Source: Candidatus Zixiibacteriota bacterium (lineage in GTDB: Bacteria > Zixibacteria > MSB-5A5 > GN15 > FEB-12). Taken from it: a stretch of 64,000 nucleotides of DNA. Below are positions 1-64,000 of this stretch, in pieces. The stretch spans positions 62,001 to 126,000 of the forward strand of contig JAOUBJ010000013.1 in NCBI GenBank assembly GCA_029860345.1, given 5' to 3'. A program made the translations under genes and the position numbers. Under the pieces are notes generated by a model. That model ran no database searches. It saw nothing but the letters and a program-made list of their open reading frames with translations, and was not told the DNA's origin. How positions within the stretch are numbered: position 1 is the first letter of the stretch; each line of letters begins with the position of its first letter.

Positions 1-1
1 G

Positions 2-502
2 ACGCTTGAGATTGATCTCAAGTTGCGGGCCGATTTTTCACATGAAATCCTGATTGTCGAACCCTCCGATTATAATCAACGATATGCTTTGATCAAGAAC
101 CTCAACAAACTGCTGGCCGAAGGGCATGCCGAGGTAATCGACCGCCTGCTCTCGGAAAAACAGGCCGATCTGGTGATTTCGGACAAGTTCGGTAAGCCGG
201 AACTTGTCGAAGGAGCGCTGGCGGCGCGGGGACAAAATGTGCCGCTTGAACAAATGGTCAGAGGGGAGCGCATCATTCAGGTGGCGGCCGCCTCGATTTT
301 GGCTAGGGCGGCGTTTATCCGCGAGATGCAGAGACTTTCAGAGCAGTACGGCATTACCATTCCCAAGGGCGCGGCCGCTCAGGTCGACGCGGCCGGACGA
401 AAGATCGTGCGTATGCATGGAATCCAGACGCTTCCGAACCTGGCCAAGACACACTTCAAGAACTATCGTCGAGTCGTGAACCCGACTCTGTTCACCCGCT
501 GA
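2..502 (+). CDS. rnhC: Ribonuclease HIII, C-terminal part (start lies left of the window)
   Basis: The reading frame is open to the left edge, so only the C-terminal ~166 residues are seen. RNase HIII cleaves the RNA strand of RNA:DNA hybrids in the cytoplasm. The visible part carries the family pattern: a DKFGKPE segment, the helix AAASILARAAFIREM found in RNase HII/HIII enzymes, then IPKGAAAQVDAAGRK, where the aspartate corresponds to the last active-site acid. The ending LAKTHFKNYRRV also fits HIII. The N-terminal TBP-like substrate-binding domain and the first active-site residues must lie upstream. RNase HII is the alternative, but the PKGAA..VD and AKTHFKN segments favour HIII. Confidence 0.85.
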   Translation, partial: TLEIDLKLRADFSHEILIVEPSDYNQRYALIKNLNKLLAEGHAEVIDRLLSEKQADLVISDKFGKPELVEGALAARGQNVPLEQMVRGERIIQVAAASILARAAFIREMQRLSEQYGITIPKGAAAQVDAAGRKIVRMHGIQTLPNLAKTHFKNYRRVVNPTLFTR

Positions 503-592
503 TAAATCACCCATAACCGGGTCTCATGCGCTTCGCGGCTGATGGCCCCACACCGAGTTTCCACCAACCTCATTCTGAGCATCCTCTAACCG

Positions 593-645
593 AACCCTGA
601 GCGGAGTCGAAGGGTGAGCTATGTCATTCCCGCGAAGGCGGGAAT
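593..645. repeat. Two adjacent palindromic intergenic repeats
   Basis: Positions 593-617 hold a palindrome of the type CCCTGAGCGGAGTCGAAGGG, which recurs in variant form near 13424, 24851, 47649 and 54084. Positions 626-645 hold ATTCCCGCGAAGGCGGGAAT, a second perfect palindrome. They sit between rnhC and the next gene, upstream of its promoter. Elements of this look are common REP-like repeats in environmental genomes; no mobile gene is linked here. Confidence 0.75.
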
Positions 646-682
646 CTATCCGTTTAACAGTGTAGCCAATATCGAATTCACG

Positions 683-711
683 TTGACAAACTGATCGCCC
701 CTTTTTAGTAT
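683..711 (+). promoter_or_regulatory. Sigma-70-type promoter for the secreted protein at 744
   Basis: TTGACA at 683-688 is followed after 17 bases by TAGTAT at 706-711. The leader is about 25 nt and ends in AAAGGAGG (727-734), nine bases before the ATG at 744. The -35 box and spacing are consensus; the -10 box is fair. Confidence 0.65.
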
Positions 712-743
712 ATGATACCAATCGACAAAGGAGGAAGACTGGC

Positions 744-1298
744 ATGAGATTTCTAGTGATGATCTTGCTCGTGTTTACAGTGTGCGTAGTGAGCTCTGCT
801 GCCGCTTCGGAGGTGGCGGCAAATGCGCGTAGTCTGAAAGACAGCGTCGGGGCTTCAGGTAGTAGTAACATGACGAGGGAGTCGTGGTTGGAACTGGTGA
901 AACAATCGAAAAAGGTCCAGGACCTGGCAGGGTTCATAAACAGCCTCTCAAAGAACTGCCAACAAACACTGGATAAGTTGATGCAGGAGTTGTTTGATAG
1001 TTGTCCGGGCGTGCTAGTGCGGGCGGGGATAGATGATGAGGATTCATATCGATTCAATGTGAGGTACAGAAAGCGTCCCGACACGTCACGCTACACAGTG
1101 TGTATGAGGATAATTCCGTTAATTGACGAGGGCATTCGCGTCAATGTTCGGAAGTTCTTGGGTGAGGGATGGGAGGAATATACTGAGGAATCTAATGGGT
1201 ATGTGCAGGTCTGGTGGTGGAAAATGATAAACAATGATAGTGGCATTGATGCTGTGATCCAGCACTTTCGAGAGGAGTGTTGTGCAGAGGAGCAGTAG
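744..1298 (+). CDS. Small secreted protein of unknown function
   Basis: I do not recognise a family for these 184 residues. The start ATG is fixed by AAAGGAGG nine bases upstream. Residues 1-22 form a signal peptide with a hydrophobic core (FLVMILLVFTVCVV) and an AAA-S type cleavage region, so export to the periplasm or beyond is expected. The mature part has an acidic C-terminal half, a KNCQQTLDKL helix, aromatic-rich YVQVWWWKM, and a terminal CC pair (REECCAEEQ) that could form disulphides with the earlier cysteines. It has its own promoter and no operon partner; the next gene lies on the other strand. Confidence 0.7.
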   Translation: MRFLVMILLVFTVCVVSSAAASEVAANARSLKDSVGASGSSNMTRESWLELVKQSKKVQDLAGFINSLSKNCQQTLDKLMQELFDSCPGVLVRAGIDDEDSYRFNVRYRKRPDTSRYTVCMRIIPLIDEGIRVNVRKFLGEGWEEYTEESNGYVQVWWWKMINNDSGIDAVIQHFREECCAEEQ

Positions 1299-1328
1299 CC
1301 CCGCCTCCGAGCCATAGAAAGATGTACT

Positions 1329-1373
1329 GTTGTGTCGGGTCTTGATTCCGTGCCAACGGAAGTGTGACCCGAC
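1329..1373. repeat. Folded dispersed repeat, GTCGGGTC...GACCCGAC family, copy 1
   Basis: This 45-nt element is repeated at 42163-42207 with a single loop difference. It folds into nested stems: GTCGGGTC with GACCCGAC outside, and TTCCGT with ACGGAA inside, separated by TTGA and GTGT internal loops. Related elements at 24750-24797 (other strand) and 42230-42283 keep the fold with different stem bases. Confidence 0.8.
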
Positions 1374-1562
1374 GCTCAAATCACTCACCTGATATGTTGT
1401 CGGAACCTCGTCCGTCGGCTCCGCTCCGGACGACCCCTTCGGGGCAGGGGTTCCAACCTACGAAGCTTGATCCGGCATCCAGTTCTTGGTGTAACAACGC
1501 ACGGCAATCTGTTGGGCACGCGGCCTGAACTTCCTTGTTGACAGAAACTTCAGAGCTTAGGC

Positions 1563-1624
1563 GTAGGGCGGGTCCGTCTTCGAACCCGCCACCAACGGCA
1601 GGTCTGAAGACAGACCTGCCCTAC
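1563..1624. repeat. Cloverleaf-like intergenic repeat, GTAGGG...CCCTAC family, copy 1
   Basis: An outer stem GTAGGGC (1563-1569) pairs with GCCCTAC (1618-1624). Inside are two hairpins: GGCGGGT (1567-1573) with ACCCGCC (1584-1590), and GGCAGGTCTG (1597-1606) with CAGACCTGCC (1611-1620). The first hairpin and the outer stem share three bases, so they compete at the base. Copies with the same plan but different hairpin sequences are at 42027-42088 and 42345-42412. It lies just past the 3' end of the minus-strand lipoprotein gene. Confidence 0.75.
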
Positions 1625-1654
1625 AAGATGTCGTCACCTTTCAACGGCTGGTTC

Positions 1655-2410
1655 TCAGTTAAATCCATATTGGACCAGTTCGCCGACTTCACGACCTTCC
1701 GGGTAATCCGCCCCGGTGGCATCGAGTACGTACTTGACCAAGCCCACGCCGGCTACATACCAATAGTAACTTTCGTCGCCAAAATTGTTACTACTTGATA
1801 CTTTGAGCGCTGATGAGTAGTACGTACCGTTGGACATTTGAAGGCCCTCGAAACCGTCGACCGTCAGGTAGGTTGAACCCAGAGCCGGATACGAGAACAG
1901 CGGTCCGTCGCCGTAAATACCGGAGGTGTCCGGGCCGCTCTTGTCGCCGGTATCGGTGTTCGTGATCAGAGAGTCGTAACTGTTTCCCCAGCTGTCGTCA
2001 ACACTCACCTGAACAGTCCAGGTATGGCCGAACTCCAGCGGTAGCTCCAGAATCCGCTGAGGTGAATCGTTGACCCCGGAATAATGGTCAACGGCGGATT
2101 CACTTGCCCTGAAGTAGCTGGTGGTAACGGCGCCATTCGACGCAAACGAATGCCATTCTACGGCCGTGCTGCCACCCAGTTCAACTTCGCGGCCGGCTTC
2201 ATAGCGAACGGTCTCATGATTGCCGTTGGAGTGCCGCACCGTATAGGTGGTACTGTAGCCTTCGTTGAGAGGAAAGTACAGACCCGCACCGGAAGACGAA
2301 GTAGACGACCTCGATCCAAGATTGGCTGTGTTGTCTTTTGAGCAGCCGGCCCACAGGGCACAGATCAAAAGGGCGATTGCACCGATGATTAACAGTTTTC
2401 GTACCGACAT
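1655..2410 (-). CDS. Lipoprotein of unknown function
   Basis: This 251-residue protein begins with a lipoprotein signal, MSVRKLLIIGAIALLICALW followed by AGC, so cysteine 22 or so is the likely lipidation site. An upstream-extended frame exists to 2779, but the ATG at 2410 is preferred because AAGGAGG sits at 2419-2425, about eight bases upstream, and because it places the signal peptide at the N-terminus. The mature part is Ser/Thr-rich at first, then beta-rich with repeated aromatic residues (YFPLNEGYSTTYTVRH, ESYYWYVAGVGLVKYV). The closing segment resembles proteins of the type 'GVGLVKY' seen in many secreted FCB-group lipoproteins. Function is unknown. Confidence 0.8.
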   Translation of the reverse strand: MSVRKLLIIGAIALLICALWAGCSKDNTANLGSRSSTSSSGAGLYFPLNEGYSTTYTVRHSNGNHETVRYEAGREVELGGSTAVEWHSFASNGAVTTSYFRASESAVDHYSGVNDSPQRILELPLEFGHTWTVQVSVDDSWGNSYDSLITNTDTGDKSGPDTSGIYGDGPLFSYPALGSTYLTVDGFEGLQMSNGTYYSSALKVSSSNNFGDESYYWYVAGVGLVKYVLDATGADYPEGREVGELVQYGFN

Positions 2411-2690
2411 ATAAGCTGCCTCCTTGAGAGTGCCGTTAGGACGTTTCTTATGTTTCTTGAAGGCAGTCAGTGCAACGTCTGTGCCGCAACTAAGATGCAT
2501 GTGTAGCAGGCTGCGGTGCAGGTAGTTGGGGGGACTTCTTGGAGTCATACATGAGATGCTGTCGATGGGGGATGATAGGACCGCTCCCACAGTTTGTTGC
2601 TTTTTCCGGCCAATCGTGGCGCTAAGTCCAGACACCCCGACAGCCGATACACTAAGTGATGATCTGAATTTAACTTGGAGGACGACGCCC
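2411..2690. other. Divergent intergenic region
   Basis: This 280-nt gap separates the minus-strand lipoprotein gene from the plus-strand sensor operon and must contain promoters for both. I see no confident -35/-10 pair, no repeat and no small gene with a good ribosome-binding site. Confidence 0.5.
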
Positions 2691-4739
2691 ATGGGACTGC
2701 CACTTCTTGATCTTTTGGTGGCGCTGTTTTTTCTTTTGAGCCTGGTCGTGGTGGCGAGGTTCAGAAACGAGATTCGCATACACGACTCAGAAAGCTACCG
2801 GTTTTTGTCGGGTGGTTTGGCGGTGCTGGCGGTCGTGGCTCTGACCCGGATTTACGGAGGGATCGGACTGTTCGCGACAGTTCCACTATTGTCGGACCCA
2901 CTGTTCTTCAAGGTGATCAGTTGGATAGGCATCATAATGGGGGCAACGTTTGTCGTAAGCGGCGCCTCGACATGGTTGCCGATGGCTCGCGTGAACCGTC
3001 AATTCGGACAGGAAATGGTGCAGCGACTTGAGTTGATCAAGAGGGTTGAACAGCTGGTCATGGTTGAAACCAGACTACCGGAAGTCATGTGCACGACGCT
3101 GGACTATATGACCGAACTTACCGGACTTTCGTGGGGAGCCGTTTACAGTTGCCCATCGGATGGCCAGCCGGCCAGCCTGCTCTCAACGTCAGGCGGGGCG
3201 ACAACGGATGTGGCGGCCCTGCATCAGGTGGTGTGCACCGAAGCCGATTTCCTCGGCAACCCGGAAGTTGATTCTTCCGACGCTTTGAACATAACACGGA
3301 AACTTAAGGCCCTGACCACGCCTCCCAATCTTGTTCTGCCCTTGAGTAGTGACGGTCGTGTCTATGGTGCATTTCTGTTGTGGAGCAACGCCGAGGGAGT
3401 GTCGGACGAAAGCGAGATGCGAGTGAATCTCAAGATCGCCGTCGATGTAATTGCCCGCAAACTGGAACTCGACACGCGAAGAGCAGCGTCTGCTTTCGAG
3501 AGCCAATGCCACAAATTCGGCCAGAGCCTGGACGAAACGGTTGATCCCAGCTTGGAACTAAGAGAGAATTTTGTAGCACTGGCTCGTTTGATGGGTAGTC
3601 AGCTTCGTGCCGAGCATGTTTCACTGGCTATCGTGGCCGCCAACGGGCTGGTGAGACGGCTGACAATCGGCATGGGACGGACCCTGCTGGATGAAGTTGG
3701 ACTCGATCTTGGCGGCGACAAGAGCCATGTTGGTCGGGTCCTTGAATCCGGACAACCGATGATAACGGCCGAAGTGGAAGAGACAGCGTGCTTACCCAGC
3801 TCCGATCTGGCCGTGGCCGGTGGCCTGCAATCCGTCCTGGCCATACCGGTCACTCATCGTGCCCACAGATATGGCGTACTGACGGTCGGTTCGCGCGAAA
3901 GAAAGGTCTTTGACAGGCGCCACCTTCAGTTGCTTCAGTCGGTCATGCCTGTTTTCGCAGACATTATGATCACTGACGAGCACTCCAGAGTGATGAGTCA
4001 GATGCAGCGACGTGCATCGGTGGTCGACAGCTTCCTCAATGATGTCGGCGGCATGGAAGACCTGCAAGCTGCTTTTCAACGGGCCGCCGAACTGATAATG
4101 TCCGAACTGGACTGTTCGATGGTGCGAGTTTCCACCTACAACCATGATAGCGTCTTTCTGAGGTCGAGAGCGGTTGCCCATGACAGTAGGGTAGAGCCGA
4201 CAACCCCGCCCGATGGTCACATGGTTATGTCCTTAATGCCGTTGCATCGGCAGGTCCGTGATACCGGACAAGTAATGCTGATCGGCCCCGACGAGGATCA
4301 GGCCCTGACGGCAGCCGAAGCCAGTCAAGCATTTTCGGGTGAAGCTCAGGGCGCCATGCTGGTTCCAATCGTTGTTGGTCACCAGGTCCTGGCCGTCATC
4401 GCCGTAGCCAACGCTCCCGGCTCCGACATGTTTAGACATCGGCGTAGCGATATACTTTTGACTCGTTCGGTCGCAGGCGCTCTTGGTTTGGCCATCCACG
4501 CCGGATTGAGCCGCAGCGCCGCGCACGTCCGAGATGAGGATGGTAGCGCCAAGACCAAACCGCCATCTTCACGCTTGCGTTGGCAAGTCAATTCCTCGCT
4601 GAGTGGGATTTTAGGTTCGTTGGAAATGATTAAGGCGCAGCACAAACCGGGTGATCCTGAGCTTGATAAGTACTTGTCGATAATCGACAAATCTGCACAT
4701 CGTATCCATGAGTACGTTACCCAGCCGACCCAGGAATAG
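2691..4739 (+). CDS. Membrane GAF-domain sensor with degenerate kinase dimerisation region (first of three)
   Basis: This 682-residue protein has three N-terminal membrane segments (about residues 3-22, 34-56 and 67-92), a short coiled coil, and then three GAF-like ligand-binding regions reaching about residue 620. The C-terminus (LRWQVNSSLSGILGSLEMIK, then a second helix LDKYLSIIDKSAHRIHEYV) looks like the two-helix HisKA dimerisation domain, but the phospho-accepting histidine is missing at the expected place and no ATPase domain follows. The ATG at 2691 is chosen because TTGGAGG lies about eight bases upstream and it starts directly at the first membrane segment. The next gene begins 19 nt downstream. 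I infer a signal-sensing partner for the kinase encoded by the third gene. Confidence 0.8.
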   Translation: MGLPLLDLLVALFFLLSLVVVARFRNEIRIHDSESYRFLSGGLAVLAVVALTRIYGGIGLFATVPLLSDPLFFKVISWIGIIMGATFVVSGASTWLPMARVNRQFGQEMVQRLELIKRVEQLVMVETRLPEVMCTTLDYMTELTGLSWGAVYSCPSDGQPASLLSTSGGATTDVAALHQVVCTEADFLGNPEVDSSDALNITRKLKALTTPPNLVLPLSSDGRVYGAFLLWSNAEGVSDESEMRVNLKIAVDVIARKLELDTRRAASAFESQCHKFGQSLDETVDPSLELRENFVALARLMGSQLRAEHVSLAIVAANGLVRRLTIGMGRTLLDEVGLDLGGDKSHVGRVLESGQPMITAEVEETACLPSSDLAVAGGLQSVLAIPVTHRAHRYGVLTVGSRERKVFDRRHLQLLQSVMPVFADIMITDEHSRVMSQMQRRASVVDSFLNDVGGMEDLQAAFQRAAELIMSELDCSMVRVSTYNHDSVFLRSRAVAHDSRVEPTTPPDGHMVMSLMPLHRQVRDTGQVMLIGPDEDQALTAAEASQAFSGEAQGAMLVPIVVGHQVLAVIAVANAPGSDMFRHRRSDILLTRSVAGALGLAIHAGLSRSAAHVRDEDGSAKTKPPSSRLRWQVNSSLSGILGSLEMIKAQHKPGDPELDKYLSIIDKSAHRIHEYVTQPTQE

Positions 4740-4758
4740 TTGTCCGAGACTAACATAG

Positions 4759-6897
4759 ATGAAGTTACTGACCGAAACAGAACAAGGCCACTTTCAGGGG
4801 ACACTGACCGGCCTCAGCCTGCCGCCTAAAGCTGCCCTCTATATCTCACATGGACTGCCGACGGTTTTCCAACTGGCGGAGCCGTCCGCCCGGAGCCAAT
4901 CACTTGGACTCTGGCTTCACATACCTTATGAACAACTGGCCTCGGTCAGGCACAGGCTGGCTGTTGAAACGTCCGACCCGCAGCCGAACCATGTCGCCGA
5001 CTGTTGCCTGGAGGCGGACGATTTGAACCTTTATCCGGTCCTGGTGGCCGGTGAGATTCGCGCCGTGATCGCTACTGATCGAGAAACTACGTTTGCCCCG
5101 GACCGGGGCGGAGGTGGTGATATCGTTGAGAGTTTGTCCGGTCGCTATGGCCGGTCCGGCCTTGACGATTCTCTGGTGACCAGGGAGTTCCTGAGGTGTT
5201 TGTTTGACCGTGATCGGAGTTTCGACGAATTCCAGCGGGCCATGCTCAACCTGGTTACTTCCCAATGGCCTCGGTCTCTGGGTGCCCTATACTTTGAATC
5301 GGAAGGTGTCTTTAAGTTGCGCCTGGCCGTGGGTGACATCCACCTGTCGGACAGGTTGGAGGGAACGTTGTCGCCACAGCGAGCACGGAGCTGGACCGGC
5401 GCAGTCCGAGAACAGCGCTACTTTACATCGGCCGACATGATGCCGGATTATCCGGTGGTTCTGGACCACGCACCCAACTATGTTTTCGTCCACCCGGGAA
5501 TCCAATCCGAACGAACCGAATACCTGGTGGCCCTGCTGATGAGTGGCGACATCGGTGCCGAGCAAGTGCGAGCCGTAATGCAAATTGCTCGTATGACCGG
5601 GTATCTCCATGAGGCGCAGTTCAGCACGACTGCCGAAACCGTCTCTCTGTACGGCTGCCTGCAGGAGTTGCCGACGTCGAACAACAGGTTCCGGGAGTTG
5701 CTCGGCAAGGTCTTTGAAGTCGTTGGTCGTCAGATAGACTTGTCGCGGCTGGTGGTCGGGGATGTTGGCGGTTCGGCCACTGTGCTGGTCAACCAGGGTG
5801 AAGAGCGACCCATTTTTCGATCCGAGCCGTCACCACCCATCCCCACTGAAGTGCTGCACTCTCTTAGCCCTGAAGAGCCGGTGATGGTGCCTGAGGTCGC
5901 TACCGATCCACGCCATGAGGGTGTAACCAATGGCTACAGCGCCGATCGGGTTGCATCCGAGATCATATTTGGGACCGGACTTGCCGGGAGCATTCAAGGC
6001 TACGTTGCTTTTGGTTCATCGCTTACCGGCGAGCACCTGGATCGGTATAGAGATTTCTTCATTGCTATCTCCAGGTTTGTTCGTCTGACTCGCCAATTGA
6101 TGGCGTCCCGCCCAAACGATACGCTGATCGGCGCCCCAAAGAAAACGATTGAGTCAGATACTATGGCGCGCGACCGTCTGGATACGATTGCCAAACTGGC
6201 CGGCGGTTATTTCCACGATATCATGGAATACTTGTCGGTGGTGGTGGGACAGAATGAACTTATCGAGAGCGAAGCGGCCGACACGATGGCTGTGGAAAAA
6301 GGAGCCATCAGAGTCCGCAAGGCAGCCGATCGTATCGCCGACTACTTGGACAAACTCAGAAGTCTGTGCATGCTCACCACCGATCAGCTCGGTCGTCGTC
6401 TCTCGGTTCGTTGCTTTCTTGAGGATTTGCCCACTATCGTGCAAGGGTACGCACGGCAAATCCGGGACAACAAAAACGTCGTGCTGACAATAGATACAGA
6501 GCACCCGGGCGACACCGACTTTGAAATCACCTGGCAAGAATTATACGACTGGGTGCTGCCATTGGTGTTGGGCATTATGGACGAGGCCATTTGCTCCGGT
6601 CCGTTAACCGTTCGCACCGAATCGGTCGAGGGTAGGCCCGGCATGGCCTTTGAGTTTCCCGCGAGTATTATCGGGCACACCAACTCAGGCGAACTGATCG
6701 GACGAATCTATGCTCACTGGTCCGGGGAACGCAGCGGCGAACAGCAGGGATCAGTTCGGTTTCGAGGGATGGCGCTCAGTTTTGGGCCGGGCGCGAAGGA
6801 TAGTTGTCTGGTTCGTATACAACCGACCGAGAAACCGAAAACCGGCCAGCCGGAAATGGAGCGGTCATCAGACGGTGGGGAAGGGATGCGGAAATGA
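4759..6897 (+). CDS. GAF-domain sensor with partly degenerate histidine kinase core (second of three)
   Basis: This 712-residue soluble protein is built mainly of GAF-like regions up to about residue 460. It then has a HisKA-like helix, DTIAKLAGGYFHDIMEYLS, in which a histidine is kept in the HD pair, as in its neighbour's GIAHDFNN. The following ATPase-like domain has lost the recognisable N, G1 and G2 boxes: no GxGLGL or DxGxG motif can be seen. It is therefore probably a pseudokinase or phosphotransfer partner. The stop codon overlaps the next start as ATGA (6894-6897), indicating translational coupling. No strong ribosome-binding site precedes the ATG at 4759, so the start is less certain. 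Confidence 0.78.
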   Translation: MKLLTETEQGHFQGTLTGLSLPPKAALYISHGLPTVFQLAEPSARSQSLGLWLHIPYEQLASVRHRLAVETSDPQPNHVADCCLEADDLNLYPVLVAGEIRAVIATDRETTFAPDRGGGGDIVESLSGRYGRSGLDDSLVTREFLRCLFDRDRSFDEFQRAMLNLVTSQWPRSLGALYFESEGVFKLRLAVGDIHLSDRLEGTLSPQRARSWTGAVREQRYFTSADMMPDYPVVLDHAPNYVFVHPGIQSERTEYLVALLMSGDIGAEQVRAVMQIARMTGYLHEAQFSTTAETVSLYGCLQELPTSNNRFRELLGKVFEVVGRQIDLSRLVVGDVGGSATVLVNQGEERPIFRSEPSPPIPTEVLHSLSPEEPVMVPEVATDPRHEGVTNGYSADRVASEIIFGTGLAGSIQGYVAFGSSLTGEHLDRYRDFFIAISRFVRLTRQLMASRPNDTLIGAPKKTIESDTMARDRLDTIAKLAGGYFHDIMEYLSVVVGQNELIESEAADTMAVEKGAIRVRKAADRIADYLDKLRSLCMLTTDQLGRRLSVRCFLEDLPTIVQGYARQIRDNKNVVLTIDTEHPGDTDFEITWQELYDWVLPLVLGIMDEAICSGPLTVRTESVEGRPGMAFEFPASIIGHTNSGELIGRIYAHWSGERSGEQQGSVRFRGMALSFGPGAKDSCLVRIQPTEKPKTGQPEMERSSDGGEGMRK

Positions 6898-9032
6898 CCG
6901 GACCGTCCACTCAGATTTCAAGATACTTTCACATACAGCGCAGTCATCAATTGGGTGGGATCATTGCGCAGCTTGACAAAGTTGCCCAGCTTGCTTCGGA
7001 GCATCTGGCCGCCGACTTCATCGCCCTATTCTATCGACGGCCCGGTGACGATGCGATGATTCTGGTAGCGTGCAACCGACGTCAAAACGTAGAGGTCACG
7101 CAACTCAATTTGCTGGATAAGCAGTGGTCCGAGAAGGACAATACCGAGAGCCTGGACGCTTTGCGGATCATCGACTTGAAAGCCGCCGAATCGGAAGCGA
7201 GTGCACTCCACGATCCGTTTGCGTCGGCCAACGATTTCGGCTTTCGCACCACCGTACCACTGGGCGACAACAACTCTGCCTTGTCGGTGGTCACCGTGTA
7301 CTGGCTGGAGCAACCATCCGTAATCAGCGATGAAACCAGGCAGTGTCTGAATCTGGTTCTGGAGCTGGTGACGTCAACGATGTCGGTGGCCGACCGTTTG
7401 CATGAGGTGAACGATTTCTCGGTGCGGCTGGCTCGTATGTTGTCGATTCTCGAAACCGGTATCGTTGAAACGACGTTTCGTCGAGCTGCTCAGGAGATCA
7501 CCAGAGTTCTCGGTTCGCTGGGTCATGGTGGCGGCAGTTGTTTTCTTGTCGAAGAGGGTGAACGCCACCGGTATGTAGTCGGCGAGTTCTCAGGCGGAGA
7601 CGGTCATGATGCCCAGACCCTGGACACGATTGCCGCCGCCGCATCCAGAAGCTTGGGCGAAATTGCCCAGTCCGATTCAACGGCGCAGGAATCACGGTTC
7701 GTGGACCTTTCCGATTGTGCAACGGATGAAATCCAGGCGGCGGTCGCCGTGGATGTAACGCCGGACGTCGAACACCGGTGCGCTTTGGTTATCTGGACGC
7801 AGGGGCCGACCGGTTTCACCGAGAACGATCTGGAACTGCTCACCGTGCTGGCCGTGACGGCTCGAAACGTCCTCACTTATGCCGTGAACATGGAGCGAAT
7901 CAGCAAATCGAAGCGCACTTTGGAGAAGTCCAGTTCACGCATGGCCGACGCTGAAGCATTTGCCGCCTTGACCGACATGACCACCGGCATTGCCCACGAT
8001 TTCAATAATGTAATGGGTGGAATCGTAGGGCGCGTCCAGTTAATGAAAATGAAAGTGGATGAAGGTCCTATGGCGGCCGGTTTGAACCAGGTGGAGTCTT
8101 TGGCCATGGAGGGTGCGGAGACGGTGCGTCGGATTCAGGAGTTTACTCGGCGGACACGCAACAAGAAACTCTCGCCGATGGATCTGGCCGATGTCCTGGA
8201 AACTTGTCTTGGTGACAGGCCCTCGACATGGCGTGAGCGGGCTCAAGCTACCGGCGTGGATGTCGTTTGCGCCGAGCGACCGGAGACTGCGGTTGTCGAT
8301 GGCGACAGCGACGACCTCACGACACTCATGGACAAACTCATAGAGAACGCCGTTGAACATTCACCTTCAGGCGGCACCGTTGAAGTAGCGCTCGTGCAAA
8401 AAAGGTCGCAGTGGGTACTGACCGTAACCGACCGGGGTGACGGCGTTCCCGACGAGGTTCGGAAAAAAGTGTTCTATCCTTTCTTTACGACCAAGACCAG
8501 TCGCGGTGCCGGCCTGGGACTGGCTATCGCTCATGGGATCGTTGTCGGCCACGGTGGCCGGATCGAGCTGGACGACTGCGACCCGGCGGGGACGGTGGTG
8601 AGGGTTTCGCTCAGGTCTTCCGGCGGCGTTATTGACGAGTCCGACATCACAAACCGTGACGGCGTTTCGGATCGCTTGCGAATTCTGGTCGTCGATGATG
8701 ACGAACAGATCAGGGACATTCTCGGTGATATGCTAACTATCGACGGTCACTCATCGACCACCTGCGCCGACGGGTACGAGGCGCTGGAGGCGATTGATGA
8801 GCAGCCTTATGACCTTGTCATCACCGACCTGGGGATGCCCGGAATGTCCGGCCTGGACCTGGCAGCGGTTGTGCACGAAAAATACCCGGAGTTACCTATT
8901 GCCATGATCACCGGCTGGGGGACTCAGCTTGACGAAGAGGATGCCTCGTTGAAGGGTATCAAAATCGTACTGCCGAAACCGTTCCATCTCAAAGATGTCA
9001 AATCGCTGGTGAGGGACCTGGCTGTCCGGTGA
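6894..9032 (+). CDS. Hybrid histidine kinase with GAF domains and C-terminal receiver (third of three)
   Basis: This 712-residue protein starts at the ATG that overlaps the preceding stop by four bases. GAF-like regions occupy about residues 10-340. The HisKA domain has a proper H-box (TTGIAHDFNNVMGGIVGR), followed by an intact HATPase: LIENAVEHS (N box), DRGDGVPDE (G1), FYPFFTTK (F box), GAGLGLAIAHGIV (G2). The C-terminal receiver (about 595-710) begins ILVVDDDEQIRD, has the acceptor aspartate in VITDLGMPGMSG, and the conserved lysine in LPKPF. The layout resembles NtrB-like/PAS-GAF hybrid kinases. With the two preceding paralogue-like genes it would form one signalling unit in which only this protein looks catalytically complete. 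No output-domain regulator is adjacent. Confidence 0.88.
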   Translation: MTGPSTQISRYFHIQRSHQLGGIIAQLDKVAQLASEHLAADFIALFYRRPGDDAMILVACNRRQNVEVTQLNLLDKQWSEKDNTESLDALRIIDLKAAESEASALHDPFASANDFGFRTTVPLGDNNSALSVVTVYWLEQPSVISDETRQCLNLVLELVTSTMSVADRLHEVNDFSVRLARMLSILETGIVETTFRRAAQEITRVLGSLGHGGGSCFLVEEGERHRYVVGEFSGGDGHDAQTLDTIAAAASRSLGEIAQSDSTAQESRFVDLSDCATDEIQAAVAVDVTPDVEHRCALVIWTQGPTGFTENDLELLTVLAVTARNVLTYAVNMERISKSKRTLEKSSSRMADAEAFAALTDMTTGIAHDFNNVMGGIVGRVQLMKMKVDEGPMAAGLNQVESLAMEGAETVRRIQEFTRRTRNKKLSPMDLADVLETCLGDRPSTWRERAQATGVDVVCAERPETAVVDGDSDDLTTLMDKLIENAVEHSPSGGTVEVALVQKRSQWVLTVTDRGDGVPDEVRKKVFYPFFTTKTSRGAGLGLAIAHGIVVGHGGRIELDDCDPAGTVVRVSLRSSGGVIDESDITNRDGVSDRLRILVVDDDEQIRDILGDMLTIDGHSSTTCADGYEALEAIDEQPYDLVITDLGMPGMSGLDLAAVVHEKYPELPIAMITGWGTQLDEEDASLKGIKIVLPKPFHLKDVKSLVRDLAVR

Positions 9033-9271
9033 CCCATAAATGGGTTCCTTGCGCTTCGCGGTGATAAATCACCTTTTGCGCTTCGCGCGCCTGATATTAT
9101 CAAGCAGTACCTAAGGTTGCGTGCGTGGTGTACGTCCTCGTGCGCCACGTTGTCAAAATCGCAGGGTCACAATCCTGGCTACGTCGAGATCAATACTCTG
9201 CGAAACCCTATCAGGACGCCGCCTGCAGGATTGCGCCGGCTTGACCGGCCGTTCCAAGCTTGCGAAATCGC
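9033..9271. repeat. Repeat-rich intergenic region upstream of the riboflavin operon
   Basis: The stretch holds TGCGCTTCGCG twice (around 9050 and 9076) together with GGTGATAAATCACC at 9060-9073, a pair found again in reverse near 47625-47655. Positions 9121-9148 are an exact inverted copy of 42537-42564 (28 nt). No coding sequence is supported here. Confidence 0.7.
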
Positions 9272-9299
9272 TTGCCAATTGTCCCCCGACCACTATATT
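9272..9299 (+). promoter_or_regulatory. Promoter of the riboflavin operon
   Basis: TTGCCA (9272-9277) and TATATT (9294-9299) are 16 bases apart. A transcript starting about 9306 would begin just before the FMN riboswitch at 9311, which supports the assignment. Confidence 0.65.
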
Positions 9300-9310
9300 T
9301 AGCCCAGTAA

Positions 9311-9428
9311 ATCTTCGGGGTGAGGTGGAATTCCTCGACCGGCGGTGAAAGCCCGCGAGCTGGAGATGACTCCGGCAGAGCCTGTGCAATCCAGGCGCCG
9401 ACGGCAATAGTCCGGAAGAGAGAAGATC
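9311..9428 (+). promoter_or_regulatory. FMN riboswitch (RFN element)
   Basis: The sequence matches the RFN consensus along its length: ATCTTCGGGGTGAGGTGGAA at the start, then ACCGGCGGTGAAAGCCCGCG, a variable stem, GCCGACGGCAATAGTCCGGA, and a closing GAGAAGAT that pairs with the opening ATCTTC (P1). It lies upstream of ribD and is followed by an intrinsic terminator at 9478-9502. The known class binds flavin mononucleotide and turns off riboflavin genes when FMN is plentiful. Confidence 0.96.
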
Positions 9429-9477
9429 AAAAACGATCACTGCTCTGGTGAGGCCGTGTTGTCGTGTCTCGCTCATA

Positions 9478-9502
9478 CCCCGAACTGCTTTGGGGATTTT
9501 TT
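9478..9502 (+). terminator. Riboswitch-linked attenuator whose U-tract abuts the ribD start
   Basis: CCCCGAA (9478-9484) pairs with TTTGGGG (9489-9495) around a CTGC loop, followed by A and six T residues (9497-9502). The GTG at 9503 follows at once. The GGGG of the 3' arm is also the only Shine-Dalgarno-like run for that GTG, so the hairpin could both end transcription and hide the ribosome-binding site. Confidence 0.75.
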
Positions 9503-10606
9503 GTGGCCGACCAAGTCGACCGGACACACATGGCAAGAGCCCTGCAACTGGCCGAGAAAGGCCGGGCCCGGACCAGACCGAATCCGATGGTTGGAGCCGT
9601 ACTGGTCAAGGGTGGGCGAGTCGTCGGGGAAGGTTATCACCGGGCCGCCGGTCGTGACCATGCTGAGATCGTCGCGATCAAGAGAGCCAAAAGGGCCGGC
9701 CGTGGCGCTACTCTTTATGTCTCACTGGAACCATGCTGCCATACCGGTAACACCGGCCCGTGCAGCGATGCAATCGTCAGGGCGGAAATCAGCAGAGTTG
9801 TCTACGCTGTCAAGGACCCTGATCCACGGGTCAGCGGCCGTGGCGCCCGAGCTTTGAGAAAGGCAGGCCTCGACGTGGTCGGCGGCGTCCTCAGTAAGCA
9901 GGCGCGGCTTCTGAACGAACAGTTTTTCGGATATCATGAAAACGGTCGACCCTATATAACTCTCAAGTATGCTCAAAGCCTCGACGGCCGTATCGCCACT
10001 TCAGCAGGTGACTCAAAATGGATCACCGGGCTTCAGGCGCGCAAGTTCGCCCACCGACTGCGGGCGGAAGCTGATGCCGTGCTGGTCGGCAGCGAGACGG
10101 TCAGGCAGGATGATCCGGCTTTGACGGTCCGGCATGTTCATGGGATCGACCCTTATCGCCTGGTGGTCACCTCAAGTTTGAAGCTACCTGGCCAATGCCG
10201 CCTGCTGACAGAGAATGACGACAGCCGAACGATAATCGCGGCAGCCACAAATCCCGGGCAACGAAGATGGAGTCAAAGCAACAATGGGAATCTCATATTC
10301 TGGCAGGTACGAAAAAGCCGCGATGGGCTCATCGACTTAGCGGACCTGGTACGGAAGGCGGACTTGTTCGGTCTCCGGTCCTTGTTGGTCGAGGGCGGCG
10401 CTCGTTTGGCGACCTCGTTCGTGAAGGCAGGGTTGGTCGATAAACTGGTGGTGATGACGGCGCCGACGGTTATCGGGCGCGGCGTCGATGCTATCGGTGA
10501 TCTTGACGTCAGGCGACTATGCGACGCCGTTGAGGTGGAGCAGGGATCGTTCACGATGTTGGGTCGCGACTCGGTATTCATCGGCTATCCCAGGAGGAGC
10601 GTGTAG
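9503..10606 (+). CDS. ribD: Bifunctional riboflavin biosynthesis protein RibD (deaminase/reductase)
   Basis: RibD deaminates the GTP-derived pyrimidine and then reduces its ribosyl side chain, the second and third steps of riboflavin synthesis. The 367 residues match the usual length. The N-terminal cytidine-deaminase-like domain has HAEIVAI and the zinc-binding PCCHTGNTGPC. The reductase domain begins near YITLKYAQSLDGRIATS. An upstream GTG at 9464 is in frame, but that start would place the terminator hairpin inside the gene; the GTG at 9503 gives the normal N-terminus (VADQVDRTHMARALQLAEKG) and has GGGG upstream. It is the first gene of an FMN-riboswitch-controlled operon; ribE follows after two bases. 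Confidence 0.95.
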   Translation: MADQVDRTHMARALQLAEKGRARTRPNPMVGAVLVKGGRVVGEGYHRAAGRDHAEIVAIKRAKRAGRGATLYVSLEPCCHTGNTGPCSDAIVRAEISRVVYAVKDPDPRVSGRGARALRKAGLDVVGGVLSKQARLLNEQFFGYHENGRPYITLKYAQSLDGRIATSAGDSKWITGLQARKFAHRLRAEADAVLVGSETVRQDDPALTVRHVHGIDPYRLVVTSSLKLPGQCRLLTENDDSRTIIAAATNPGQRRWSQSNNGNLIFWQVRKSRDGLIDLADLVRKADLFGLRSLLVEGGARLATSFVKAGLVDKLVVMTAPTVIGRGVDAIGDLDVRRLCDAVEVEQGSFTMLGRDSVFIGYPRRSV

Positions 10607-10608
10607 GC

Positions 10609-11244
10609 ATGTTCACCGGACTGATTGAATCCAAGGGCACTGTTCAAAAAATCACGTCTCGCGGCGATTACAAGGTTCTTGTTATCTCTTCAACAATTGA
10701 CACCGACCAGATCGTCATGGGCGAGTCGATTGCCTGCGACGGCGCCTGCCTGACCGTTGTGCATATCGAACGAGACAGTTTTGGCGTGGAAGCATCGACT
10801 GAGACGCAGACGCGAACCAAGGCTGAGCAGTACGTTCGTGGAACGGTGATCAATCTCGAACGAGCAGTCCGCATGGGTGATCGTCTGGGAGGGCATTTGG
10901 TGACCGGTCATATCGACGATGTGGGCAGGGTCGAGCATGTTCGTAGCGCCGGCCGGTCCATCGAACTGGCGGTCACTTTTGACCGCAAGTATGATCCTTT
11001 GGTGATCGAGAAGGGTTCCATCGCTATCGATGGTGTCTCGCTGACTGTCAATACGGCACAGCCGGGTCGCCTGAGCGTGAATCTGATACCCCATACCATC
11101 GGGGCAACGACGCTTGAGGAATTGCGAACGGGGGACAGGGTCAATCTGGAATTCGATATGATAGGAAAATATATTCTGAAGTCGGGCCGGAGTCATAAGC
11201 CATCGGCCCTTACGAAAGAGAAACTGATTGAAAGCGGATGGTAA
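10609..11244 (+). CDS. ribE: Riboflavin synthase alpha chain
   Basis: The enzyme dismutates two molecules of 6,7-dimethyl-8-ribityllumazine to riboflavin. The 211-residue protein starts with the hallmark [10 protein letters not shown] and contains the two tandem lumazine-binding repeats of the family; the first has [13 protein letters not shown] and the second has [27 protein letters not shown] links them. The ATG lies two bases after the ribD stop, with AGGAG just upstream within the end of ribD. Some nomenclatures call this gene ribC. Confidence 0.96.
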
Positions 11245-11245
11245 G

Positions 11246-12466
11246 ATGAACAACGACGAACCAATTGTCCTGAACAAGATAACAGAAGCGATAGACGACA
11301 TCAAAGCCGGTAAGTTCGTGGTCGTGGTTGATGATGAAGATCGTGAAAACGAAGGTGATCTCATCATGGCGGCCGACAAGATCACACCGGAGCATGTTAA
11401 TTTCATGGCCAAGCATGGTCGTGGTCTGGTGTGCGTGTGCATGACTACCGAACGGATCGATCAACTCGAATTGCATCCGATGGTAAAGCAGAACACGGCC
11501 CTCCTTGGTACGCGCTTCACCGTTTCCGTTGACGCCATTAAGGATACCACTACCGGCATCTCCGCCTTCGATCGCGCCCAGACGATCAAGGTGCTGGCCG
11601 ACGATTCAACACGACCCACCGACCTGGCCCGACCGGGACACATTTTCCCCATCCGGGCGCTCAAGGGAGGCGTTCTCACCCGAGCCGGGCACACCGAAGC
11701 ATCGACCGACCTCGCCCGGCTGGCCGGCCTGACGCCGGTTGCCGTTTTGTGTGAGATCATGGATGATGACGGCAATATGGCCCGCTTACCGCGTTTGAAG
11801 AAGCTGTGCGACGAACACGACTTCAAGCTAATCTCTATTCGCGACCTGATTGCGTATCGCCTGCGCCACGAAAACCTGATTGACAAAGTCGAGACTGTCA
11901 ACCTGCCGACCGACTACGGCGAATTCAAATTGCATCTTTATAAATCCGAGACCGACGACCATCATCATCTGGCTCTGACCAAAGGTGATGTTGCTGGAGC
12001 CAAGAATGTGCTGGTACGTGTTCATTCCAGTTGCCTGACCGGTGATGTCTTTGCCAGTCGTCGCTGCGACTGCGGCAGTCAGCTTCACAGCGCCATGCAG
12101 GCTGTGGAAGATGAAGGCTGTGGTGTGATCCTGTACATGAGACAGGAGGGTCGCGGGATCGGCCTGGTCAACAAGATACTTGCCTACAAATTGCAGGAGG
12201 CGGGACGCGACACGGTCGAAGCCAATGAAGAACTGGGATTCGAGGCCGACCTGCGCGACTACGGCATCGGTGCGCAGATTCTGGTAGACCTCGGTCTGTC
12301 TTCAATCAGGCTTTTGACCAACAATCCCCGCAAGGTGATCGGTTTACAGGGGTATGGCCTTGAGATCACAGAGCGCATGCAGTTGGAGGCCAAAGCATTG
12401 CCGTCCAACCAGGCGTACTTGGAAACGAAACGAGACAAACTGGGCCATCTGCTCAATCTCAAATAG
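11246..12466 (+). CDS. ribBA: Bifunctional 3,4-dihydroxy-2-butanone 4-phosphate synthase / GTP cyclohydrolase II
   Basis: The 406-residue fusion supplies both precursors of riboflavin. The N-terminal RibB half shows [19 protein letters not shown] and [14 protein letters not shown]. The C-terminal RibA half has the zinc cysteines in [19 protein letters not shown] and the catalytic [10 protein letters not shown]. The ATG at 11246 is two bases past the ribE stop; a TTG 18 bases upstream is in frame but lies inside ribE and adds residues not typical of the family. Both halves keep their motifs, so both activities are expected. Confidence 0.96.
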
Positions 12467-12479
12467 GCAGGAGTATAGT

Positions 12480-12950
12480 ATGACTCATCAAGTATTCGAA
12501 GGCAAATTGGACGCGGCCGGGTTGCGCGTCGGAGTTATCGTCGGACGGTTTAATCATTTTCTCACCGACAAGCTTTTAGATGGAGCGATGGATTGTCTGA
12601 AGAGGCACGGATGTACTGAAACGGATCTGGCCGTTGCATACGTTCCCGGCGCTTTTGAGATACCGTATGTCGCCGCTCGCCTGGCCAATAGCGGTAGATA
12701 TGACGCCGTCATCTGTCTGGGTGCGGTCATTCGTGGTGACACGCCGCACTTTGATTATATCGCCAACGAGTCGGCCAAGGGGATCGCTCGAATTGCATTG
12801 GACACGGGCCTGCCGGTCGTCTACGGCATGGTAACGGCCGACACTCTTGAGCAGGCCATCGAACGGGCCGGCACCAAGGCGGGCAATAAAGGCTGGGATG
12901 CCGCCGAAAGCGCTATCGAGATGGTCAACCTGTATCGGGCCATGGACTGA
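12480..12950 (+). CDS. ribH: 6,7-dimethyl-8-ribityllumazine synthase
   Basis: RibH condenses the RibA/RibD product with dihydroxybutanone phosphate to give the lumazine used by RibE. The 156-residue protein has the family landmarks [42 protein letters not shown] and [14 protein letters not shown]. The ATG at 12480 follows a CAGGAG ribosome-binding site by five to six bases. The enzyme usually assembles into pentamers or 60-mer capsids. It ends two bases before nusB. Confidence 0.96.
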
Positions 12951-12952
12951 GC

Positions 12953-13378
12953 ATGTCTCAATCACCTCGCAGCCTGGCGCGCGAACTTGTCCTGCAGGCG
13001 CTGTACGCAGTCGAGTGCGGAGATGCATCCCCGGACGACGACCTGTTCGACATCGGCGTCGAGGACTCACCGCCGCCCCGCGCCATAGACTATGCCCGTA
13101 AACTGTTTGAATTGGTGCAATCGAACTCAGGCCAGGCCGATCAGCATATAAGCAGTCTGGCCACCAACTGGGATATCGACCGGATGGCTATAGTTGACCG
13201 TAACATCCTGAGGTTGGCCATTATTGAGCTGGACCACATGGTCGACGTGCCGGTCAAGGTAGTCCTCAACGAGGCAATCGAGTTGGCCAAGAAATTCTCG
13301 ACCGTCGAAAGCTCAGGTTTTGTGAACGGGATTCTCGACCAGTATGTAAAAGGGATGGAAAACGCCGACCGAACGTGA
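12953..13378 (+). CDS. nusB: Transcription antitermination factor NusB
   Basis: The 141-residue, all-helical protein has the NusB pattern: RSLARELVLQALYAVE near the start, and the C-terminal half MAIVDRNILRLAIIEL, VVLNEAIELAKKFS and FVNGILDQYVK. NusB works with NusE (ribosomal protein S10) at boxA sites to keep RNA polymerase from stopping early, mainly on rRNA operons. Linkage ribH-nusB is widespread in bacteria. It is the last gene of the riboswitch-controlled operon; a palindromic repeat follows. Confidence 0.94.
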   Translation: MSQSPRSLARELVLQALYAVECGDASPDDDLFDIGVEDSPPPRAIDYARKLFELVQSNSGQADQHISSLATNWDIDRMAIVDRNILRLAIIELDHMVDVPVKVVLNEAIELAKKFSTVESSGFVNGILDQYVKGMENADRT

Positions 13379-13400
13379 GGGTTTGCCGACAAGTCGGTTC

Positions 13401-13503
13401 TTCGCGCTTCGCGCGTTCATATTGTCATGCTGAGCGCAGTCGAAGCATACACCGATGACTGAGAATGGACGGTACCCCACCCAGAGGCTTTGCGGCGGGT
13501 GGG
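13401..13503. repeat. Intergenic palindromic repeats after nusB
   Basis: The region contains CGCGCTTCGCGCG, then the palindromic GTCATGCTGAGCGCAGTCGA type element at 13424-13448, then a 32-nt element at 13472-13503 that recurs in reverse at 42494-42525 with one mismatch. The last element has CCCACCC and GGGTGGG arms followed by TTTCCTTT, so it may also end the riboflavin operon transcript. Confidence 0.7.
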
Positions 13504-13545
13504 TTTCCTTTGCACTCGGTCCAGGCTTAGAAACAACGGAATGAC

Positions 13546-14556
13546 ATGAATATCTATATTCTATACGAGAACGCCGACTGGATGATACCTCTCAGGCGAG
13601 AGTTGGAACGGGCTGAGCTTCCATATAAAGAGTGGTTTATACAAGACGGTTACGTTGATCTGATGTGTGAGCCGCCACCGGGCCTGTTCATAAACCGGAT
13701 CAGTCCCTCTTCTCACACCCGCGGTCACGGCAACAGCATAGATTTCACCCGAGAGTTACTGGCATGGCTTGAAAGTTACGGGCGCCGGGTGATTAACGGC
13801 AGTCGTGCTTTCGCCATGGAAACCAGCAAGGTGGGCCAATATGCCACGTTGAGAAAGGCCAATCTGCGAACACCAAGGACCATTGCCGTCTCCGGAAACC
13901 AGGAGGACCTGAGGGAGGCCGGCGCCGCTATGTCCCTGCCGTTTATTACCAAGCACAATTGCGGGGGAAAGGGGCTTGGCGTGAAGCTCTTTCGAAGTCG
14001 GGATGCTTTCGAAGAATTCGTCGCTAACGGCGATTACGAGAAGCCGGTCGACAACATAATGCTCCTCCAGGAATACATCGTGGCTCCCCAGCCGTTCATA
14101 ACGCGGGTGGAGATTGTCGGGGAGGAATTTCTTTATGCCGTCAAAGTTGATACCAGTCGGGGCTTTGAGCTCTGCCCCGCGGAAAGTTGCGAGATCGGCG
14201 ACGCTTTTTGTCCAACCTCTGATGCCGAAGAGCCGGCCACAGTTGACCGGCAGACGCTGTTTTCGCTTCGCGAGGGATTTGATGATCCTATTATCGATCA
14301 ATACATATCGGTCATGCGTGAGAATAAAATCGACGTTGCGGGTTTCGAGTTTATCGAGGATGCCCAGGGTAATAAGTACACATACGACATAAACGGCACC
14401 ACCAACTACTCGCCGGCCGTCGAAAGCCGCCACGGCCTGAACGGCATGGCCGCGATCGTTCAACTGGCAGCCGGGGCATTGCGGGCAGTTCAGACCGACG
14501 AGAGGAATGAACCGGCGGGTGCCGAATGCGGGTATAAGTTTCGCGAGCAGTTGTAG
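13546..14556 (+). CDS. ATP-grasp family ligase, RimK-like, substrate unknown
   Basis: The 336-residue protein has an ATP-grasp layout. It starts with a small Rossmann-like domain (MNIYILYENADWMIPLRREL). The ATP-binding part includes LPFITKHNCGGKGLGVKLF, where the lysine and glycine-rich loop contact ATP, and LLQEYIVAPQPFITRVEIVG. The metal-binding end is VAGFEFIEDAQGNKYTYDIN followed by GTTNYSP, with the usual E...D-N residues. RimK-type enzymes join an amino acid or amine to a carboxylate. The gene stands alone, with its own 5' region, so the substrate cannot be inferred. It ends well before the glycan locus. Confidence 0.8.
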   Translation: MNIYILYENADWMIPLRRELERAELPYKEWFIQDGYVDLMCEPPPGLFINRISPSSHTRGHGNSIDFTRELLAWLESYGRRVINGSRAFAMETSKVGQYATLRKANLRTPRTIAVSGNQEDLREAGAAMSLPFITKHNCGGKGLGVKLFRSRDAFEEFVANGDYEKPVDNIMLLQEYIVAPQPFITRVEIVGEEFLYAVKVDTSRGFELCPAESCEIGDAFCPTSDAEEPATVDRQTLFSLREGFDDPIIDQYISVMRENKIDVAGFEFIEDAQGNKYTYDINGTTNYSPAVESRHGLNGMAAIVQLAAGALRAVQTDERNEPAGAECGYKFREQL

Positions 14557-14666
14557 CAAGGAGGCGTCCGGCGGTGTCCTCTTGACTTAACCCCGATGGC
14601 GGCCTCTGTTCCGGGCCTTTTTGGCGGCCGGGCAATCGGGGTAATTCCCGGCCCCGCAAAACAAAC

Positions 14667-14694
14667 TTTACACGATCTGAAAAACTACTATATT
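14667..14694 (+). promoter_or_regulatory. Promoter of the surface-glycan operon
   Basis: TTTACA at 14667-14672 and TATATT at 14689-14694 are 16 bases apart, about 80 bases upstream of the first gene. Just before it, around 14590-14643, CCCCGAT and ATCGGGG flank a GGCCGCC-type inverted repeat that could end the preceding transcript. Confidence 0.55.
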
Positions 14695-14772
14695 TCACCG
14701 CTCTGACATATCCCGTTCGGTCCCCAGACGCGCTGGCGGATAGTACACCGAAGGCGGGACCGGAAAGCGCAG

Positions 14773-17700
14773 ATGAAACTATACTTCGACCAACATCTCG
14801 ATAAAGTCAATCTAACGGTGGGCATTGGAGTCTGGGCGGTGGTGATGCTTGTGTACTGGCTCACCAAAGCGGCCACCATGTCGTTCTGGGATTGCGGCGA
14901 GTTCATCACGGCCGCCTACCGACTGGCCATTCCGCATCCACCCGGGTCGCCGCTCTATATAACGGTCGGGAGAATTTTCTCACTCATACCGGTCTCGGCC
15001 GACATTGGCGTGAGACTTAACTTCCTGTCCGGTTTCTGTTCTGCTTTCACCGCCTTGTTCTGCTATCTGTCGGCGGTGCGCATACTAAGGCATTGGTTCG
15101 TTGAACAGACCAGCCGCTTCTCACGCCTGCTGGTTTATGGTGGCGCGGTCTCGGGAGCGCTTTTTGCCGCTTTCAGCCTGACCAACTGGACCAATTCTAT
15201 CGAGGCCGAGGTCTATGGCATGGCCATGATGATCACCACCGGAATTCTCTGGCTGACCCTGGTCTACTTGAACAAGCGGGGAAGTCTGACCGCTGAACGG
15301 ATAATGTTGATGATCGTCTTTGCGGCTTTTCTGGGTATCGGCGTGCACATGACGACATTCATTATCCTGCCGGTGGCTGCTCTGTTGTTTGTCATACAAA
15401 AGGACGCCCCGGCTTCAGCCTGGTTCGGTATGGCGCTGTTCTTCGTTGTCGAGTTGTATATGATATTCGCGTTGTCTTCGAGGCCCGGTGAGATACCGTT
15501 TTTCCTTCCGGTTGTAATTGTTTTTGTATTTTACCTGTTCTATATCTTTTCATTTGACAAGATTCCCGCGCCGTTTCTCTATCTGGCCTTGGGATTCCTG
15601 ATTAGCGTAGCGCCGATTTACGTTCAAGGACTGTTAGCCATCACCACCGCGGGCGGCGCTGCAATTGACGACCCTGGCGGGGTCCTCGGCATCGCCGGGC
15701 TGATCGGCCAGATCGCTTTTGGCCTGGTAGTTTTGTATGGGCTGTTTTGTCTTGTCAAGTACCGATCTCCGGGCATGGCCAAAGACGTTCGGGCTCATTA
15801 CAAAATGCAGGCGTGGTTCATTTTGGCTGCGGCCTTGATGGTTTTCGTCTTGTATCTGCCAAAAGGATACCTTGCATTCTTACTGCTGTCGGCCCTTGCT
15901 CTGATCGTCCTGATAGTCTACCAGGCGCGCCAGATCAACTGGCCTATTCTTGTCGCCCTGGTCAGTATCTCAACCGTGGTGATTGGTCTGGAGTTGTTTT
16001 TCTATGCCGTGCCCATCGGTGCTTGCGGCATCCTGGTGCTGGGGTTTGCTCTCAAAATGGAGCGTTGGAAATCGGCTCTAATGATTCTGGTCGTGGCCGC
16101 GCTCGGTTTTTCCATCAACTTGTTCGTCCCGATAAGGTCGTCGCAGGACCCCTATCTGGACGAAAACAAACCTTCCGACAGTTACCAGGCAACGATCAAC
16201 TTCCTCGAACGCAAACAGTACGGTTCGATGGGTATGGTGGAACGGATGTTCAGCCGCCGCGCCGAATGGAGCCATCAGTTCGGGGTGTACCGCCGAATGG
16301 GATTCTGGAACTTCTTCCATCAACAATATGGTTTAACCGGACCCAGGTTCGTGATCCTGTTTCTGTTGGGTCTGTTCGGTCTCTGGGAGATTGTGCGTCG
16401 ACGTCCGGCGGTCGGGCTGCCGTTTACGGTCTTGCTCTTATTGAGCACGGTGGGGCTGGTGTTGTACATGAATTTTGCGGACGGCACGCGCATGCTGTCA
16501 AACGGATCCGATTACATTGAAGTGCGCGAGCGCGATTATTTTTTCACGCCGGGGTTTATACTCTTCGGCGTGGCTATCGGTTTCGGCATTGCGATTATCC
16601 TGGAGTACCTCAGGGAGGGGGTCAGGAAGTACTCGACCGCGCTCCGCCGGATAATTATAGTGGTGCCCAGTCTGGTGCTGCTGCTGCTGCCGTTAATCGC
16701 CCTCAAGGTCAACTACAACAAGTGCGACCGGTCGCGCGATTACATGCCCTGGGACTATGCCTGGAACCTTCTTGACAGCGCCGAAAAAAACGCGGTCCTG
16801 TTTACAAATGGTGACAACGACACTTTTCCACTTTGGTGCATGCAGGGAGTCTACGGAATTCGCACCGATGTAACCGTTGTCTGTCTGGCCCTGGCCAATA
16901 CCAAATGGTATATTAAACAATTGCAGACCACTATGGGTCTCGATTTGGGCTGGAGTGAAGAACACATCGATTCGCTGCGACCGTTCCATATTCCGGACAG
17001 TATGACGCTGGCTCAGCGTAGTCAGTATGTCGACAAGTCGGTTTTTGGATTCCTCGGAGTGTCGGACACTGAGATGGACAGTCTCTACGCAGAAGGCGTA
17101 CCGTATGGCGCAACTTTTCGCTTCAGTAATATGGTCCAGGATAAGGTTCTTTATCTATACCAGGGCAAACGACCGATCAATTATGCTGTGTCGATGGGCG
17201 GCGGGACACGCTACCATCTCGGTCGGCCGATAGATTCGAGGCTTTCGCTCGACGGTATGATGTGGCGACTGAACGCAACCAGTCCGGGCCGCCACACCGA
17301 CGTTGATGCTTCGCTTGATTTCTTCACCGGTGAAGATCGGTTTCAGGCACGCGGCGTGAACGATCCAACAATACACAAAAACGAAACGACACGTCGTCTC
17401 ACCAGCAATTACGCCAATGGTTTTCTGATGGTGGCTGACTCGCTACGAACCCGAGGTGACCTCGAACGGGCACAGGCATTGATGGAGAGGGCTGTCAATC
17501 TCATCCCATACTCGGGAGACGCCGTGGAGACTCTGGCTCAATTGTACGCCCAACAGGGAATGATAGCGCCCTTGACTGCCCTGATCGAGAATGCCCAGGC
17601 CGGCGACAAGAACTGGTTGCTGATTCTGTTGGCTCGGGCCCATCGTTTTCACGACATGAACGCAGATGCCGAGCGTATTCTGTCGCCCATGCTTTTGTCG

Positions 17701-17892
17701 AACCCCAGGAACCGACCGGCTTTCGATGAGATGTTGCGGCTCTACTTCGAGACCAAGCAACCCGGCAAAATGGAAGAACTGATGGAACGATGGCTGGTCC
17801 AGAATCCCAATGACGCACGAATCCGGGCCATGCTCAAAGAGCTTCGCAAGCAAGGTCGTCGACCCACTCCAACCGAGCAAGACAGTCAATGA
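14773..17892 (+). CDS. DUF2723 multi-pass membrane protein with C-terminal TPR-like region
   Basis: This is a 1039-residue inner-membrane protein. The N-terminal part matches the DUF2723 family: MSFWDCGEFITAAYRLAIPH followed by PPGSPLY, a loop with conserved acids resembling the first periplasmic loop of GT-C glycosyltransferases. Some 16-18 hydrophobic segments follow up to about residue 640. Next comes a periplasmic region (FTNGDNDTFPLWCMQ, typical of the family) and, after residue 880, helical repeats that look like tetratricopeptide repeats. The family is proposed to transfer sugars from lipid carriers to proteins, but this is not settled. The stop overlaps the next start (ATGA at 17889). 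Confidence 0.85.
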   Translation: MKLYFDQHLDKVNLTVGIGVWAVVMLVYWLTKAATMSFWDCGEFITAAYRLAIPHPPGSPLYITVGRIFSLIPVSADIGVRLNFLSGFCSAFTALFCYLSAVRILRHWFVEQTSRFSRLLVYGGAVSGALFAAFSLTNWTNSIEAEVYGMAMMITTGILWLTLVYLNKRGSLTAERIMLMIVFAAFLGIGVHMTTFIILPVAALLFVIQKDAPASAWFGMALFFVVELYMIFALSSRPGEIPFFLPVVIVFVFYLFYIFSFDKIPAPFLYLALGFLISVAPIYVQGLLAITTAGGAAIDDPGGVLGIAGLIGQIAFGLVVLYGLFCLVKYRSPGMAKDVRAHYKMQAWFILAAALMVFVLYLPKGYLAFLLLSALALIVLIVYQARQINWPILVALVSISTVVIGLELFFYAVPIGACGILVLGFALKMERWKSALMILVVAALGFSINLFVPIRSSQDPYLDENKPSDSYQATINFLERKQYGSMGMVERMFSRRAEWSHQFGVYRRMGFWNFFHQQYGLTGPRFVILFLLGLFGLWEIVRRRPAVGLPFTVLLLLSTVGLVLYMNFADGTRMLSNGSDYIEVRERDYFFTPGFILFGVAIGFGIAIILEYLREGVRKYSTALRRIIIVVPSLVLLLLPLIALKVNYNKCDRSRDYMPWDYAWNLLDSAEKNAVLFTNGDNDTFPLWCMQGVYGIRTDVTVVCLALANTKWYIKQLQTTMGLDLGWSEEHIDSLRPFHIPDSMTLAQRSQYVDKSVFGFLGVSDTEMDSLYAEGVPYGATFRFSNMVQDKVLYLYQGKRPINYAVSMGGGTRYHLGRPIDSRLSLDGMMWRLNATSPGRHTDVDASLDFFTGEDRFQARGVNDPTIHKNETTRRLTSNYANGFLMVADSLRTRGDLERAQALMERAVNLIPYSGDAVETLAQLYAQQGMIAPLTALIENAQAGDKNWLLILLARAHRFHDMNADAERILSPMLLSNPRNRPAFDEMLRLYFETKQPGKMEELMERWLVQNPNDARIRAMLKELRKQGRRPTPTEQDSQ

Positions 17893-19004
17893 GAATCCTG
17901 GCATTGAATTGGAACGATCTCATGAACCCATATTCAGGCGGGGCTGAGGTTCATCTCGAAGAATTGTTGAGGCGCCTGGTCAAAGCCGGTCATCAAGTGA
18001 CGTTGTTCTGCTCCGGATTCAAGAACTGTTTGCCGGAAGAATCCGTTGAGGGCATTCGGATCGTGCGGCGAGGCAATCGCTTCAATTTTAATCTGGTCGC
18101 GCCGTTTTATCTCAGGCGCCTGGTTAAGGAAAACGAATTCGATATTCTCGTTGAAGATATCAATAAGATACCCTTCTATACGCCGTGGTATTTGAAACTC
18201 AAGACCCTGGTGGTGGTGCCGCATCTGTTTGCGACCACCGTCTTTCATGAGATTAACTTCGTGCTCGGAACCTACATCTATCTGGCCGAACGTCCACTGA
18301 TACACGTCTATCGGGGCTTGCCTTTCAACGTCATCTCCGAATCGACCGCCGACGATATGGTCGAACGTGGCATTCCGCGAGAAGACATTTCGGTGGTGCA
18401 CTGCGGTATCGACCGTGACTGCTACACCCCCGATAGCTCGGTACCAAAGTATACCGATCCGACTGTTCTCTATCTGGGTCGAATCAAGAAGTACAAGTCG
18501 GTGCAACACCTACTGCGCGCCCTCATGATAGTAAAAGAAAAAGTGCCTGCCGCTCGCCTGAAGATCGTCGGTACCGGCGACTATCTGCCCCACTTGAAAT
18601 CGTTGGCGGCTTCTTTGGGTTGCCACGACGACGTTGACTTCCCGGGTTTCGTTTCGCAGGAAGAGAAAGTAGAGATTCTCAGGCGTTCTCACGTGGCGGT
18701 GTTGCCGAGTTTGAAAGAAGGTTGGGGATTGACCAATATTGAAGCCAACTCAGTAGGCACCACCGTTGTTGCGGCCGATTCGCCCGGGCTGCGGGATTCG
18801 GTGCGTGACGGCCGGACCGGCTTCCTCTACGAGTATGGAAACATCGAACAGTTGGCCGACAGACTCCTGAAGGTACTTACCGACGACGATCTCCGCGCCC
18901 GGCTCGAAGGTGGCGGCCTTGAGTGGGCCGATGAGTTCAATTGGGACCATGCCGCCGTGAAATTCGAACAATTGCTGATCGATACTGTGGGGAGTAAGGC
19001 ATGA
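17889..19004 (+). CDS. Glycosyltransferase family 4
   Basis: The 371-residue GT-B enzyme starts MRILALNWNDLMNPYSGGAE, the usual first strand and glycine loop of GT4 enzymes. The C-terminal donor-binding domain has VLYLGRIKKYKSVQHLLRAL, then LPSLKEGWGLTNIEANSVGT, the conserved E-x7-E element region. It would transfer an activated sugar to a lipid- or glycan-linked acceptor at the cytoplasmic side of the membrane. The start overlaps the upstream stop and its own stop overlaps the next start (19001-19004), so three genes are translationally coupled. Confidence 0.9.
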   Translation: MRILALNWNDLMNPYSGGAEVHLEELLRRLVKAGHQVTLFCSGFKNCLPEESVEGIRIVRRGNRFNFNLVAPFYLRRLVKENEFDILVEDINKIPFYTPWYLKLKTLVVVPHLFATTVFHEINFVLGTYIYLAERPLIHVYRGLPFNVISESTADDMVERGIPREDISVVHCGIDRDCYTPDSSVPKYTDPTVLYLGRIKKYKSVQHLLRALMIVKEKVPAARLKIVGTGDYLPHLKSLAASLGCHDDVDFPGFVSQEEKVEILRRSHVAVLPSLKEGWGLTNIEANSVGTTVVAADSPGLRDSVRDGRTGFLYEYGNIEQLADRLLKVLTDDDLRARLEGGGLEWADEFNWDHAAVKFEQLLIDTVGSKA

Positions 19005-20053
19005 CTCTTACGGCCAAGAAATACCTCTACTTTGTTCTGGGCCTGGTTATTTCCGCGGTTCTGATTTGGGCGCTCTTTCGCAATATTGCTTTCTCCGACC
19101 TCTGGTCCGCCCTTCGGGGCGCCAACTATCTGTGGTTGATTCCCAACGTCGCTCTTATCGTCCTCACCATGTATCAACGCGCCTACCGTTGGCGGTTCAT
19201 GGTGGAGCCTATCGGTAGGGTGCCTTTTTCAAAACTTCTGGCCGCCACATGGATCGGTTTCATGGCCAACAATGTACTGCCCTTACGGCTGGGTGAATTC
19301 GTGCGCGCCTATTCGTTGTCATCGCAACACAAGCAGATCACCAAGTCGGCTTCGCTGGCCACGATTTTTGTTGAGCGCATGGTTTTTGATTTGGTGGCGC
19401 TACTTCTGATATTTGGCGGCGTGCTGTACTATTCGAAAATCGTGCTGGATGAATCTATGCGGTTCGGACTCAACATCACCATCGTCGTCGCCCTGGTCGG
19501 ATTGGTGTTGATCTTTATTCTCGCCAGAAAGCCTGAGCAAATGGGCCGTGCCATCACCAGATGTCTTTTCTTTATACCCGACTCGGGGACAGAATTGATC
19601 CGGTCGGTACTGGTCAAGTTTGCCCGCGGACTTGAATTCTTGCGTGATGCCAGGGTAACGGCCTGGGTTGGCATGCAGACATTGATGATCTGGCTCCTCA
19701 TGGGCATCTCTAATATTTTCGTGTTCTTTGCATTCGGCCTGGACCTGCCGTTGGACGCATCATTTGTGGTACTTGTAGTGGTCTCGATCTCCATTCTGGT
19801 GCCATCGGCTCCCGGTTTCGTCGGCGTCTACCACGCCGGGGCGGTATGGTCGCTGGTAGCCTACGGAGTGCCCAAGGCAGAGGCTCTCTCTTGCGCCCTG
19901 GTGTTGCATGCCGCCCAGTACATTGTTGTCACTCTGATGGGATTCATCTATCTCAAGAAAGAGCACCTATCTCTCAAAAGACTTGGCGAGGAGGCCTCCG
20001 CCGGCGACCACGAGCCTGACGAGCCGAAGGAGTCAGAGTCGCAACCGGTGTGA
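19001..20053 (+). CDS. Lysylphosphatidylglycerol synthase transmembrane-region family protein (flippase-like)
   Basis: The 350-residue protein has about eight membrane segments and the pattern of the UPF0104/LPG_synthase_TM family: YQRAYRWRFMVEPIG, then ATWIGFMANNVLPLRLGEFV, then ISILVPSAPGFVGVYHAG near the C-terminus. Members include the flippase part of MprF and many uncharacterised proteins beside glycosyltransferases; a role in moving lipid-linked intermediates is inferred. There is no soluble aminoacyl-transfer domain. The tail after the last helix is acidic and hydrophilic. The four-base overlap with the GT4 gene supports joint function. Confidence 0.88.
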   Translation: MTLTAKKYLYFVLGLVISAVLIWALFRNIAFSDLWSALRGANYLWLIPNVALIVLTMYQRAYRWRFMVEPIGRVPFSKLLAATWIGFMANNVLPLRLGEFVRAYSLSSQHKQITKSASLATIFVERMVFDLVALLLIFGGVLYYSKIVLDESMRFGLNITIVVALVGLVLIFILARKPEQMGRAITRCLFFIPDSGTELIRSVLVKFARGLEFLRDARVTAWVGMQTLMIWLLMGISNIFVFFAFGLDLPLDASFVVLVVVSISILVPSAPGFVGVYHAGAVWSLVAYGVPKAEALSCALVLHAAQYIVVTLMGFIYLKKEHLSLKRLGEEASAGDHEPDEPKESESQPV

Positions 20054-20100
20054 GTGCTGTTGGTGCGAGTGTCCCGCATGACACCAAGGGATGATTCGTT

Positions 20101-22320
20101 ATGAAGGTTAAGGATGCAGCCTTTCGTCAATGGATCTACTTTGTCTTGATACTGGCCGCTATCCTGCGCTTGGGTTTTCTGGCTTCCGACAAAACTCTGC
20201 CTGTCATGTGGGATGCGCGACGTTATGCCAGCGCCGCCGTGGCTGTAATCTCGTTCGTAGATGGCACGGGACCTGAGTCATCGACAGATGATCGACTGGA
20301 TCGCCATGCTTTCAAGTTCTACTATGACAAATACATCCAGGGGGAGAAAATCGATTGGCAGTACTACACGCCGCATTCTCTGACTCAGGCACGAGGTGAT
20401 TTGTTTTTCGCCGGTCCGCTCTATCCGGCCATGTTGGCCGCGGTGTTCTATCTTGCTCCCGCCGCCGATTTCACATTTGCGCGAATTCTCGGGATCATCT
20501 TTGATCTGCTTTCGGTGTGGTTGGTAATCTTAGTGGCGGCACGTCTGGTGGGACGCCGGGCGGCAATAGTCAGCGGTCTGGTATATGCCATCTACTTTCC
20601 CTTCATCCAGACGGCTACAATGCTATTGCTTGAGACCTCGACAAGTTTCTTCATCCTGCTTGCTGTCTATCTACTGATGCGTGGGACTGAGAGCAATCAA
20701 CGTCGCTACTTCGTTTTGACCGGTCTGCTATGCGGTATGATGGTGATGCACAAACCGACTTCCATGTTGATTGGTCTGCCGTTAGTGGCGGGTCTGTATT
20801 TCTATGACCGAGAAAACTCGTCCCCGAGACAGTTTCTCAAACGGCTCGTAACGGTTGCCATACCGGCCGGGTGTCTCTTTGGTCCCTGGCTGGTGATCAC
20901 TTCACTTGAGTATGGCCAATTGGCCCTGCGCGACCCTGCATACGCTCAATCCAACCTGCGCCAATCATCGTCGATCGCCTTCGAGGGATATGATCTGGAC
21001 GCCGTTGAGAAGGACTTCAACAGTCGTCCAATCTACAGTGATCCGCTGGGCCAAGCGGGCGGTTACATGGGACTGTTCGCGAAAAAATTCGAGCGTTTGT
21101 GGAGCAGGCCGTACAACGACTTCAAACGCACCTTCGTGATTCCGAACTCAGTGGTAGAGTGGCTTCACACCTTGATCATCGTGTTTGGGTTTATCGGTAT
21201 GCTCGCACTGTTGCTCAAAAGTAGCCCTCATGCGGCCTGGCCGGTTGCCATTTGCGGATACTACACGGCAATACATCTGGTCTTTCATTCGATCAACCGG
21301 TATAGTTTCAATGCTCTGCCCGTGGTCATAATCTGTGCAGCCGGTTGCTCAGTTGCGCTATATGATGCCCTGGTGAGTTCTCCGACCAGGTCGCGTCTGA
21401 TGGTCATCGCGGGAATAGTGATCCTTCTGTTCGGAGCCATCGTCCAGCCGTCGTGGGTGTTGTCAGTGGTATCGGGCGGCGTGCTGTCGTTAGGAATCGT
21501 GATTGCGACATTGATTCTCAAGACCCTCCTGTGGTTTTGTGCTCTCTATCTGCTCAGCACGGTGCTCTTGATCTCGGCGCCTTATCGGAGTCGTCTTTTG
21601 TTTACCGCGGTAGTGTGCGGTTTGTTTGTGATTTGTAGTTGGGTGCCTGTGCTTTCTCGCAACAACTGGGCGGAATTCAGTTGTCGCCTGGAGGTTCCCG
21701 ACGAGGGGGTCGGCAGGCGCATATACATGACAGAATTGTCGGATGATAGATTGAACGAGTTCTGGACGTTGCTCATCGATATGAATGTGCCGGAAGGGGA
21801 GCCGCCGATGTTCGGCATCACTATTGGTGATCGACAAATGACATTGAACCTCGGTCGTGAACCACTCAGCCGGAATTTTTATCCCAAGCCTACCTACCTG
21901 GAATACGCGCGGTTTGAACATCATGGAATCGAGTCGTTTCGGCAGTACGCTATCATCGAGTTGGACGGGGCCGATATTCAGCGCTGGGTCCGACAGGATG
22001 GCTATGTCGATGTATCGCTGCAACTCGGCTCGGAAAGCGCTCCTGACGGCGCTCTGAACATTTATGGAAGTCTGGGCGAACCAGAATACATTCCGTCGGT
22101 TTGGTTCACTTCGATTGAACGGTATGTCCATCGAGGCGACCCACGGATTCGACAGGTTGCGAATTTCGTTTCTGATTCATCGCTTTCTTATTATATTGGT
22201 TCAGGCGAATCGGGGACGATCCGGGAGGACGATCTCTCTGAAGCTCCGGGTCGACAAACCGGAGGATACCATATTCTCCTGGAGAACATGGATCGGGACG
22301 GCGGCGTGCTGATCTACTAA
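20101..22320 (+). CDS. GT-C family membrane glycosyltransferase (PMT/ArnT-like)
   Basis: This 739-residue protein has about 11-12 hydrophobic segments in residues 10-510 and a large C-terminal periplasmic beta-rich domain. The first loop carries MWDARRYASAAVAV, where the acidic residue after the first helix matches the catalytic position of GT39/ArnT-type enzymes, and ARGDLFFAGPLYPAMLA corresponds to the conserved 'R..PLYP' region. Such enzymes use polyprenyl-phosphate sugars on the outer face of the inner membrane. It follows the flippase-like gene by 47 bases on the same strand. The C-terminal domain (about 515-739) is not one I recognise. Confidence 0.82.
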   Translation: MKVKDAAFRQWIYFVLILAAILRLGFLASDKTLPVMWDARRYASAAVAVISFVDGTGPESSTDDRLDRHAFKFYYDKYIQGEKIDWQYYTPHSLTQARGDLFFAGPLYPAMLAAVFYLAPAADFTFARILGIIFDLLSVWLVILVAARLVGRRAAIVSGLVYAIYFPFIQTATMLLLETSTSFFILLAVYLLMRGTESNQRRYFVLTGLLCGMMVMHKPTSMLIGLPLVAGLYFYDRENSSPRQFLKRLVTVAIPAGCLFGPWLVITSLEYGQLALRDPAYAQSNLRQSSSIAFEGYDLDAVEKDFNSRPIYSDPLGQAGGYMGLFAKKFERLWSRPYNDFKRTFVIPNSVVEWLHTLIIVFGFIGMLALLLKSSPHAAWPVAICGYYTAIHLVFHSINRYSFNALPVVIICAAGCSVALYDALVSSPTRSRLMVIAGIVILLFGAIVQPSWVLSVVSGGVLSLGIVIATLILKTLLWFCALYLLSTVLLISAPYRSRLLFTAVVCGLFVICSWVPVLSRNNWAEFSCRLEVPDEGVGRRIYMTELSDDRLNEFWTLLIDMNVPEGEPPMFGITIGDRQMTLNLGREPLSRNFYPKPTYLEYARFEHHGIESFRQYAIIELDGADIQRWVRQDGYVDVSLQLGSESAPDGALNIYGSLGEPEYIPSVWFTSIERYVHRGDPRIRQVANFVSDSSLSYYIGSGESGTIREDDLSEAPGRQTGGYHILLENMDRDGGVLIY

Positions 22321-22342
22321 ACCAAATACTGGGAGGTCAGTG

Positions 22343-23353
22343 ATGAAAGTTGGAGTAATCGGCTGCGGCTATTGGGGGCCGAATCTCATACGTAATTTCA
22401 ATGCCTTAGATGACGTCGAAGTGGCGGCTGTCTGTGATGGTCGATCCGAACGTCTTGACTTCATACATCGTCAGTTCCCGGCCATCAAGACGCTGACCGG
22501 CGAAGCTGACGATATTCTCAAAGCGACTGATATCGATGCGGTGATAATCGCCACGCCTGTTTCTGCCCACTACCCGCTGGGGATGGAGGCGCTGGCCAAC
22601 GGCAAACATCTGTTCATGGAGAAGCCGTTTACGGCGACGACCGAGCAGGCCGAGAGTTTGATCAACCTGGGTGAGCAGAAGAATCTGCAAATCATGGTGG
22701 ACCATACTTTCATCTACACAGGTGCTGTGCAAACGATCAAGCGATTCATCGACGACGGCGAACTGGGCGAGTTGTTTTATTTTGACTCGGTGCGAGTAAA
22801 CCTCGGACTGTTCCAGCACGATGTCAATGTCATCTGGGACCTGGCGCCGCACGATGTATCGATTATGGATTATCTGATTGATCGACCACCGATTGCAATT
22901 GCCGCCACCGGTGTGGCTCACTTTGAGAATGGTATTGAAAACATAGCCTACATCTCAACCTACTATGAAGGCAATCTGCTGGGCCACATCCATGTCAACT
23001 GGCTGGCTCCGGTCAAGGTCCGCAAGACGCTGGTATCGGGCTCTCGCAAGATGGTCATCTACGATGACACCGAACCGTCTGAAAAAGTGAAAGTGTACGA
23101 CAGTGGGGTTGAAATAGTCGAAGACAAGAACGCCATTTACGATCTGCTGGTCCAGTATCGAACCGGTGACATGCTGGCGCCCAAGCTGGACTCCACCGAA
23201 GCGCTCAAGCTGGTCAGCAGCGAATTCTACAACGCCGTCAACGAAAACCGCGCACCGCGCACGGATGGTCGGGCCGGATTGCGGGTGGTGCGTATTCTCG
23301 AAGCCGCCAATCGGTCTATTCGAGACAATGGTCGCGTGGTCGAACTGAGTTAA
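22343..23353 (+). CDS. Gfo/Idh/MocA family oxidoreductase, probably a nucleotide-sugar 3-dehydrogenase
   Basis: The 336-residue protein starts MKVGVIGCGYWGPNLIRNF, an NAD(P)-binding GxGxxG fold. It then has IIATPVSAHYPLGMEAL and the EKPF motif with the catalytic lysine (HLFMEKPFTATTEQ), and WDLAPHDVSIMDYL. These match WlbA/WbpB-like dehydrogenases that oxidise C3 of UDP-N-acetylglucosamine-uronate. GGGAGG lies seven bases before the ATG at 22343; a GTG directly in front is a weaker start. The next gene is a hexapeptide acyltransferase, the common partner of this dehydrogenase type. Exact substrate is inferred from family and context. Confidence 0.9.
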   Translation: MKVGVIGCGYWGPNLIRNFNALDDVEVAAVCDGRSERLDFIHRQFPAIKTLTGEADDILKATDIDAVIIATPVSAHYPLGMEALANGKHLFMEKPFTATTEQAESLINLGEQKNLQIMVDHTFIYTGAVQTIKRFIDDGELGELFYFDSVRVNLGLFQHDVNVIWDLAPHDVSIMDYLIDRPPIAIAATGVAHFENGIENIAYISTYYEGNLLGHIHVNWLAPVKVRKTLVSGSRKMVIYDDTEPSEKVKVYDSGVEIVEDKNAIYDLLVQYRTGDMLAPKLDSTEALKLVSSEFYNAVNENRAPRTDGRAGLRVVRILEAANRSIRDNGRVVELS

Positions 23354-23359
23354 GCTGCC

Positions 23360-23962
23360 ATGAACGAGCGAGACTACTTTGTGCATCCAAAAGCAATATG
23401 CCAAAGCAAAAACATCGGCAGCGGTACGCGCATCTGGGCCTTCTGCAACGTGCAGGAAGGGGCGGTGATCGGCGGCGACTGCAACGTTTGCGACCATTGC
23501 TTCGTCGAGAGCGGTGTGGTCGTGGGTGACCGAGTAACCATCAAGAACGGAGTGTCGTTGTGGTGGGGCGTCAGGTTGGAGGATGATGTATTCGTCGGTC
23601 CCAATGCAGTCTTCACAAACGATGTAAAGCCCCGCAGCAAAGTGTACCACGACGAACCGGACCCAAGCCTCATCAGGCAGGGCGCCACGATCGGCGCCAA
23701 CGCCGTGATTATAGCCCGCCTGACGGTCGGGCGCTACGCCTTTATCGGCGCCGGTGCCGTGCTGACCAAAAGCGCACCGGATTTCACGATGTGGCTGGGC
23801 AATCCGGCCCGACAGGCGGGATTCGTTTGCAAGTGCGCTGAGCGTCTCACAACTCCCGATGGTCAATCAAGCCCGATTCTGAGTTGCACCTGCGGACTCA
23901 AGTATCGACTCGCTGCCGGCCAACTCACCCTGCTTCCGAACGGGGGAGAGGGTGCAGCCTAA
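23360..23962 (+). CDS. Hexapeptide-repeat acyltransferase, WlbB/WbpD-like, with C-terminal cysteine cluster
   Basis: The 200-residue protein is a left-handed beta-helix acyltransferase: HPKAICQSKNIGSGTRIWAF, ending in TIGANAVIIARLTVGRYAFI and GAGAVLTK. It most resembles the N-acetyltransferases that act after the neighbouring dehydrogenase and an aminotransferase to make diacetamido sugars; no aminotransferase is visible in the window. The C-terminal 45 residues carry CKCAERL and CTCGLKY, two CxC pairs that look like a small zinc-binding ribbon, which I have often seen as a tail in this subfamily. It starts six bases after the dehydrogenase stop and overlaps the next gene by 11 bases. Confidence 0.88.
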   Translation: MNERDYFVHPKAICQSKNIGSGTRIWAFCNVQEGAVIGGDCNVCDHCFVESGVVVGDRVTIKNGVSLWWGVRLEDDVFVGPNAVFTNDVKPRSKVYHDEPDPSLIRQGATIGANAVIIARLTVGRYAFIGAGAVLTKSAPDFTMWLGNPARQAGFVCKCAERLTTPDGQSSPILSCTCGLKYRLAAGQLTLLPNGGEGAA

Positions 23963-24665
23963 AGTCCTGGTCACGGTAGTCACTTTCAACGAGGGCGAGA
24001 AACTCAAAACGCTGGTGCCGAAATTTTCGACTGAGGGGAGTTACGATCTGCTTTTCATAGACGACGGCTCCACCGACGCAAGCTATCGCTTTCTTGAAAA
24101 CCTGGGCCACAAGGTCATCAGGCATCAGACCAATCTCGGCGTTGGTGTCGGTATTCGGGACGCCGTCAAGTATGGCCGACAAAACGGTTACGACAGCATC
24201 GTCATCATGGCCGGCAACGGCAAGATGCAACCCGAAGAGATACCACAACTAATCAAGCCGATTCTCGATGATGGTGCCGACTACGTTCAGGGCTCGCGCT
24301 ATCTTGAGGGCGGGCGCTCCCCCAACCTGCCGCTGTTTCGCAAAGTCACGATCAGATTGTTCACGGCTATCGTCAATCTGGCCATTCGCTTCAAAGGCAC
24401 CGACATTACCTGTGGTTTTCGTGCCTATCGGCTGAACATCTTCGACCATCCTGAGATCGACATAGATCAGAACTGGCTGGGGCGTTACGAGATGGAATAC
24501 TACATTCACTACAAGGTTGCTACGCTCGGTTTTCGCATGGCTGAAGCGCCGGTTGCGATGGTCTATCCCCAGGAGGGGAAGAACTACAGTAAGATCAAAC
24601 CATTTGTTGGCTGGTGGTCTATGGTTCGGCCGTGGATTTTTCTTGTTTTGCGCCTGAAGAAGTAG
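23952..24665 (+). CDS. Glycosyltransferase family 2
   Basis: The 237-residue GT-A enzyme has the standard nucleotide-sugar pocket: VLVTVVTFNEGEKLKTLVPK, LLFIDDGSTDASY (the DD pair) and NLGVGVGIRDAVKYGR. The usual DxD position reads MAGNGKMQPEEI, as in dolichyl-phosphate-mannose-synthase-like members, where D may be replaced by N. There is no C-terminal membrane segment of the long type. The start is a GTG at 23952 that overlaps the end of the acyltransferase gene; GGGGAGAGG just upstream serves as ribosome-binding site. It is the last gene of the glycan locus. Confidence 0.88.
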   Translation: MQPKVLVTVVTFNEGEKLKTLVPKFSTEGSYDLLFIDDGSTDASYRFLENLGHKVIRHQTNLGVGVGIRDAVKYGRQNGYDSIVIMAGNGKMQPEEIPQLIKPILDDGADYVQGSRYLEGGRSPNLPLFRKVTIRLFTAIVNLAIRFKGTDITCGFRAYRLNIFDHPEIDIDQNWLGRYEMEYYIHYKVATLGFRMAEAPVAMVYPQEGKNYSKIKPFVGWWSMVRPWIFLVLRLKK

Positions 24666-24974
24666 CCTGTCGTGCCCAAGAATGCTCAGTAGGTGTCCCA
24701 ATTGCCAGGAAGCACCATCGTGTGCGAAGCACAAAAAGCCGATTTTTCGGTGTCAGGTCACAATCCCCGCCCTTTTGCGTGGCTCAAGACCTGACACAAT
24801 ACAGCACAAAGAATCCAGCCGACGCCGGACTTTGGGTGGGGTAGCTGTGTTCACCCTACGACTCCGCTCGGGGTGACAAAAACCGGCGGCACAAGGCCCG
24901 CCGCTACGCGAGGGATACTCCCTCTGAGACAACTTCCACGTGAATACCACAAATGCCTGCTCCCCTGTTAAAAC
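24666..24974. repeat. Intergenic region with folded repeat and palindrome
   Basis: Positions 24750-24759 (GTGTCAGGTC) pair with 24788-24797 (GACCTGACAC); read on the other strand this is a member of the GTGTCxGGTCTTGA family also found at 1329 and 42163, with an A:T pair where those have G:C. Positions 24851-24877 carry the CCCTACGACTCCGCTCGGGG palindrome. The rest holds GC-rich inverted repeats and no supported gene. Confidence 0.7.
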
Positions 24975-25003
24975 TTGACTCAGCCTGGTTGGCTGGATAT
25001 GCT
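24975..25003 (+). promoter_or_regulatory. Promoter for the coiled-coil membrane protein at 25030
   Basis: TTGACT at 24975-24980 and TATGCT at 24998-25003 are separated by 17 bases, 27 bases before the start codon. ACAAGGA precedes the ATG. Confidence 0.55.
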
Positions 25004-25029
25004 CTTTAGAAACAAGGACTGGATACCTG

Positions 25030-25704
25030 ATGAAACGATTGTATATAGCTGCGGCCTTACTTTTGGTGATCGTCGCAGTGGCCTACATCAAGAGTGCGCG
25101 GGGCACCAGCCAGCGGCGCGAGGCGTTTGAGCAAGGGAAGGCTCAAACTAACCGGCAATTGACTCAACTTCAACAGGACGTTGATTCATTGAAAGAGTTG
25201 CTTCGTTTACAGGAGGCTGGCTTCTCCGATTCGCTGGCCCATCGTGACGGCTTATACCGACAGGAGATCGGCCGGCTGGTTGGATACCTGGATTCTGCGG
25301 TGGCCCGCCCCCGGGCCAAACCAGAAACTCAAACTGACAAACCTCCGGCCAAGAAACCGACATCCAAGCCCGAACCGGCCCAAGTCGTCCAGCAGGTCGC
25401 CCAGGAGGAATCTGAGAAACCAAAAACTGAAACCAAGCAGGCAGCGCCGCAGGCAGCGCCCCAGAATGACAAATCGGAACCGGATCAGGCCAGCCATAAG
25501 ACTGAGAAGGATGAGAATGACCTGGGGTTGCGTGAAGACGTCTTGACATTTTACGGCCAACTGTATGAAGATCTGCCAAAAGATTTGACCTCACAGGAGC
25601 GCAAAGTGGCGCTGTACGAGATAAGCATCAAAACAGCAGCCGAGTATTCCATCACCATGCCGCAACTTAAAGCGATCTGTGAGGATTATTACTTAAGCTA
25701 TTGA
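25030..25704 (+). CDS. Membrane-anchored coiled-coil protein, function unknown
   Basis: I do not recognise this 224-residue protein. It has one N-terminal membrane segment (about residues 3-21), then a coiled coil (residues 28-90, leucine/glutamine heptads such as NRQLTQLQQDVDSLKELLRL). A Pro/Lys/Glu/Gln-rich linker follows (about 96-165), and then a compact C-terminal helical domain (LREDVLTFYGQLYEDLPKDL to the end). The linker suggests a spacer reaching across the periplasm or cytoplasm. The HTH gene begins 16 bases after its stop, so the two are probably co-transcribed. Confidence 0.75.
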   Translation: MKRLYIAAALLLVIVAVAYIKSARGTSQRREAFEQGKAQTNRQLTQLQQDVDSLKELLRLQEAGFSDSLAHRDGLYRQEIGRLVGYLDSAVARPRAKPETQTDKPPAKKPTSKPEPAQVVQQVAQEESEKPKTETKQAAPQAAPQNDKSEPDQASHKTEKDENDLGLREDVLTFYGQLYEDLPKDLTSQERKVALYEISIKTAAEYSITMPQLKAICEDYYLSY

Positions 25705-25720
25705 ACCGGAGTCTGGTATT

Positions 25721-26038
25721 GTGCCACGAAAGAAGGAAAGTGACTTCGCGGAAATCATGGTCGATAAGCTCTTTCTGGAGTCGTTCGCCAATGAACAATC
25801 TGCTTATCACTCCGATGGTGGCAGCCACTCGCCCGCGGCCGGGCTGGATAAGTTTCGTTCCAAACTGCGTTGGCATATTGATCATTCACTCTCTCAACGT
25901 CAGAAGCAAGTGATCAAATACTACCTGAATGGCAAGAAAGAACGTCAAATCGCGCAGATTCTGGGGGTGGCTCAACAGGTCGTAAATATTTATAAATGGC
26001 GCGCCATCAAAAAGTTACAGCGGGTCATGGCCCTGTAG
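25721..26038 (+). CDS. Small helix-turn-helix protein (sigma-70 region 4-like)
   Basis: The 105-residue protein starts with GTG. Its C-terminal half, LSQRQKQVIKYYLNGKKERQ then IAQILGVAQQVVNIYKWRAI and KKLQRVM, is a LuxR/sigma region 4-type helix-turn-helix, with the 'LS.RQ..V...YL.G....IA..LG....V' signature. The N-terminal 40 residues are charged and unlike a known receiver or sigma domain. It could be a small DNA-binding regulator or an anti-activator; the target is unknown. It follows the coiled-coil gene and precedes a structured leader, so autoregulation or regulation of the downstream small gene is possible. Confidence 0.75.
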   Translation: MPRKKESDFAEIMVDKLFLESFANEQSAYHSDGGSHSPAAGLDKFRSKLRWHIDHSLSQRQKQVIKYYLNGKKERQIAQILGVAQQVVNIYKWRAIKKLQRVMAL

Positions 26039-26086
26039 GTGTATGTCAAAAAACTTATACATAAGGAAGACTGTGCATTATTTGAT

Positions 26087-26218
26087 CAGGTATCAGGCCT
26101 TCGGGGAGGTTTGATACCTGCTAAAGGAGGTGATAGTTTTTTTTGAATAGCATCTCTATTTCCTCACCGCTATTTATATGAGTACTGCTTCGTTCGAAAG
26201 AGAGGGGAAAACTCTTTC
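26087..26218 (+). promoter_or_regulatory. Structured leader with perfect Shine-Dalgarno and candidate 12-codon leader ORF
   Basis: CAGGTATCA (26087-26095) pairs with TGATACCTG (26112-26120). Next comes AAAGGAGGTGAT (26123-26134), which is complementary over 12 bases to the usual 3' end of 16S rRNA, then a run of eight T residues. A TTG at 26143 opens a 12-codon frame (MNSISISSPLFI) ending at 26181. GAAAGAG (26196-26202) and CTCTTTC (26212-26218) form a hairpin right before the AGGAG of the gene at 26231. The role as a leader is inference. Confidence 0.45.
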
Positions 26219-26230
26219 AGGAGATGCACT

Positions 26231-26416
26231 ATGCCGAAGAGAAAAGAGAACCAAGAGTTTGCAAGCATGGGAGAAAAAGACTGTTGGCACTCGTATGGTC
26301 TGCAGATGCTAACACCGACCAAGTTTTCCAATGTGGTCGGTAAAATCCTACGCGGCCGTTACGTGCTGATCTCGACCAAGCTTGACAGGCGTCTGGAGCA
26401 CCTTTTTCCAAACTGA
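26231..26416 (+). CDS. Small protein of unknown function
   Basis: This is a 61-residue basic protein, MPKRKENQEFASMGEKDCWH at the start, with a second half (KFSNVVGKILRGRYVLISTK) that could form a short helix and strand. I recognise no family. Support for it being real: AGGAG at 26219-26223 is seven bases before the ATG, a leader with regulatory look precedes it, and a strong intrinsic terminator follows at 26469. Its N-terminus loosely resembles that of the HTH protein upstream (MPRKKESDF), which may be chance. Confidence 0.5.
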   Translation: MPKRKENQEFASMGEKDCWHSYGLQMLTPTKFSNVVGKILRGRYVLISTKLDRRLEHLFPN

Positions 26417-26468
26417 TTTCGCTGTCGTTCTGAGCAAAATGACATTCGCACAGCGAATGACAAATCTG

Positions 26469-26503
26469 GCGGGACTCGTCCATATCTGGGTCCCGCTTTT
26501 TTA
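26469..26503 (+). terminator. Intrinsic terminator
   Basis: GCGGGAC (26469-26475) pairs with GTCCCGC (26490-26496), followed by six T residues. It closes the transcription unit of the small genes at 25.0-26.4 kb. The remaining 180 bases to the next gene show nothing else I can support. Confidence 0.85.
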
Positions 26504-26682
26504 TTGGGACAGTTTTTGGGGCTATTACAAAACTTGACGCCAGAGTTGCCACCATGTTTCTTCACTTCTCGAAGAACTAACAGGCGCCGATTTCGTTGCT
26601 CATGGGATCAGTCAAGACGTATTCTTGAAGTCAACCCAGGGACGAATACACTGTATAAGTCTACAAGCATGAGGAAAGCCAA

Positions 26683-27201
26683 GTGGCACTAAAACAAGCA
26701 GTCTACATACTTATTATTTCTACAGTCCTCGGACTCGGCCTTAACATGGTCCGGGCCGACCGGATTCCATACTTTGGTCAATGGCGTTCATTGCATAGTG
26801 GTGAGGGTCCAATCACACCGCCTCAGCCGGAAGCGGGCGATCCGCCTTTTGTGACAATTGACGGCGCTCAAATCGATTTCAATTCCGGGGTCGCAGTTTT
26901 TATCGATGCCCGTGAGCCGGAGGAGTTCGAATGTGGTTCCATATCCGGTGCGATAAGTATTCCCTTTGACTACTTGCCCGAGACCGATCTCGGCCCCTAC
27001 TTCGATTCAGTGCTGGCCGGTGTTCCCAAAGACAGGCGCATGGTCGTTTTCTGCTCCGGCGATGAGTGCGACCTTTCAATTCATCTGGCTCGCAACATGC
27101 AGGCCGAGGGCTACACCGATCTGGCCATCTTTTTCGGAGGTTCTCGTGAATGGGAGCGTTTTGGACTACCGATGGAACGGAGGTCCCAATGCGACGAGTG
27201 A
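26683..27201 (+). CDS. Membrane-anchored or exported rhodanese-domain protein
   Basis: The 172-residue protein has an N-terminal hydrophobic segment (AVYILIISTVLGLGLNMV) that may be a signal or anchor. A rhodanese domain then runs from about residue 55: VFIDAREPEEFECGSISGAI, the active-site loop VVFCSGDECDLS with its cysteine, and FFGGSREWERFGLPM. Rhodanese-like proteins carry sulphur as a persulphide or sense redox state. The GTG at 26683 follows GAGGA by about seven bases. The next gene, a DoxX/MauE-like membrane protein, overlaps its end; the same pair occurs in other bacteria, suggesting work on a periplasmic thiol or sulphur compound. Confidence 0.88.
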   Translation: MALKQAVYILIISTVLGLGLNMVRADRIPYFGQWRSLHSGEGPITPPQPEAGDPPFVTIDGAQIDFNSGVAVFIDAREPEEFECGSISGAISIPFDYLPETDLGPYFDSVLAGVPKDRRMVVFCSGDECDLSIHLARNMQAEGYTDLAIFFGGSREWERFGLPMERRSQCDE

Positions 27202-27635
27202 TAGACAACGACTTGCTGACCATGGCCTCGCGGCTGATCGTCGGTGGCGTCTTCATCTACGCATCTGTTTACAAGATCGCCGATCCGCTGGCTTTTGCCG
27301 GTTCCATCTGGAATTATCATCTTGCCCCTGGTTGGCTGATAAACTTTGGCGCTTTGGTTCTGCCGTGGGTGGAGTTGGTGGTCGGGTTGGGGTTGATTTT
27401 GGGGCTGTTCTATCGAGGTTCGGCCCTGCTGGTCAACGGTATGACGATAATGTTCATTGTTGCGCTGGCCAGCACGGTTGCGCGCGGATTGGATATTGAT
27501 TGCGGCTGTTTCAAGTCCGGCCAAGCCGGCACCGGTTCGGCCAAAGAGATACTTGTAAGAGATTTTGGTTTGTTGGCTTTGACCCTTCAGATATGGTTCA
27601 GCCGTTCGCGAAAGTGGTTGTGCATGCGCTCATGA
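27189..27635 (+). CDS. DoxX/MauE-like membrane protein
   Basis: The 148-residue protein has four membrane helices and the DoxX/MauE layout: ASRLIVGGVFIYASVYKIAD in the first helix and LDIDCGCFKSG between the last two, a cysteine-bearing loop typical of MauE/DoxX-like proteins that help with disulphide chemistry or quinone-linked thiosulphate oxidation. The ATG at 27189 is preferred over one at 27150 because GGAGG stands six bases before it and it begins with the membrane domain. It overlaps the rhodanese gene by 13 bases. Its stop TGA is immediately followed by the reverse-strand stop of the secretin gene. Confidence 0.82.
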   Translation: MRRVIDNDLLTMASRLIVGGVFIYASVYKIADPLAFAGSIWNYHLAPGWLINFGALVLPWVELVVGLGLILGLFYRGSALLVNGMTIMFIVALASTVARGLDIDCGCFKSGQAGTGSAKEILVRDFGLLALTLQIWFSRSRKWLCMRS

Positions 27636-27644
27636 TCAGCGCAT
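27624..27644. other. Hairpin spanning two convergent stop codons
   Basis: ATGCGCT (27624-27630) and AGCGCAT (27638-27644) flank CATGATC. The two genes end back to back at TGATCA (27633-27638), with no spacer. The palindrome could act as a short bidirectional stop signal, but there is no T-tract on either side. Confidence 0.4.
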
Positions 27645-28955
27645 GATGCGGGGTGTGATCAGAATAATCAGGTCGGTCGTACTCTTTTCAACCGATTTGT
27701 TGGTGAAAAGTAACTTACCCAGGAGGGGGATACGTCCCAAGAGCGGGACTTTTTGAACTTGCTCGATCTCATTCTCCTTGAGCAATCCACCCAAAGCGAT
27801 GGTCTCGCCTTCGTTGACGGTCACCGTTGTTTTCAAGGAGCGCGATGACGTGATCGGTTTCTGGTTGTTGGCCGGACCGGAAAAACCAATAATGTCTTCG
27901 ACCTGCGGGTGGACATCCAGCGTGATGCGATTGCCTTCATTGATGCGCGGTGTCACGCTGAGCGAGATACCCACCTCTTCATCATAGAATGTCTGGATGT
28001 CCTGGGTGGCGGCGCCTTCGGTGAACCGGCTAATTGTGGCTATCGGGATCACCGTCTGGGCTTTAATGTAAGCTTCTCGATTCTCAAGCGTGGTGATATG
28101 GGGATCGGAAATAAGTTTGCTGTTTCCCTCTCGGTTGAGTAGGTCCAGTACGGCGGTCAATTGGTCGACGGTCAGCGTTCCCCATGTCCAGCGACCGGAT
28201 TCCGGGTTGAGGCTGCCGGCGACATTTTCAAGCTCGGTCTGGTTTGATTCCGACGAACCTCCCGACTCGCTCGATTCACTGATACTCTGTGTGCCCGCCC
28301 CCAAGGTTGTGGTTAAGCTGGTCGGCCAGGTGAAGCCGAGTTTCGATTCTGAGTCAATCGTGCTCTCGATGATTTTTACTTCGATAGAGATCATCTGTTG
28401 AGGCAGATCGAGTTCTCCAATTAAAGCCAACACCTCTTCCAGAACTGCCGGAAAATCGGTAATGACGATTCGGTTAGGGGAGATCCCCTCTTTCTGTGTT
28501 TCCCCCTCAACCGGTGCGCCGATTATTAGTAGTTTGCCGCGGTCGGACAGTCGTGATTCCACAATGCTTTTGACTGAATACGGATCAAGGTACTTGAGAG
28601 TGACCGACTTTGACACTAACTCGCCGGCTGCTTTGGTGGCCTGCGGTTTTACTACAAGGACATCATTACGAACGTAATAGTTGAACCCGCCGGGCGCCAG
28701 AATCGCATCAAGGGCCGATTTTAGATCGACTTCGACCAGACGGAGAGAGACCTGTCCTGTGACATCGCCGCCGACTACGATATTGAGATTGTTTTGTTCG
28801 GCAATCATGGCCAGGGCGACGGCCAGATCAACGTTTTCCAAGTCCATTGACAGTTTGCCGCCTTTTTCAAGAGGGGACGGCCATGCGAATCCCGCCAGCA
28901 ACACCAAGAAGAGGACAGGCCAGACTAAAAGAGTCCTATTGACTGCTGATTTCAT
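27636..28955 (-). CDS. Secretin of a type IV pilus / type II secretion system
   Basis: The 439-residue exported protein (signal peptide about 1-25) has an N0/STN-like domain (MDLENVDLAVALAMIAEQNN), an N1 domain (VTLKYLDPYSVKSIVESRL ... RIVITDFPAVLEEVLALIGE) and the C-terminal secretin domain. That domain has KLISDPHITTLENREAYIKA and the ending LGGLLKENEIEQVQKVPLLG, then LLGKLLFTNKSVEKSTTDLI. It would form the outer-membrane gate for the pilus or substrate. The shortness and single N1 domain resemble PilQ/MshL-type secretins more than long GspD. It is the last gene of the minus-strand operon that begins at 35525. Confidence 0.92.
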   Translation of the reverse strand: MKSAVNRTLLVWPVLFLVLLAGFAWPSPLEKGGKLSMDLENVDLAVALAMIAEQNNLNIVVGGDVTGQVSLRLVEVDLKSALDAILAPGGFNYYVRNDVLVVKPQATKAAGELVSKSVTLKYLDPYSVKSIVESRLSDRGKLLIIGAPVEGETQKEGISPNRIVITDFPAVLEEVLALIGELDLPQQMISIEVKIIESTIDSESKLGFTWPTSLTTTLGAGTQSISESSESGGSSESNQTELENVAGSLNPESGRWTWGTLTVDQLTAVLDLLNREGNSKLISDPHITTLENREAYIKAQTVIPIATISRFTEGAATQDIQTFYDEEVGISLSVTPRINEGNRITLDVHPQVEDIIGFSGPANNQKPITSSRSLKTTVTVNEGETIALGGLLKENEIEQVQKVPLLGRIPLLGKLLFTNKSVEKSTTDLIILITPRIMR

Positions 28956-28958
28956 GAT

Positions 28959-29405
28959 TCAACCTTTGCTGACCCGTAGCGTGAATGTTCTGCCGTTTCG
29001 TTCCACGGTGACCGAGTTCCGATCTATTGAGACTATGCGGGCGCCGTTGATCGAATCACCGGTGCGCACGCTTTTTTTGTTTATGACGGCCATAGGTGAT
29101 TTGTCATTAAAGACGATTCCTGAGAGAATCAACTTCAACTCCTCTTTCGGTTTGTCGGCTGGTTTGCTGCTTGGCTTGATCACCGTCCTGAACGGATCAG
29201 CGCCCCACCGAGCCTGCTCGACTCGTTCGAGGTCAAGCCCGGGCGGCGGCGCAATAGAACCGGTGATCTCTGCTGTGGCCTGAACCGCTGCTGCCGGTGG
29301 TGCGGCCGGCTCAGGCTGGTCGGTCCAGAACAGGTTATATGCCCCCCAGATCATAGCTGCCGGCAAGGCGGCAATCACGATTTTTTGACGGGTCTTGGCT
29401 TTCAT
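28959..29405 (-). CDS. PilP/GspC-like inner-membrane linker protein
   Basis: The 148-residue protein has one N-terminal membrane segment, a Pro/Ala-rich spacer, and a C-terminal beta domain: LKLILSGIVFNDKSPMAVIN, then VRTGDSINGARIVSIDRNSV, VERNGRTFTLRV. This is the 'homology region' fold shared by PilP and GspC, which links the inner-membrane platform to the secretin. It starts four bases inside the preceding pilO stop region (overlap 29402-29405) and lies just upstream of the secretin gene. Whether to call it PilP or GspC cannot be decided from sequence alone. Confidence 0.82.
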   Translation of the reverse strand: MKAKTRQKIVIAALPAAMIWGAYNLFWTDQPEPAAPPAAAVQATAEITGSIAPPPGLDLERVEQARWGADPFRTVIKPSSKPADKPKEELKLILSGIVFNDKSPMAVINKKSVRTGDSINGARIVSIDRNSVTVERNGRTFTLRVSKG

Positions 29406-29965
29406 GATTCTGTGGCCTTCCCACCTAGTAAGGCCTGAAAGCCGATGGTGTAGGAAGTCGGTGCGCTTTCATCGACAGCAGTGGTTATGAGACATCGATT
29501 GATGCCCCGAAAAAACTCTGCTGTTTCAACTTGTTGCACATACTTCCCAAAACCCACATAGCCGCCCTCAAGTTTTACTGTCAGGTTCAAAAACGGAGGC
29601 TGCCCCGACCCCGGCAGAATACTGTTTAACAAGAGCAGTTCTTCCACCGGCGGTGAAATCTCCACCACTTTGAGTTTGCGCTGCCTGGCTTGCTCGCTTA
29701 GAAGCTCGAACAATTCGAGAATCTGGTCGCGGGCATAGAGTCCATCATTCAGATCGACCCTGGCTCTCTCCAGATTACGATAGGTCTCGATATACATCGG
29801 CAACTGCACCATGATTCGCTGGTATTCCACCAGATTCTGCCTGGCTTGCTCGGTGCGAAGTTGCATCGCCGCTCGTTCTTTGTTCAATGGGATGAACAGC
29901 AGCAGATACCAGAGGGCCAGCATCACGATGCCTATGCCGGAATAAATGCAGATGACACGTTTCAC
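29402..29965 (-). CDS. pilO: PilO-like pilus assembly protein
   Basis: The 187-residue protein has a single N-terminal membrane helix (IYSGIGIVMLALWYLLLFIP), a coiled-coil stretch with QLRTEQARQNLVEYQRIMVQ, and a C-terminal ferredoxin-like fold (PPFLNLTVKLEGGYVGFGKY). These match PilO, the partner of PilN in the inner-membrane alignment complex. It overlaps the fused pilMN gene by four bases and the pilP/gspC-like gene by four. GspM is a more distant alternative. Confidence 0.82.
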   Translation of the reverse strand: MKRVICIYSGIGIVMLALWYLLLFIPLNKERAAMQLRTEQARQNLVEYQRIMVQLPMYIETYRNLERARVDLNDGLYARDQILELFELLSEQARQRKLKVVEISPPVEELLLLNSILPGSGQPPFLNLTVKLEGGYVGFGKYVQQVETAEFFRGINRCLITTAVDESAPTSYTIGFQALLGGKATES

Positions 29966-31587
29966 GCTACCCCCTGCATCTCAATTTGAAAGTCGATAAC
30001 AAACGCATCCCTGACTTTGCGTTTGACATGACGAACCAGCCCGACATTGTGGTAGAACCCTGAAGCCTTCAACCGCTCCACGTACTGAGCCAGGATCATC
30101 TCCGGTGGAATCTCGGAGGCTGCAACATTACCATGGAGAACCAGGTTTTGCAGGTTGTCTGCGTTTCCCGGTGCGTATTCGAGACGATAGAGCTTGACGG
30201 CCGCCGGCGTGAGAATAGACAGCTCCTTTAGAGTTAAATAGAAGCCGCCCGGCGGCGCTTCGGTCTTTTTGATATAGGCGCGCTCGAATGCGATTTGCTG
30301 CATGAGCGAACGATGGGTCAAGTATGCTTCGGACTGCGAGGCCTGCGTGACTTGTTGTTCCATCGCTTCGGTTGACTTGATGTTACTGTTGATTGACATG
30401 CGCAGGTGCGCCCAATTGGTCAGTATCGCAACGGCGGCCAGGGCCAGGGCCAACCGCGCATATCTGCCTACCGTTCGACGTGACTTTTCCTGCCGGATTT
30501 CAGCGGGCAGTAGATTACAGAGCCTATGTTGGCTGGCCGCAGCGGCCAAGGTGGGCAGACAGGTAACAGCCAGCCTGCATTGGTCTGAGGCTACCCCCTT
30601 CAGGAGACCGGTCGCTCCGATGGGGAAGGGTACGAATTCGAACTGAGTTTTGCCGTTGAACAGTTCCACCAGATCCGCCTGATCGGCCAGTTCACCGCAT
30701 AAGAGAATTCTGTTGGGGAGCGCTTTGGCGTACTGACCGGAATAGTAGTCCTGAGAAACAGATATCTCGCGGGCCAGACTCTCGGCAAAGAACTCTATGC
30801 GAGTTATGTCCGGCTGACTGCCGATTTGAGTCAGACTGACCGAGCCGGTGTGAGTGAACTCCAGGGCCGAACCGCGATAATATGCAACTTTGCAATCGGA
30901 TTGCCCCACCTCGACCAGAGTGTAAACAGCATTCGGCTCGTAATCCGGCAGGCGACCCAGCAGATAGCCCACCGCTTGGTCGGCGATAATCACATTTGCG
31001 ACAGATAGGCCCTTTTGTCGGAGGGGTTCCAGCTCTTCTTTGACCAGTTTGGAAGTTGCCGCGTGCAGTCCGATCTTGTAACGTGCCCGTTGTTTGTCTA
31101 TGATCTTGAAAGTCCGCTGGTAGTCTGTGTGGCACTCGGTGGGTGGGAATGGGATTTGTTTTTGAGCTTCGAACCCAATGGCTGAGGCCAGCGCACCCGG
31201 TTTCAACACCGGCATCAAAAACGAGCGGAAGGCTGTCTCTCGTCCACTGATTACCAGATCGATTTCAGCCGATCCTCCACCAAACCGGCTGACATAATCT
31301 GCAACGGTCAGGGAGAGGTGGTCACTCCGGCGTACCGCTGACTCCGTGTCGCTAAGCAGGGACACTCTCGAAATATCAAGGATGTCAAGGCGACCCGCAA
31401 TATGCCGCGCTGCCACCATCTGAATCACGCCGTTCTCGACAGCGAAGGCCAGACGTCGACCCACTGTCCAGCGCCGAGGAGGAGACAGTGTTGTCTCCAC
31501 GACCTTGGACGAGCCGGAGTCGATTCGACCTCGATCTGGATCTGAATTCGTGCTTTTGCGGCGCAGCAATGTCGGCCATTTGAACAT
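29962..31587 (-). CDS. PilM-PilN fusion protein
   Basis: About 360 residues of the N-terminal part are an actin-like PilM domain: LAFAVENGVIQMVAARHIAG, IGFEAQKQIPFPPTECHTDY (the PilM 'E.....P' segment), YTLVEVGQSDCKVAYYRGSA and later NRILLCGELADQADLVELF. After a basic stretch, a single membrane helix (ARLALALAAVAILTNWAHLR) introduces a PilN-like coiled coil and periplasmic domain. Separate pilM and pilN genes are the rule; a single 541-residue chain joins both here. The ATG at 31587 is chosen over a GTG six bases upstream because AGGTG precedes it at suitable distance. The neighbours are the pseudopilins and pilO. Confidence 0.85.
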   Translation of the reverse strand: MFKWPTLLRRKSTNSDPDRGRIDSGSSKVVETTLSPPRRWTVGRRLAFAVENGVIQMVAARHIAGRLDILDISRVSLLSDTESAVRRSDHLSLTVADYVSRFGGGSAEIDLVISGRETAFRSFLMPVLKPGALASAIGFEAQKQIPFPPTECHTDYQRTFKIIDKQRARYKIGLHAATSKLVKEELEPLRQKGLSVANVIIADQAVGYLLGRLPDYEPNAVYTLVEVGQSDCKVAYYRGSALEFTHTGSVSLTQIGSQPDITRIEFFAESLAREISVSQDYYSGQYAKALPNRILLCGELADQADLVELFNGKTQFEFVPFPIGATGLLKGVASDQCRLAVTCLPTLAAAASQHRLCNLLPAEIRQEKSRRTVGRYARLALALAAVAILTNWAHLRMSINSNIKSTEAMEQQVTQASQSEAYLTHRSLMQQIAFERAYIKKTEAPPGGFYLTLKELSILTPAAVKLYRLEYAPGNADNLQNLVLHGNVAASEIPPEMILAQYVERLKASGFYHNVGLVRHVKRKVRDAFVIDFQIEMQGVA

Positions 31588-31601
31588 GGACACCTGTCCG
31601 A

Positions 31602-32096
31602 TTAGAAGGTGATCGTGATGCTGTCCGGTCCGCCGGTCGAGATTACTCGGCGACCGCCTGGATCGTATGAATACGATCCTCCGAACGCATCGGTCAAATA
31701 CTCGTTACCATCGCCATCGACATAGGGACCGTTCCAACCCAGGCGCGTGAGCTTGTTGTAGGCGGCTACCGAATCGGGTTTTACCACCAGATCGATCAAC
31801 TGTGACGGCACGAATCCAACATCCCCTATGAAGCCTCGATCAATCACAACCCCGGAGGAGACTATCTGAGGGTTGCCGACGATTGCCTCTTTCAGCGTCT
31901 GCATTTCTTTGCGTGTGGCGGCCGTTTTCGAACCTTCCATGATGTCGGCGAACTTCGGTATCGCCACCACAGCAAGGATGCCCAAAACCACGATGATAAT
32001 AACAAGCTCGATTAGGGTGAATCCTCCCTGATCGAGCTTGTGCGCAGTCTTTCTGGATTTGTCGTTCACGTTTTCGAGCCGGTGGCTCCCTACCAA
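31602..32096 (-). CDS. Type II secretion/type IV pilus pseudopilin (GspG-like)
   Basis: The prepilin signal is QGGFTLIELVIIIVVLGIL, with cleavage expected after glycine and the conserved glutamate at +5. The mature part is a pilin headpiece with NKLTRLGWNGPYVDGDGNEY, close to the 'GW.GPY' motif of GspG major pseudopilins that carries the calcium site. A TTG at 32096 overlaps the upstream pilin stop by seven bases; a GTG at 32069 gives a shorter leader, and the choice is unsure. It would be processed by a prepilin peptidase not found in this window. Confidence 0.88.
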   Translation of the reverse strand: MVGSHRLENVNDKSRKTAHKLDQGGFTLIELVIIIVVLGILAVVAIPKFADIMEGSKTAATRKEMQTLKEAIVGNPQIVSSGVVIDRGFIGDVGFVPSQLIDLVVKPDSVAAYNKLTRLGWNGPYVDGDGNEYLTDAFGGSYSYDPGGRRVISTGGPDSITITF

Positions 32097-32515
32097 TTGT
32101 TTTCCCCGGACCCGCTGGTGTTCAACCAGATCTCGCCGGTCGAGGCTTTGTATGCCCAGCCGCCGCGAGCACCGACAACCACCCCTTTGGTCACACCGGT
32201 GACAACCGAGTCGGGGGCGTTGGCGTTGGCCTGGTACGGATTCTTGGGAATGGCCTGTTCCATCACTACGCCTATAGTAGCCAGGCTATCCAGGGCCGGC
32301 CAGTTTGCGGTACCTGTCTGGACCGCTTCATTGGCGTAGTAGATGATTATCCCGGAGCGCATACTGCCCAGAGCGCTACGGCCTGCCGCCTCTTTGGCTT
32401 CTGTAGACAAGTCCTGATACTTTGGAATTGCAACGGCCGCAAGTATGCCGAGGATAATTATGATGATAACCAATTCGATTAGCGTAAAACCGCTTTGGTT
32501 CAACCGAGTGCGCAT
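32090..32515 (-). CDS. Type IV pilin-like protein
   Basis: The 141-residue protein begins MRTRLNQSGFTLIELVIIII, a class III prepilin signal with short leader, cleavage after glycine and glutamate at +5. The hydrophobic helix is followed by a compact headpiece (ARGGWAYKASTGEIWLNTSG). This ending, a tryptophan-rich strand with TGEIWLN, resembles MSHA-type and other short pilins. The ATG has AGGAACC upstream. It lies between the platform-protein gene and the GspG-like gene, and may be the main structural subunit. Confidence 0.88.
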   Translation of the reverse strand: MRTRLNQSGFTLIELVIIIIILGILAAVAIPKYQDLSTEAKEAAGRSALGSMRSGIIIYYANEAVQTGTANWPALDSLATIGVVMEQAIPKNPYQANANAPDSVVTGVTKGVVVGARGGWAYKASTGEIWLNTSGSGENNW

Positions 32516-32596
32516 GGTTCCTCCTAAGTGGGATGAAAATCCAATCTGTTGTCTACTGAAATTATCGGCTTTTTGGCCAATCGCATTAGGGGTAGT

Positions 32597-33811
32597 TTAA
32601 CCTTTGAAGACGTTGATCAAGTTCCACATAGGCATGAAGATAGCCAGGGCAAGTATTAATACAAAGGCTCCCAGCCCAATCGTAAGTATCGGCTCCAGAA
32701 TCGATGTCAGATGGCGCGACATATATTGTACTTCCTTGGAGTAATGATTGCCGACCTCCGCAAGCATCTTCTCCAGTGAGCCGGACTCAAGCCCAATGAC
32801 GATCATTTGTCGCGCCAGTCGGGGGAGACCTTCGAACTTCTCGCTCAACAGCCGGTTGTCTTTGCCCTCGCTGAACAGTTCTTTCAGGCGGCCTATCTCC
32901 GAGGCGATAAGACTGTTCTTGATGGAGCCTATCAGAATATCCAACGATTTTACGATGGGCAATCCGGACTGGATCAGGATGCGGAACAGTAGACTAAAGC
33001 GGGCTACGTTTCCTTTGACCACCAGCGTGCCGATTACCGGTAACCGCAGAAGCGACCTATCAATCACCAGGCGGGTTTTTGGTTGGGATGCCAGCTTGCG
33101 GAAAACGAAAACCGACACGACCAGGAACGCGACAAACGCAGGCCAATACTGCGCCATGAAATTGCTGGCGCCAATAAGCAGCCGGGTGAAAACAGGCAGC
33201 TCTGCATCGAAAGCAGCGTAGAATTCGACAAATCTGGGAACGACAAAAGTCATCATAACAATCGATGCCGCAATCAGCGCCGTCACGACCATGGACGGAT
33301 ATCGCACGCCCGATTTGATTTGGCGTGTCAACTCCATTTCCTTTTCTAACATATCCGATAGCTCATCCAGGATATCATCGAGCTTACCCGACTCCTCACC
33401 GGCCGCAATGCTGGCGATGTAAAAGCGGGGGAATAAGTCATCGAATTCTTCCATCGAGGTCGACAACTGGTGACCGGATTCCAGGCTGAGCTTCATCTGT
33501 GTGACTGCGTAGTTGAACCGACTCTCCGGTGGACCGATCCGAATGATATCCAGTGTTCTCAAAATCGGCACACCGGCCCGGTACATAGTCCTCAGGTTGT
33601 TGGTGAACATAATGAGATTCTCATACTGGGTGCCTCGGAAGAAACCCCAGAATGCGAACGGCTGAGTGGCTCGTATCTGTTCTATTGAAACCGGTATCAG
33701 GTGCTGTTGGGCCAGATGATCAATGACCTGGTGGCTGGATTCGGCGGCAAAAACGCCTTCTTCTTCAAGGCCGTCTTCCGACACCGCCTGATACTTAAAC
33801 TGAATCGGCAT
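32597..33811 (-). CDS. Inner-membrane platform protein (PilC/GspF)
   Basis: The 404-residue protein contains the two repeated T2SSF domains. The first has FTNNLRTMYRAGVPILRTLD and MEEFDDLFPRFYIASIAAGE; the second has RFSLLFRILIQSGLPIVKSL and RLARQMIVIGLESGSLEKML. Three membrane segments are visible (about 170-190, 220-240, 375-400). It anchors the assembly ATPase to the inner membrane and drives pilin addition. Its start overlaps the end of the ATPase gene by 17 bases. Confidence 0.94.
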   Translation of the reverse strand: MPIQFKYQAVSEDGLEEEGVFAAESSHQVIDHLAQQHLIPVSIEQIRATQPFAFWGFFRGTQYENLIMFTNNLRTMYRAGVPILRTLDIIRIGPPESRFNYAVTQMKLSLESGHQLSTSMEEFDDLFPRFYIASIAAGEESGKLDDILDELSDMLEKEMELTRQIKSGVRYPSMVVTALIAASIVMMTFVVPRFVEFYAAFDAELPVFTRLLIGASNFMAQYWPAFVAFLVVSVFVFRKLASQPKTRLVIDRSLLRLPVIGTLVVKGNVARFSLLFRILIQSGLPIVKSLDILIGSIKNSLIASEIGRLKELFSEGKDNRLLSEKFEGLPRLARQMIVIGLESGSLEKMLAEVGNHYSKEVQYMSRHLTSILEPILTIGLGAFVLILALAIFMPMWNLINVFKG

Positions 33812-35525
33812 GGACGGTACTCACCGCGTGTGGTTTGGCTGCATCGCCCCAATCTTCCACATTGGACGTTTCTTTGATTAGTTCTTCCAGGCAGACTTTG
33901 CCCGATGTCACTTTTTCCAGACCCATCTCGAACAATGGCACGTACCCGTGGCGTCGGGCTTCGTCCTTGATCTGGTTGAGCGAGGCGCCATCCAGAATCA
34001 TCTCTGAGATCGTAGGCGTCATCTCGACATATTCATAGATACCGGTGAGACCTTTCAATCCGGTGTTCTTGCATTGGACACATCCGACACCGCGTTGGAA
34101 ATCGACCGCATCGGCCATCTCTATCATCATCGCTCGTGACAGAACGTTGTCGGACGGCCAGTACGACTCGCTGCACTCGGGGCAATTAAGTCGCACCAGC
34201 CGTTGCGCCAGCACTCCTTTGATGGCCGAGGCAACCAGGTATTTCTCAATGCCCATGTCGATCAAGCGGGTAATAGCAGACGGTGCATCGTTGGTGTGAA
34301 CGGTTGAGAAAACCAGATGCCCGGTCAAGGCTGAACGAACGGCCATACGCGCCGTTTCGCTGTCGCGAATCTCACCGATCATGATTATGTCCGGATTCTG
34401 ACGCAGCATGGCACGCAAAGTCGTGGGAAAGGTGAGCCCGGCTTTTTCGTTGATCTGAATCTGCACGATCAGGCCCAGCGAGTATTCGACCGGGTCCTCA
34501 ACCGTGATGATGTTCTTTTCAACCGAATTAATTTCTTGCAGGGTGGCATACAAAGTTGATGTTTTGCCCGAGGAAGTCGGTCCGGTTATCAGCACCAGAC
34601 CCTCTGGCTGAACGATCAGGTTCTTCCAGCGTTCTTCGACAGTGGCCGTGAATCCCAGTTGGTTGAAGTTGAACAACAGATTCCGCCGGTCCAGTAATCG
34701 GATAACGATCTTTTCACCGTGAATGGTGGGTAGGGTGGAGACGCGCATATCGACCGTGTTGCCGTCCACCGTGGTCACGAATCGACCATCCTGCGGCAAC
34801 CGCTTCTCCGAAACATCAAGGTTAGCGGCGATTTTCACTCGGGAGATAAGTTCGCCCTGCATCGACTTGGGCGGCGTGGCTTCCTCGCGCATGACCCCGT
34901 CGACACGATAGCGCACGCGCAACCGGGATTCTTCAGGCTCGATGTGAACATCCGTGGCTCGATCTTTGACCGCCTTGGTTATAATCAGATTAACAAGTTT
35001 TACAACCGGTGTTTCCGACTCCTCGGACTCGACATCGACTGAGTCGGCGCCGGACCCTTCCGTTTCGGCCGGAGTCCCGATTATGCCCATGAGCGAATCG
35101 GCCACCGAGTAATACTCATCGATAGCCCCGCGAATCTCCGATGAGAGGGCTACCGCGCGTTTGATGTCGGCGCCTGTGACATACTTGATCTCATCGATGG
35201 CCACGATATTCAAGGGATCGGCCATGGCCAGAGTCAGGGTGTTGCCAATGGCAAAAATGGGGATCAGTGTATAACGACGGGCCAGGTCGACCGAGACTTT
35301 TTGAGTCACCTGAGGGTCAAGCACCATCTGGTTCAGCGAGATTCGCGGTACCCCAAGGCGATCCGATATAGTCTCCAGCAACTGGTCCTCGGTGATGTAC
35401 TCCCTCTCCACCAGCACCTCGCCGAGGCGCTTTCCGGAGATCACTTGCTCCCTGAGTCCCTCCTGGAGTTGAGCTTCGGTGATATACTCCTTCTCGACGA
35501 GAAGGTCACCGAGTTTTTTCTTCAC
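33795..35525 (-). CDS. Type IV pilus/type II secretion assembly ATPase (PilB/GspE)
   Basis: The 576-residue cytoplasmic ATPase has an N-terminal MshEN/GspE_N domain (KKKLGDLLVEKEYITEAQLQ twice in related form). The ATPase core carries Walker A GPTSSGKTSTLYA, the Asp box VEDPVEYSLG, Walker B DIIMIGEIRDSETA, and the His box AVRSALTGHLVFSTVHTND. A zinc site is formed by CPEC and CVQC near residues 455-505. It powers pilus extension or pseudopilus pumping. It is the first gene of the minus-strand operon, with the platform gene directly downstream. No retraction ATPase (PilT) is seen nearby. Confidence 0.95.
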   Translation of the reverse strand: MKKKLGDLLVEKEYITEAQLQEGLREQVISGKRLGEVLVEREYITEDQLLETISDRLGVPRISLNQMVLDPQVTQKVSVDLARRYTLIPIFAIGNTLTLAMADPLNIVAIDEIKYVTGADIKRAVALSSEIRGAIDEYYSVADSLMGIIGTPAETEGSGADSVDVESEESETPVVKLVNLIITKAVKDRATDVHIEPEESRLRVRYRVDGVMREEATPPKSMQGELISRVKIAANLDVSEKRLPQDGRFVTTVDGNTVDMRVSTLPTIHGEKIVIRLLDRRNLLFNFNQLGFTATVEERWKNLIVQPEGLVLITGPTSSGKTSTLYATLQEINSVEKNIITVEDPVEYSLGLIVQIQINEKAGLTFPTTLRAMLRQNPDIIMIGEIRDSETARMAVRSALTGHLVFSTVHTNDAPSAITRLIDMGIEKYLVASAIKGVLAQRLVRLNCPECSESYWPSDNVLSRAMMIEMADAVDFQRGVGCVQCKNTGLKGLTGIYEYVEMTPTISEMILDGASLNQIKDEARRHGYVPLFEMGLEKVTSGKVCLEELIKETSNVEDWGDAAKPHAVSTVHADSV

Positions 35526-35653
35526 CGATGTCCGTCCGTTCCTGTGAAAGTTGTTCGTTCATTAGGTTATCGGAATTAGTCCGGTATAACTAAAGTGGCC
35601 TCCCAAACGGTTAAAACTCAAGATCAGACTCTTGTTGATTGACGAGTGTGACA

Positions 35654-37339
35654 ATGTTTATTGAGAAGATGACATCTTTGAAGTTACGGTTGCACTTTTC
35701 TTTAGTCTTAGCGCTTTCCCTGGGGGTGTTGGCTCGGCCGGGCCCGGCCCGGGCTGAGGAACCCAGCCAGAATGGAAACGCGGCGCTGAACGGACGGATT
35801 GTCGACAGCATTGTCATCATCAACAGAAACATCTATGACACCTCCGACCCCGAATACGAGAGCTTTATCTTTCGCTGGGCCAACCGTCTCCATCGCAAGA
35901 CGCGAAAGTGGGTGATTGGAAACGAGGTTCTTCTTGAGTCCGGTTCTCCATATTCAAGTGACCTGGCCGACGAGACGGCGCGCAACCTGCGCCGGAGTCT
36001 GCCCATCTACGACGCCTGGATCGAATCCGACACGCTGTCCGACGGTCGTTTGGTGGTGCGGGTTATCACAATCGACCAATGGACGCTTTCAGGAGGGGTC
36101 AACGCCAAGCGTGAGGCCAACGAGATCAGCTATTCGTTTGGGCTGACCGACCGGAATTTCCTTGGGCACAACCAATTCGTCAGCAGCACATACTACGTTG
36201 AAGCCTCGGAGACCAACCATGCTCGCGCAACTTTCGCAGACAATCGACTGTTGGGCAAACCTCTTCGGCTGGAAGTGGATTATTCAGACGATCCACGATC
36301 CCGGTTCACGGAGTTAGTGATATCAAAACCGTACTACAGCCTCGCCCAGAAGTTTGCCGTTGGCTTCACGGCCAGGGCTATCGGCGGCAGGCGTGACGTG
36401 CCCAGCAACGGGAAGATCATAGCCCAGTCTGAATATGACGGCGACCAACTGAACCTCTCCGGCGCCTACCGCAGCGGAAGTTATTTGCAGAAGGGATCGG
36501 TCAAACTGGAGTACAAATACCGCTCCGAGGTAACGACAAGCCGAACCTTACTCACCGATGATACGCTCGAAATAGAGCTGGCCCGTCGCAGCTTTCCTGT
36601 GGATTCGTTGTATCATGAACTCCGCCTGACCCTCGGTGTTTCCAACGTCCGATTCATCAAACGTCGACGCATCGATGGTTTTGGATACACCGAGGACTTC
36701 ACGCTCGGCTCGTCGGCGGTGGCCATGCTTTCACGGGCCTTCAACCGCGATTCCACTGTCCACACATCTATGGAGTTGGTCTTGGCTCAGGGCTCGTCGA
36801 TAAAACCAGGCTTGCTGGTATTATCGGCCGGCGCCAGAGTCTGGTATCACCGTGATGAGACCATCCGGCGTCGACTCCAGTTTACCACCCACTTTTACAA
36901 CCAGAGTTTGTCGTATCTTACGCTTGCCGTTCGCGCCGTCTACACCTCCGACTGGCGAATAATGCAAACGAACGACCTCGTCCTGGGTGGCAATAGCGGT
37001 TTGCGAGGCTTTGGGCGCTACTTCAGAACAGGTGACCGCAGAGCGGTCCTCAATCTGGAAGGAAGAGTCTTTCCTGATTTGGGTTTCCTCAGTGTCTTGT
37101 TTGGCGGAGCATTATTCGTCGATCTGGGCAGGACTTTCAGGGCGGGGGAGAGCTTGGGTTGGAAAGGTTACTATGCTGCCGTAGGAGCCGGATTGAGAAT
37201 ATCGTTCGAACGGTCCAGCCGCAGCTCGCTGGTGCGCTGTGATGTCGCCTATTCGGCGCACGACGGATGGCAGCTATCCATATCTTCAGGACAGTTCTTC
37301 AAAGCCGCGCGGAATATTCTGGCCTTGACAAGTCGTTGA
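35654..37339 (+). CDS. Outer-membrane BamA/D15-like beta-barrel protein
   Basis: The protein of about 561 residues has a signal peptide (hydrophobic core in LRLHFSLVLALSLGVLARPG). A single POTRA-like stretch follows (residues 45-130, with GRIVDSIVIINRNIYDTSD), then a 16-strand-like barrel. The diagnostic loop GGNSGLRGFGRYFRTGDRR near residue 450 contains the RGF motif of the BamA/TamA/D15 superfamily, and the chain ends with alternating aromatic residues. Because only one POTRA is present it is unlikely to be BamA itself. A TTG at 35639 and ATGs at 35654 and 35669 are possible starts; none has a strong ribosome-binding site. The gene is monocistronic and divergent from the pilus operon. Confidence 0.78.
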   Translation: MFIEKMTSLKLRLHFSLVLALSLGVLARPGPARAEEPSQNGNAALNGRIVDSIVIINRNIYDTSDPEYESFIFRWANRLHRKTRKWVIGNEVLLESGSPYSSDLADETARNLRRSLPIYDAWIESDTLSDGRLVVRVITIDQWTLSGGVNAKREANEISYSFGLTDRNFLGHNQFVSSTYYVEASETNHARATFADNRLLGKPLRLEVDYSDDPRSRFTELVISKPYYSLAQKFAVGFTARAIGGRRDVPSNGKIIAQSEYDGDQLNLSGAYRSGSYLQKGSVKLEYKYRSEVTTSRTLLTDDTLEIELARRSFPVDSLYHELRLTLGVSNVRFIKRRRIDGFGYTEDFTLGSSAVAMLSRAFNRDSTVHTSMELVLAQGSSIKPGLLVLSAGARVWYHRDETIRRRLQFTTHFYNQSLSYLTLAVRAVYTSDWRIMQTNDLVLGGNSGLRGFGRYFRTGDRRAVLNLEGRVFPDLGFLSVLFGGALFVDLGRTFRAGESLGWKGYYAAVGAGLRISFERSSRSSLVRCDVAYSAHDGWQLSISSGQFFKAARNILALTSR

Positions 37340-37566
37340 AATGCAGTAAATTGAAAGTGGCGAAAACCACCACGGGTCGGTTGTACCTACTTTAGGAACT
37401 GCCTATTTTTGAATTGTGATCGGTCTGTTTAATCGAATTGAGGTCACTGACCTCTCCGTGGCAGTGGCCGCCGTGGACCTGGTCGGGGCGAAAACTGGTC
37501 ATTGGCGTTGTCTTGATAGAGCCGGTCCGATTCAGGAGTGAGGCGTCTGGTCGATAGGAACAACAG
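37340..37566. other. Intergenic region with nothing recognised
   Basis: This 227-nt gap between the barrel gene and the protease gene has no repeat of the families seen elsewhere, no convincing terminator and no clear promoter. Confidence 0.4.
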
Positions 37567-39618
37567 GTGATAAGAACTGTTGAAAAAAGCAGAATGATGC
37601 GTTGGGCATTGACAATCCTGATGGCCCTCATGGTAATGACGGCACACACCGCTATTCAGAGTGGCGATGTGCAGCTGTCCATGACGCCTATCGAGACTAT
37701 AGAGTCCGACTACCTGAAGGGTAACATCAGCCCTGATGAACGAGCACTCCACGTGATTCAGGCAGTCAAGTCGCCTCACGAACTGCCCACGCGCTATCGT
37801 CTTCAGGCCGGTGTGGCGACTCAGAGGGCGACGCGATGTGTCAGCATGGCGCTAAGGGACATAGTGTTTGATTTTGAACTGTTGTCGACGTCGACACAGA
37901 CCGCTTTCTTGTCATCGTTGGCGCGGTTTGAGACTGACTACACCTTTGACTCGCCTTCCGGATTATTCAAATTGCACTACGACCTTTCGCCGGACACAAA
38001 CGGCGTACCGGCGCTTGACGCAGACTCTTCCGGCGTCCCGGACTTTGTGGAGAAATGTGCGGCTTACTGCGACTCAAGCCATGCTCGACATATTGAACTG
38101 GGCTACATTCCGCCACCCTCCGACGGTGTTCTGGGTGGCGACGGAAAAATCGACGTCTACTTCCAAAACATGGCTCCATACGGATATGCCATCCCGGAGG
38201 GCAACGGACCCCAGCCGTGGAATGACTCTTACGGTTACTTCGTGTTGAACTCGGACTTTCTCGGTTTCGATCCAAATGACGATCCGGAAGGGTCGCAGTG
38301 GGGTGCCGCCAAGGTAACTATCGCCCACGAGTTTCATCATCTTGTACAGTATGCCTACGACTCAGGCGAAGAGAGATGGTCCATGGAACTCGATGCCGTC
38401 TTCATAGAGGAGATGATATTCGATCAGACCAATGACTGTTACAATTACCTCGATGAGTTTTATTCGTTCCCCCAGAAATCTTTGATGGAGAACTCGAGTC
38501 ATTACTACTCTTGTTTTCCCTGGGAGTTGTACCTGGCTCAAAAGTTTGACACGTCTCTCATTCTGGCCGCCTGGGAAGGTGCCCGGTATGGGCCGATGTT
38601 TTTCGATGCTCTGGGTGACAGTTTGTTGGGACGGTATGGCTGGACTCAGGACTCTGCTTTCGCCGAGTTTGCGGTATGGAATTTTTGCACCAATATACGA
38701 GATGACGGTCTGCATCATGAAGAGGCTGCAGGCTATCCGGAAGTAAACATAGGACTGAGCCATTCGGTCTATCCGGTTCCGCTTCAGAACTCCCCGGGGT
38801 ATCCCTCAGGCTACGCGACTACATATGTGCAATTTTTCCCCGGCGCTAATGTCGGGACATTGGTTCTGTCGTTCAATGGTTCCGACTCACGCCAGTGGGC
38901 GGCCTGGGTGATTCTGTCGACGGCGGAAAACATACACCAGTTTGTACCATTGGTGCTCAATCCCGGCAACTACCAGGGCAGTTTCGAAGTACCTCATTTC
39001 GAGGATTACTATCGTGTCGCTCTTTTCGGCGCCAACCTCACCGAGTACTCCGACGGTGTAGCATACACCTACCAGGCCCAGGTGCAACCGCCTTACGAGT
39101 TGGCTTCTCAATTGTTGACCAGTCCGGTGGTGTACGCGGCGGGTTCTCGGGAGTACCAATACCAGATTGAGAATCTTGCCCCCTTGAATGATATCGTCGA
39201 TGTCATGGTGTGGGACGCGTCGGGGTGGATCACCGCCGACACAATCGATCATGCTCTGGGTCCCAGTGAGGACACTGTCTACACGTTCGACGTACAGCCA
39301 CCCTTCGGTACCCAACTGGGCGATACGGCCACCCTGTTTTTCGCAATCGAATCCTGGGGTGATTCGACCGAGGCCGACACCCAGGCGGTACTGGTGACAG
39401 CCGTCCTGCAGCATGGCGATCTTGACTTCAGCGGTGCTATCGATATCTCCGATCTGGTCTATTTCGTCGACTACGCCTTTGCCGGTGGCCCGCCCCCGAT
39501 CCCGGTCCTGGATGCAGGCGATTTTCTCTGCGATGGCGGAATTGATATTTCCGATCTGGTTGAGTTGGTCGACTATATGTTTCAGGGGGGCAACCCACCG
39601 CCCTGCAATCCCTATTGA
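37567..39618 (+). CDS. Secreted metalloprotease-like protein with dockerin-like C-terminus
   Basis: The 683-residue protein starts with a signal peptide (RWALTILMALMVMTAHTA). The central part contains the zinc site TIAHEFHHLVQYAYDSGEER, an HExxH motif, preceded by DGKIDVYFQNMAPYGY and followed by ELDAVFIEEMIFDQ. It matches the MXAN_6640 family of putative metalloproteases. The last 70 residues hold two dockerin-type calcium repeats: GDLDFSGAIDISDLVYFVDY and GDFLCDGGIDISDLVELVDY. Such repeats are usual at the ends of secreted proteins in Zixibacteria-like genomes; a cohesin partner is not in the window. A GTG at 37567 or ATG at 37594 may be the start. Confidence 0.85.
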   Translation: MIRTVEKSRMMRWALTILMALMVMTAHTAIQSGDVQLSMTPIETIESDYLKGNISPDERALHVIQAVKSPHELPTRYRLQAGVATQRATRCVSMALRDIVFDFELLSTSTQTAFLSSLARFETDYTFDSPSGLFKLHYDLSPDTNGVPALDADSSGVPDFVEKCAAYCDSSHARHIELGYIPPPSDGVLGGDGKIDVYFQNMAPYGYAIPEGNGPQPWNDSYGYFVLNSDFLGFDPNDDPEGSQWGAAKVTIAHEFHHLVQYAYDSGEERWSMELDAVFIEEMIFDQTNDCYNYLDEFYSFPQKSLMENSSHYYSCFPWELYLAQKFDTSLILAAWEGARYGPMFFDALGDSLLGRYGWTQDSAFAEFAVWNFCTNIRDDGLHHEEAAGYPEVNIGLSHSVYPVPLQNSPGYPSGYATTYVQFFPGANVGTLVLSFNGSDSRQWAAWVILSTAENIHQFVPLVLNPGNYQGSFEVPHFEDYYRVALFGANLTEYSDGVAYTYQAQVQPPYELASQLLTSPVVYAAGSREYQYQIENLAPLNDIVDVMVWDASGWITADTIDHALGPSEDTVYTFDVQPPFGTQLGDTATLFFAIESWGDSTEADTQAVLVTAVLQHGDLDFSGAIDISDLVYFVDYAFAGGPPPIPVLDAGDFLCDGGIDISDLVELVDYMFQGGNPPPCNPY

Positions 39619-39629
39619 TCATTCTCAGT

Positions 39630-39665
39630 AAAAGTTCAATTGCCGCAAACTTTTGTCTTTTTTTT
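39630..39665 (+). terminator. Probable intrinsic terminator after the dockerin protein gene
   Basis: AAAAGTT (39630-39636) pairs with AACTTTT (39648-39654) and a run of eight T residues follows at 39658-39665. The stem is AT-rich and weak but the T-run is long. Confidence 0.6.
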
Positions 39666-39666
39666 C

Positions 39667-39695
39667 TTGACCGTAATCCAGACTTTCGATATCTA
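39667..39695 (+). promoter_or_regulatory. Possible promoter for the zinc-ribbon gene
   Basis: TTGACC at 39667-39672 and TATCTA at 39690-39695 are 17 bases apart, roughly 69 bases before the start codon at 39764. The -35 box is good and the -10 box mediocre. Confidence 0.4.
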
Positions 39696-39763
39696 AAGCA
39701 TACCTAGTTTGTCGCGTTCGTGAAGCAACAAGGAAGTTGGTTCCCGCGACAAGAGAGGGGGGA

Positions 39764-39979
39764 ATGATAGTGACCGGTTTTGAAGACAAGATTCTCATTT
39801 GTTGCGAGTGCCAGGAAGAGTTCGTCTTTACCGCTGCTGCTCAGGATTATTTTGCTGAGCGGGGATACACTGATGATCCCAAGCGGTGCAAGACGTGCCA
39901 TACTGGTTACAAAAAAGCGCAACGTGCCGACCAAAGTCGCTTCGGCGCTAAACGCCCGGAAATCGGATTGTCCGATTAG
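39764..39979 (+). CDS. Small zinc-ribbon protein
   Basis: The 71-residue protein matches the 'probable zinc-ribbon' (zf-trcl) family: EDKILICCECQEEFVFTAAA, then DYFAERGYTDDPKRCKTCHT. Two CxxC pairs would hold one zinc ion. The ATG at 39764 is chosen over an upstream GTG because GAGGGGGGA stands just before it. Family members are small, widespread and of unknown role, possibly nucleic-acid or ribosome related. It is followed by a strong intrinsic terminator and forms its own unit. Confidence 0.88.
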   Translation: MIVTGFEDKILICCECQEEFVFTAAAQDYFAERGYTDDPKRCKTCHTGYKKAQRADQSRFGAKRPEIGLSD

Positions 39980-39985
39980 ATTGCG

Positions 39986-40018
39986 AAAACCCCCGGTTTG
40001 TTAACCGAGGGTTTTCTT
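39986..40018 (+). terminator. Intrinsic terminator of the zinc-ribbon gene
   Basis: AAAACCC plus CGGTT pairs with AACCG plus GGGTTTT, with one bulged base on each side and a short TGTT loop, ending in TTTTCTT. The stem is A/T-flanked on both sides, so it may also serve the minus-strand gene ending at 40066. Confidence 0.75.
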
Positions 40019-40065
40019 GTGGGCCATGCGCGGAGGAGGAATTTGGTTGTACTTCTGATTTGTTG

Positions 40066-41817
40066 TTAACGAATCAGTACCATCTTTTTCGAATCCTCGT
40101 GTTTTCCTATGACTATGCGGTAATAGTACACGCCCGAAGCCAGTTGACCGTTGTTGTCATCAACGGCGTCAAAGAGCACCGATGTTTGGCCGGCCGGAAC
40201 ATTCCGATCAAGCAGGGTGGCAACCTTGCGACCAAGGCTGTTGAACACTTCAACCAAAGCGTGTGCCGCGTTGCCTGTAGTGAAACTAATTGTGGTCGAG
40301 GGATTGAACGGATTGGGGTAGTTCTGGGCCAGTTCAACTTTCCGGGGCACCAACGGTTCATCATCATCACCACCGCCGGACAATCCACCGCCGGACATTC
40401 CGCTTGACAGGTCGGCCGACGCAACGGTACCTACGAAACTAATATTCTCAACGAAGACCGTCGTGACCGCCCCTGCGTAGGTGTCGGAGCTGGGAACGGT
40501 ACTGCTGTTGAACGATGTCCTGCTGAAACTGCCGGGGAAGGGATCACCGGCGTCGCCGTGGTCGCCTTTGTGTTCCAATTCATAGAGACCATCGGCCTGC
40601 TCCAGCGCCACCTGATAGTGTGTCGACGTGGCCAGGCCGGGATACCATTCTCCACTGTTGTTGCTTTGCGCATCGTCAATGTGCCAGATCAACAGACCGG
40701 TGGCCGGTAAGTATGAGTCAAAGCCGATGCGCTGTCGATTTTCGATGAGAAAATACTCGCCGTCGACGGTGTCGGCGGAGTACAGTCGGTAGGCAATGTC
40801 GTTTTGTTCGGCATTCAGTATCGTTTCTGCGGTGAGCGCGTCGATCACATCAAGGGGTGTCAACCAGCCCAGTTGCATCTTGCTCCAGGCGCAAAGGTGC
40901 GACGGGGATTCCCCTTTTCCCTGGGGACCAAGCCAACTTCCGAACGACATCAGACCCCACTTGCCCACGCCGTTGGACGAATAGTCGGTGTCGTACAAGT
41001 CGGGCAACCCGAAAACATGGCCCAGTTCGTGGGCGATCACGCCGATCGTCTGATCGCCCGGTACCGACAAAAACTCCGGTTGAATTGTGTATGAAGAGAT
41101 ATTCACGCCATCGCGATAGCGGTTGTTGATGTTCCACTTGTGTGACCAGATTACATCACTACCCCCGCCGTACTCGGCCCCGCGGCCTGCGTGAATGACC
41201 AGCAAGCCATCGACTTCACCGTCGTCGTTGTTGTCGTAATTGCTGAAATCGACCAGCGGATCGACCAGGTCGACTAAGTCCTCGACCAATTTTTGACTGT
41301 TGTTCGGATAGGCGCCGGTGCCGTTGCTGTTGTTGACATAATATGCGTAATCCTCAGGCGCCCGTTGCCAACCCACCTCCGAAGGCAGGTCAACCGAAGC
41401 TAACTGAACCAGGTCGTATGATACTTCGCGGTAGTACTCGCTCACTGTAGCGCCCTGACTCCCAAAAATCAGACTGTCGAAACTACCACCCGGTACCGCC
41501 GCAACGTTGTCATCGAAGTCAACCAGGATAGCCAGCACCCTGAATTGACCGACAACATTGGGCGACAAGGAAAGTGACCCATTGGCACTTTTGATCGCTG
41601 TGCCGATGCCGGTCCGGACCTGGTCGATCCCCTTGGAGCGAGCCTCATCGAGATGTTCCAAATAGTAGGGAAGTACCGCGTCGCCGGTGGCCAGACGCAA
41701 AATCAATCCCGGATGCGGCGGGGCTGCATCTGCCGACCCGATCAGAAGCAATACCGCAACCAGGATAGGCCACATCAGCCGCATTAATCTGAGCCTGTAA
41801 TTCGCAAAAATCGTCAC
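40066..41817 (-). CDS. Secreted M6-family metalloprotease with Por/type IX-like sorting tail
   Basis: The 583-residue protein has a signal peptide (LMWPILVAVLLLIGSADA). The catalytic site is IGVIAHELGHVFGLPDLYD, an HExxHxxGxxD zinc motif of the immune-inhibitor-A (M6) family, and WSHKWNIN and GLLVIHAGRGAEYGG fit the same family. A Gly-rich linker leads to the C-terminal domain, LAQNYPNPFNPSTTISF to KKMVLIR, which matches the TIGR04183-type sorting domain recognised by type IX secretion in related phyla. The GTG at 41817 is chosen because GGAGG lies five bases upstream; a longer frame to 41862 lacks such support. Confidence 0.9.
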   Translation of the reverse strand: MTIFANYRLRLMRLMWPILVAVLLLIGSADAAPPHPGLILRLATGDAVLPYYLEHLDEARSKGIDQVRTGIGTAIKSANGSLSLSPNVVGQFRVLAILVDFDDNVAAVPGGSFDSLIFGSQGATVSEYYREVSYDLVQLASVDLPSEVGWQRAPEDYAYYVNNSNGTGAYPNNSQKLVEDLVDLVDPLVDFSNYDNNDDGEVDGLLVIHAGRGAEYGGGSDVIWSHKWNINNRYRDGVNISSYTIQPEFLSVPGDQTIGVIAHELGHVFGLPDLYDTDYSSNGVGKWGLMSFGSWLGPQGKGESPSHLCAWSKMQLGWLTPLDVIDALTAETILNAEQNDIAYRLYSADTVDGEYFLIENRQRIGFDSYLPATGLLIWHIDDAQSNNSGEWYPGLATSTHYQVALEQADGLYELEHKGDHGDAGDPFPGSFSRTSFNSSTVPSSDTYAGAVTTVFVENISFVGTVASADLSSGMSGGGLSGGGDDDEPLVPRKVELAQNYPNPFNPSTTISFTTGNAAHALVEVFNSLGRKVATLLDRNVPAGQTSVLFDAVDDNNGQLASGVYYYRIVIGKHEDSKKMVLIR

Positions 41818-42026
41818 TTTATCCTCCGCGTACATTCGAAGCGCATGTGTTCCGCCGAACAAATGGGCAAAGCCGGTGCCAGGCCTGATGGAGACTCGTA
41901 TGTTGCTGTGGGGTCATCTGTTCGGGCGGTTTAGTGAAGTATGGGGCGATGTTTCGTTGATGGTGGGAGTGGTTGAAACAGGGGGGAATAGGCCATAGGG
42001 CTTGTTGATAAACCACTATGCCATTA

Positions 42027-42088
42027 GTAGGGTGGGTCGCTCTTCGAACCGGCCTTTGACGGCAGTCCGCCTTGGCGGACTGCCCTAC
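42027..42088. repeat. Cloverleaf-like repeat, copy 2
   Basis: Outer arms GTAGGG and CCCTAC enclose GGGT/ACC and the strong hairpin GGCAGTCCGCC-TT-GGCGGACTGCC. The plan equals that of 1563-1624 but the hairpin stem is different in sequence. Confidence 0.75.
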
Positions 42089-42162
42089 GGTGTCGGGCGG
42101 GGTCGCCCAACACCACCTGCATACGGCTGCGGGGCCGGTCCGACTAAGGCACAGGATGCACC

Positions 42163-42207
42163 GTTGTGTCGGGTCTTGATTCCGTGCTAACGGAAGTGTG
42201 ACCCGAC
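42163..42207. repeat. Folded dispersed repeat, GTCGGGTC family, copy 2
   Basis: This is identical to 1329-1373 except for one loop base (C to T). Outer stem GTCGGGTC/GACCCGAC, inner stem TTCCGT/ACGGAA. Confidence 0.8.
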
Positions 42208-42229
42208 TCAGATTCTGTGTCAAGCGTGG

Positions 42230-42283
42230 GCGGCAGGTCACACAAATCCACTGGCGTCCGCCGCGGCGGACAAGACCTGCCGC
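42230..42283. repeat. Folded repeat related to the GTCGGGTC family
   Basis: GCGGCAGGTC (42230-42239) pairs with GACCTGCCGC (42274-42283), with an inner GTCCGCC/GGCGGAC stem (42256-42270). Read on the other strand it carries GGTCTTG and TGTGACC at the positions where the other copies do. Confidence 0.65.
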
Positions 42284-42344
42284 AACTATCTAACTTGATA
42301 CACAACATTGGTTGGGCGGCATCCCTGCAATAGCGCCAAGTTTA

Positions 42345-42412
42345 GTAGGGCGGAACCCTCCCAGCGGTTCCGCCATCGGAAAACGGCAGAACCAGAAGCG
42401 GTTCTGGCCTAC
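42345..42412. repeat. Cloverleaf-like repeat, copy 3
   Basis: Outer arms GTAGG and CCTAC enclose GGCGGAACC/GGTTCCGCC and CAGAACC/GGTTCTG hairpins. The stems share no sequence with copies 1 and 2 beyond the outer arms, but the architecture is the same. Confidence 0.75.
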
Positions 42413-42727
42413 GCTGTGGTGAAAACGTCAAACTCTGCTACTCCACCTTAAGCAAAGCGACAGGTGGATGTTTTATAGGCAAAACAGAAGCATCCCACCC
42501 GGCGCAAAGCCTCTGGGTGGGGTACTGTGCACCGGCGTGGCGCACGAGGACGTACACCACGCACACACACCAAGTGTTGAAGCTGCAAACGGTCGAAGCA
42601 CGCAAGTCGGGCTTAACTGCCGCACTCACAAGAAAGGAGACCGCCGAAGCAGTCTCCTTTCGCGCGATAGTTCGCTAAGCCGGCGTTAGCCGGGGTGTAC
42701 CGGTTTCAACCGACTTCACGCCTGGAA

Positions 42728-44014
42728 TCAGAACTCGACCCCGGTAGCCAGGGCGAAATTCAGACCACGGGTCGAGTAGGGGGAGAATGACGACCCGGTC
42801 TGGGCTGCAAAATCCAGCCTGAAGGCTCCCAGGTGCAAGCCTGATCCCACAGAAAAAACAGAACCCTTGTTACCACCAACGGCGAAACCTGTGCGCAACG
42901 GCAGAACACTGAACTTGTTCCATTCCAGGCCGGCGGCCAGTCGCGGCTTGGTGGAGGCGCCGTTGCCCGTATGGAAACCCTGCTGCCAGTCGACCGCCCA
43001 GAGCAATTGGCCGGACACATTGGCGATACCGATGGTCATGGTTGCCGGTAATTTGTTGGAGAAACCGGCGATCTCCTTGGTGTAGTCTTCAGAGACTACA
43101 TAGTCTTCGTCCATGTTATCGGCCGTCATGGTGTCGAACGAGAACAGATAACCGTGCTCTTCGGCATCACCGCTCCAGGAGATGTTGCTGAGAAAGTTCT
43201 TGATACTCAGGCCGACCGTGTAATCACGATTGAGTTCCAGGGCGCCGCCGATATCCACAGCATACCCGGAACCACCGGTCGCGGTGCGGGCTATCATACG
43301 TCCATCGCCGGAGAAACCGGTCTCCAGAGTGGTGACGCCGCCCTCAAGTTCGGATATCTCTTCGACCGCGAGGCCCTTGATGTACTTAAAAGTACCACCC
43401 ACAGCCAAACGTCGGTGACCTATCTTGGCCACCTGTCGACCATAGGACAAGCCGGTCGCAACGTAGGCCACGGCGTCGGAGTAGGAACCGGTCAGTTCGA
43501 TCTCTTTGCCGAAAGTGTTACCGTTGAACACCAGTTCGATGATGTCCTTGCTTAGATTGACGTCGGCCACACCGACGCCTGTAACGCTGAAGACGAACGA
43601 GTTGTACGATAGCGAGAATGCTGAAGCTTCAACGTCGGCGATCAGGTTCAGGCCTTCATCAGGCACTTTGTCCAAAATCTCGCGCTTGTCGGCATCGGTC
43701 AGGATGGCCCCGGTGTAACGATTGTAGTCACCGAGCGAGATTGAGTTGTTGGCGATATTGACGCCGACTCCGACCAGTTCCAGGCCGGTCTGACGGTATT
43801 CCTGGAAGCCCAGGTTGGCCGGATTATACCGCGCAGCGTCAACACCGGAGGCTAGCGACATGTACGCCCCGGACATAGCCATGCTTCGCGCCGATGACTG
43901 ACCACCGGCCAGGGCCGAGCCGGCCAGGAGTAACAGTGTCACTCCCAGGCAGGCGGCGCTGTAAAACATGCGTTTGCGGTGCGGTGATTCGTTGGTTGTC
44001 GTAGTAATTCTCAT
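42728..44014 (-). CDS. Outer-membrane beta-barrel protein (PorV/FadL-like), function unknown
   Basis: The 428-residue protein has a signal peptide (SAACLGVTLLLLAGSALAGG). It then has the early motif ARSMAMSGAYMSLASGVDAA followed by RYNPANLGF, which is typical of the FadL/PorV-like barrels of FCB bacteria ('R..AMGGA...A..D..A...NPA.L'). The rest is beta-rich with glycine and aromatic alternation and ends in a short strand, FALATGVEF. The ATG at 44014 has AAGGAGG five to six bases before it; a start at 44059 would lie inside the leader. It follows the large lipoprotein gene by ten bases, so the two are one operon. Confidence 0.8.
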   Translation of the reverse strand: MRITTTTNESPHRKRMFYSAACLGVTLLLLAGSALAGGQSSARSMAMSGAYMSLASGVDAARYNPANLGFQEYRQTGLELVGVGVNIANNSISLGDYNRYTGAILTDADKREILDKVPDEGLNLIADVEASAFSLSYNSFVFSVTGVGVADVNLSKDIIELVFNGNTFGKEIELTGSYSDAVAYVATGLSYGRQVAKIGHRRLAVGGTFKYIKGLAVEEISELEGGVTTLETGFSGDGRMIARTATGGSGYAVDIGGALELNRDYTVGLSIKNFLSNISWSGDAEEHGYLFSFDTMTADNMDEDYVVSEDYTKEIAGFSNKLPATMTIGIANVSGQLLWAVDWQQGFHTGNGASTKPRLAAGLEWNKFSVLPLRTGFAVGGNKGSVFSVGSGLHLGAFRLDFAAQTGSSFSPYSTRGLNFALATGVEF

Positions 44015-44024
44015 GGCCGCCTCC

Positions 44025-46085
44025 TTAAAATTCGCCGTCGAAGCGGTATTCCACTTCAAAGCGGCCGATCACGGTTATGTAGTCGTTCTGCATCAGTTTC
44101 ACCGACTGACCGTTGGAACCTTCAAGGATCAACTCCTGCCCTATGTAGAGCGTGTCACTCTTGAGTATCTGAATATCTGCGTTGGTCAGCATGATTTCCT
44201 GGTAGCCGGTGGCCGCCGTATCCAACACCAGTCCGGCCCCGGACACGGGAGCGGCGGTGATAGCCAGCGGGCCAATGGTCAAACCGGGGTTGGCGTAGAG
44301 AGTTGCCGAGTCGGGGCCAATGAATATCTCCACGCTGGCGCCCAGGGGCAGGTGGTTGACGATATTATACACGAATCCGGCCTCGACAACATGGTCGGTC
44401 ACCATGTCGATGTCTTCCTGATTGATCGACTCACGTTCGATGTCGGTTTCGATTTGTGATTCATGTATAACCATCTCCAGTGGCGCCACGATTCCCACCC
44501 GTGAAAAAACGAAATCGTTGGCGCTTATTGTCGATTGGGTCACGCCATCACCGAAGGTCACGGTACCACCGGCCTCGACGTTCGAAGGCAGGGGAGAGAT
44601 GAAGTCGGCGATGTCCGAATTGGTGATCGTTGTTGTAACCGGTGCACCGCTGGCGCCGATTGCGATGTTGCCGGTAAGAGCCAGTGTCTTGCCGTTGTCG
44701 CCGCTCAGTTGAATGTCGAGATAACCCGGCAGGTTGGTGCCGTTTTCGATATCCAAAGTCAGCACGGCCGAAACCAACTCAAGCGAATCGAACCCGGTCG
44801 GAACATCGATAGGAAACGATTCGGCATCGAAGGTCGCATCGGTCGATGAGAATACACCGGTGACACTGCCGAAGGTCAGCGAAGTCAGGTCGGCCTGTAC
44901 AAAGAAACTGTCGGACTGATTGACAGCAACCTGCTGACCGCCCGAACCGGGAACGTCGGCGGTAACATTGATGTCGATCTGTTGCGGCAGCGAACTACCG
45001 CCCGGAACCAGTTGGCTGCCGGCCAGAGCCCGTACTATCTGTACCTGCCCCTGGGCCGGGATGGTCGTGTCGATTGACAGAGCCAGGCCCGACGTGACCA
45101 GGTCCGGAATGCCGATACTGAGATTGGCACTCAGGTTGGTGGCGTTCTCCACCGTCAAAACGAGCTGTCCGGTGGCCATCGTGGCAGTGTCGATCCGTTC
45201 GGTTTCACCCAACTGAACCTGCTCCGCAAAAGCCATGTTCAGCGCCGGAACTTGTGCGACAGCCGAAGACACACTCAAGCCGCTTGGGAAAACCAACTCG
45301 GTACTGATAAAGCGGGAAGATACGGAGTTGATCGTGCCCCCCGGGAAAAAACAGTGAGCGTTCACTCTAAGTTCGTTTGAAAGGCTTTTGCCGGCCAGCG
45401 AAACAGACAATGAGTCGGTACCTCCGGCCGGGATGCCGGTTGGGAATGTGTCCGTGACCAATGTTGCAGCGTTGCCGACGTCGTAGATCTCAACAATGGC
45501 CGTATCAAGGGCGATGCCGAGGTCGTTTTCTACCACCACCAGGACGTTGCCGGAAGCGATGGTCGCCTGTGAAAAGTTGGTGATTGCCGGCATGGTGTTG
45601 ATAATATCAAAACTAAGAGCGCTGATAATCGCCGAGTCACCCGGCAAGCCGGCCCCCAGACCGGTGATCGAGGCCAGCGTGACCGAGATAGGTGCAATCA
45701 CCGGCGGATCAATCGACACCGCGCCCAGTGCTTCGGTAACCGAATAGGAAAGATCGTCGGTGGCCAGGGCAGCGGCATCCAGCATGACGGTGTCAAGGTC
45801 TTCAGTGACTCTGAACGTTATGTTGCCGTCCTGGTCGATCTCCAAACCTTCCTGATCTATCTTGTTAACCAGTTCTTCCATGTCGTAGGTCCGATTGACA
45901 ACCGGCACCGTCAGACGGGTGTTCCATTCCGGAGCCTCCGGTTTCTCAATCGTGCACTGAGCCAGAGTCAAGAACACGACGATCACCGTAATCCCCAGAA
46001 TCAGCCTGGAGCCATACTTGAACAGAAAACGCTCGTTCCACGGCGTTTCTGTTTCGGTTTTTCTGGCGTCTCTCTTACGGGTCAT
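44025..46085 (-). CDS. Large beta-rich surface protein or lipoprotein, function unknown
   Basis: I do not recognise this 686-residue protein. After a basic N-terminus, a membrane/signal segment (RLILGITVIVVFLTLAQC) ends in a cysteine that could be lipidated, with IEKPEAPEWNTRLTVPVVNR after it; this start is typical of large cell-surface proteins beginning 'PEWDV.L..PL...Y.' in FCB genomes. The body is a chain of beta domains rich in Thr, Ser and Val, with repeated ATGQLVLTVENATNL-like and GSDSLSVSLAGK-like strands. It is operonic with the barrel protein downstream, which suggests a joint envelope complex. Confidence 0.72.
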   Translation of the reverse strand: MTRKRDARKTETETPWNERFLFKYGSRLILGITVIVVFLTLAQCTIEKPEAPEWNTRLTVPVVNRTYDMEELVNKIDQEGLEIDQDGNITFRVTEDLDTVMLDAAALATDDLSYSVTEALGAVSIDPPVIAPISVTLASITGLGAGLPGDSAIISALSFDIINTMPAITNFSQATIASGNVLVVVENDLGIALDTAIVEIYDVGNAATLVTDTFPTGIPAGGTDSLSVSLAGKSLSNELRVNAHCFFPGGTINSVSSRFISTELVFPSGLSVSSAVAQVPALNMAFAEQVQLGETERIDTATMATGQLVLTVENATNLSANLSIGIPDLVTSGLALSIDTTIPAQGQVQIVRALAGSQLVPGGSSLPQQIDINVTADVPGSGGQQVAVNQSDSFFVQADLTSLTFGSVTGVFSSTDATFDAESFPIDVPTGFDSLELVSAVLTLDIENGTNLPGYLDIQLSGDNGKTLALTGNIAIGASGAPVTTTITNSDIADFISPLPSNVEAGGTVTFGDGVTQSTISANDFVFSRVGIVAPLEMVIHESQIETDIERESINQEDIDMVTDHVVEAGFVYNIVNHLPLGASVEIFIGPDSATLYANPGLTIGPLAITAAPVSGAGLVLDTAATGYQEIMLTNADIQILKSDTLYIGQELILEGSNGQSVKLMQNDYITVIGRFEVEYRFDGEF

Positions 46086-46270
46086 ATTTCCCCCATACAG
46101 TTTGGAGTTTCACATTCGTTTCAGGAAGGTTGAATGCAATACCGGTGCCCGCCATAGCCATCGGGCCAAGCCGGTATACGGACCTGACATAGCGCCTCAA
46201 GAGAACCCCCGGGATGGTATGAATATGGCTGCGTCAGACCCATTTGAGTATGGGACCAATCCCATATTGA

Positions 46271-46299
46271 TTGTTTTCGAGGCCGTCTGGTGGTATATT
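46271..46299 (+). promoter_or_regulatory. Candidate promoter of the WYL regulator gene
   Basis: TTGTTT at 46271-46276 and TATATT at 46294-46299 are separated by 17 bases. GGAGG follows at 46311, so the leader would be short (about 18 nt). Confidence 0.5.
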
Positions 46300-46323
46300 G
46301 ACGGGATAGCGGAGGACGGCCCG

Positions 46324-47277
46324 ATGGGGATGACCAAGTATGATCGCCTGTTACATATTCTCAATCTACTGCGAGCACGTAGAAATATGACCGCTGGACG
46401 GCTTGCCGTGGAATGTGGAGTCACTGAACGATCGATCTACCGCGACATCCTGGCTTTGTCCGAGGCCAACATCCCGATCTACTACGACAACGGCTATAAA
46501 CTGGCCTCCGATAGTTTTCTGCCCCCTCTGAATTTCGATTACGACGAGTACCAGTTTCTGAAAACGGCCACCGAATCCACACCGCTGAGAACAACCGACA
46601 AGTATGGAGCAATGGCCAAACGTGTCCAGGCCAAGATCGAGGCCTGTCTCTCCGACGCTGTGCGGAAACACAGCCGGTTCACTCCGGTGGCAATGCATGT
46701 CGACATACCCATGACTCTCGAACAGGAGCGTAGTGAACTTTTCTATGGCGATATTGAAGAAGCCGCCACCAACAGTCGCTGTCTGAGAATCAGCTACGAC
46801 TCTATTGAGTCCGGCCAAACCGAACGGGTGGTGGAGCCATACTTCATAATTTTCAGAGGACGCGCTTTCTACTTTGTCGCCTACTGTCGGCTGCGCAGCC
46901 AGGTTCGTACTTTCAGGCTGGACAGAGTATCTGAGGTGCAACCGACCGAGGAATTGTTCAGGCGGCGAGAGGATATTTGCGCCGAAACCTATTTTGACGG
47001 TAGCTGGCGTGTATTCAGTGGTGAGCCGGTCAAGGTTGTCATTCGCTTCAGTGGCGCTGCCGCCCGTGTGGTTTCGATGGGTAACCACCACAGCGATGAA
47101 CTAATCGAGTCGGCCGATGACGGAACGATCGTGTACACTGTGACCTGTCGTGGTCTTCAGGAAATCCAGCGATGGATTCTCGGCTTTGGAAGGGAAGCGG
47201 AAGTAATAGCGCCGGACGAGTTGCGCAACGAACTCGCCGCCATCGGCGCCTACCTCAGAGATACCTACGACGCTTGA
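46324..47277 (+). CDS. WYL-domain transcriptional regulator
   Basis: The 317-residue protein has an N-terminal winged helix-turn-helix (LLRARRNMTAGRLAVECGVT then ERSIYRDILALSEANIP). The WYL domain follows (LRISYDSIESGQTERVVEPY, GRAFYFVAYCRLRSQVRTFR, then LDRVSEV); the signature triad reads F-Y-F in place of W-Y-L. A WCX-like C-terminal extension ends the chain. WYL domains bind nucleotides or other small ligands, often nucleic acids, and regulate DNA repair or defence genes. The ATG at 46324 is used because GGAGG is eight bases upstream; a longer frame to 46018 would overlap the divergent gene. Targets are not evident. Confidence 0.9.
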   Translation: MGMTKYDRLLHILNLLRARRNMTAGRLAVECGVTERSIYRDILALSEANIPIYYDNGYKLASDSFLPPLNFDYDEYQFLKTATESTPLRTTDKYGAMAKRVQAKIEACLSDAVRKHSRFTPVAMHVDIPMTLEQERSELFYGDIEEAATNSRCLRISYDSIESGQTERVVEPYFIIFRGRAFYFVAYCRLRSQVRTFRLDRVSEVQPTEELFRRREDICAETYFDGSWRVFSGEPVKVVIRFSGAAARVVSMGNHHSDELIESADDGTIVYTVTCRGLQEIQRWILGFGREAEVIAPDELRNELAAIGAYLRDTYDA

Positions 47278-47730
47278 GCATGACTGTGGATTCGCCGCCC
47301 ATAGGTCTCGTCATTGCGAGGAGCGTAGCGACGCGGCAATCTCATTCTTGTAGTGCGGGTCCCTCTTCGCCTGCGCGCCGCGGCGTGAACCCGCCAACTC
47401 CATGTGGCCCGACTTCAGGTGAATCTTTTCTTGTAGGTCGAAACCCCTGGTCCAGAGGACCGTCGAAGACGGGTTTCGACAACTTTGACTACCAAAACAG
47501 AGCCAGCCAATCCTGCGAAGCGCGGGATGTCGAAACCGCAGGGGTTTCGACCTACGGTTTCTCCGCCACCTTCTTCAACACTCCCTTCGGTCCCGGTTTC
47601 GAAATTCATTCCAGCATGAGACGCGCGAAGCGCGAAAAAGTGATTTATCACCCCGAGCGGAGTCGAGGGGTATACCAACTCGCCAATAAAAAACGTTGAC
47701 CTCAACCGCCGACGCAGACACATTCCGTCA
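47278..47730. repeat. Intergenic region with palindromic and inverted repeats
   Basis: CATTGCGAGGAGCGTAGCGA near 47314 is a widely seen repeat type. GTAGGTCGAAACCCCTG at 47433-47449 pairs exactly with CAGGGGTTTCGACCTAC at 47539-47555 (17 bp). ACGCGCGAAGCGCG plus GTGATTTATCACC at about 47625-47653 repeats the 9060-9089 element in reverse, followed by the CCCCGAGCGGAGTCGAGGGG palindrome at 47650-47670. No gene is supported. A half-length relative of the GTAGGTCG arm lies at 52866-52890. Confidence 0.7.
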
Positions 47731-48558
47731 ATGAAACGGTTTACCGTCAAAGAACTCGCCTCAGCCGGACTGATTGCCTCGTTGTATACCGTACTCAGTC
47801 TTGCCTTCATGCCGATTTCATTCGGCGTCTATCAGATCAGGGTTGCCGAAGCCCTCACTGTGCTGCCCTTTCTCACTCGGGCCGCCGTGCCCGGTCTGTA
47901 TATCGGATGTCTTTTGGCCAATATCATTGGCGGCATGGGCTGGCTGGATATTGTATTTGGTCCCTTAATCACTCTTGCTGCAGCCCTGATTACGCGCGGG
48001 CTTTACCATCTGTCACGGCGACCGGTCACGTTGTTGCCTGCGGTTGTACCGGTGGTTCTAATGTGGGGCGGGTCGATTTACCTGCTCAATGGAGGAGCTG
48101 TTACGATCAACACGGTCAGCGGGGTAGGGCTGTCGCTGCTCTCACTCGTCTTGATTCTGTTCACTGAAAAGAAACGCGCCGCCGGTGCTGCCACCGAATT
48201 GGTCGACTGGCTGCTGCGCGCGCTATCGATGGCTTTGGCCCTGGTCGCGGTTTTTCTGCTCAGGCAGACCGACGATACTTTTGTTTTTCTGTGTGGCGCG
48301 ATCACATGGCTGGCCACGCCGGTTGTAACGGCGTTACTGGCCCGCCTGTGGTTCTCCGGCGACAACCCGAACCTTCTGATTGCACCATTACCGCCGGTGC
48401 TGCTGAACGCCTTCGGTGTTTCGGCCTATCTCGCACCGCTGATCGGCGTGAGCTATTGGTTCTCGGTGCAGATGGTCGGTGTCGGTCAGTTGATCGCCTG
48501 CTACCTGATCGGCCTGCCGATACTCATCCTTTTGCAGCGACGAAAGAGTGTTTTTTAA
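47731..48558 (+). CDS. QueT-family transporter with a large internal insertion
   Basis: The N-terminal ~98 residues (SFGVYQIRVAEALTVLPFLT, then YIGCLLANIIGGMGWLDIVF) and the C-terminal ~60 (APLPPVLLNAFGVSAYLAPL, VGVGQLIACYLIGLPILILL) match QueT, the substrate-binding component of a putative queuosine-precursor ECF transporter. The usual family length is about 150-170 residues; here 275. The extra ~110 residues in the middle add roughly three hydrophobic helices and a charged loop with EKKRAAGAATELVDWLL. It sits alone between a WYL regulator and the microcompartment pair. Function may be changed by the insertion. Confidence 0.8.
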   Translation: MKRFTVKELASAGLIASLYTVLSLAFMPISFGVYQIRVAEALTVLPFLTRAAVPGLYIGCLLANIIGGMGWLDIVFGPLITLAAALITRGLYHLSRRPVTLLPAVVPVVLMWGGSIYLLNGGAVTINTVSGVGLSLLSLVLILFTEKKRAAGAATELVDWLLRALSMALALVAVFLLRQTDDTFVFLCGAITWLATPVVTALLARLWFSGDNPNLLIAPLPPVLLNAFGVSAYLAPLIGVSYWFSVQMVGVGQLIACYLIGLPILILLQRRKSVF

Positions 48559-48559
48559 T

Positions 48560-48588
48560 TTGACAACATGGGGAGACACTTTTACAAT
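48560..48588 (+). promoter_or_regulatory. Near-consensus sigma-70 promoter of the microcompartment genes
   Basis: TTGACA (48560-48565), a 17-base spacer, and TACAAT (48583-48588) match the housekeeping consensus in 11 of 12 positions. The shell gene begins 52 bases downstream. This is the best promoter in the window by eye. Confidence 0.75.
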
Positions 48589-48640
48589 AATCTATTGCAA
48601 AATGGAAGTTTAGCTCAATCGGTATAAGACAGGAGTGTTC

Positions 48641-48919
48641 ATGGAAGCGATTGGAATGATAGAGACCAGAGGTTTAGTCGCGTTGATCGAAGCATCGGAT
48701 GCGATGGTCAAAGCGGCCAAAGTGACCCTGGTGAGATATGAAAAAGTCGGTGGCGGCCTCTGTACCGCTATTGTGCGAGGCGACGTTGCGGCATGTAAAG
48801 CGGCCACCGATGCCGGCGCTGCAGCCGCACAAAAGGTCGGCGAACTCATCAGCGTCCATGTCATCCCGCGGCCTCATGATAACGTGCACGAGGTTTTCGA
48901 CACTAAACTGCCAAGCTGA
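48641..48919 (+). CDS. Bacterial microcompartment shell protein (BMC-H type)
   Basis: The 92-residue protein is a single BMC domain: [60 protein letters not shown], and [17 protein letters not shown]. It matches PduA/EutM-class hexamers that tile microcompartment shells. The ATG at 48641 follows CAGGAG by five bases. The next gene encodes a CoA-acylating aldehyde dehydrogenase with an N-terminal helix like an encapsulation peptide. No pentamer (EutN/CcmL) or trimer shell gene is within the window, so a complete shell needs genes elsewhere. Confidence 0.95.
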
Positions 48920-48935
48920 TAAAAACAACTAACTT

Positions 48936-48958
48936 CGGGAGCTTGCTTAAAGCTCCCG
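48936..48958 (+). other. Hairpin between shell and dehydrogenase genes
   Basis: CGGGAGCTT pairs with AAGCTCCCG around a five-base loop; no T-tract follows. It lies in the 52-base gap of the operon and might set the relative level of the two products through RNA processing or partial termination. Confidence 0.6.
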
Positions 48959-48971
48959 TTCACTACAATCT

Positions 48972-50438
48972 ATGGCTGATTCCGACCAAAACCCGGCTGT
49001 TGATGATATTGTCCGGTTGGTCCTAAAAGAACTCGACGACGCCAAAAGCGGCTCACCAGAACAATCCGACACCGGGGCGACTACGGCTGTCTGCGAACCG
49101 GACGACAGTTGTTGTCTTTTCAGCAGCCTTGACGATGCCGTCGAATCAGCCCGCATGGCCCAGCGCAAGTTCCTCGACCTCTCGATGGAACGACGCGGCC
49201 ACATTGTCGAGACCATTCGCGGGCGGGCTCTCGAAAGCGCCGAGCGGCTGGGGCAGTTGGCGGTCGATGAGACCGGTCTGGGCAAAATGCCGGACAAAAA
49301 AAACAAGATAATCCTGTGTGCCCGAAAAACCCCCGGCCCCGAAGACCTCAAACCGGAAGCCTTCTCAGGCGACAACGGCCTCACGCTGGTCGAACCGGCG
49401 CCGTGGGGGGTGGTCGGATCAATCACACCGTCCACCAACCCGCCGTCGACTGTGCTCAACAACGCTATCTCGATAATCTCAGCCGGTAATGCTGCCGTTT
49501 TCAACCCGCACCCTTCGGCCAAGAATGTCTCCGGGCAGATGGCGCGACTGGTTCACGATGCAATTGTCGAAGCGGGCGGTCCGGAGAACCTGGTCACCTG
49601 TATCTCGCAACCGACTATTGAGTCCGCCCAGGCGCTCTGGAGCCACAAACATATCGATTTGGTACTGGTCACCGGCGGTGGTGCGGTGGTGAAAGCTGCT
49701 ATGGTCTCAGGCAAGCGGGCCATCTGTGCCGGTCCGGGCAACCCGCCGGTCGTGGTCGATGAAACGGCTATCCTGCCGCACGCTGGGCAGTGTATTGTCA
49801 CCGGCGCGTCGTTTGACAACAACGTGCTGTGTACCGATGAAAAAGAAATCTTCGTCGTCGACAAAGTAGCGCATCGTTTGAAACGCGAGATGATCGCCAA
49901 TGGTGCATTCGAGTTGGACGGAATCGCCATAGATAAACTAACCAATTTATTGGTCGAACGCGACCCTGACGGACAGGGTTACCGTCATGTCGGGATCAAC
50001 CGCAACTTTGTCGGCAAGCCGCCCGATGAAATCCTGAAACAGATCGATGTCGTCCCGCCGCCCGGCACCAAGCTTGTCTTTTTTGAAGCACCGTGGGACC
50101 ACCCGTTGGTCATGGCTGAACAACTGATGCCGGTCATTCCGATGGTGCGCTGCAAGACTGTCGAAGAGGCGATGGAGAAGGCGGTCATTGTCGAGCACCA
50201 GTACAAGCACACTTTTGTCATGCACTCTACATCGATTGTCAACCTCTCCAACATGGCGCAATTGTGCCGCGCCAATATCTTTGTCAAGAACGGCTTCAAC
50301 ATGGCCGGTCTTGGATACGGGGGAGAGGGTTTCGCATCAATGTCGATCGCCGGCACCACCGGCGAAGGCATCACTAAAGCCTCCACCTTCACCCGCCCCC
50401 GCCGCTGCACTTTAGTCGATTATTTTAGGATTGTGTAG
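48972..50438 (+). CDS. CoA-acylating aldehyde dehydrogenase of a microcompartment (PduP/EutE-like)
   Basis: The 488-residue protein has the aldehyde dehydrogenase fold with the CoA-acylating branch's features. These are APWGVVGSITPSTNPPSTVL, VTGGGAVVKAAMVSGKRAIC, AGPGNPPVVVD, the catalytic cysteine in SFDNNVLCTDEKEIFVV, and KHTFVMHSTSIVNLSNMAQL. It would turn an aldehyde, NAD+ and CoA into acyl-CoA within a shell. The first ~25 residues (NPAVDDIVRLVLKELDDA) form an amphipathic helix followed by a flexible stretch, like the cargo-targeting peptides of PduP. The linker contains CEPDDSCCLF, an unusual cysteine cluster. Substrate identity cannot be read from sequence. Confidence 0.93.
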   Translation: MADSDQNPAVDDIVRLVLKELDDAKSGSPEQSDTGATTAVCEPDDSCCLFSSLDDAVESARMAQRKFLDLSMERRGHIVETIRGRALESAERLGQLAVDETGLGKMPDKKNKIILCARKTPGPEDLKPEAFSGDNGLTLVEPAPWGVVGSITPSTNPPSTVLNNAISIISAGNAAVFNPHPSAKNVSGQMARLVHDAIVEAGGPENLVTCISQPTIESAQALWSHKHIDLVLVTGGGAVVKAAMVSGKRAICAGPGNPPVVVDETAILPHAGQCIVTGASFDNNVLCTDEKEIFVVDKVAHRLKREMIANGAFELDGIAIDKLTNLLVERDPDGQGYRHVGINRNFVGKPPDEILKQIDVVPPPGTKLVFFEAPWDHPLVMAEQLMPVIPMVRCKTVEEAMEKAVIVEHQYKHTFVMHSTSIVNLSNMAQLCRANIFVKNGFNMAGLGYGGEGFASMSIAGTTGEGITKASTFTRPRRCTLVDYFRIV

Positions 50439-50451
50439 GGGGGGAGGGGGG

Positions 50452-51867
50452 ATGATGAGTCGAAGAAGCAAGGGTTCAAAAGAGAACCTGAAAGTCGTTC
50501 GGTCACGCACCAGAGCCAAGCTTTCGGATCTACTATCGCTCGACTTCTTTGGTAAGAGAGCAGTTGCCTGCCTGGAGCTTCCTGCGCCAGAGTACGCCAC
50601 GCTTTCTCGCGCCTCAGTGCCCAAGCTGAAGTCGGTGGCAGAGATCATGTTGAGTTCTTGGTCCAGATTGATTGAGGGCGAATTGCCACCCGTCAAGGGA
50701 TGCAAGTGGATATGCCCTCACGGCCACGAGCATCGTATCGAACATATCGAAATACGGGACCGGATGCTCATGATAGCTATAGCATATTACGATGCGGCGG
50801 TACGTCAGTTCATCATCCGCAATGATGGTAAGCAGGGTAATCCGCCGGGCATGCACATTCGTCACATTGAAGCAGTAAGTCAAAAACTGGACGTATCAAC
50901 CGAATCAGAATTCGATTTGACTACCATGAAGACGGCTAGGATGCTGTACTTCAATGGACTATTCTATGCCTACTTCGCGGGGCTTCTTAGAAGATCTGAC
51001 GGACCCAAGGGTACGACCGACGTATTCGAACGTAACTTACACTCGATGCTGCAAAAACTGCATTCGCTGCCATTTGCTCCTAAATCGGCAGTCTTGCAGC
51101 TCGCGGTCCGGCGCATGCTTCAGGGTCTCTTAGACCTGAGTGCCGAGATTTATGGGGAAGTAGCACCTCGCTCACCACACCATATGCCCGGGGTATTTTC
51201 TGCAATTCGACTGGACGAACTCACATCGTTGGCAAAGAGAGACAAGGCTGCTATGCAGCGGTATGGATCTAAGCAGGTTGAAAAGGTCTTTGAGTGGCAG
51301 CTGGCGTTAATCGTCCAGTCCTTCGGATTGACTGTGGTATCCACACGATCTGGACAGAAGACGGTCGATTTGTTGTGCATTTCAGGTTCACCGGACCAAT
51401 GCACTTTCTTGCTGGAGGCCAAAACTTCAAAGTCAGCGTACACCCTTCCTACATCCGACGCACGGGCACTCCGTGAGTATGTTGAAACTGTGCAGAGTAC
51501 ATTGGTGAATCTTCCTAGGCTACGTTTCGTCCTTGTAGTAGGCGGAGAACCTGCGAAGACTCTAAGAAACAAGATCATCAATCTCGAAGCGAAAGTAGGA
51601 GTCCCTGTTAGATTCATCGCCGCCTCTGAGTTGGCCCGTCTGCGAGAGGGTCTTCCGGGTCCGCTTCCAATGGGACCTTTCGTCGATAGACTGATCACCT
51701 ACGGGCAAATTCTTGACGGGGCTTTTGTAGACTCGATCGTGCGAGCTTATGTGAAAGAGCATTCCGCAACCAGTAACTTCGTCGAGACATTACTTTCCAT
51801 TCGTGGCGTGACTAGTCACAGGCTACCGTGGATGGACGGAGACCCGGCATGTGAACTAGGTGAGTAG
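50452..51867 (+). CDS. Unfamiliar protein with a PD-(D/E)XK nuclease-like core
   Basis: I do not recognise the family of this 471-residue protein. Residues about 265-355 resemble a restriction-endonuclease-like core. A helix VEKVFEWQLALIVQSFGLTV is followed by STRSGQKTVDLLCIS and a strand CTFLLEAKTSKSAYTL, giving the D-(x)n-E-x-K pattern, with a glutamate in the preceding helix. The N-terminal part is basic and contains CKWICPHGHEHRIEH, which might bind metal. The body between is helical and includes LRRSDGPKGTTDVFERNLHS. It starts 13 bases after the aldehyde dehydrogenase gene on the same strand, behind a G-rich run. Codon and base use look less GC-rich than the neighbours, so a transferred gene is possible. 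Confidence 0.62.
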   Translation: MMSRRSKGSKENLKVVRSRTRAKLSDLLSLDFFGKRAVACLELPAPEYATLSRASVPKLKSVAEIMLSSWSRLIEGELPPVKGCKWICPHGHEHRIEHIEIRDRMLMIAIAYYDAAVRQFIIRNDGKQGNPPGMHIRHIEAVSQKLDVSTESEFDLTTMKTARMLYFNGLFYAYFAGLLRRSDGPKGTTDVFERNLHSMLQKLHSLPFAPKSAVLQLAVRRMLQGLLDLSAEIYGEVAPRSPHHMPGVFSAIRLDELTSLAKRDKAAMQRYGSKQVEKVFEWQLALIVQSFGLTVVSTRSGQKTVDLLCISGSPDQCTFLLEAKTSKSAYTLPTSDARALREYVETVQSTLVNLPRLRFVLVVGGEPAKTLRNKIINLEAKVGVPVRFIAASELARLREGLPGPLPMGPFVDRLITYGQILDGAFVDSIVRAYVKEHSATSNFVETLLSIRGVTSHRLPWMDGDPACELGE

Positions 51868-51879
51868 CCCGGCCGGTGG

Positions 51880-51952
51880 CCCACAGCTTGCTGTGGGATT
51901 CTAGGCATCTTCGAAGCATTAACAGCTTTGAGGTCACAGATTGTGACCTCAA
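51880..51952. terminator. Two hairpins between convergent genes
   Basis: CCCACAGC-TT-GCTGTGGG lies at 51880-51897, and TTGAGGTCAC-AGATT-GTGACCTCAA at 51928-51952. Both are perfect. Neither has a long T-tract, but their place between genes ending at 51867 (plus) and 51975 (minus) fits a bidirectional stop. Confidence 0.5.
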
Positions 51953-51974
51953 GTTCTAGTGAGTTGCAAACGTG

Positions 51975-52661
51975 TCACTTAGTAGCGGCTACTCGTGCGC
52001 GCATGATGAACACAGATACAGCTATCAGCAGCAGAGCCAGCAAGATTAGTCCGTACAGGCTGGTGGATGGCACCGCCGCTACCGCCTGCAATGTAACGTG
52101 ATCCGTATAAATGTAGTCACCTGAGGTGCCACCGCCGTTGGCTGCGTTGCCGGCCACGTAGAAATCCACTTGATGTGCCGGTTCCAGGGGCGCCGTCCAT
52201 TGAAAGGACCACGATACCGGTCCGTCTGCGGTTCCATTGAACGTTCCGGTTGAAGTTTGCTTGACGTAGTCGCGATTGTTGCCGTTACCATCGGACAGTT
52301 GCGTATTCGTCGGATCCGTTATGGTGAAAACACCGGCGCCCTCCGATCCGGCGTCAGTTCCGGCCAGCGCTGTCAACTCAAAGCCCCAGCGACTTTGGCC
52401 CGGATCGCCCAGCGTGACGGTAATAGTGTAGTCCTGTCCAGGCACCAATCCGGGAGGGGTTATAGTGACACCGAAACTACCATCGCCGCTGTTGACTGTC
52501 CCGCCATGGCAGTCAGTGCACAGTCCTTCGCCCGGCGCGCCGGTACGAACATCTGGTGGTCCGCCGGATGAGTCACCACCGGCAAAGCCTGTAGCTGCTA
52601 CACAGAGTGTGCAGACGGTCACTAGCAACAGTGCTGTAAATGTCCTTGCTTGGGAAGTCAT
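51975..52661 (-). CDS. Secreted protein with CxxCH motif, choice-of-anchor-V-like domain and CTERM-like tail
   Basis: The 228-residue protein has a signal peptide (TALLLVTVCTLCVAATGFAG). A sequence GEGLCTDCHGGTVNSGDGSF follows, with a CxxCH motif able to bind c-type haem. The beta domain with PPGLVPGQDYTITVTLGDPG and RWGFELTAL matches the 'choice-of-anchor V' or Reeler-like type. The C-terminus is VPSTSLYGLILLALLLIAVS then VFIMRARVAATK: a short motif, a membrane helix and a basic end, as in IPTL/PEP-CTERM-type sorting signals. It would be a surface or membrane protein with electron-transfer or iron-related potential. Sorting enzyme not seen nearby. Confidence 0.78.
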   Translation of the reverse strand: MTSQARTFTALLLVTVCTLCVAATGFAGGDSSGGPPDVRTGAPGEGLCTDCHGGTVNSGDGSFGVTITPPGLVPGQDYTITVTLGDPGQSRWGFELTALAGTDAGSEGAGVFTITDPTNTQLSDGNGNNRDYVKQTSTGTFNGTADGPVSWSFQWTAPLEPAHQVDFYVAGNAANGGGTSGDYIYTDHVTLQAVAAVPSTSLYGLILLALLLIAVSVFIMRARVAATK

Positions 52662-53211
52662 TTGATCTCTCTCCTGTCCTTGATTCGTAACTGATTGTAC
52701 GGAATCAATATAGTTTTTGTGGAGCAGGTTGTCAACCGTGCACCGCGATGTCTCTGTACTAAAGTAATCTTAGCTCGTGACGCACTGTTAAGGGCTGCTT
52801 CAAAGCCCCGTAGGGCGGGTCCACGCCGAAGGCGGGAACCCGCCATTACCCCTCTATACAGTCTCGTAGGTCGAAACCGGCGGTTTCGACACTCCGGCTC
52901 CGTTTTGCCCCTGAAACAAGGGGAAAACCACGGGCTGTCCGTCCTCCGTCATAGATTCCGCCCAATATGATAGAAATAGACCGGAACTATTAATAATAAT
53001 CGTAGGTTTCACCAATAACATCCGATATACTGAGATGTAACTAATGATTTGAGTTCGACTCTTTTCCGAAGTTTTGTCATAATCCACAACTCTCCGCTAA
53101 AGCTTCATCTCGAATTGACCGCGCAATTGTGCGCACAATGTCTTTTATCTGGAAGTACATGATGTTATTGAGACAGAATTTACTTCGGGATAAGCAATTA
53201 CGGAGTGTAGA
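52662..53211. other. Long intergenic region upstream of the RRM gene
   Basis: The 550-nt gap has half-copies of the GTAGG repeat families at 52810-52844 (GTAGGGCGGGT...ACCCGCC) and 52866-52890 (GTAGGTCGAAACC...GGTTTCGAC). The last ~230 bases are AT-richer, with TTGACC at 53115 and GCGCA-ATTG-TGCGC at 53121-53134. This may be the leader of the RNA-binding protein gene; no promoter is certain. Confidence 0.5.
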
Positions 53212-53502
53212 ATGAACATCTACATCGGAAACATGTCGTTTGATACGACAGAAGATCAGCTACGCGAAGCCTTCGCGGGCTACGGCGAAGTCTCAACCGT
53301 CAACATCATCAAAGACAAATATTCAGGCGAGCCGAGAGGTTTTGCTTTTGTCGAGATGAATGGCAAAGAAGAAGCAATGGCGGCCATTACCGGCCTGAAC
53401 GGTCAGGACATGAATGGACGCGCGTTGAATGTCAACGAAGCGAAACCGCGCGCCGAAGGCGGCGGTAATCGTGGTGGCGGCGGTGGCCGCGGCCGGTACT
53501 AA
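53212..53502 (+). CDS. RRM-type RNA-binding protein
   Basis: The 96-residue protein is a single RNA-recognition motif with RNP2 NIYIGNMSFDTTEDQLREAF and RNP1 PRGFAFVEM, followed by a glycine/arginine-rich tail (GGGNRGGGGGRGRY). Small RRM proteins of this type are found in cyanobacteria and many other bacteria, often induced by cold, where they bind RNA. The ATG follows GGAGTGTAGA. A terminator with a seven-T run follows at 53553. The gene stands alone. Confidence 0.95.
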   Translation: MNIYIGNMSFDTTEDQLREAFAGYGEVSTVNIIKDKYSGEPRGFAFVEMNGKEEAMAAITGLNGQDMNGRALNVNEAKPRAEGGGNRGGGGGRGRY

Positions 53503-53552
53503 TCACGACGTCATACGCTCAGTGACAACTTTGTCACGAGCATGATTTTTGA

Positions 53553-53583
53553 GGGGATTGGCCTTAGGCTGGTCCCTTTTTTT
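53553..53583 (+). terminator. Intrinsic terminator of the RRM gene
   Basis: GGGG and GGCC on the 5' side pair with GGCT and TCCC on the 3' side around TTA, with a small mismatch, followed by seven T residues. A separate GTGACA/TGTCAC hairpin lies at 53522-53537. Confidence 0.75.
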
Positions 53584-53728
53584 ATTGAGTCGCGTAGGTC
53601 AGGAGCCATGCGCTCCAGACAGCCCGCACCACGCGACTTAAGAGCCATTCATGGCCGCGTGGTTCGCAATGATGTGAATTGGGTCGATCAACAAGCACGA
53701 CCAGAAGAATTGCAAGCGTCATCGCCGC

Positions 53729-53947
53729 TCAGCCCGGTATTTGGCCCGAGTCGTCGGTGTCCTTGCCTTTGTAGAAGGCTCCGACAATCAGGGCAACGCC
53801 GACAATGATCGGAAACATGGGCCACATCTGTCCGATGTGAGGCAACACCCCCATGTTGCTCAGAAGAAATATGAGACCGACACCAAGTACAATCACTCCA
53901 CCCACGAGCATGCCCCGACGATCCGCTTCCATTTTCTTGTCAACCAT
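53729..53947 (-). CDS. Small two-helix membrane protein, LiaI/LiaF-like N-terminal region
   Basis: The 72-residue protein has two membrane helices: MLVGGVIVLGVGLIFLLSNM and MWPMFPIIVGVALIVGAFY, joined by GVLPHIGQ. This is the pattern of the LiaI-LiaF-like / DUF5668 transmembrane region found in envelope-stress proteins, often as short stand-alone proteins. The ATG at 53947 is chosen over 53962 because GGAGGT lies about seven bases upstream. It has no neighbour on its strand. Confidence 0.75.
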   Translation of the reverse strand: MVDKKMEADRRGMLVGGVIVLGVGLIFLLSNMGVLPHIGQMWPMFPIIVGVALIVGAFYKGKDTDDSGQIPG

Positions 53948-54083
53948 ATCGACGACCTCCATTATTCTGGACTACGCCTTCCTTGTTCTACTCAATTCTA
54001 GTTGGGACTTCTCTGAGAGTCAACCATTATCGGTGGCCGGCCGGGTGATTCTTGTTTGCTGTGGTATCGCTCCGGCATTGAGA

Positions 54084-54286
54084 CTCACCCTTCGACTGCG
54101 CTCAGGGTGACGGTGTTGGGAATGCTCGAGTGACGGTGTTGGGGATGCTCAGGGTGACGGTGTTGGGAATGCTCGAGTGACGGTTTTGGGGATGCTCGGG
54201 TGACGGTGTTGGGGATGCTCGGGTGACGGTTTTGGGGATGCTCGGGTGACGGTTTTGGGAATGCTCGGGTGACGGTGTCCGAGATG
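54084..54286. repeat. REP palindrome with eight-copy tandem expansion of its end
   Basis: A CCCTTCGACTGCGCTCAGGG palindrome at 54084-54111 runs directly into about eight tandem units of 23-24 bases (54101-54286), each built as CTC(A/G)GG-TGACGG-TGTTGGG-ATG with small variations. Units alternate between GTGTT and GTTTT, and between GGGG and GGGA. Confidence 0.85.
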
Positions 54287-54490
54287 TTTTAGTGACAGTG
54301 AGGCGAACGTTTCTGGTGAGGAAGGATGAGATTGCAGCGTCGCTGCTACACCAGTGTCATTGCTCCGCGCAGGACGGGCGCGGCTTCTGAGGCCAGACAT
54401 TCCGCTTTGCCTTTAGGCTTGACCGGGGGGCATCGCATCGCCTTATTGTAGATACCAGAGTCAACACTGTCTGTGGAATGGGACACCAAA

Positions 54491-55225
54491 ATGTTCAACA
54501 AGACGTCACTTCTCTCTGTCTCGATTCTCCGTGTTGTCGTCATCGTGAGCGCGGTCGCGCTGTCATGCACGACGCCCAAAGCCGTTCTGTGGTCACAGTC
54601 GCGCATGGACCCGAAACTTGATGCTTCAATGACAGCGTACATCGTGTCGACGGAGGAAGTTGCTGCGGCAGCAGCGAGCAAAAGCCAAGTGGGGCAAGTC
54701 GGAGAACCATGGGCTGTGCATGCAATGCAGGGCGAGTTCTACCGTCGGGCGGTGGGGGAATTGGCTGCTCAGTTGCGTGATCAGGGGCTAACCCTGGTAG
54801 ATAGTCCGGCAGATGCGGACCTGGTATTCGAGTTCTATCTGGAAGAGACCTCCTTCGCCAGGCCCGCAACTGCGATAACGGCCGGCGACGCACGGCATGG
54901 CCTGCTGAGATTCGGCACACCAATAGTCGCAGATGTGATTCTGGATCGTATGAAACTCAAGAGGACATTGTCCATGGCGGTATGGAATCTGGACAATTGG
55001 ATAAACCCGATTGAACGGCTCGACATCTGGTTCCAGAATCCGGGCTCCGGCCGCTTCATGCCGGATTCATTGCTACCCGGATGGTTCGCCGTTTTGGAGC
55101 CGCCGGGCGAGTCTCTTGATTTTGTAAGCCGAGTTGACACATACATCTCACTCCTGCTCTCGGCATACGGCAGAACCGTTACCGAAGAGCACTCCATCCG
55201 CCCAGGTCCGCCCAGAAACAAGTGA
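54491..55225 (+). CDS. Lipoprotein of unknown function
   Basis: I do not recognise this 244-residue protein. It starts with a signal whose core is ILRVVVIVSAVALSC; the cysteine followed by TTPKA is a likely lipobox residue. The mature part has an alpha/beta segment (FYRRAVGELAAQLRDQGLTL then VDSPADADLVFEFYLEET) that resembles the start of DUF4136-like or 'TRL' lipoproteins, and later Trp-rich MAVWNLDNWINPIERLDIWF. The ATG at 54491 has AATGGGA seven bases upstream; a GTG at 54473 is the alternative. It is monocistronic. Confidence 0.7.
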   Translation: MFNKTSLLSVSILRVVVIVSAVALSCTTPKAVLWSQSRMDPKLDASMTAYIVSTEEVAAAAASKSQVGQVGEPWAVHAMQGEFYRRAVGELAAQLRDQGLTLVDSPADADLVFEFYLEETSFARPATAITAGDARHGLLRFGTPIVADVILDRMKLKRTLSMAVWNLDNWINPIERLDIWFQNPGSGRFMPDSLLPGWFAVLEPPGESLDFVSRVDTYISLLLSAYGRTVTEEHSIRPGPPRNK

Positions 55226-55446
55226 AGAGGCCGAGTGATCCACGGCTTATGGTGGTGTCGGTTCTTCCGGCGCTGCCGATCGACCACCGATTCGCGCCGG
55301 TGGCCGCCTGTATGGGAATGATACAGCCTACGCGGGCTGTTCGCAGGTAACGGTAACGACAGAGCGGTATGAATCAACTTACCGTTGGCAACGGTCGGCG
55401 TTTCAAGAGGGTGCGTCTACCGGTCATCTACTTGAAAGCAACCATT
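55226..55446. other. Intergenic region with nothing recognised
   Basis: This 221-nt gap lies between two convergent genes. I see no strong terminator and no supported small gene. Confidence 0.4.
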
Positions 55447-56028
55447 TCACTGCGTTGCCCGTTTGTGCGGAAGACCCGCCCAAATCTCCTGGGGGAACAC
55501 GATGCTGCGGGTACCGGGAAGGTTTGGGACTTCCTTTTCGGTGTTAAGATCGATTCCAAATGGCTGGTACGCTTTGTACGCCAGTTGGGAGCAATAGAAT
55601 TTGTCTTCCGTTTCGGAGTTGAGGAAATTGATGTTGTATTCTTTCCCAACCTGGGCCAGACAGTACCGGGCTACCTTGGTGCGAATATGGCTCTCTTCAT
55701 CAGACGACAGGTCCAGGTTCTCGAGGGGGTAAACTACTCCACAGAGAGTATCGATAAGACTTCCGCGCTGGTCATCCATGGCCGATGCATCCCAGCGGTC
55801 GCCGACAATATTGAAAGTGATGACTCCCTTCGGTCCGGCCTCTACACATCGTCCTTCCGGTCCCACATATACTATCGAATGATCCACCTCGCCGGGGATC
55901 AGCTTGCCGATAAGACGCCAGAACTGTCCGGCAAGACTTCCTTCCTGCCCATCTGAAGTGCAAATAACGTCACCGGTCTGGAGCACCAGCCCGTTGATCG
56001 TATAGGAGTGAACAAGTGATTCGTTCAT
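55447..56028 (-). CDS. YiiX/YebB-like NlpC/P60-superfamily protein
   Basis: The 193-residue protein has the permuted papain-like arrangement. The early strand is LQTGDVICTSDG, the histidine is in GEVDHSIVYVGPEGRCVEAG, and the C-terminal part has GKEYNINFLNSETEDKFYCS followed by QLAYKAY. In YiiX-like enzymes the cysteine and histidine form the catalytic pair, cleaving amide bonds of lipids or peptides. No signal peptide is seen, so it is probably cytoplasmic. The ATG at 56028 follows GGGGGT by four bases and is preferred over 56064. Confidence 0.82.
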   Translation of the reverse strand: MNESLVHSYTINGLVLQTGDVICTSDGQEGSLAGQFWRLIGKLIPGEVDHSIVYVGPEGRCVEAGPKGVITFNIVGDRWDASAMDDQRGSLIDTLCGVVYPLENLDLSSDEESHIRTKVARYCLAQVGKEYNINFLNSETEDKFYCSQLAYKAYQPFGIDLNTEKEVPNLPGTRSIVFPQEIWAGLPHKRATQ

Positions 56029-56064
56029 AACGACCCCCGATATTAGGTTGTTTTCACCACACAA

Positions 56065-56498
56065 ATGTACGCCTGCTTTGTCAAGATAGCGAGGCTTAAT
56101 TGATATTAGTATTCAGGCCACAGTTTGCTCACCGCTCGTCGGCGCACCTGCTGACAAAGCCAGGCCCTGCCTATAAATGGCTTACATCCGCTTCCCGCTG
56201 ATAAATCTCTTTTCTCCGCATCGCGAGGCGATAGATCCTACTGCTACACTTAGCGCGCTTCCTCTCTACTTGGCGAACGCACAAGAACACGGCTTGACAC
56301 GAAATGCGGCGAGTTCGAACATGGAGGTACTCTGCAAAAAACAGGACATCTTAGTTTTGCCGTGACCGGTCGGCCAACTCTCGCTTGCATAACGATTGAA
56401 GCGAGATATATTCAAGGGCAGGATGGAGATTGTTGTTCGCGAACTGTAAGATCGCGACGGAGAAACGCATACCTTGGTAAGACAAAGAGGAGTCCGTT
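56065..56498. other. Intergenic region with nothing supported
   Basis: This 434-nt stretch contains a 62-codon open frame at 56177-56365 without a ribosome-binding site and with no protein-like pattern. I see no repeat of the families found elsewhere. Confidence 0.4.
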
Positions 56499-57149
56499 GT
56501 GCGAACAAGTGTAACAACCCAGATAGCCGTGCTGGCTTTGGTAGTGCTTAGTCTTCCCGCCCAAGCCGCCGACTACTCGATCAAGAAGGGTGCTACCGGC
56601 ATTTCCGGAAGTCTCGGCTTCGGCGGCAATACCGGTGATTTATTCAAAGACTACTCGGGCCAGGCAAAACTAAACTACCATGTTGCCACCGAGGTGAAGT
56701 TCTTCATTTCCGACCACGTGGCGATAGGACTATCGATGGCCCTCTCCGGGTCATCACTAGCGGGAAGGAGAATGTATGATGCAGCCCTCGGACCGATGGT
56801 CACGGCCTACCCTGGTCACAGCTCTGCCAAACTGAAACCTTTTGTCACTCTGGGTGTCTACACACTGTCGTCCAAAGCCAGGGAGATGCACTGGGTGGAT
56901 GCCGGCTGGATGTATCCGGGTCCGACGGAAGTTGGGCTCAACATCGAATACTCCGGCAAAGCCGTCTACGTTGCCGCCGGTATGACAGCCATGTTAACCA
57001 AACACCTGGGCCTGTCAAACGAGTTCAGATTCAGCATGGAACGTCGTATGCCGAAGAATTATCCCCTCTACCTCCCAGAGCTGGTCGGACGCGAACGGAG
57101 CGGGCAACGTTTTGAACTGTCGGTCGGACTGAGTGCGTTTCTCTTCTGA
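56499..57149 (+). CDS. Outer-membrane beta-barrel protein
   Basis: The 216-residue protein has a signal peptide (QIAVLALVVLSLPAQAA). It continues as a small barrel: ATGISGSLGFGGNTGD, HVATEVKFFISDHVAIGLSM, MTAMLTKHLGLSNEFRFSM and the closing strand RFELSVGLSAFLF with terminal phenylalanine, the usual signal for barrel assembly. It resembles the generic OmpW/OMP_b-brl families. The GTG start at 56499 is supported by GAGGAG six bases before it. It ends two bases before the convergent regulator gene's stop. Confidence 0.8.
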   Translation: MRTSVTTQIAVLALVVLSLPAQAADYSIKKGATGISGSLGFGGNTGDLFKDYSGQAKLNYHVATEVKFFISDHVAIGLSMALSGSSLAGRRMYDAALGPMVTAYPGHSSAKLKPFVTLGVYTLSSKAREMHWVDAGWMYPGPTEVGLNIEYSGKAVYVAAGMTAMLTKHLGLSNEFRFSMERRMPKNYPLYLPELVGRERSGQRFELSVGLSAFLF

Positions 57150-57151
57150 GG

Positions 57152-57934
57152 TCAGGCCGGCTCGGTCCTGCTCGGAGTTGTGGATCGGGTGGTGTTACTC
57201 CGAGCGGAGTAGCGTTGCAGAACACGCCTGAGTGTGTAAACCATTTCCACGTTTTTGAATGGTTTGGCAAAGTATCCGTCGGCGCCCATGGTCAGAGCAT
57301 CCCGTGGCGAAAACTTCCCGGCGAATCCCGTGATTACGAGGAACGGTATACCGGGATAGTCTTTCTTTACGGCCATCAGCAACTCTATGCCGGACATCCC
57401 GGGCAGGTAGACATCAGAAACAACAGCATGAACCTGGTTCTTTTTCAGCACCTCTAAACCTTGTTCGGCGTCGTAGGCGGTGAGGACGGTGAATCGTTCC
57501 AGCTCCAGATGTTCTCTGATAATGTCGACAATGGCCGGTTCGTCATCCACTACCAGCACGGTACGCTTTCCTTCCATGACAGCCTTTTCGACCTTGGCCT
57601 GAAGGGTCTCCTTGGCTACCGGTAGCAGGATGATATCCTGCACGCCAAGGCCAAGAAGCTCGTTGATAAAGGACGAGCCAAACGACTTCCCGGCCACGAC
57701 AATCGGGATGTCCTGTAGGCGCAGGCTGGAGTTTACTCGTCTCAGGAGTTTCTTAACGTCGTCATCACCCGTTATATCCTCGGTGATCACCATATCAATT
57801 GACGAATCTGTTTCGAGTATCTTGAGACCTTTTCGGCATGAGTTGGCAGTGATGACATTTATGTCCATCGCGGTACACTGGTTTGTTAGGGTCAACCACT
57901 CGTCGTTGGGGCGGGAGATTAGTAAGAGATTCAT
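57152..57934 (-). CDS. Double-receiver response regulator without output domain
   Basis: The 260-residue protein has two receiver-like domains. The first (about 1-118) is degenerate: it starts MNLLLISRPNDEWLTLTNQC, lacks the acidic pair, and the acceptor position reads VITEDITGDD. The second (about 122-245) is complete: RTVLVVDDEPAIVDIIREHL, acceptor aspartate in AVVSDVYLPGMSGIELL, threonine in LVITGF and lysine in YFAKPF. No DNA-binding or enzymatic output follows; the tail is Ser/Thr/Arg-rich. It may pass phosphate or signals to a partner. It is a possible partner of the hybrid kinase at 6894, but this is only a guess. Confidence 0.88.
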   Translation of the reverse strand: MNLLLISRPNDEWLTLTNQCTAMDINVITANSCRKGLKILETDSSIDMVITEDITGDDDVKKLLRRVNSSLRLQDIPIVVAGKSFGSSFINELLGLGVQDIILLPVAKETLQAKVEKAVMEGKRTVLVVDDEPAIVDIIREHLELERFTVLTAYDAEQGLEVLKKNQVHAVVSDVYLPGMSGIELLMAVKKDYPGIPFLVITGFAGKFSPRDALTMGADGYFAKPFKNVEMVYTLRRVLQRYSARSNTTRSTTPSRTEPA

Positions 57935-58059
57935 GATGGACCTGTATTAAAAAGTTGAGGACATCCAGTTGATAAAGGAATCGGTCAAAGGGCCCGGGAG
58001 CTTTAAGGCAGAAACAACGGTCTGGTTTGGAAATCGGTATCCGGCAGTTGATAGACTTG

Positions 58060-58320
58060 GCATGTCACCCGGCAAACAAGTAACGGCAGGCCGCCGGGTG
58101 ACCTGCCGTTCTCGTGGTTGGTGTCGGTGTCAAGCGCAAACCCGACCCCGCAGACTTTGCGCCGGAGGTAAGTTCCCACCGGAAGGTCTTTTGTGGATTG
58201 TATGGGTCCACCGAAGCCATAAAAATGGACCGAGAGGGAACCTTATAGACCGCCCGGTTGTTGCCGACAACAGAAGAAAGGAAATCGGCTGCTGCTATGT
58301 CGGCAGGGCCATGGATAGAG
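58060..58320 (+). other. Highly folded non-coding stretch, possible structured RNA or regulatory leader
   Basis: Perfect stems follow one another. GTCACCCGGC (58064-58073) pairs with GCCGGGTGAC (58093-58102), while AACGGCAGG (58082-58090) pairs with CCTGCCGTT (58102-58110); these two interleave and share a base, so they exclude each other. GCGCAAA/TTTGCGC, GGTCCA/TGGACC and GCCGACA/TGTCGGC stems follow. It does not match the riboswitch, SRP, RNase P, tmRNA or 6S consensus I know. Part could be a dispersed repeat like those elsewhere in the window. Confidence 0.45.
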
Positions 58321-58343
58321 GCTGTACATACAGGACTGTACCA

Positions 58344-58556
58344 ATGCAGGATGATGTCGATTACGTCGCCAAATGGCTGGCTTCCAGATACAATCTGGCC
58401 GGTCCGGAAGAGAAGACCGGCCTGACCGACCCGCTGGTGATCGCCCTTGAGGGGGCAAGCAAGTCGACGCGCGAGGCGATTTGCGAGATGTTAGGGATTA
58501 CCTATATTTATCCGGGCGAAACAGAGCAGCCCGACGACAACCATACTGCCGTGTAA
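58344..58556 (+). CDS. Small protein of unknown function
   Basis: A 70-residue acidic protein starts MQDDVDYVAKWLASRYNLAG and continues with helical DPLVIALEGASKSTREAICE, then MLGITYIYPGE. I know no family. The sequence after the ATG at 58344 looks protein-like, with amphipathic helices. The same frame runs upstream to 57969 through the folded region, but that part is not protein-like. An in-frame ATG at 58311 is the other choice. The ribosome-binding site is weak (AGGA), so coding is probable but not sure. Confidence 0.45.
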   Translation: MQDDVDYVAKWLASRYNLAGPEEKTGLTDPLVIALEGASKSTREAICEMLGITYIYPGETEQPDDNHTAV

Positions 58557-58600
58557 GCTCTGACACAGACCCTCGGCACCCGAGCCGATCGAACCAACTG

Positions 58601-58924
58601 TCACATCCCGGTCTTGTGTCCACTCCAGAGATACCTGTCGAAATCGATGGCCCCGTCAGCTTTGAAGGTAACTCCCTCATACTCCAGCAGCTTCTGCTGC
58701 TCCTCGTAGCCACCGCGACGAGGCAGGGAGATCCGTCCTGCGGCGTTTACAACCCGATGCCAGGGGAGACCTTCCTTCACCGACGATGAGTGCAGAGCGC
58801 GGACCACTTGCCGAGCAGCGCGTGGGGAACCGGCCAGCCCGGCGATCTGGCCATAGGTGGCCACTTTGCCTTGGGGTATCTTCTTGATCAGGGCGATAAC
58901 TCGTTGGTGAAAATTGTCGGTCAT
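58601..58924 (-). CDS. Alkyltransferase-like protein (ATL), MGMT family without the active cysteine
   Basis: The 107-residue protein is the MGMT DNA-binding domain: FHQRVIALIKKIPQGKVATY, GQIAGLAGSPRAARQVVRAL and LPWHRVVNAAGRISLPR. In O6-methylguanine-DNA methyltransferases the motif is PCHRV; here tryptophan replaces the alkyl-accepting cysteine. That is the mark of ATL proteins, which bind O6-alkylguanine and flag it for nucleotide excision repair. The size and start are typical of the family. It is monocistronic. Confidence 0.93.
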   Translation of the reverse strand: MTDNFHQRVIALIKKIPQGKVATYGQIAGLAGSPRAARQVVRALHSSSVKEGLPWHRVVNAAGRISLPRRGGYEEQQKLLEYEGVTFKADGAIDFDRYLWSGHKTGM

Positions 58925-59268
58925 GCTTTAGTTCGCTCGTTGGGCATTTCAAGACCCCAGGATAGCTGATTCGGTGCTCTTTGACAAGGGTGGAGGCGGG
59001 TTGTATTCTGGTGCACATTTGTAGGAATGGAACAAAGGGTATGCGGGTCCATTCAACTCATTCTGGTTGCTCCGGTACGCTTTTTGGCCGAGCTATCGCT
59101 GTTGCAACAGGCCGCTTGCGCCCTTGGTCCTGATACTGTTCAGAGAATGCACACGGCTTGGCCTGCTGATTGCTCTAACAGTTCTGCGGAGACGGAAAGT
59201 CGTCTCGGTCGGAATAGCGAGCCTATTTATCCGGCTGGATTCACTGGTCCTTAAACGCAGGAGTTGCC
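58925..59268. other. Intergenic region upstream of a very small gene
   Basis: Open frames cross this 344-nt gap in all forward phases, but none has a good ribosome-binding site or a recognisable protein pattern. A frame from about 59067 contains hydrophobic stretches (LAPLVLILFRE, LGLLIALTVL); I do not call it. Confidence 0.4.
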
Positions 59269-59391
59269 ATGTCGGTCCGAAAGATTACAGACGCAGCCCA
59301 GATCAGTTTTGTGGTCGGCGCTGCGGTGTATCTTGGCTTCATGCTGACAGAACTGGCGGTCCAGGCTATCTTTCGATATATCACCCCGTAG
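59269..59391 (+). CDS. Very small single-helix membrane protein
   Basis: A 40-codon frame starts at ATG 59269, five bases after AGGAG. The product starts MSVRKITDAAQISFVVGAAV and continues YLGFMLTELAVQAIFRYITP, with one hydrophobic stretch of about 20 residues, so it may be a membrane miniprotein. No family is recognised. The good ribosome-binding site and a terminator-like hairpin at 59465-59493 support it, but with so short a frame chance cannot be ruled out. Confidence 0.5.
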   Translation: MSVRKITDAAQISFVVGAAVYLGFMLTELAVQAIFRYITP

Positions 59392-59464
59392 CTGTCAGGC
59401 GCGGCCGGACTCGTTGGAACCCTCCCTGGCCACAACTGCTTCAGTCCTTGACTCACACAAAGCA

Positions 59465-59493
59465 AAACGGCAGTCCATTGAGAACTGCCGTTT
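59465..59493. terminator. Bidirectional terminator-like hairpin
   Basis: AAACGGCAGT (59465-59474) pairs perfectly with ACTGCCGTTT (59484-59493). The A/T ends give a short T-run on either strand. It separates the small plus-strand gene from the minus-strand OmpA-family gene. Confidence 0.7.
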
Positions 59494-59519
59494 GATATTC
59501 TACTATGTAGTCTAAGTAA

Positions 59520-60110
59520 TTACGGATTGCCCCAGACTTTCAAAGTGACGCGGCGGTTCTTCGAGGCAGCCTCGCGTTCATCAGGCATAGAGGCCGGTTT
59601 GGATTTTCCATAGGAGATGATAAACATCCGATACAACGAAATGCCGAAGCGCTCGGCCAGGAATCGTTTGGATGAATTGGCGCGTTTCTCACCGAGCATC
59701 ATATTGTATTTGCCCGAGCCGGTGCCGTCGGTGTGACCTTCGATTTCGATCAGTGATTGCGGATGTTGTTCCATCTTGACGCCGGCCTCGCTGAGTATCT
59801 GCTCACCGGTGGCTGTGATATCCCAACTATCGAAGTCGAAATTGATAACGCCGGACCAGATGATCTGGTAGTTTTCAAATCCTTTGGCCTCGTTGATGGC
59901 CAGATCGGTTTTGGTTGATAGTTCACCGGCCAGAGTTCTCAACCGCTCGACCTCGGCCGCGTTGGCATCGGTCTTGTCCTTCAGGGTGGCCACCTGAGCA
60001 GCAGTGCGACCTTCCGAGGCGCCGATTTGCTCAGCGACATATTCCTTGTTGACCCCGCAGCCTGCAGCCAATACAGCCAGCAGGCACATCAGTAAAGCGA
60101 TTCTCTTCAT
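59520..60110 (-). CDS. OmpA-family lipoprotein (Pal-like)
   Basis: The 196-residue protein has a lipoprotein signal (LLMCLLAVLAAGC, cysteine about 18). A short coiled coil follows (QVATLKDKTDANAAEVERLR, of the alanine/leucine-rich kind). The OmpA C-terminal domain then runs from about residue 85: INFDFDSWDITATGEQILSE, IEIEGHTDGTGSGKYNMMLG, EKRANSSKRFLAERFGI and RRVTLKVWGNP. The peptidoglycan-binding residues (the D of HTDG and the R of NRR) are present. It ties the outer membrane to the cell wall. AAGGAAA precedes the ATG. Confidence 0.92.
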   Translation of the reverse strand: MKRIALLMCLLAVLAAGCGVNKEYVAEQIGASEGRTAAQVATLKDKTDANAAEVERLRTLAGELSTKTDLAINEAKGFENYQIIWSGVINFDFDSWDITATGEQILSEAGVKMEQHPQSLIEIEGHTDGTGSGKYNMMLGEKRANSSKRFLAERFGISLYRMFIISYGKSKPASMPDEREAASKNRRVTLKVWGNP

Positions 60111-60223
60111 AGCTATTTCCTTTCTTTTCAGCTTTTGTTACCAACCCATTCCAGTCCGTCGCCAAACTAATTCTCGGAGCCATATATGCAAGAAAAAAAT
60201 GCAGGGCCTGCGACTGGCTCTAT

Positions 60224-61051
60224 TTATTGTTTTAGGGCACCGGCTGTTATGCCCGAGACGATCTGACGCTGGAGCAATATGAAAACCAGCAGCACCGGCA
60301 GTACGGCAATCGTCGAACCAGCCATCAGGTGCGGCCAGTCGATTGCCTGGTGTCCCTGCAGTAGCGCCAAAGCCACGGGCAAAGTTCGCAGTTCGGCGCT
60401 GGACGTGAGTATGAACGGGAAGAGGAACGAATTCCAATTGGTAAAAAAGACCTGAATAGCCAGTACGGCCAGGGCGGGGCGACAGAGTGGCATCACTATG
60501 GTCAGAAGGATTCGCAAGTCGGAGGCTCCGTCGATGCGCGCCGCTTCTTCCATCGAGGGTGGGATGGACTCCACATACTGCTTGACCAGGAAAATCCCGA
60601 TCGGGTTCACCAGGAAGGGGAGGATCAGCGCCCAGTAAGTGTCGTAGAGACGTGCTTTCATCATCAAGACGTAAAGTGGAATGATCACTATGTGGGCCGG
60701 TATCATCAGCACGACAATGACCGAGACGAACATGAGGCGATTGGACAACAGACGAAAGCGGGCCAGCGAATAGCCGGTCATGAAACAAAACAGGATATTG
60801 CCCAGCGTGACCGAGAGGCCGACCAACATCGAGTTTGCGAAGGCCCGTCCCAGTCCACCTTGAGAAAGCAGGTCGGCGAAATTGGCCAGGGTGAAACCAC
60901 CCTCCAACCATCCGGATGTACCAAGACTGCTGGAGAGATCCATCACGGCAATCCGCATCATCCACAGCAGAGGATAGGACATGGCGGCCAGGATCAGACC
61001 AAGCCCCAGGTATCTCAGAACGTCTCGTGTACGCGCTCCGGTTTCTACCAC
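60224..61051 (-). CDS. Carbohydrate ABC transporter permease (MalG/UgpE-like)
   Basis: The 275-residue protein has six membrane helices and the permease EAA loop PPSMEEAARIDGASDLRILL followed by PLCRPALAVL. It matches the second permease of CUT1-type sugar importers, with the C-terminal GITAGALKQ typical of the family (VxGLTxGAVKG). Its start overlaps the first permease gene by seven bases. The ATPase subunit (MsmX/MalK-like) is absent from the window and could be shared from another locus, as happens for many CUT1 systems. Confidence 0.93.
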   Translation of the reverse strand: MVETGARTRDVLRYLGLGLILAAMSYPLLWMMRIAVMDLSSSLGTSGWLEGGFTLANFADLLSQGGLGRAFANSMLVGLSVTLGNILFCFMTGYSLARFRLLSNRLMFVSVIVVLMIPAHIVIIPLYVLMMKARLYDTYWALILPFLVNPIGIFLVKQYVESIPPSMEEAARIDGASDLRILLTIVMPLCRPALAVLAIQVFFTNWNSFLFPFILTSSAELRTLPVALALLQGHQAIDWPHLMAGSTIAVLPVLLVFILLQRQIVSGITAGALKQ

Positions 61052-61914
61052 AATGCCTGCCTCCGTCTCAGAAGCAGCATTTGCAGGATGGAAAAAGCGG
61101 CTATAATGACAAACAGTAAATAGGCGGCGGCCGACGCATAGCCGAAGCGAAACTGGGTTTGCAGTCCCTGCTCATAGATGAAGTAGACCGCGGTGGCCGT
61201 GTCGAACTTGCCCTTGGTCATCACGAAGATTTCCACGAATACTTGAAACGACTTGATGGTGTTGATGACTACGATGAACAGTGCTACCGGGCGCAAAAGC
61301 GGCAGCGTGATCGACCAGAAACGACGCCAACGCCCGGCCCCAGCCAACTCGGCGGCTTCATACAACTCCTCGGGTATCCCTTTGAGTCCGGCCAGGAAGA
61401 TCAACATATAGTAGCCTACCGACATCCAGACATCCATACCCATTATCGAGTAGAGCGCCGTCGAACTATCAAACAGAAAGCCATGCTCCGGCGGGGTCAG
61501 GCCGGCCAATCTGGTCAACAGCGCCATGTAGCCGCCACGCTGAAACAAATTGGTAAAGATCAGCGCGATGACCACCATCGAGGTAACCGACGGCAGGAAA
61601 AACCCGGCCCGAAAAAGAGCACGCCCACGGAACCGTCGATTGACCATCAAGGCCATCACCAACGCCAACACCGTAGTTACCGGGATCGTCCCCAGAACGA
61701 ACACAAAAGTGTTCTTCAAGGCCGATTGGAAGTCGTGATCGTGGAGTAGTTCACGGTAGTTGCCCCAGCCGACCCAGTCAAATTCACTGGACAGCAGTTG
61801 GTAGTTGGTAAACCCCATCACCAGTGAATACAGGAGAGGGAACAACCAGAAAAAAACGAAAGTGATCAGCCAGGGGGACGACAGTACAAAGCTACTCGAC
61901 GGCCTTAGTTTCAT
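61045..61914 (-). CDS. Carbohydrate ABC transporter permease (MalF/UgpA-like)
   Basis: The 289-residue protein starts with a membrane helix containing PWLITFVFFWLFPLLYSLVM. It carries the EAA loop PEELYEAAELAGAGRWRRFW, and ends with LQMLLLRRR. This is the first permease of a CUT1 sugar importer, forming the channel with the MalG-like protein. The start overlaps the binding-protein gene by four bases (ATGA-type coupling) and its end overlaps the second permease gene. Confidence 0.93.
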   Translation of the reverse strand: MKLRPSSSFVLSSPWLITFVFFWLFPLLYSLVMGFTNYQLLSSEFDWVGWGNYRELLHDHDFQSALKNTFVFVLGTIPVTTVLALVMALMVNRRFRGRALFRAGFFLPSVTSMVVIALIFTNLFQRGGYMALLTRLAGLTPPEHGFLFDSSTALYSIMGMDVWMSVGYYMLIFLAGLKGIPEELYEAAELAGAGRWRRFWSITLPLLRPVALFIVVINTIKSFQVFVEIFVMTKGKFDTATAVYFIYEQGLQTQFRFGYASAAAYLLFVIIAAFSILQMLLLRRRQALW

Positions 61915-63125
61915 TTCTTTTTCAGGGCTTCGATTTTCTGCCTGGCCTTCAGCAGCGCCTCAGCAGGATGGCCCGAGCCGAACAAAGCATCCTCAACCGC
62001 TTCTTCAATGGCTGATTCGATATATACCCAATCAGGATCGACCGGTGGATGCTTGACCATCGACATCTGTTTGATGAACGTCTGGAGGTGCATATTTGAT
62101 TTGAAGTATGGGTCCTCCTGGGCGATATTGCTGGACGGGTTGGCCGAGCGATTAGCCTTGCAGAAACGAACCTGGTTGGCGGCCGTGGTAATGAAGTCGA
62201 TCAGCTTCACGGCACCTTCGCTGTTTTCACTAGATGCATTTACGACCAGATACTCGCCTCCAAGAAAGGAGCGACCGGGGTATTTCAAACCAGGCATCAG
62301 AGTCGAGACCAGATCGATGTCACGCTGTTCGCGTTCGATACGTTTCAGCAGCCAGTCACCCGAGATAATGAAGCCCACTTTTCCATCGAGAAAGGCGTCC
62401 TCTATGCCGCGTTGGTTGGACACAAATCCACATGAATCGTGCAGTTCCTTGTATATCGATAGTGCATCCACCGCTTTGGTAGAGGTCAGAACACAGTAGC
62501 GGTTGTCATCGGTGAAAATCTGGGCGCCGTAGGACCAGAAGAAAGGCAGGAACTTTTTGTACAGACGATGCTTCTCGGCCGTGTTGGAACCCCAACCGTA
62601 AATGTCGCTGCCGAGTGAATCGACCTTCAACGCAGCCTGCTTGAGCTGGTCCATGGTGACAGGAGCAAAGCCTGAATCATATTCCGCCCGGATCAGCAGG
62701 GATCGGTTGGCGAATAGGACCCGTGTGCCAAGTATCCAGGGTTTTGCGTATAGTTTGCCGTTGTAATCAGCCATGCTGTAGCCATGATAGTCGGCAGTGT
62801 CTCCGGCGAGGTGCTCAGACAGATCTTTCAGATGTCCGGACGATGCAAACTGCGCCAACCAATCCGAGCCAAGTTCCAGAACATCGGGTCCTGCACCCGA
62901 AGCCAGGGCGACCACGATCTTTTCATGACCATTGGCCCAGGTGAGGTCAGTCAGTTTCACTTCGAAGTCGGGGTTGGCTTTCTCAAAATCATCGACTATT
63001 GCTTCGATGGTTGGCTTCACACCCGGATCGGTCCAAAACTGCCACCACTCGATGGTCGTGGTGGCCCTGGCAGTGCCGGCGATGGCACAAGCGGTCAGAA
63101 CGGTAACCAGTGATATTTTCAACAT
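61911..63125 (-). CDS. Extracellular sugar-binding protein (solute-binding family 1)
   Basis: The 404-residue protein has a signal peptide (LVTVLTACAIAGTARA). It then has the family pattern: TTIEWWQFWTDPGVKPTIEA, FEKANPDFEVKLTDLTWANG, KIVVALASGAGPDVLELGSD, DAFLDGKVGFIISGDWLLKR, and GGEYLVVNASSENSEGAVKL. It would capture an oligosaccharide or related sugar in the periplasm for the two permeases downstream. AGAGGA lies three to four bases before the ATG. Substrate is unknown. It begins the operon; the gene to its right is divergent. Confidence 0.92.
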   Translation of the reverse strand: MLKISLVTVLTACAIAGTARATTTIEWWQFWTDPGVKPTIEAIVDDFEKANPDFEVKLTDLTWANGHEKIVVALASGAGPDVLELGSDWLAQFASSGHLKDLSEHLAGDTADYHGYSMADYNGKLYAKPWILGTRVLFANRSLLIRAEYDSGFAPVTMDQLKQAALKVDSLGSDIYGWGSNTAEKHRLYKKFLPFFWSYGAQIFTDDNRYCVLTSTKAVDALSIYKELHDSCGFVSNQRGIEDAFLDGKVGFIISGDWLLKRIEREQRDIDLVSTLMPGLKYPGRSFLGGEYLVVNASSENSEGAVKLIDFITTAANQVRFCKANRSANPSSNIAQEDPYFKSNMHLQTFIKQMSMVKHPPVDPDWVYIESAIEEAVEDALFGSGHPAEALLKARQKIEALKKK

Positions 63126-63234
63126 CTATCCTCTCAATTGTTCATATCTTACTGCGACAAGAATAGGCAGGCGCCGGTCCGGGGTCAATGAAAAACTTGT
63201 TGACGCACAGGTCGAACCGGCAAACCTTGCCGCT

Positions 63235-64000
63235 GTGCAACCATGTCATATTATAGCAACCGTCGCGAGTAGTCCGGACTGGCTTGAGATCAGTCGCCTG
63301 CCTACGTTGGTGGCAGCGATTGTGGCCGTGGCCATTGTCTTGTACACCACCTACCACCGTTCCAGCCGAAGTAAGTTCAAAATGCGACGCATCGCCGGTC
63401 TGAATGCGGTGGAAGAGGCTATCGGTCGCGCAACAGAAATGGCCCGACCGCTGTTGTTTACGCCGGGATGGGGGGGAGACATCCAGCGTCCGACAACGAT
63501 TGCCTCTATGAACATCCTGGCACAGGTGGCCCAGAAAACAGCCCAATACGACTGCCGACTCGTCTATCCCACCCATGATCCCGTGATAATGACGGTGGCC
63601 CAGGAGGTCGTGAAAGAAGCCTGCATTCGTGCCGGTTACCCCGACCGTTATCGTGTCGATGACATCTCGTATGTTACCTCGTCGCAGTTTGGCTATGCGG
63701 CCGCCGTTGACGGCATGATTACCCGGCTGAAACCGGCCTCTATTTTCCTGTTGGGCACTTTCGAGGCGGAGTCGTTGATTCTGGCCGAAACCGGTCACAG
63801 CGTGGGAGCTATCCAGATTGCCGGAACCGATTCGACCATTCAGTTGTCGTTTTTTATCGTAGCCTGCGACTACACTTTGATCGGTGAGGAACTGTTCGCG
63901 GCTTCGGGATACCTATCGCAGGACCCTTCGATCCTCGCCTCTGTGCGGGCTCAGGACATTATGAAAGTGGGCATCATGGTTCTGCTGGTCATCGCCGCCG
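63235..64000 (+). CDS. Membrane protein of the DUF6754 type, runs off the right edge
   Basis: A frame without stop runs to the right edge. From about 63307 it encodes a membrane helix (TLVAAIVAVAIVLYTTYH), then MRRIAGLNAVEEAIGRATEM, ARPLLFTPGWGGD, IASMNILAQVAQKTAQYDCR, DDISYVTSSQFGYAAAVDGM, LLGTFEAESLILAETGHSVG, and a second helix beginning VGIMVLLVIAA at the edge. The pattern agrees with my memory of DUF6754 proteins, which are of unknown function; I am less sure of the number than of the gene being real. The start is unclear: GTG at 63235 or TTG at 63307, none with a good ribosome-binding site. Divergent from the sugar-importer operon. Confidence 0.72.
   Translation, partial: MQPCHIIATVASSPDWLEISRLPTLVAAIVAVAIVLYTTYHRSSRSKFKMRRIAGLNAVEEAIGRATEMARPLLFTPGWGGDIQRPTTIASMNILAQVAQKTAQYDCRLVYPTHDPVIMTVAQEVVKEACIRAGYPDRYRVDDISYVTSSQFGYAAAVDGMITRLKPASIFLLGTFEAESLILAETGHSVGAIQIAGTDSTIQLSFFIVACDYTLIGEELFAASGYLSQDPSILASVRAQDIMKVGIMVLLVIAA

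Follow-up and report, generated by a model that had tools for sequence, protein, structure and literature searches.

A putative stand-alone nuclease with a predicted FokI-like cleavage half, encoded behind a microcompartment aldehyde dehydrogenase gene in a Zixibacteria genome

What kind of protein is encoded directly behind the aldehyde dehydrogenase gene (AldDH) of a bacterial microcompartment locus when it resembles no recognised family? This question is raised by a 471-aa protein encoded in a stretch of 64,000 nucleotides from a Candidatus Zixiibacteriota bacterium (the window), in which the AldDH gene comes after a EutM-type shell gene (Table 1). An initial annotation suspected a nuclease core in the protein and offered three possible roles, namely a stand-alone defence nuclease, a repair enzyme or a mobile-element remnant. 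On balance, the results described below favor a stand-alone DNA nuclease that was acquired by horizontal transfer and defends the cell against phage or other foreign DNA.

Table 1. Features of the nuclease gene and its immediate surroundings (window positions).
Feature	Position	Strand	Remark
Upstream microcompartment aldehyde dehydrogenase (AldDH) gene	48972..50438	+	3' end recurs as junction with accessory genes in relatives
Intergenic gap, 13 nt, G-rich, ribosome-binding-like (GGGAGGGGGG)	50439..50451	+	AldDH stop to ATG; sequence read directly
Gene of the 471-aa protein	50452..51867	+	intact ORF; N-terminal helical region plus predicted FokI-type PD-(D/E)XK nuclease domain
N-terminal region, residues 1-249	50452..51198	+	helical in low-confidence model; no known family
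CxxxCxHGHEH cluster, residues 84-94	50701..50733	+	not kept in homologue
Nuclease domain, residues 250-471	51199..51864	+	FokI cleavage-domain fold in predicted structure
E281, glutamate in segment helical in model	51292..51294	+	invariant with homologue and FokI-type enzymes
D306, putative first catalytic acid	51367..51369	+	aligns with FokI D450 position
E322-A-K324, (D/E)xK motif	51415..51423	+	aligns with FokI D467-T-K469 position
R338 to E342, charge-swapped counterpart of FokI dimer pair D483/R487	51463..51477	+	
REP-like palindrome GGTGGCCCACAGCTTGCTGTGGG, dispersed	51875..51897	+	just past nuclease gene; genome-wide repeat, outside gene

Family searches agreed with the initial annotation in that Pfam, NCBIfam, PADLOC, PHROGs and the PDB sequences contain nothing that matches the protein. 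The full protein also found nothing in genome contigs, viral contigs, plasmids, phages or PDB sequences, and it is absent at E 0.001 from the other 131 genomes of the phylum, where weak matches lie above that threshold. No description of such a protein type was found in the literature. The segment EAKTSKSAYTLPTSDARALREYV looks like the FokI cleavage domain by eye, and a degenerate DNA pattern of the positions shared with FokI was scanned over 84,980 genomes. Thirteen of the 31 stretches that it returned are FokI-type enzymes, and FokI itself was recovered in its own source strain (L074) and confirmed by its Pfam domains. One stretch is a true homologue, and the remaining loci (e.g., L050 and L054) were dropped as chance matches.

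The homologue is a 417-aa protein of Nocardia vinacea, a member of another phylum (L053:359-1612). The two proteins share 43% identity over residues 256-448 (E 1e-46), whereas the N-terminal half of the Nocardia protein is shorter and divergent, with weak similarity to that of the 471-aa protein. The Nocardia protein as a query found nothing among plasmids. A joint profile built from both nuclease domains was run in about 1,430 genome searches, which covered Actinomycetes, the family of Nocardia, Gammaproteobacteria and Alphaproteobacteria, and it added no members. Motif matches in viruses were ParA-like false positives, and a repeat scan of viruses yielded nothing. The known members number two.

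The structure of residues 250-471 was predicted from an alignment of the 471-aa protein (P0001), its homologue (L053) and nine FokI-type rows, which had been chosen via the motif shared with the 471-aa protein; the model reached a pLDDT of 84.7 and a pTM of 0.79. The initial annotation had staked its reading on a PD-(D/E)XK core, and the predicted structure has this fold, with FokI, BspD6I and HindIII as the top matches. The best solved match is FokI, a type IIS enzyme (PDB 2fok/1fok; Foldseek E 6.2e-7; Z 17.0 over 161 residues, rmsd 2.6), a first rank that is partly built in because the alignment held nine FokI-type sequences. The next matches are Nt.BspD6I (Z 14.2), R.BspD6I2 (Z 12.8) and HindIII (Z 10.7), and both BspD6I and HindIII were absent from the alignment. 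The nicking and heterodimeric type IIS-related BspD6I enzymes resemble the model in fold, but they have only about 11-12% sequence identity to the 471-aa protein and a recognition part that is not seen in it. Thus, the model supports a restriction-endonuclease-like PD-(D/E)XK fold for the C-terminal half, and we predict that this half folds like the FokI cleavage domain.

The relationship to FokI can also be followed in the sequence. When the two-member nuclease alignment was compared, profile to profile, with nine FokI-type domains, the match had a probability of 75.7 (E 2.4e-5), and P0001 alone scored 30.1 against the FokI-type profile compared to a maximum of 23.6 for column-shuffled controls (n=150). 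When the scanned motif was masked, the profile score fell to 15.0 and the signal was gone, so that the sequence evidence for kinship with FokI rests on one segment. FokI and the 471-aa protein have in common the predicted fold of the nuclease half, the active-site positions, a K-x5-Y-x-L-P-x3-A-x5-Y-V motif and the order of an N-terminal half followed by a cleavage half. However, the Pfam FokI cleavage domain (PF09254) has no match to the 471-aa protein at E 10, while the same library finds FokI at 5e-63. Because of this, the protein is best described as working like the FokI family rather than as a confirmed member of it.

The residues expected of a nuclease are present. As the initial annotation had proposed from the spacing of TVDLLCIS and FLLEAKTSK, D306 lies in the first of these segments and E322-A-K324 in the second, with 16 positions from D to E; the glutamate that it had placed in a helix ahead of the core is E281, and this segment is helical in the predicted structure. 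E281, D306, E322 and K324 are kept in the Nocardia homologue and align with the catalytic positions of the FokI-type enzymes, and in the predicted structure they fall at the active site. One departure is that the (D/E)xK motif has E where FokI has D. A second concerns the dimer interface. Substitution of FokI D483 and R487 has been used for making obligate heterodimer nucleases (PMC3789796). These positions are D and R in 13 of 13 FokI-type sequences, and they are R and E (R338 and E342) in both the 471-aa protein and its Nocardia homologue. The presence of the R/E pair in both members suggests a dimer with the same geometry as that of FokI and with its charges reversed.

The N-terminal half is a different matter. 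A single-sequence prediction of the whole protein reached a pLDDT of only 35, and consequently there is no usable model of this half, which is unrelated to that of FokI; Pfam finds the FokI recognition domains D1-D3 in FokI and none of them in the 471-aa protein. The Cys/His cluster to which the initial annotation had drawn attention is present and reads C84-KWI-C88-P-HGHEH. It is not conserved, as C88 is the only one of its cysteines with a counterpart in the homologue, and conservation gives no support for a zinc-binding role.

The domain order of the 471-aa protein raises the possibility, which we rate at about one chance in four, that it is a solitary type IIS-like restriction enzyme. Its N-terminal half would recognise a sequence or a modified base and its C-terminal half would cut, and the host would be shielded by an unlinked methyltransferase or, as in type IV-like systems, by lack of the modification. 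The closest folds, FokI and BspD6I, have the same order of a recognition half and then a cleavage half, and the lack of a neighboring methyltransferase is consistent with such an enzyme: a Pfam scan of the 17 flanking proteins found no restriction-system DNA methyltransferase and no helicase, as the initial annotation had noted for the adjoining genes. One of the 17 is an O6-methylguanine repair protein. On the other hand, the FokI recognition-domain families do not match and the N-terminal half belongs to no known family. Since it has neither a linked methyltransferase nor recognition domains, the protein is not classifiable as a type IIS restriction-modification enzyme. The combination of a FokI-like half and an unrecognised half that has no partner methyltransferase makes a stand-alone nuclease directed against phage or foreign DNA the most likely reading.

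The gene itself appears to be a newcomer. Its GC content is 0.511 and, in line with the foreign composition that had been suspected, its GC3 (0.538) is the lowest in the window, except for one probable wrong-frame ORF at 60138-60911. Its synonymous codon use also differs from that of the other window genes more than any other except the same ORF (z = 5.8), i.e., the gene is foreign by codon use. The protein is rare, and its gene was probably acquired horizontally. It is probably read from the AldDH transcript; despite its position directly behind AldDH, its role probably has nothing to do with the microcompartment. A gene for a QueT-type transporter (window positions 47731-48558) lies directly upstream of the shell gene.

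The position directly behind AldDH is occupied by different genes in different genomes of the phylum. For example, three genomes of one genus (g4) have a common downstream peptidase gene and unlike genes between it and AldDH. In one of these three (L091 in G009), AldDH is followed by a 346-aa protein that matches PDC-S02, a candidate defence family in PADLOC (E 4e-6), and has a weak HSDR_N match; it is preceded by a 136-aa ORF, which matches DUF4145 weakly. Short copies of the AldDH 3' end also stand beside other orphan genes in two genomes from the genus of the window, neither of which yielded a full AldDH (L011, G003:C437, 1349-1402 and 1503-1613; L012, G001:C10, 323-433; L045, G001:C118, about 1500-1585). 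These copies are about 18 to 37 codons long, and some are preceded by promoter-like and ribosome-binding-like sequence. The AldDH 3' end thus has the look of a junction where accessory genes recur.

Two models of how genes might enter this site were considered and rejected. An integron-like cassette came to mind because a hairpin sits 3' of the nuclease gene, but this palindrome is REP-like and dispersed: its pattern matches the genome 19 times, including three matches spaced 122 nt apart on one contig (C8), and it is not tied to cargo genes. Searches for flanking repeats and AldDH-end copies likewise gave no support for integration with flanking repeats.

The AldDH-end copies could also mean that the gene belongs to a selfish element, such as a small mobile unit that travels together with the 3' end of AldDH and uses the nuclease for its own transfer or maintenance. 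The two genomes with such copies beside orphan genes argue for this, as do a weak integrase match and a transposase downstream of the Nocardia homologue. However, the window's genome has no second AldDH-end copy, the nuclease gene has no clear flanking repeats, and the nuclease is not shared by the orphan genes at the site, so we consider this explanation improbable. A nuclease for repair or recombination of the cell's own DNA structures is slightly less probable still. The PD-(D/E)XK repair nucleases EndoMS and Hjc are among the weaker fold matches, but they score far below FokI, BspD6I and HindIII, and a gene that is nearly unique in its phylum and compositionally foreign does not resemble a core repair gene. 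Finally, a catalytically dead or decaying remnant, which the lone gene without a recognised partner might suggest, is very unlikely and is at odds with the full-length ORF and with the retention of the catalytic residues and the interface pair in a homologue from another phylum.

Of the three roles first offered, the homologue contexts agree best with that of a stand-alone defence nuclease. There are no defence genes among the neighbors of the 471-aa protein gene. The neighborhood of the homologue, which the initial annotation had recommended for inspection, does contain a candidate. LmuA is the nuclease of Lamassu systems, and about 300 nt downstream of the Nocardia homologue, on the same strand, is a gene for a 631-aa protein (L053:1909-3804) whose N-terminal part matches LmuA in PADLOC (E 3.9e-6); it has no Pfam match. 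The weak integrase match and then the transposase lie beyond it; on the other side, upstream of the homologue, the contig breaks off. The homologue and the LmuA-like protein are possibly a two-gene system there. The contexts hint at defence, and they consist of one homologue near a contig end and one unrelated gene at the same post-AldDH site. The PADLOC 2023 component profiles match neither the 471-aa protein nor its homologue.

Among known defence systems, a comparison can be made with Shedu, whose protein SduA provides defence from a single gene and has its PD-(D/E)XK nuclease at the C-terminus. The likeness concerns only how the two might work, i.e., a single gene with an N-terminal helper region and a nuclease. 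The structural match to SduA (Z about 7) is much weaker than that to FokI, and the 471-aa protein has no Pfam or PADLOC Shedu match.

In FokI, the recognition half keeps the nuclease inactive. By analogy, we infer that the N-terminal helical region of the 471-aa protein may sense or bind a trigger, either DNA or a phage product, and restrain the nuclease. Once triggered, two nuclease domains would pair via the helix with R338 and E342, with a polarity opposite to that of D483/R487 in FokI, and the paired domains would cut DNA by means of a metal ion that D306 and E322 bind, with assistance from K324. Since the host is not shielded by a linked methyltransferase, it is probable that cutting is controlled by a modification or structure of the DNA or by an infection signal, or else that it kills the infected cell.

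A broader proposal, which we make tentatively and consider a good deal less probable than a defence role as such, is that the two proteins represent a new family of defence nucleases, each encoded by one gene and working without a methyltransferase. Its members would combine a sensor half with a FokI-type domain whose dimer interface is naturally charge-reversed and perhaps does not pair with FokI, and they would be exchanged via a hotspot at the AldDH 3' end. With only two members found, such a claim could readily be tested and as readily overturned.

The FokI cleavage domain is known mainly from restriction-modification enzymes, and it underlies the zinc-finger and TALE nucleases. A stand-alone protein that combines this domain with an unrecognised activating half and a reversed dimer salt bridge would widen the known use of the FokI module and suggest a new defence trigger; in addition, nature would have provided a cleavage module that perhaps does not pair with FokI.
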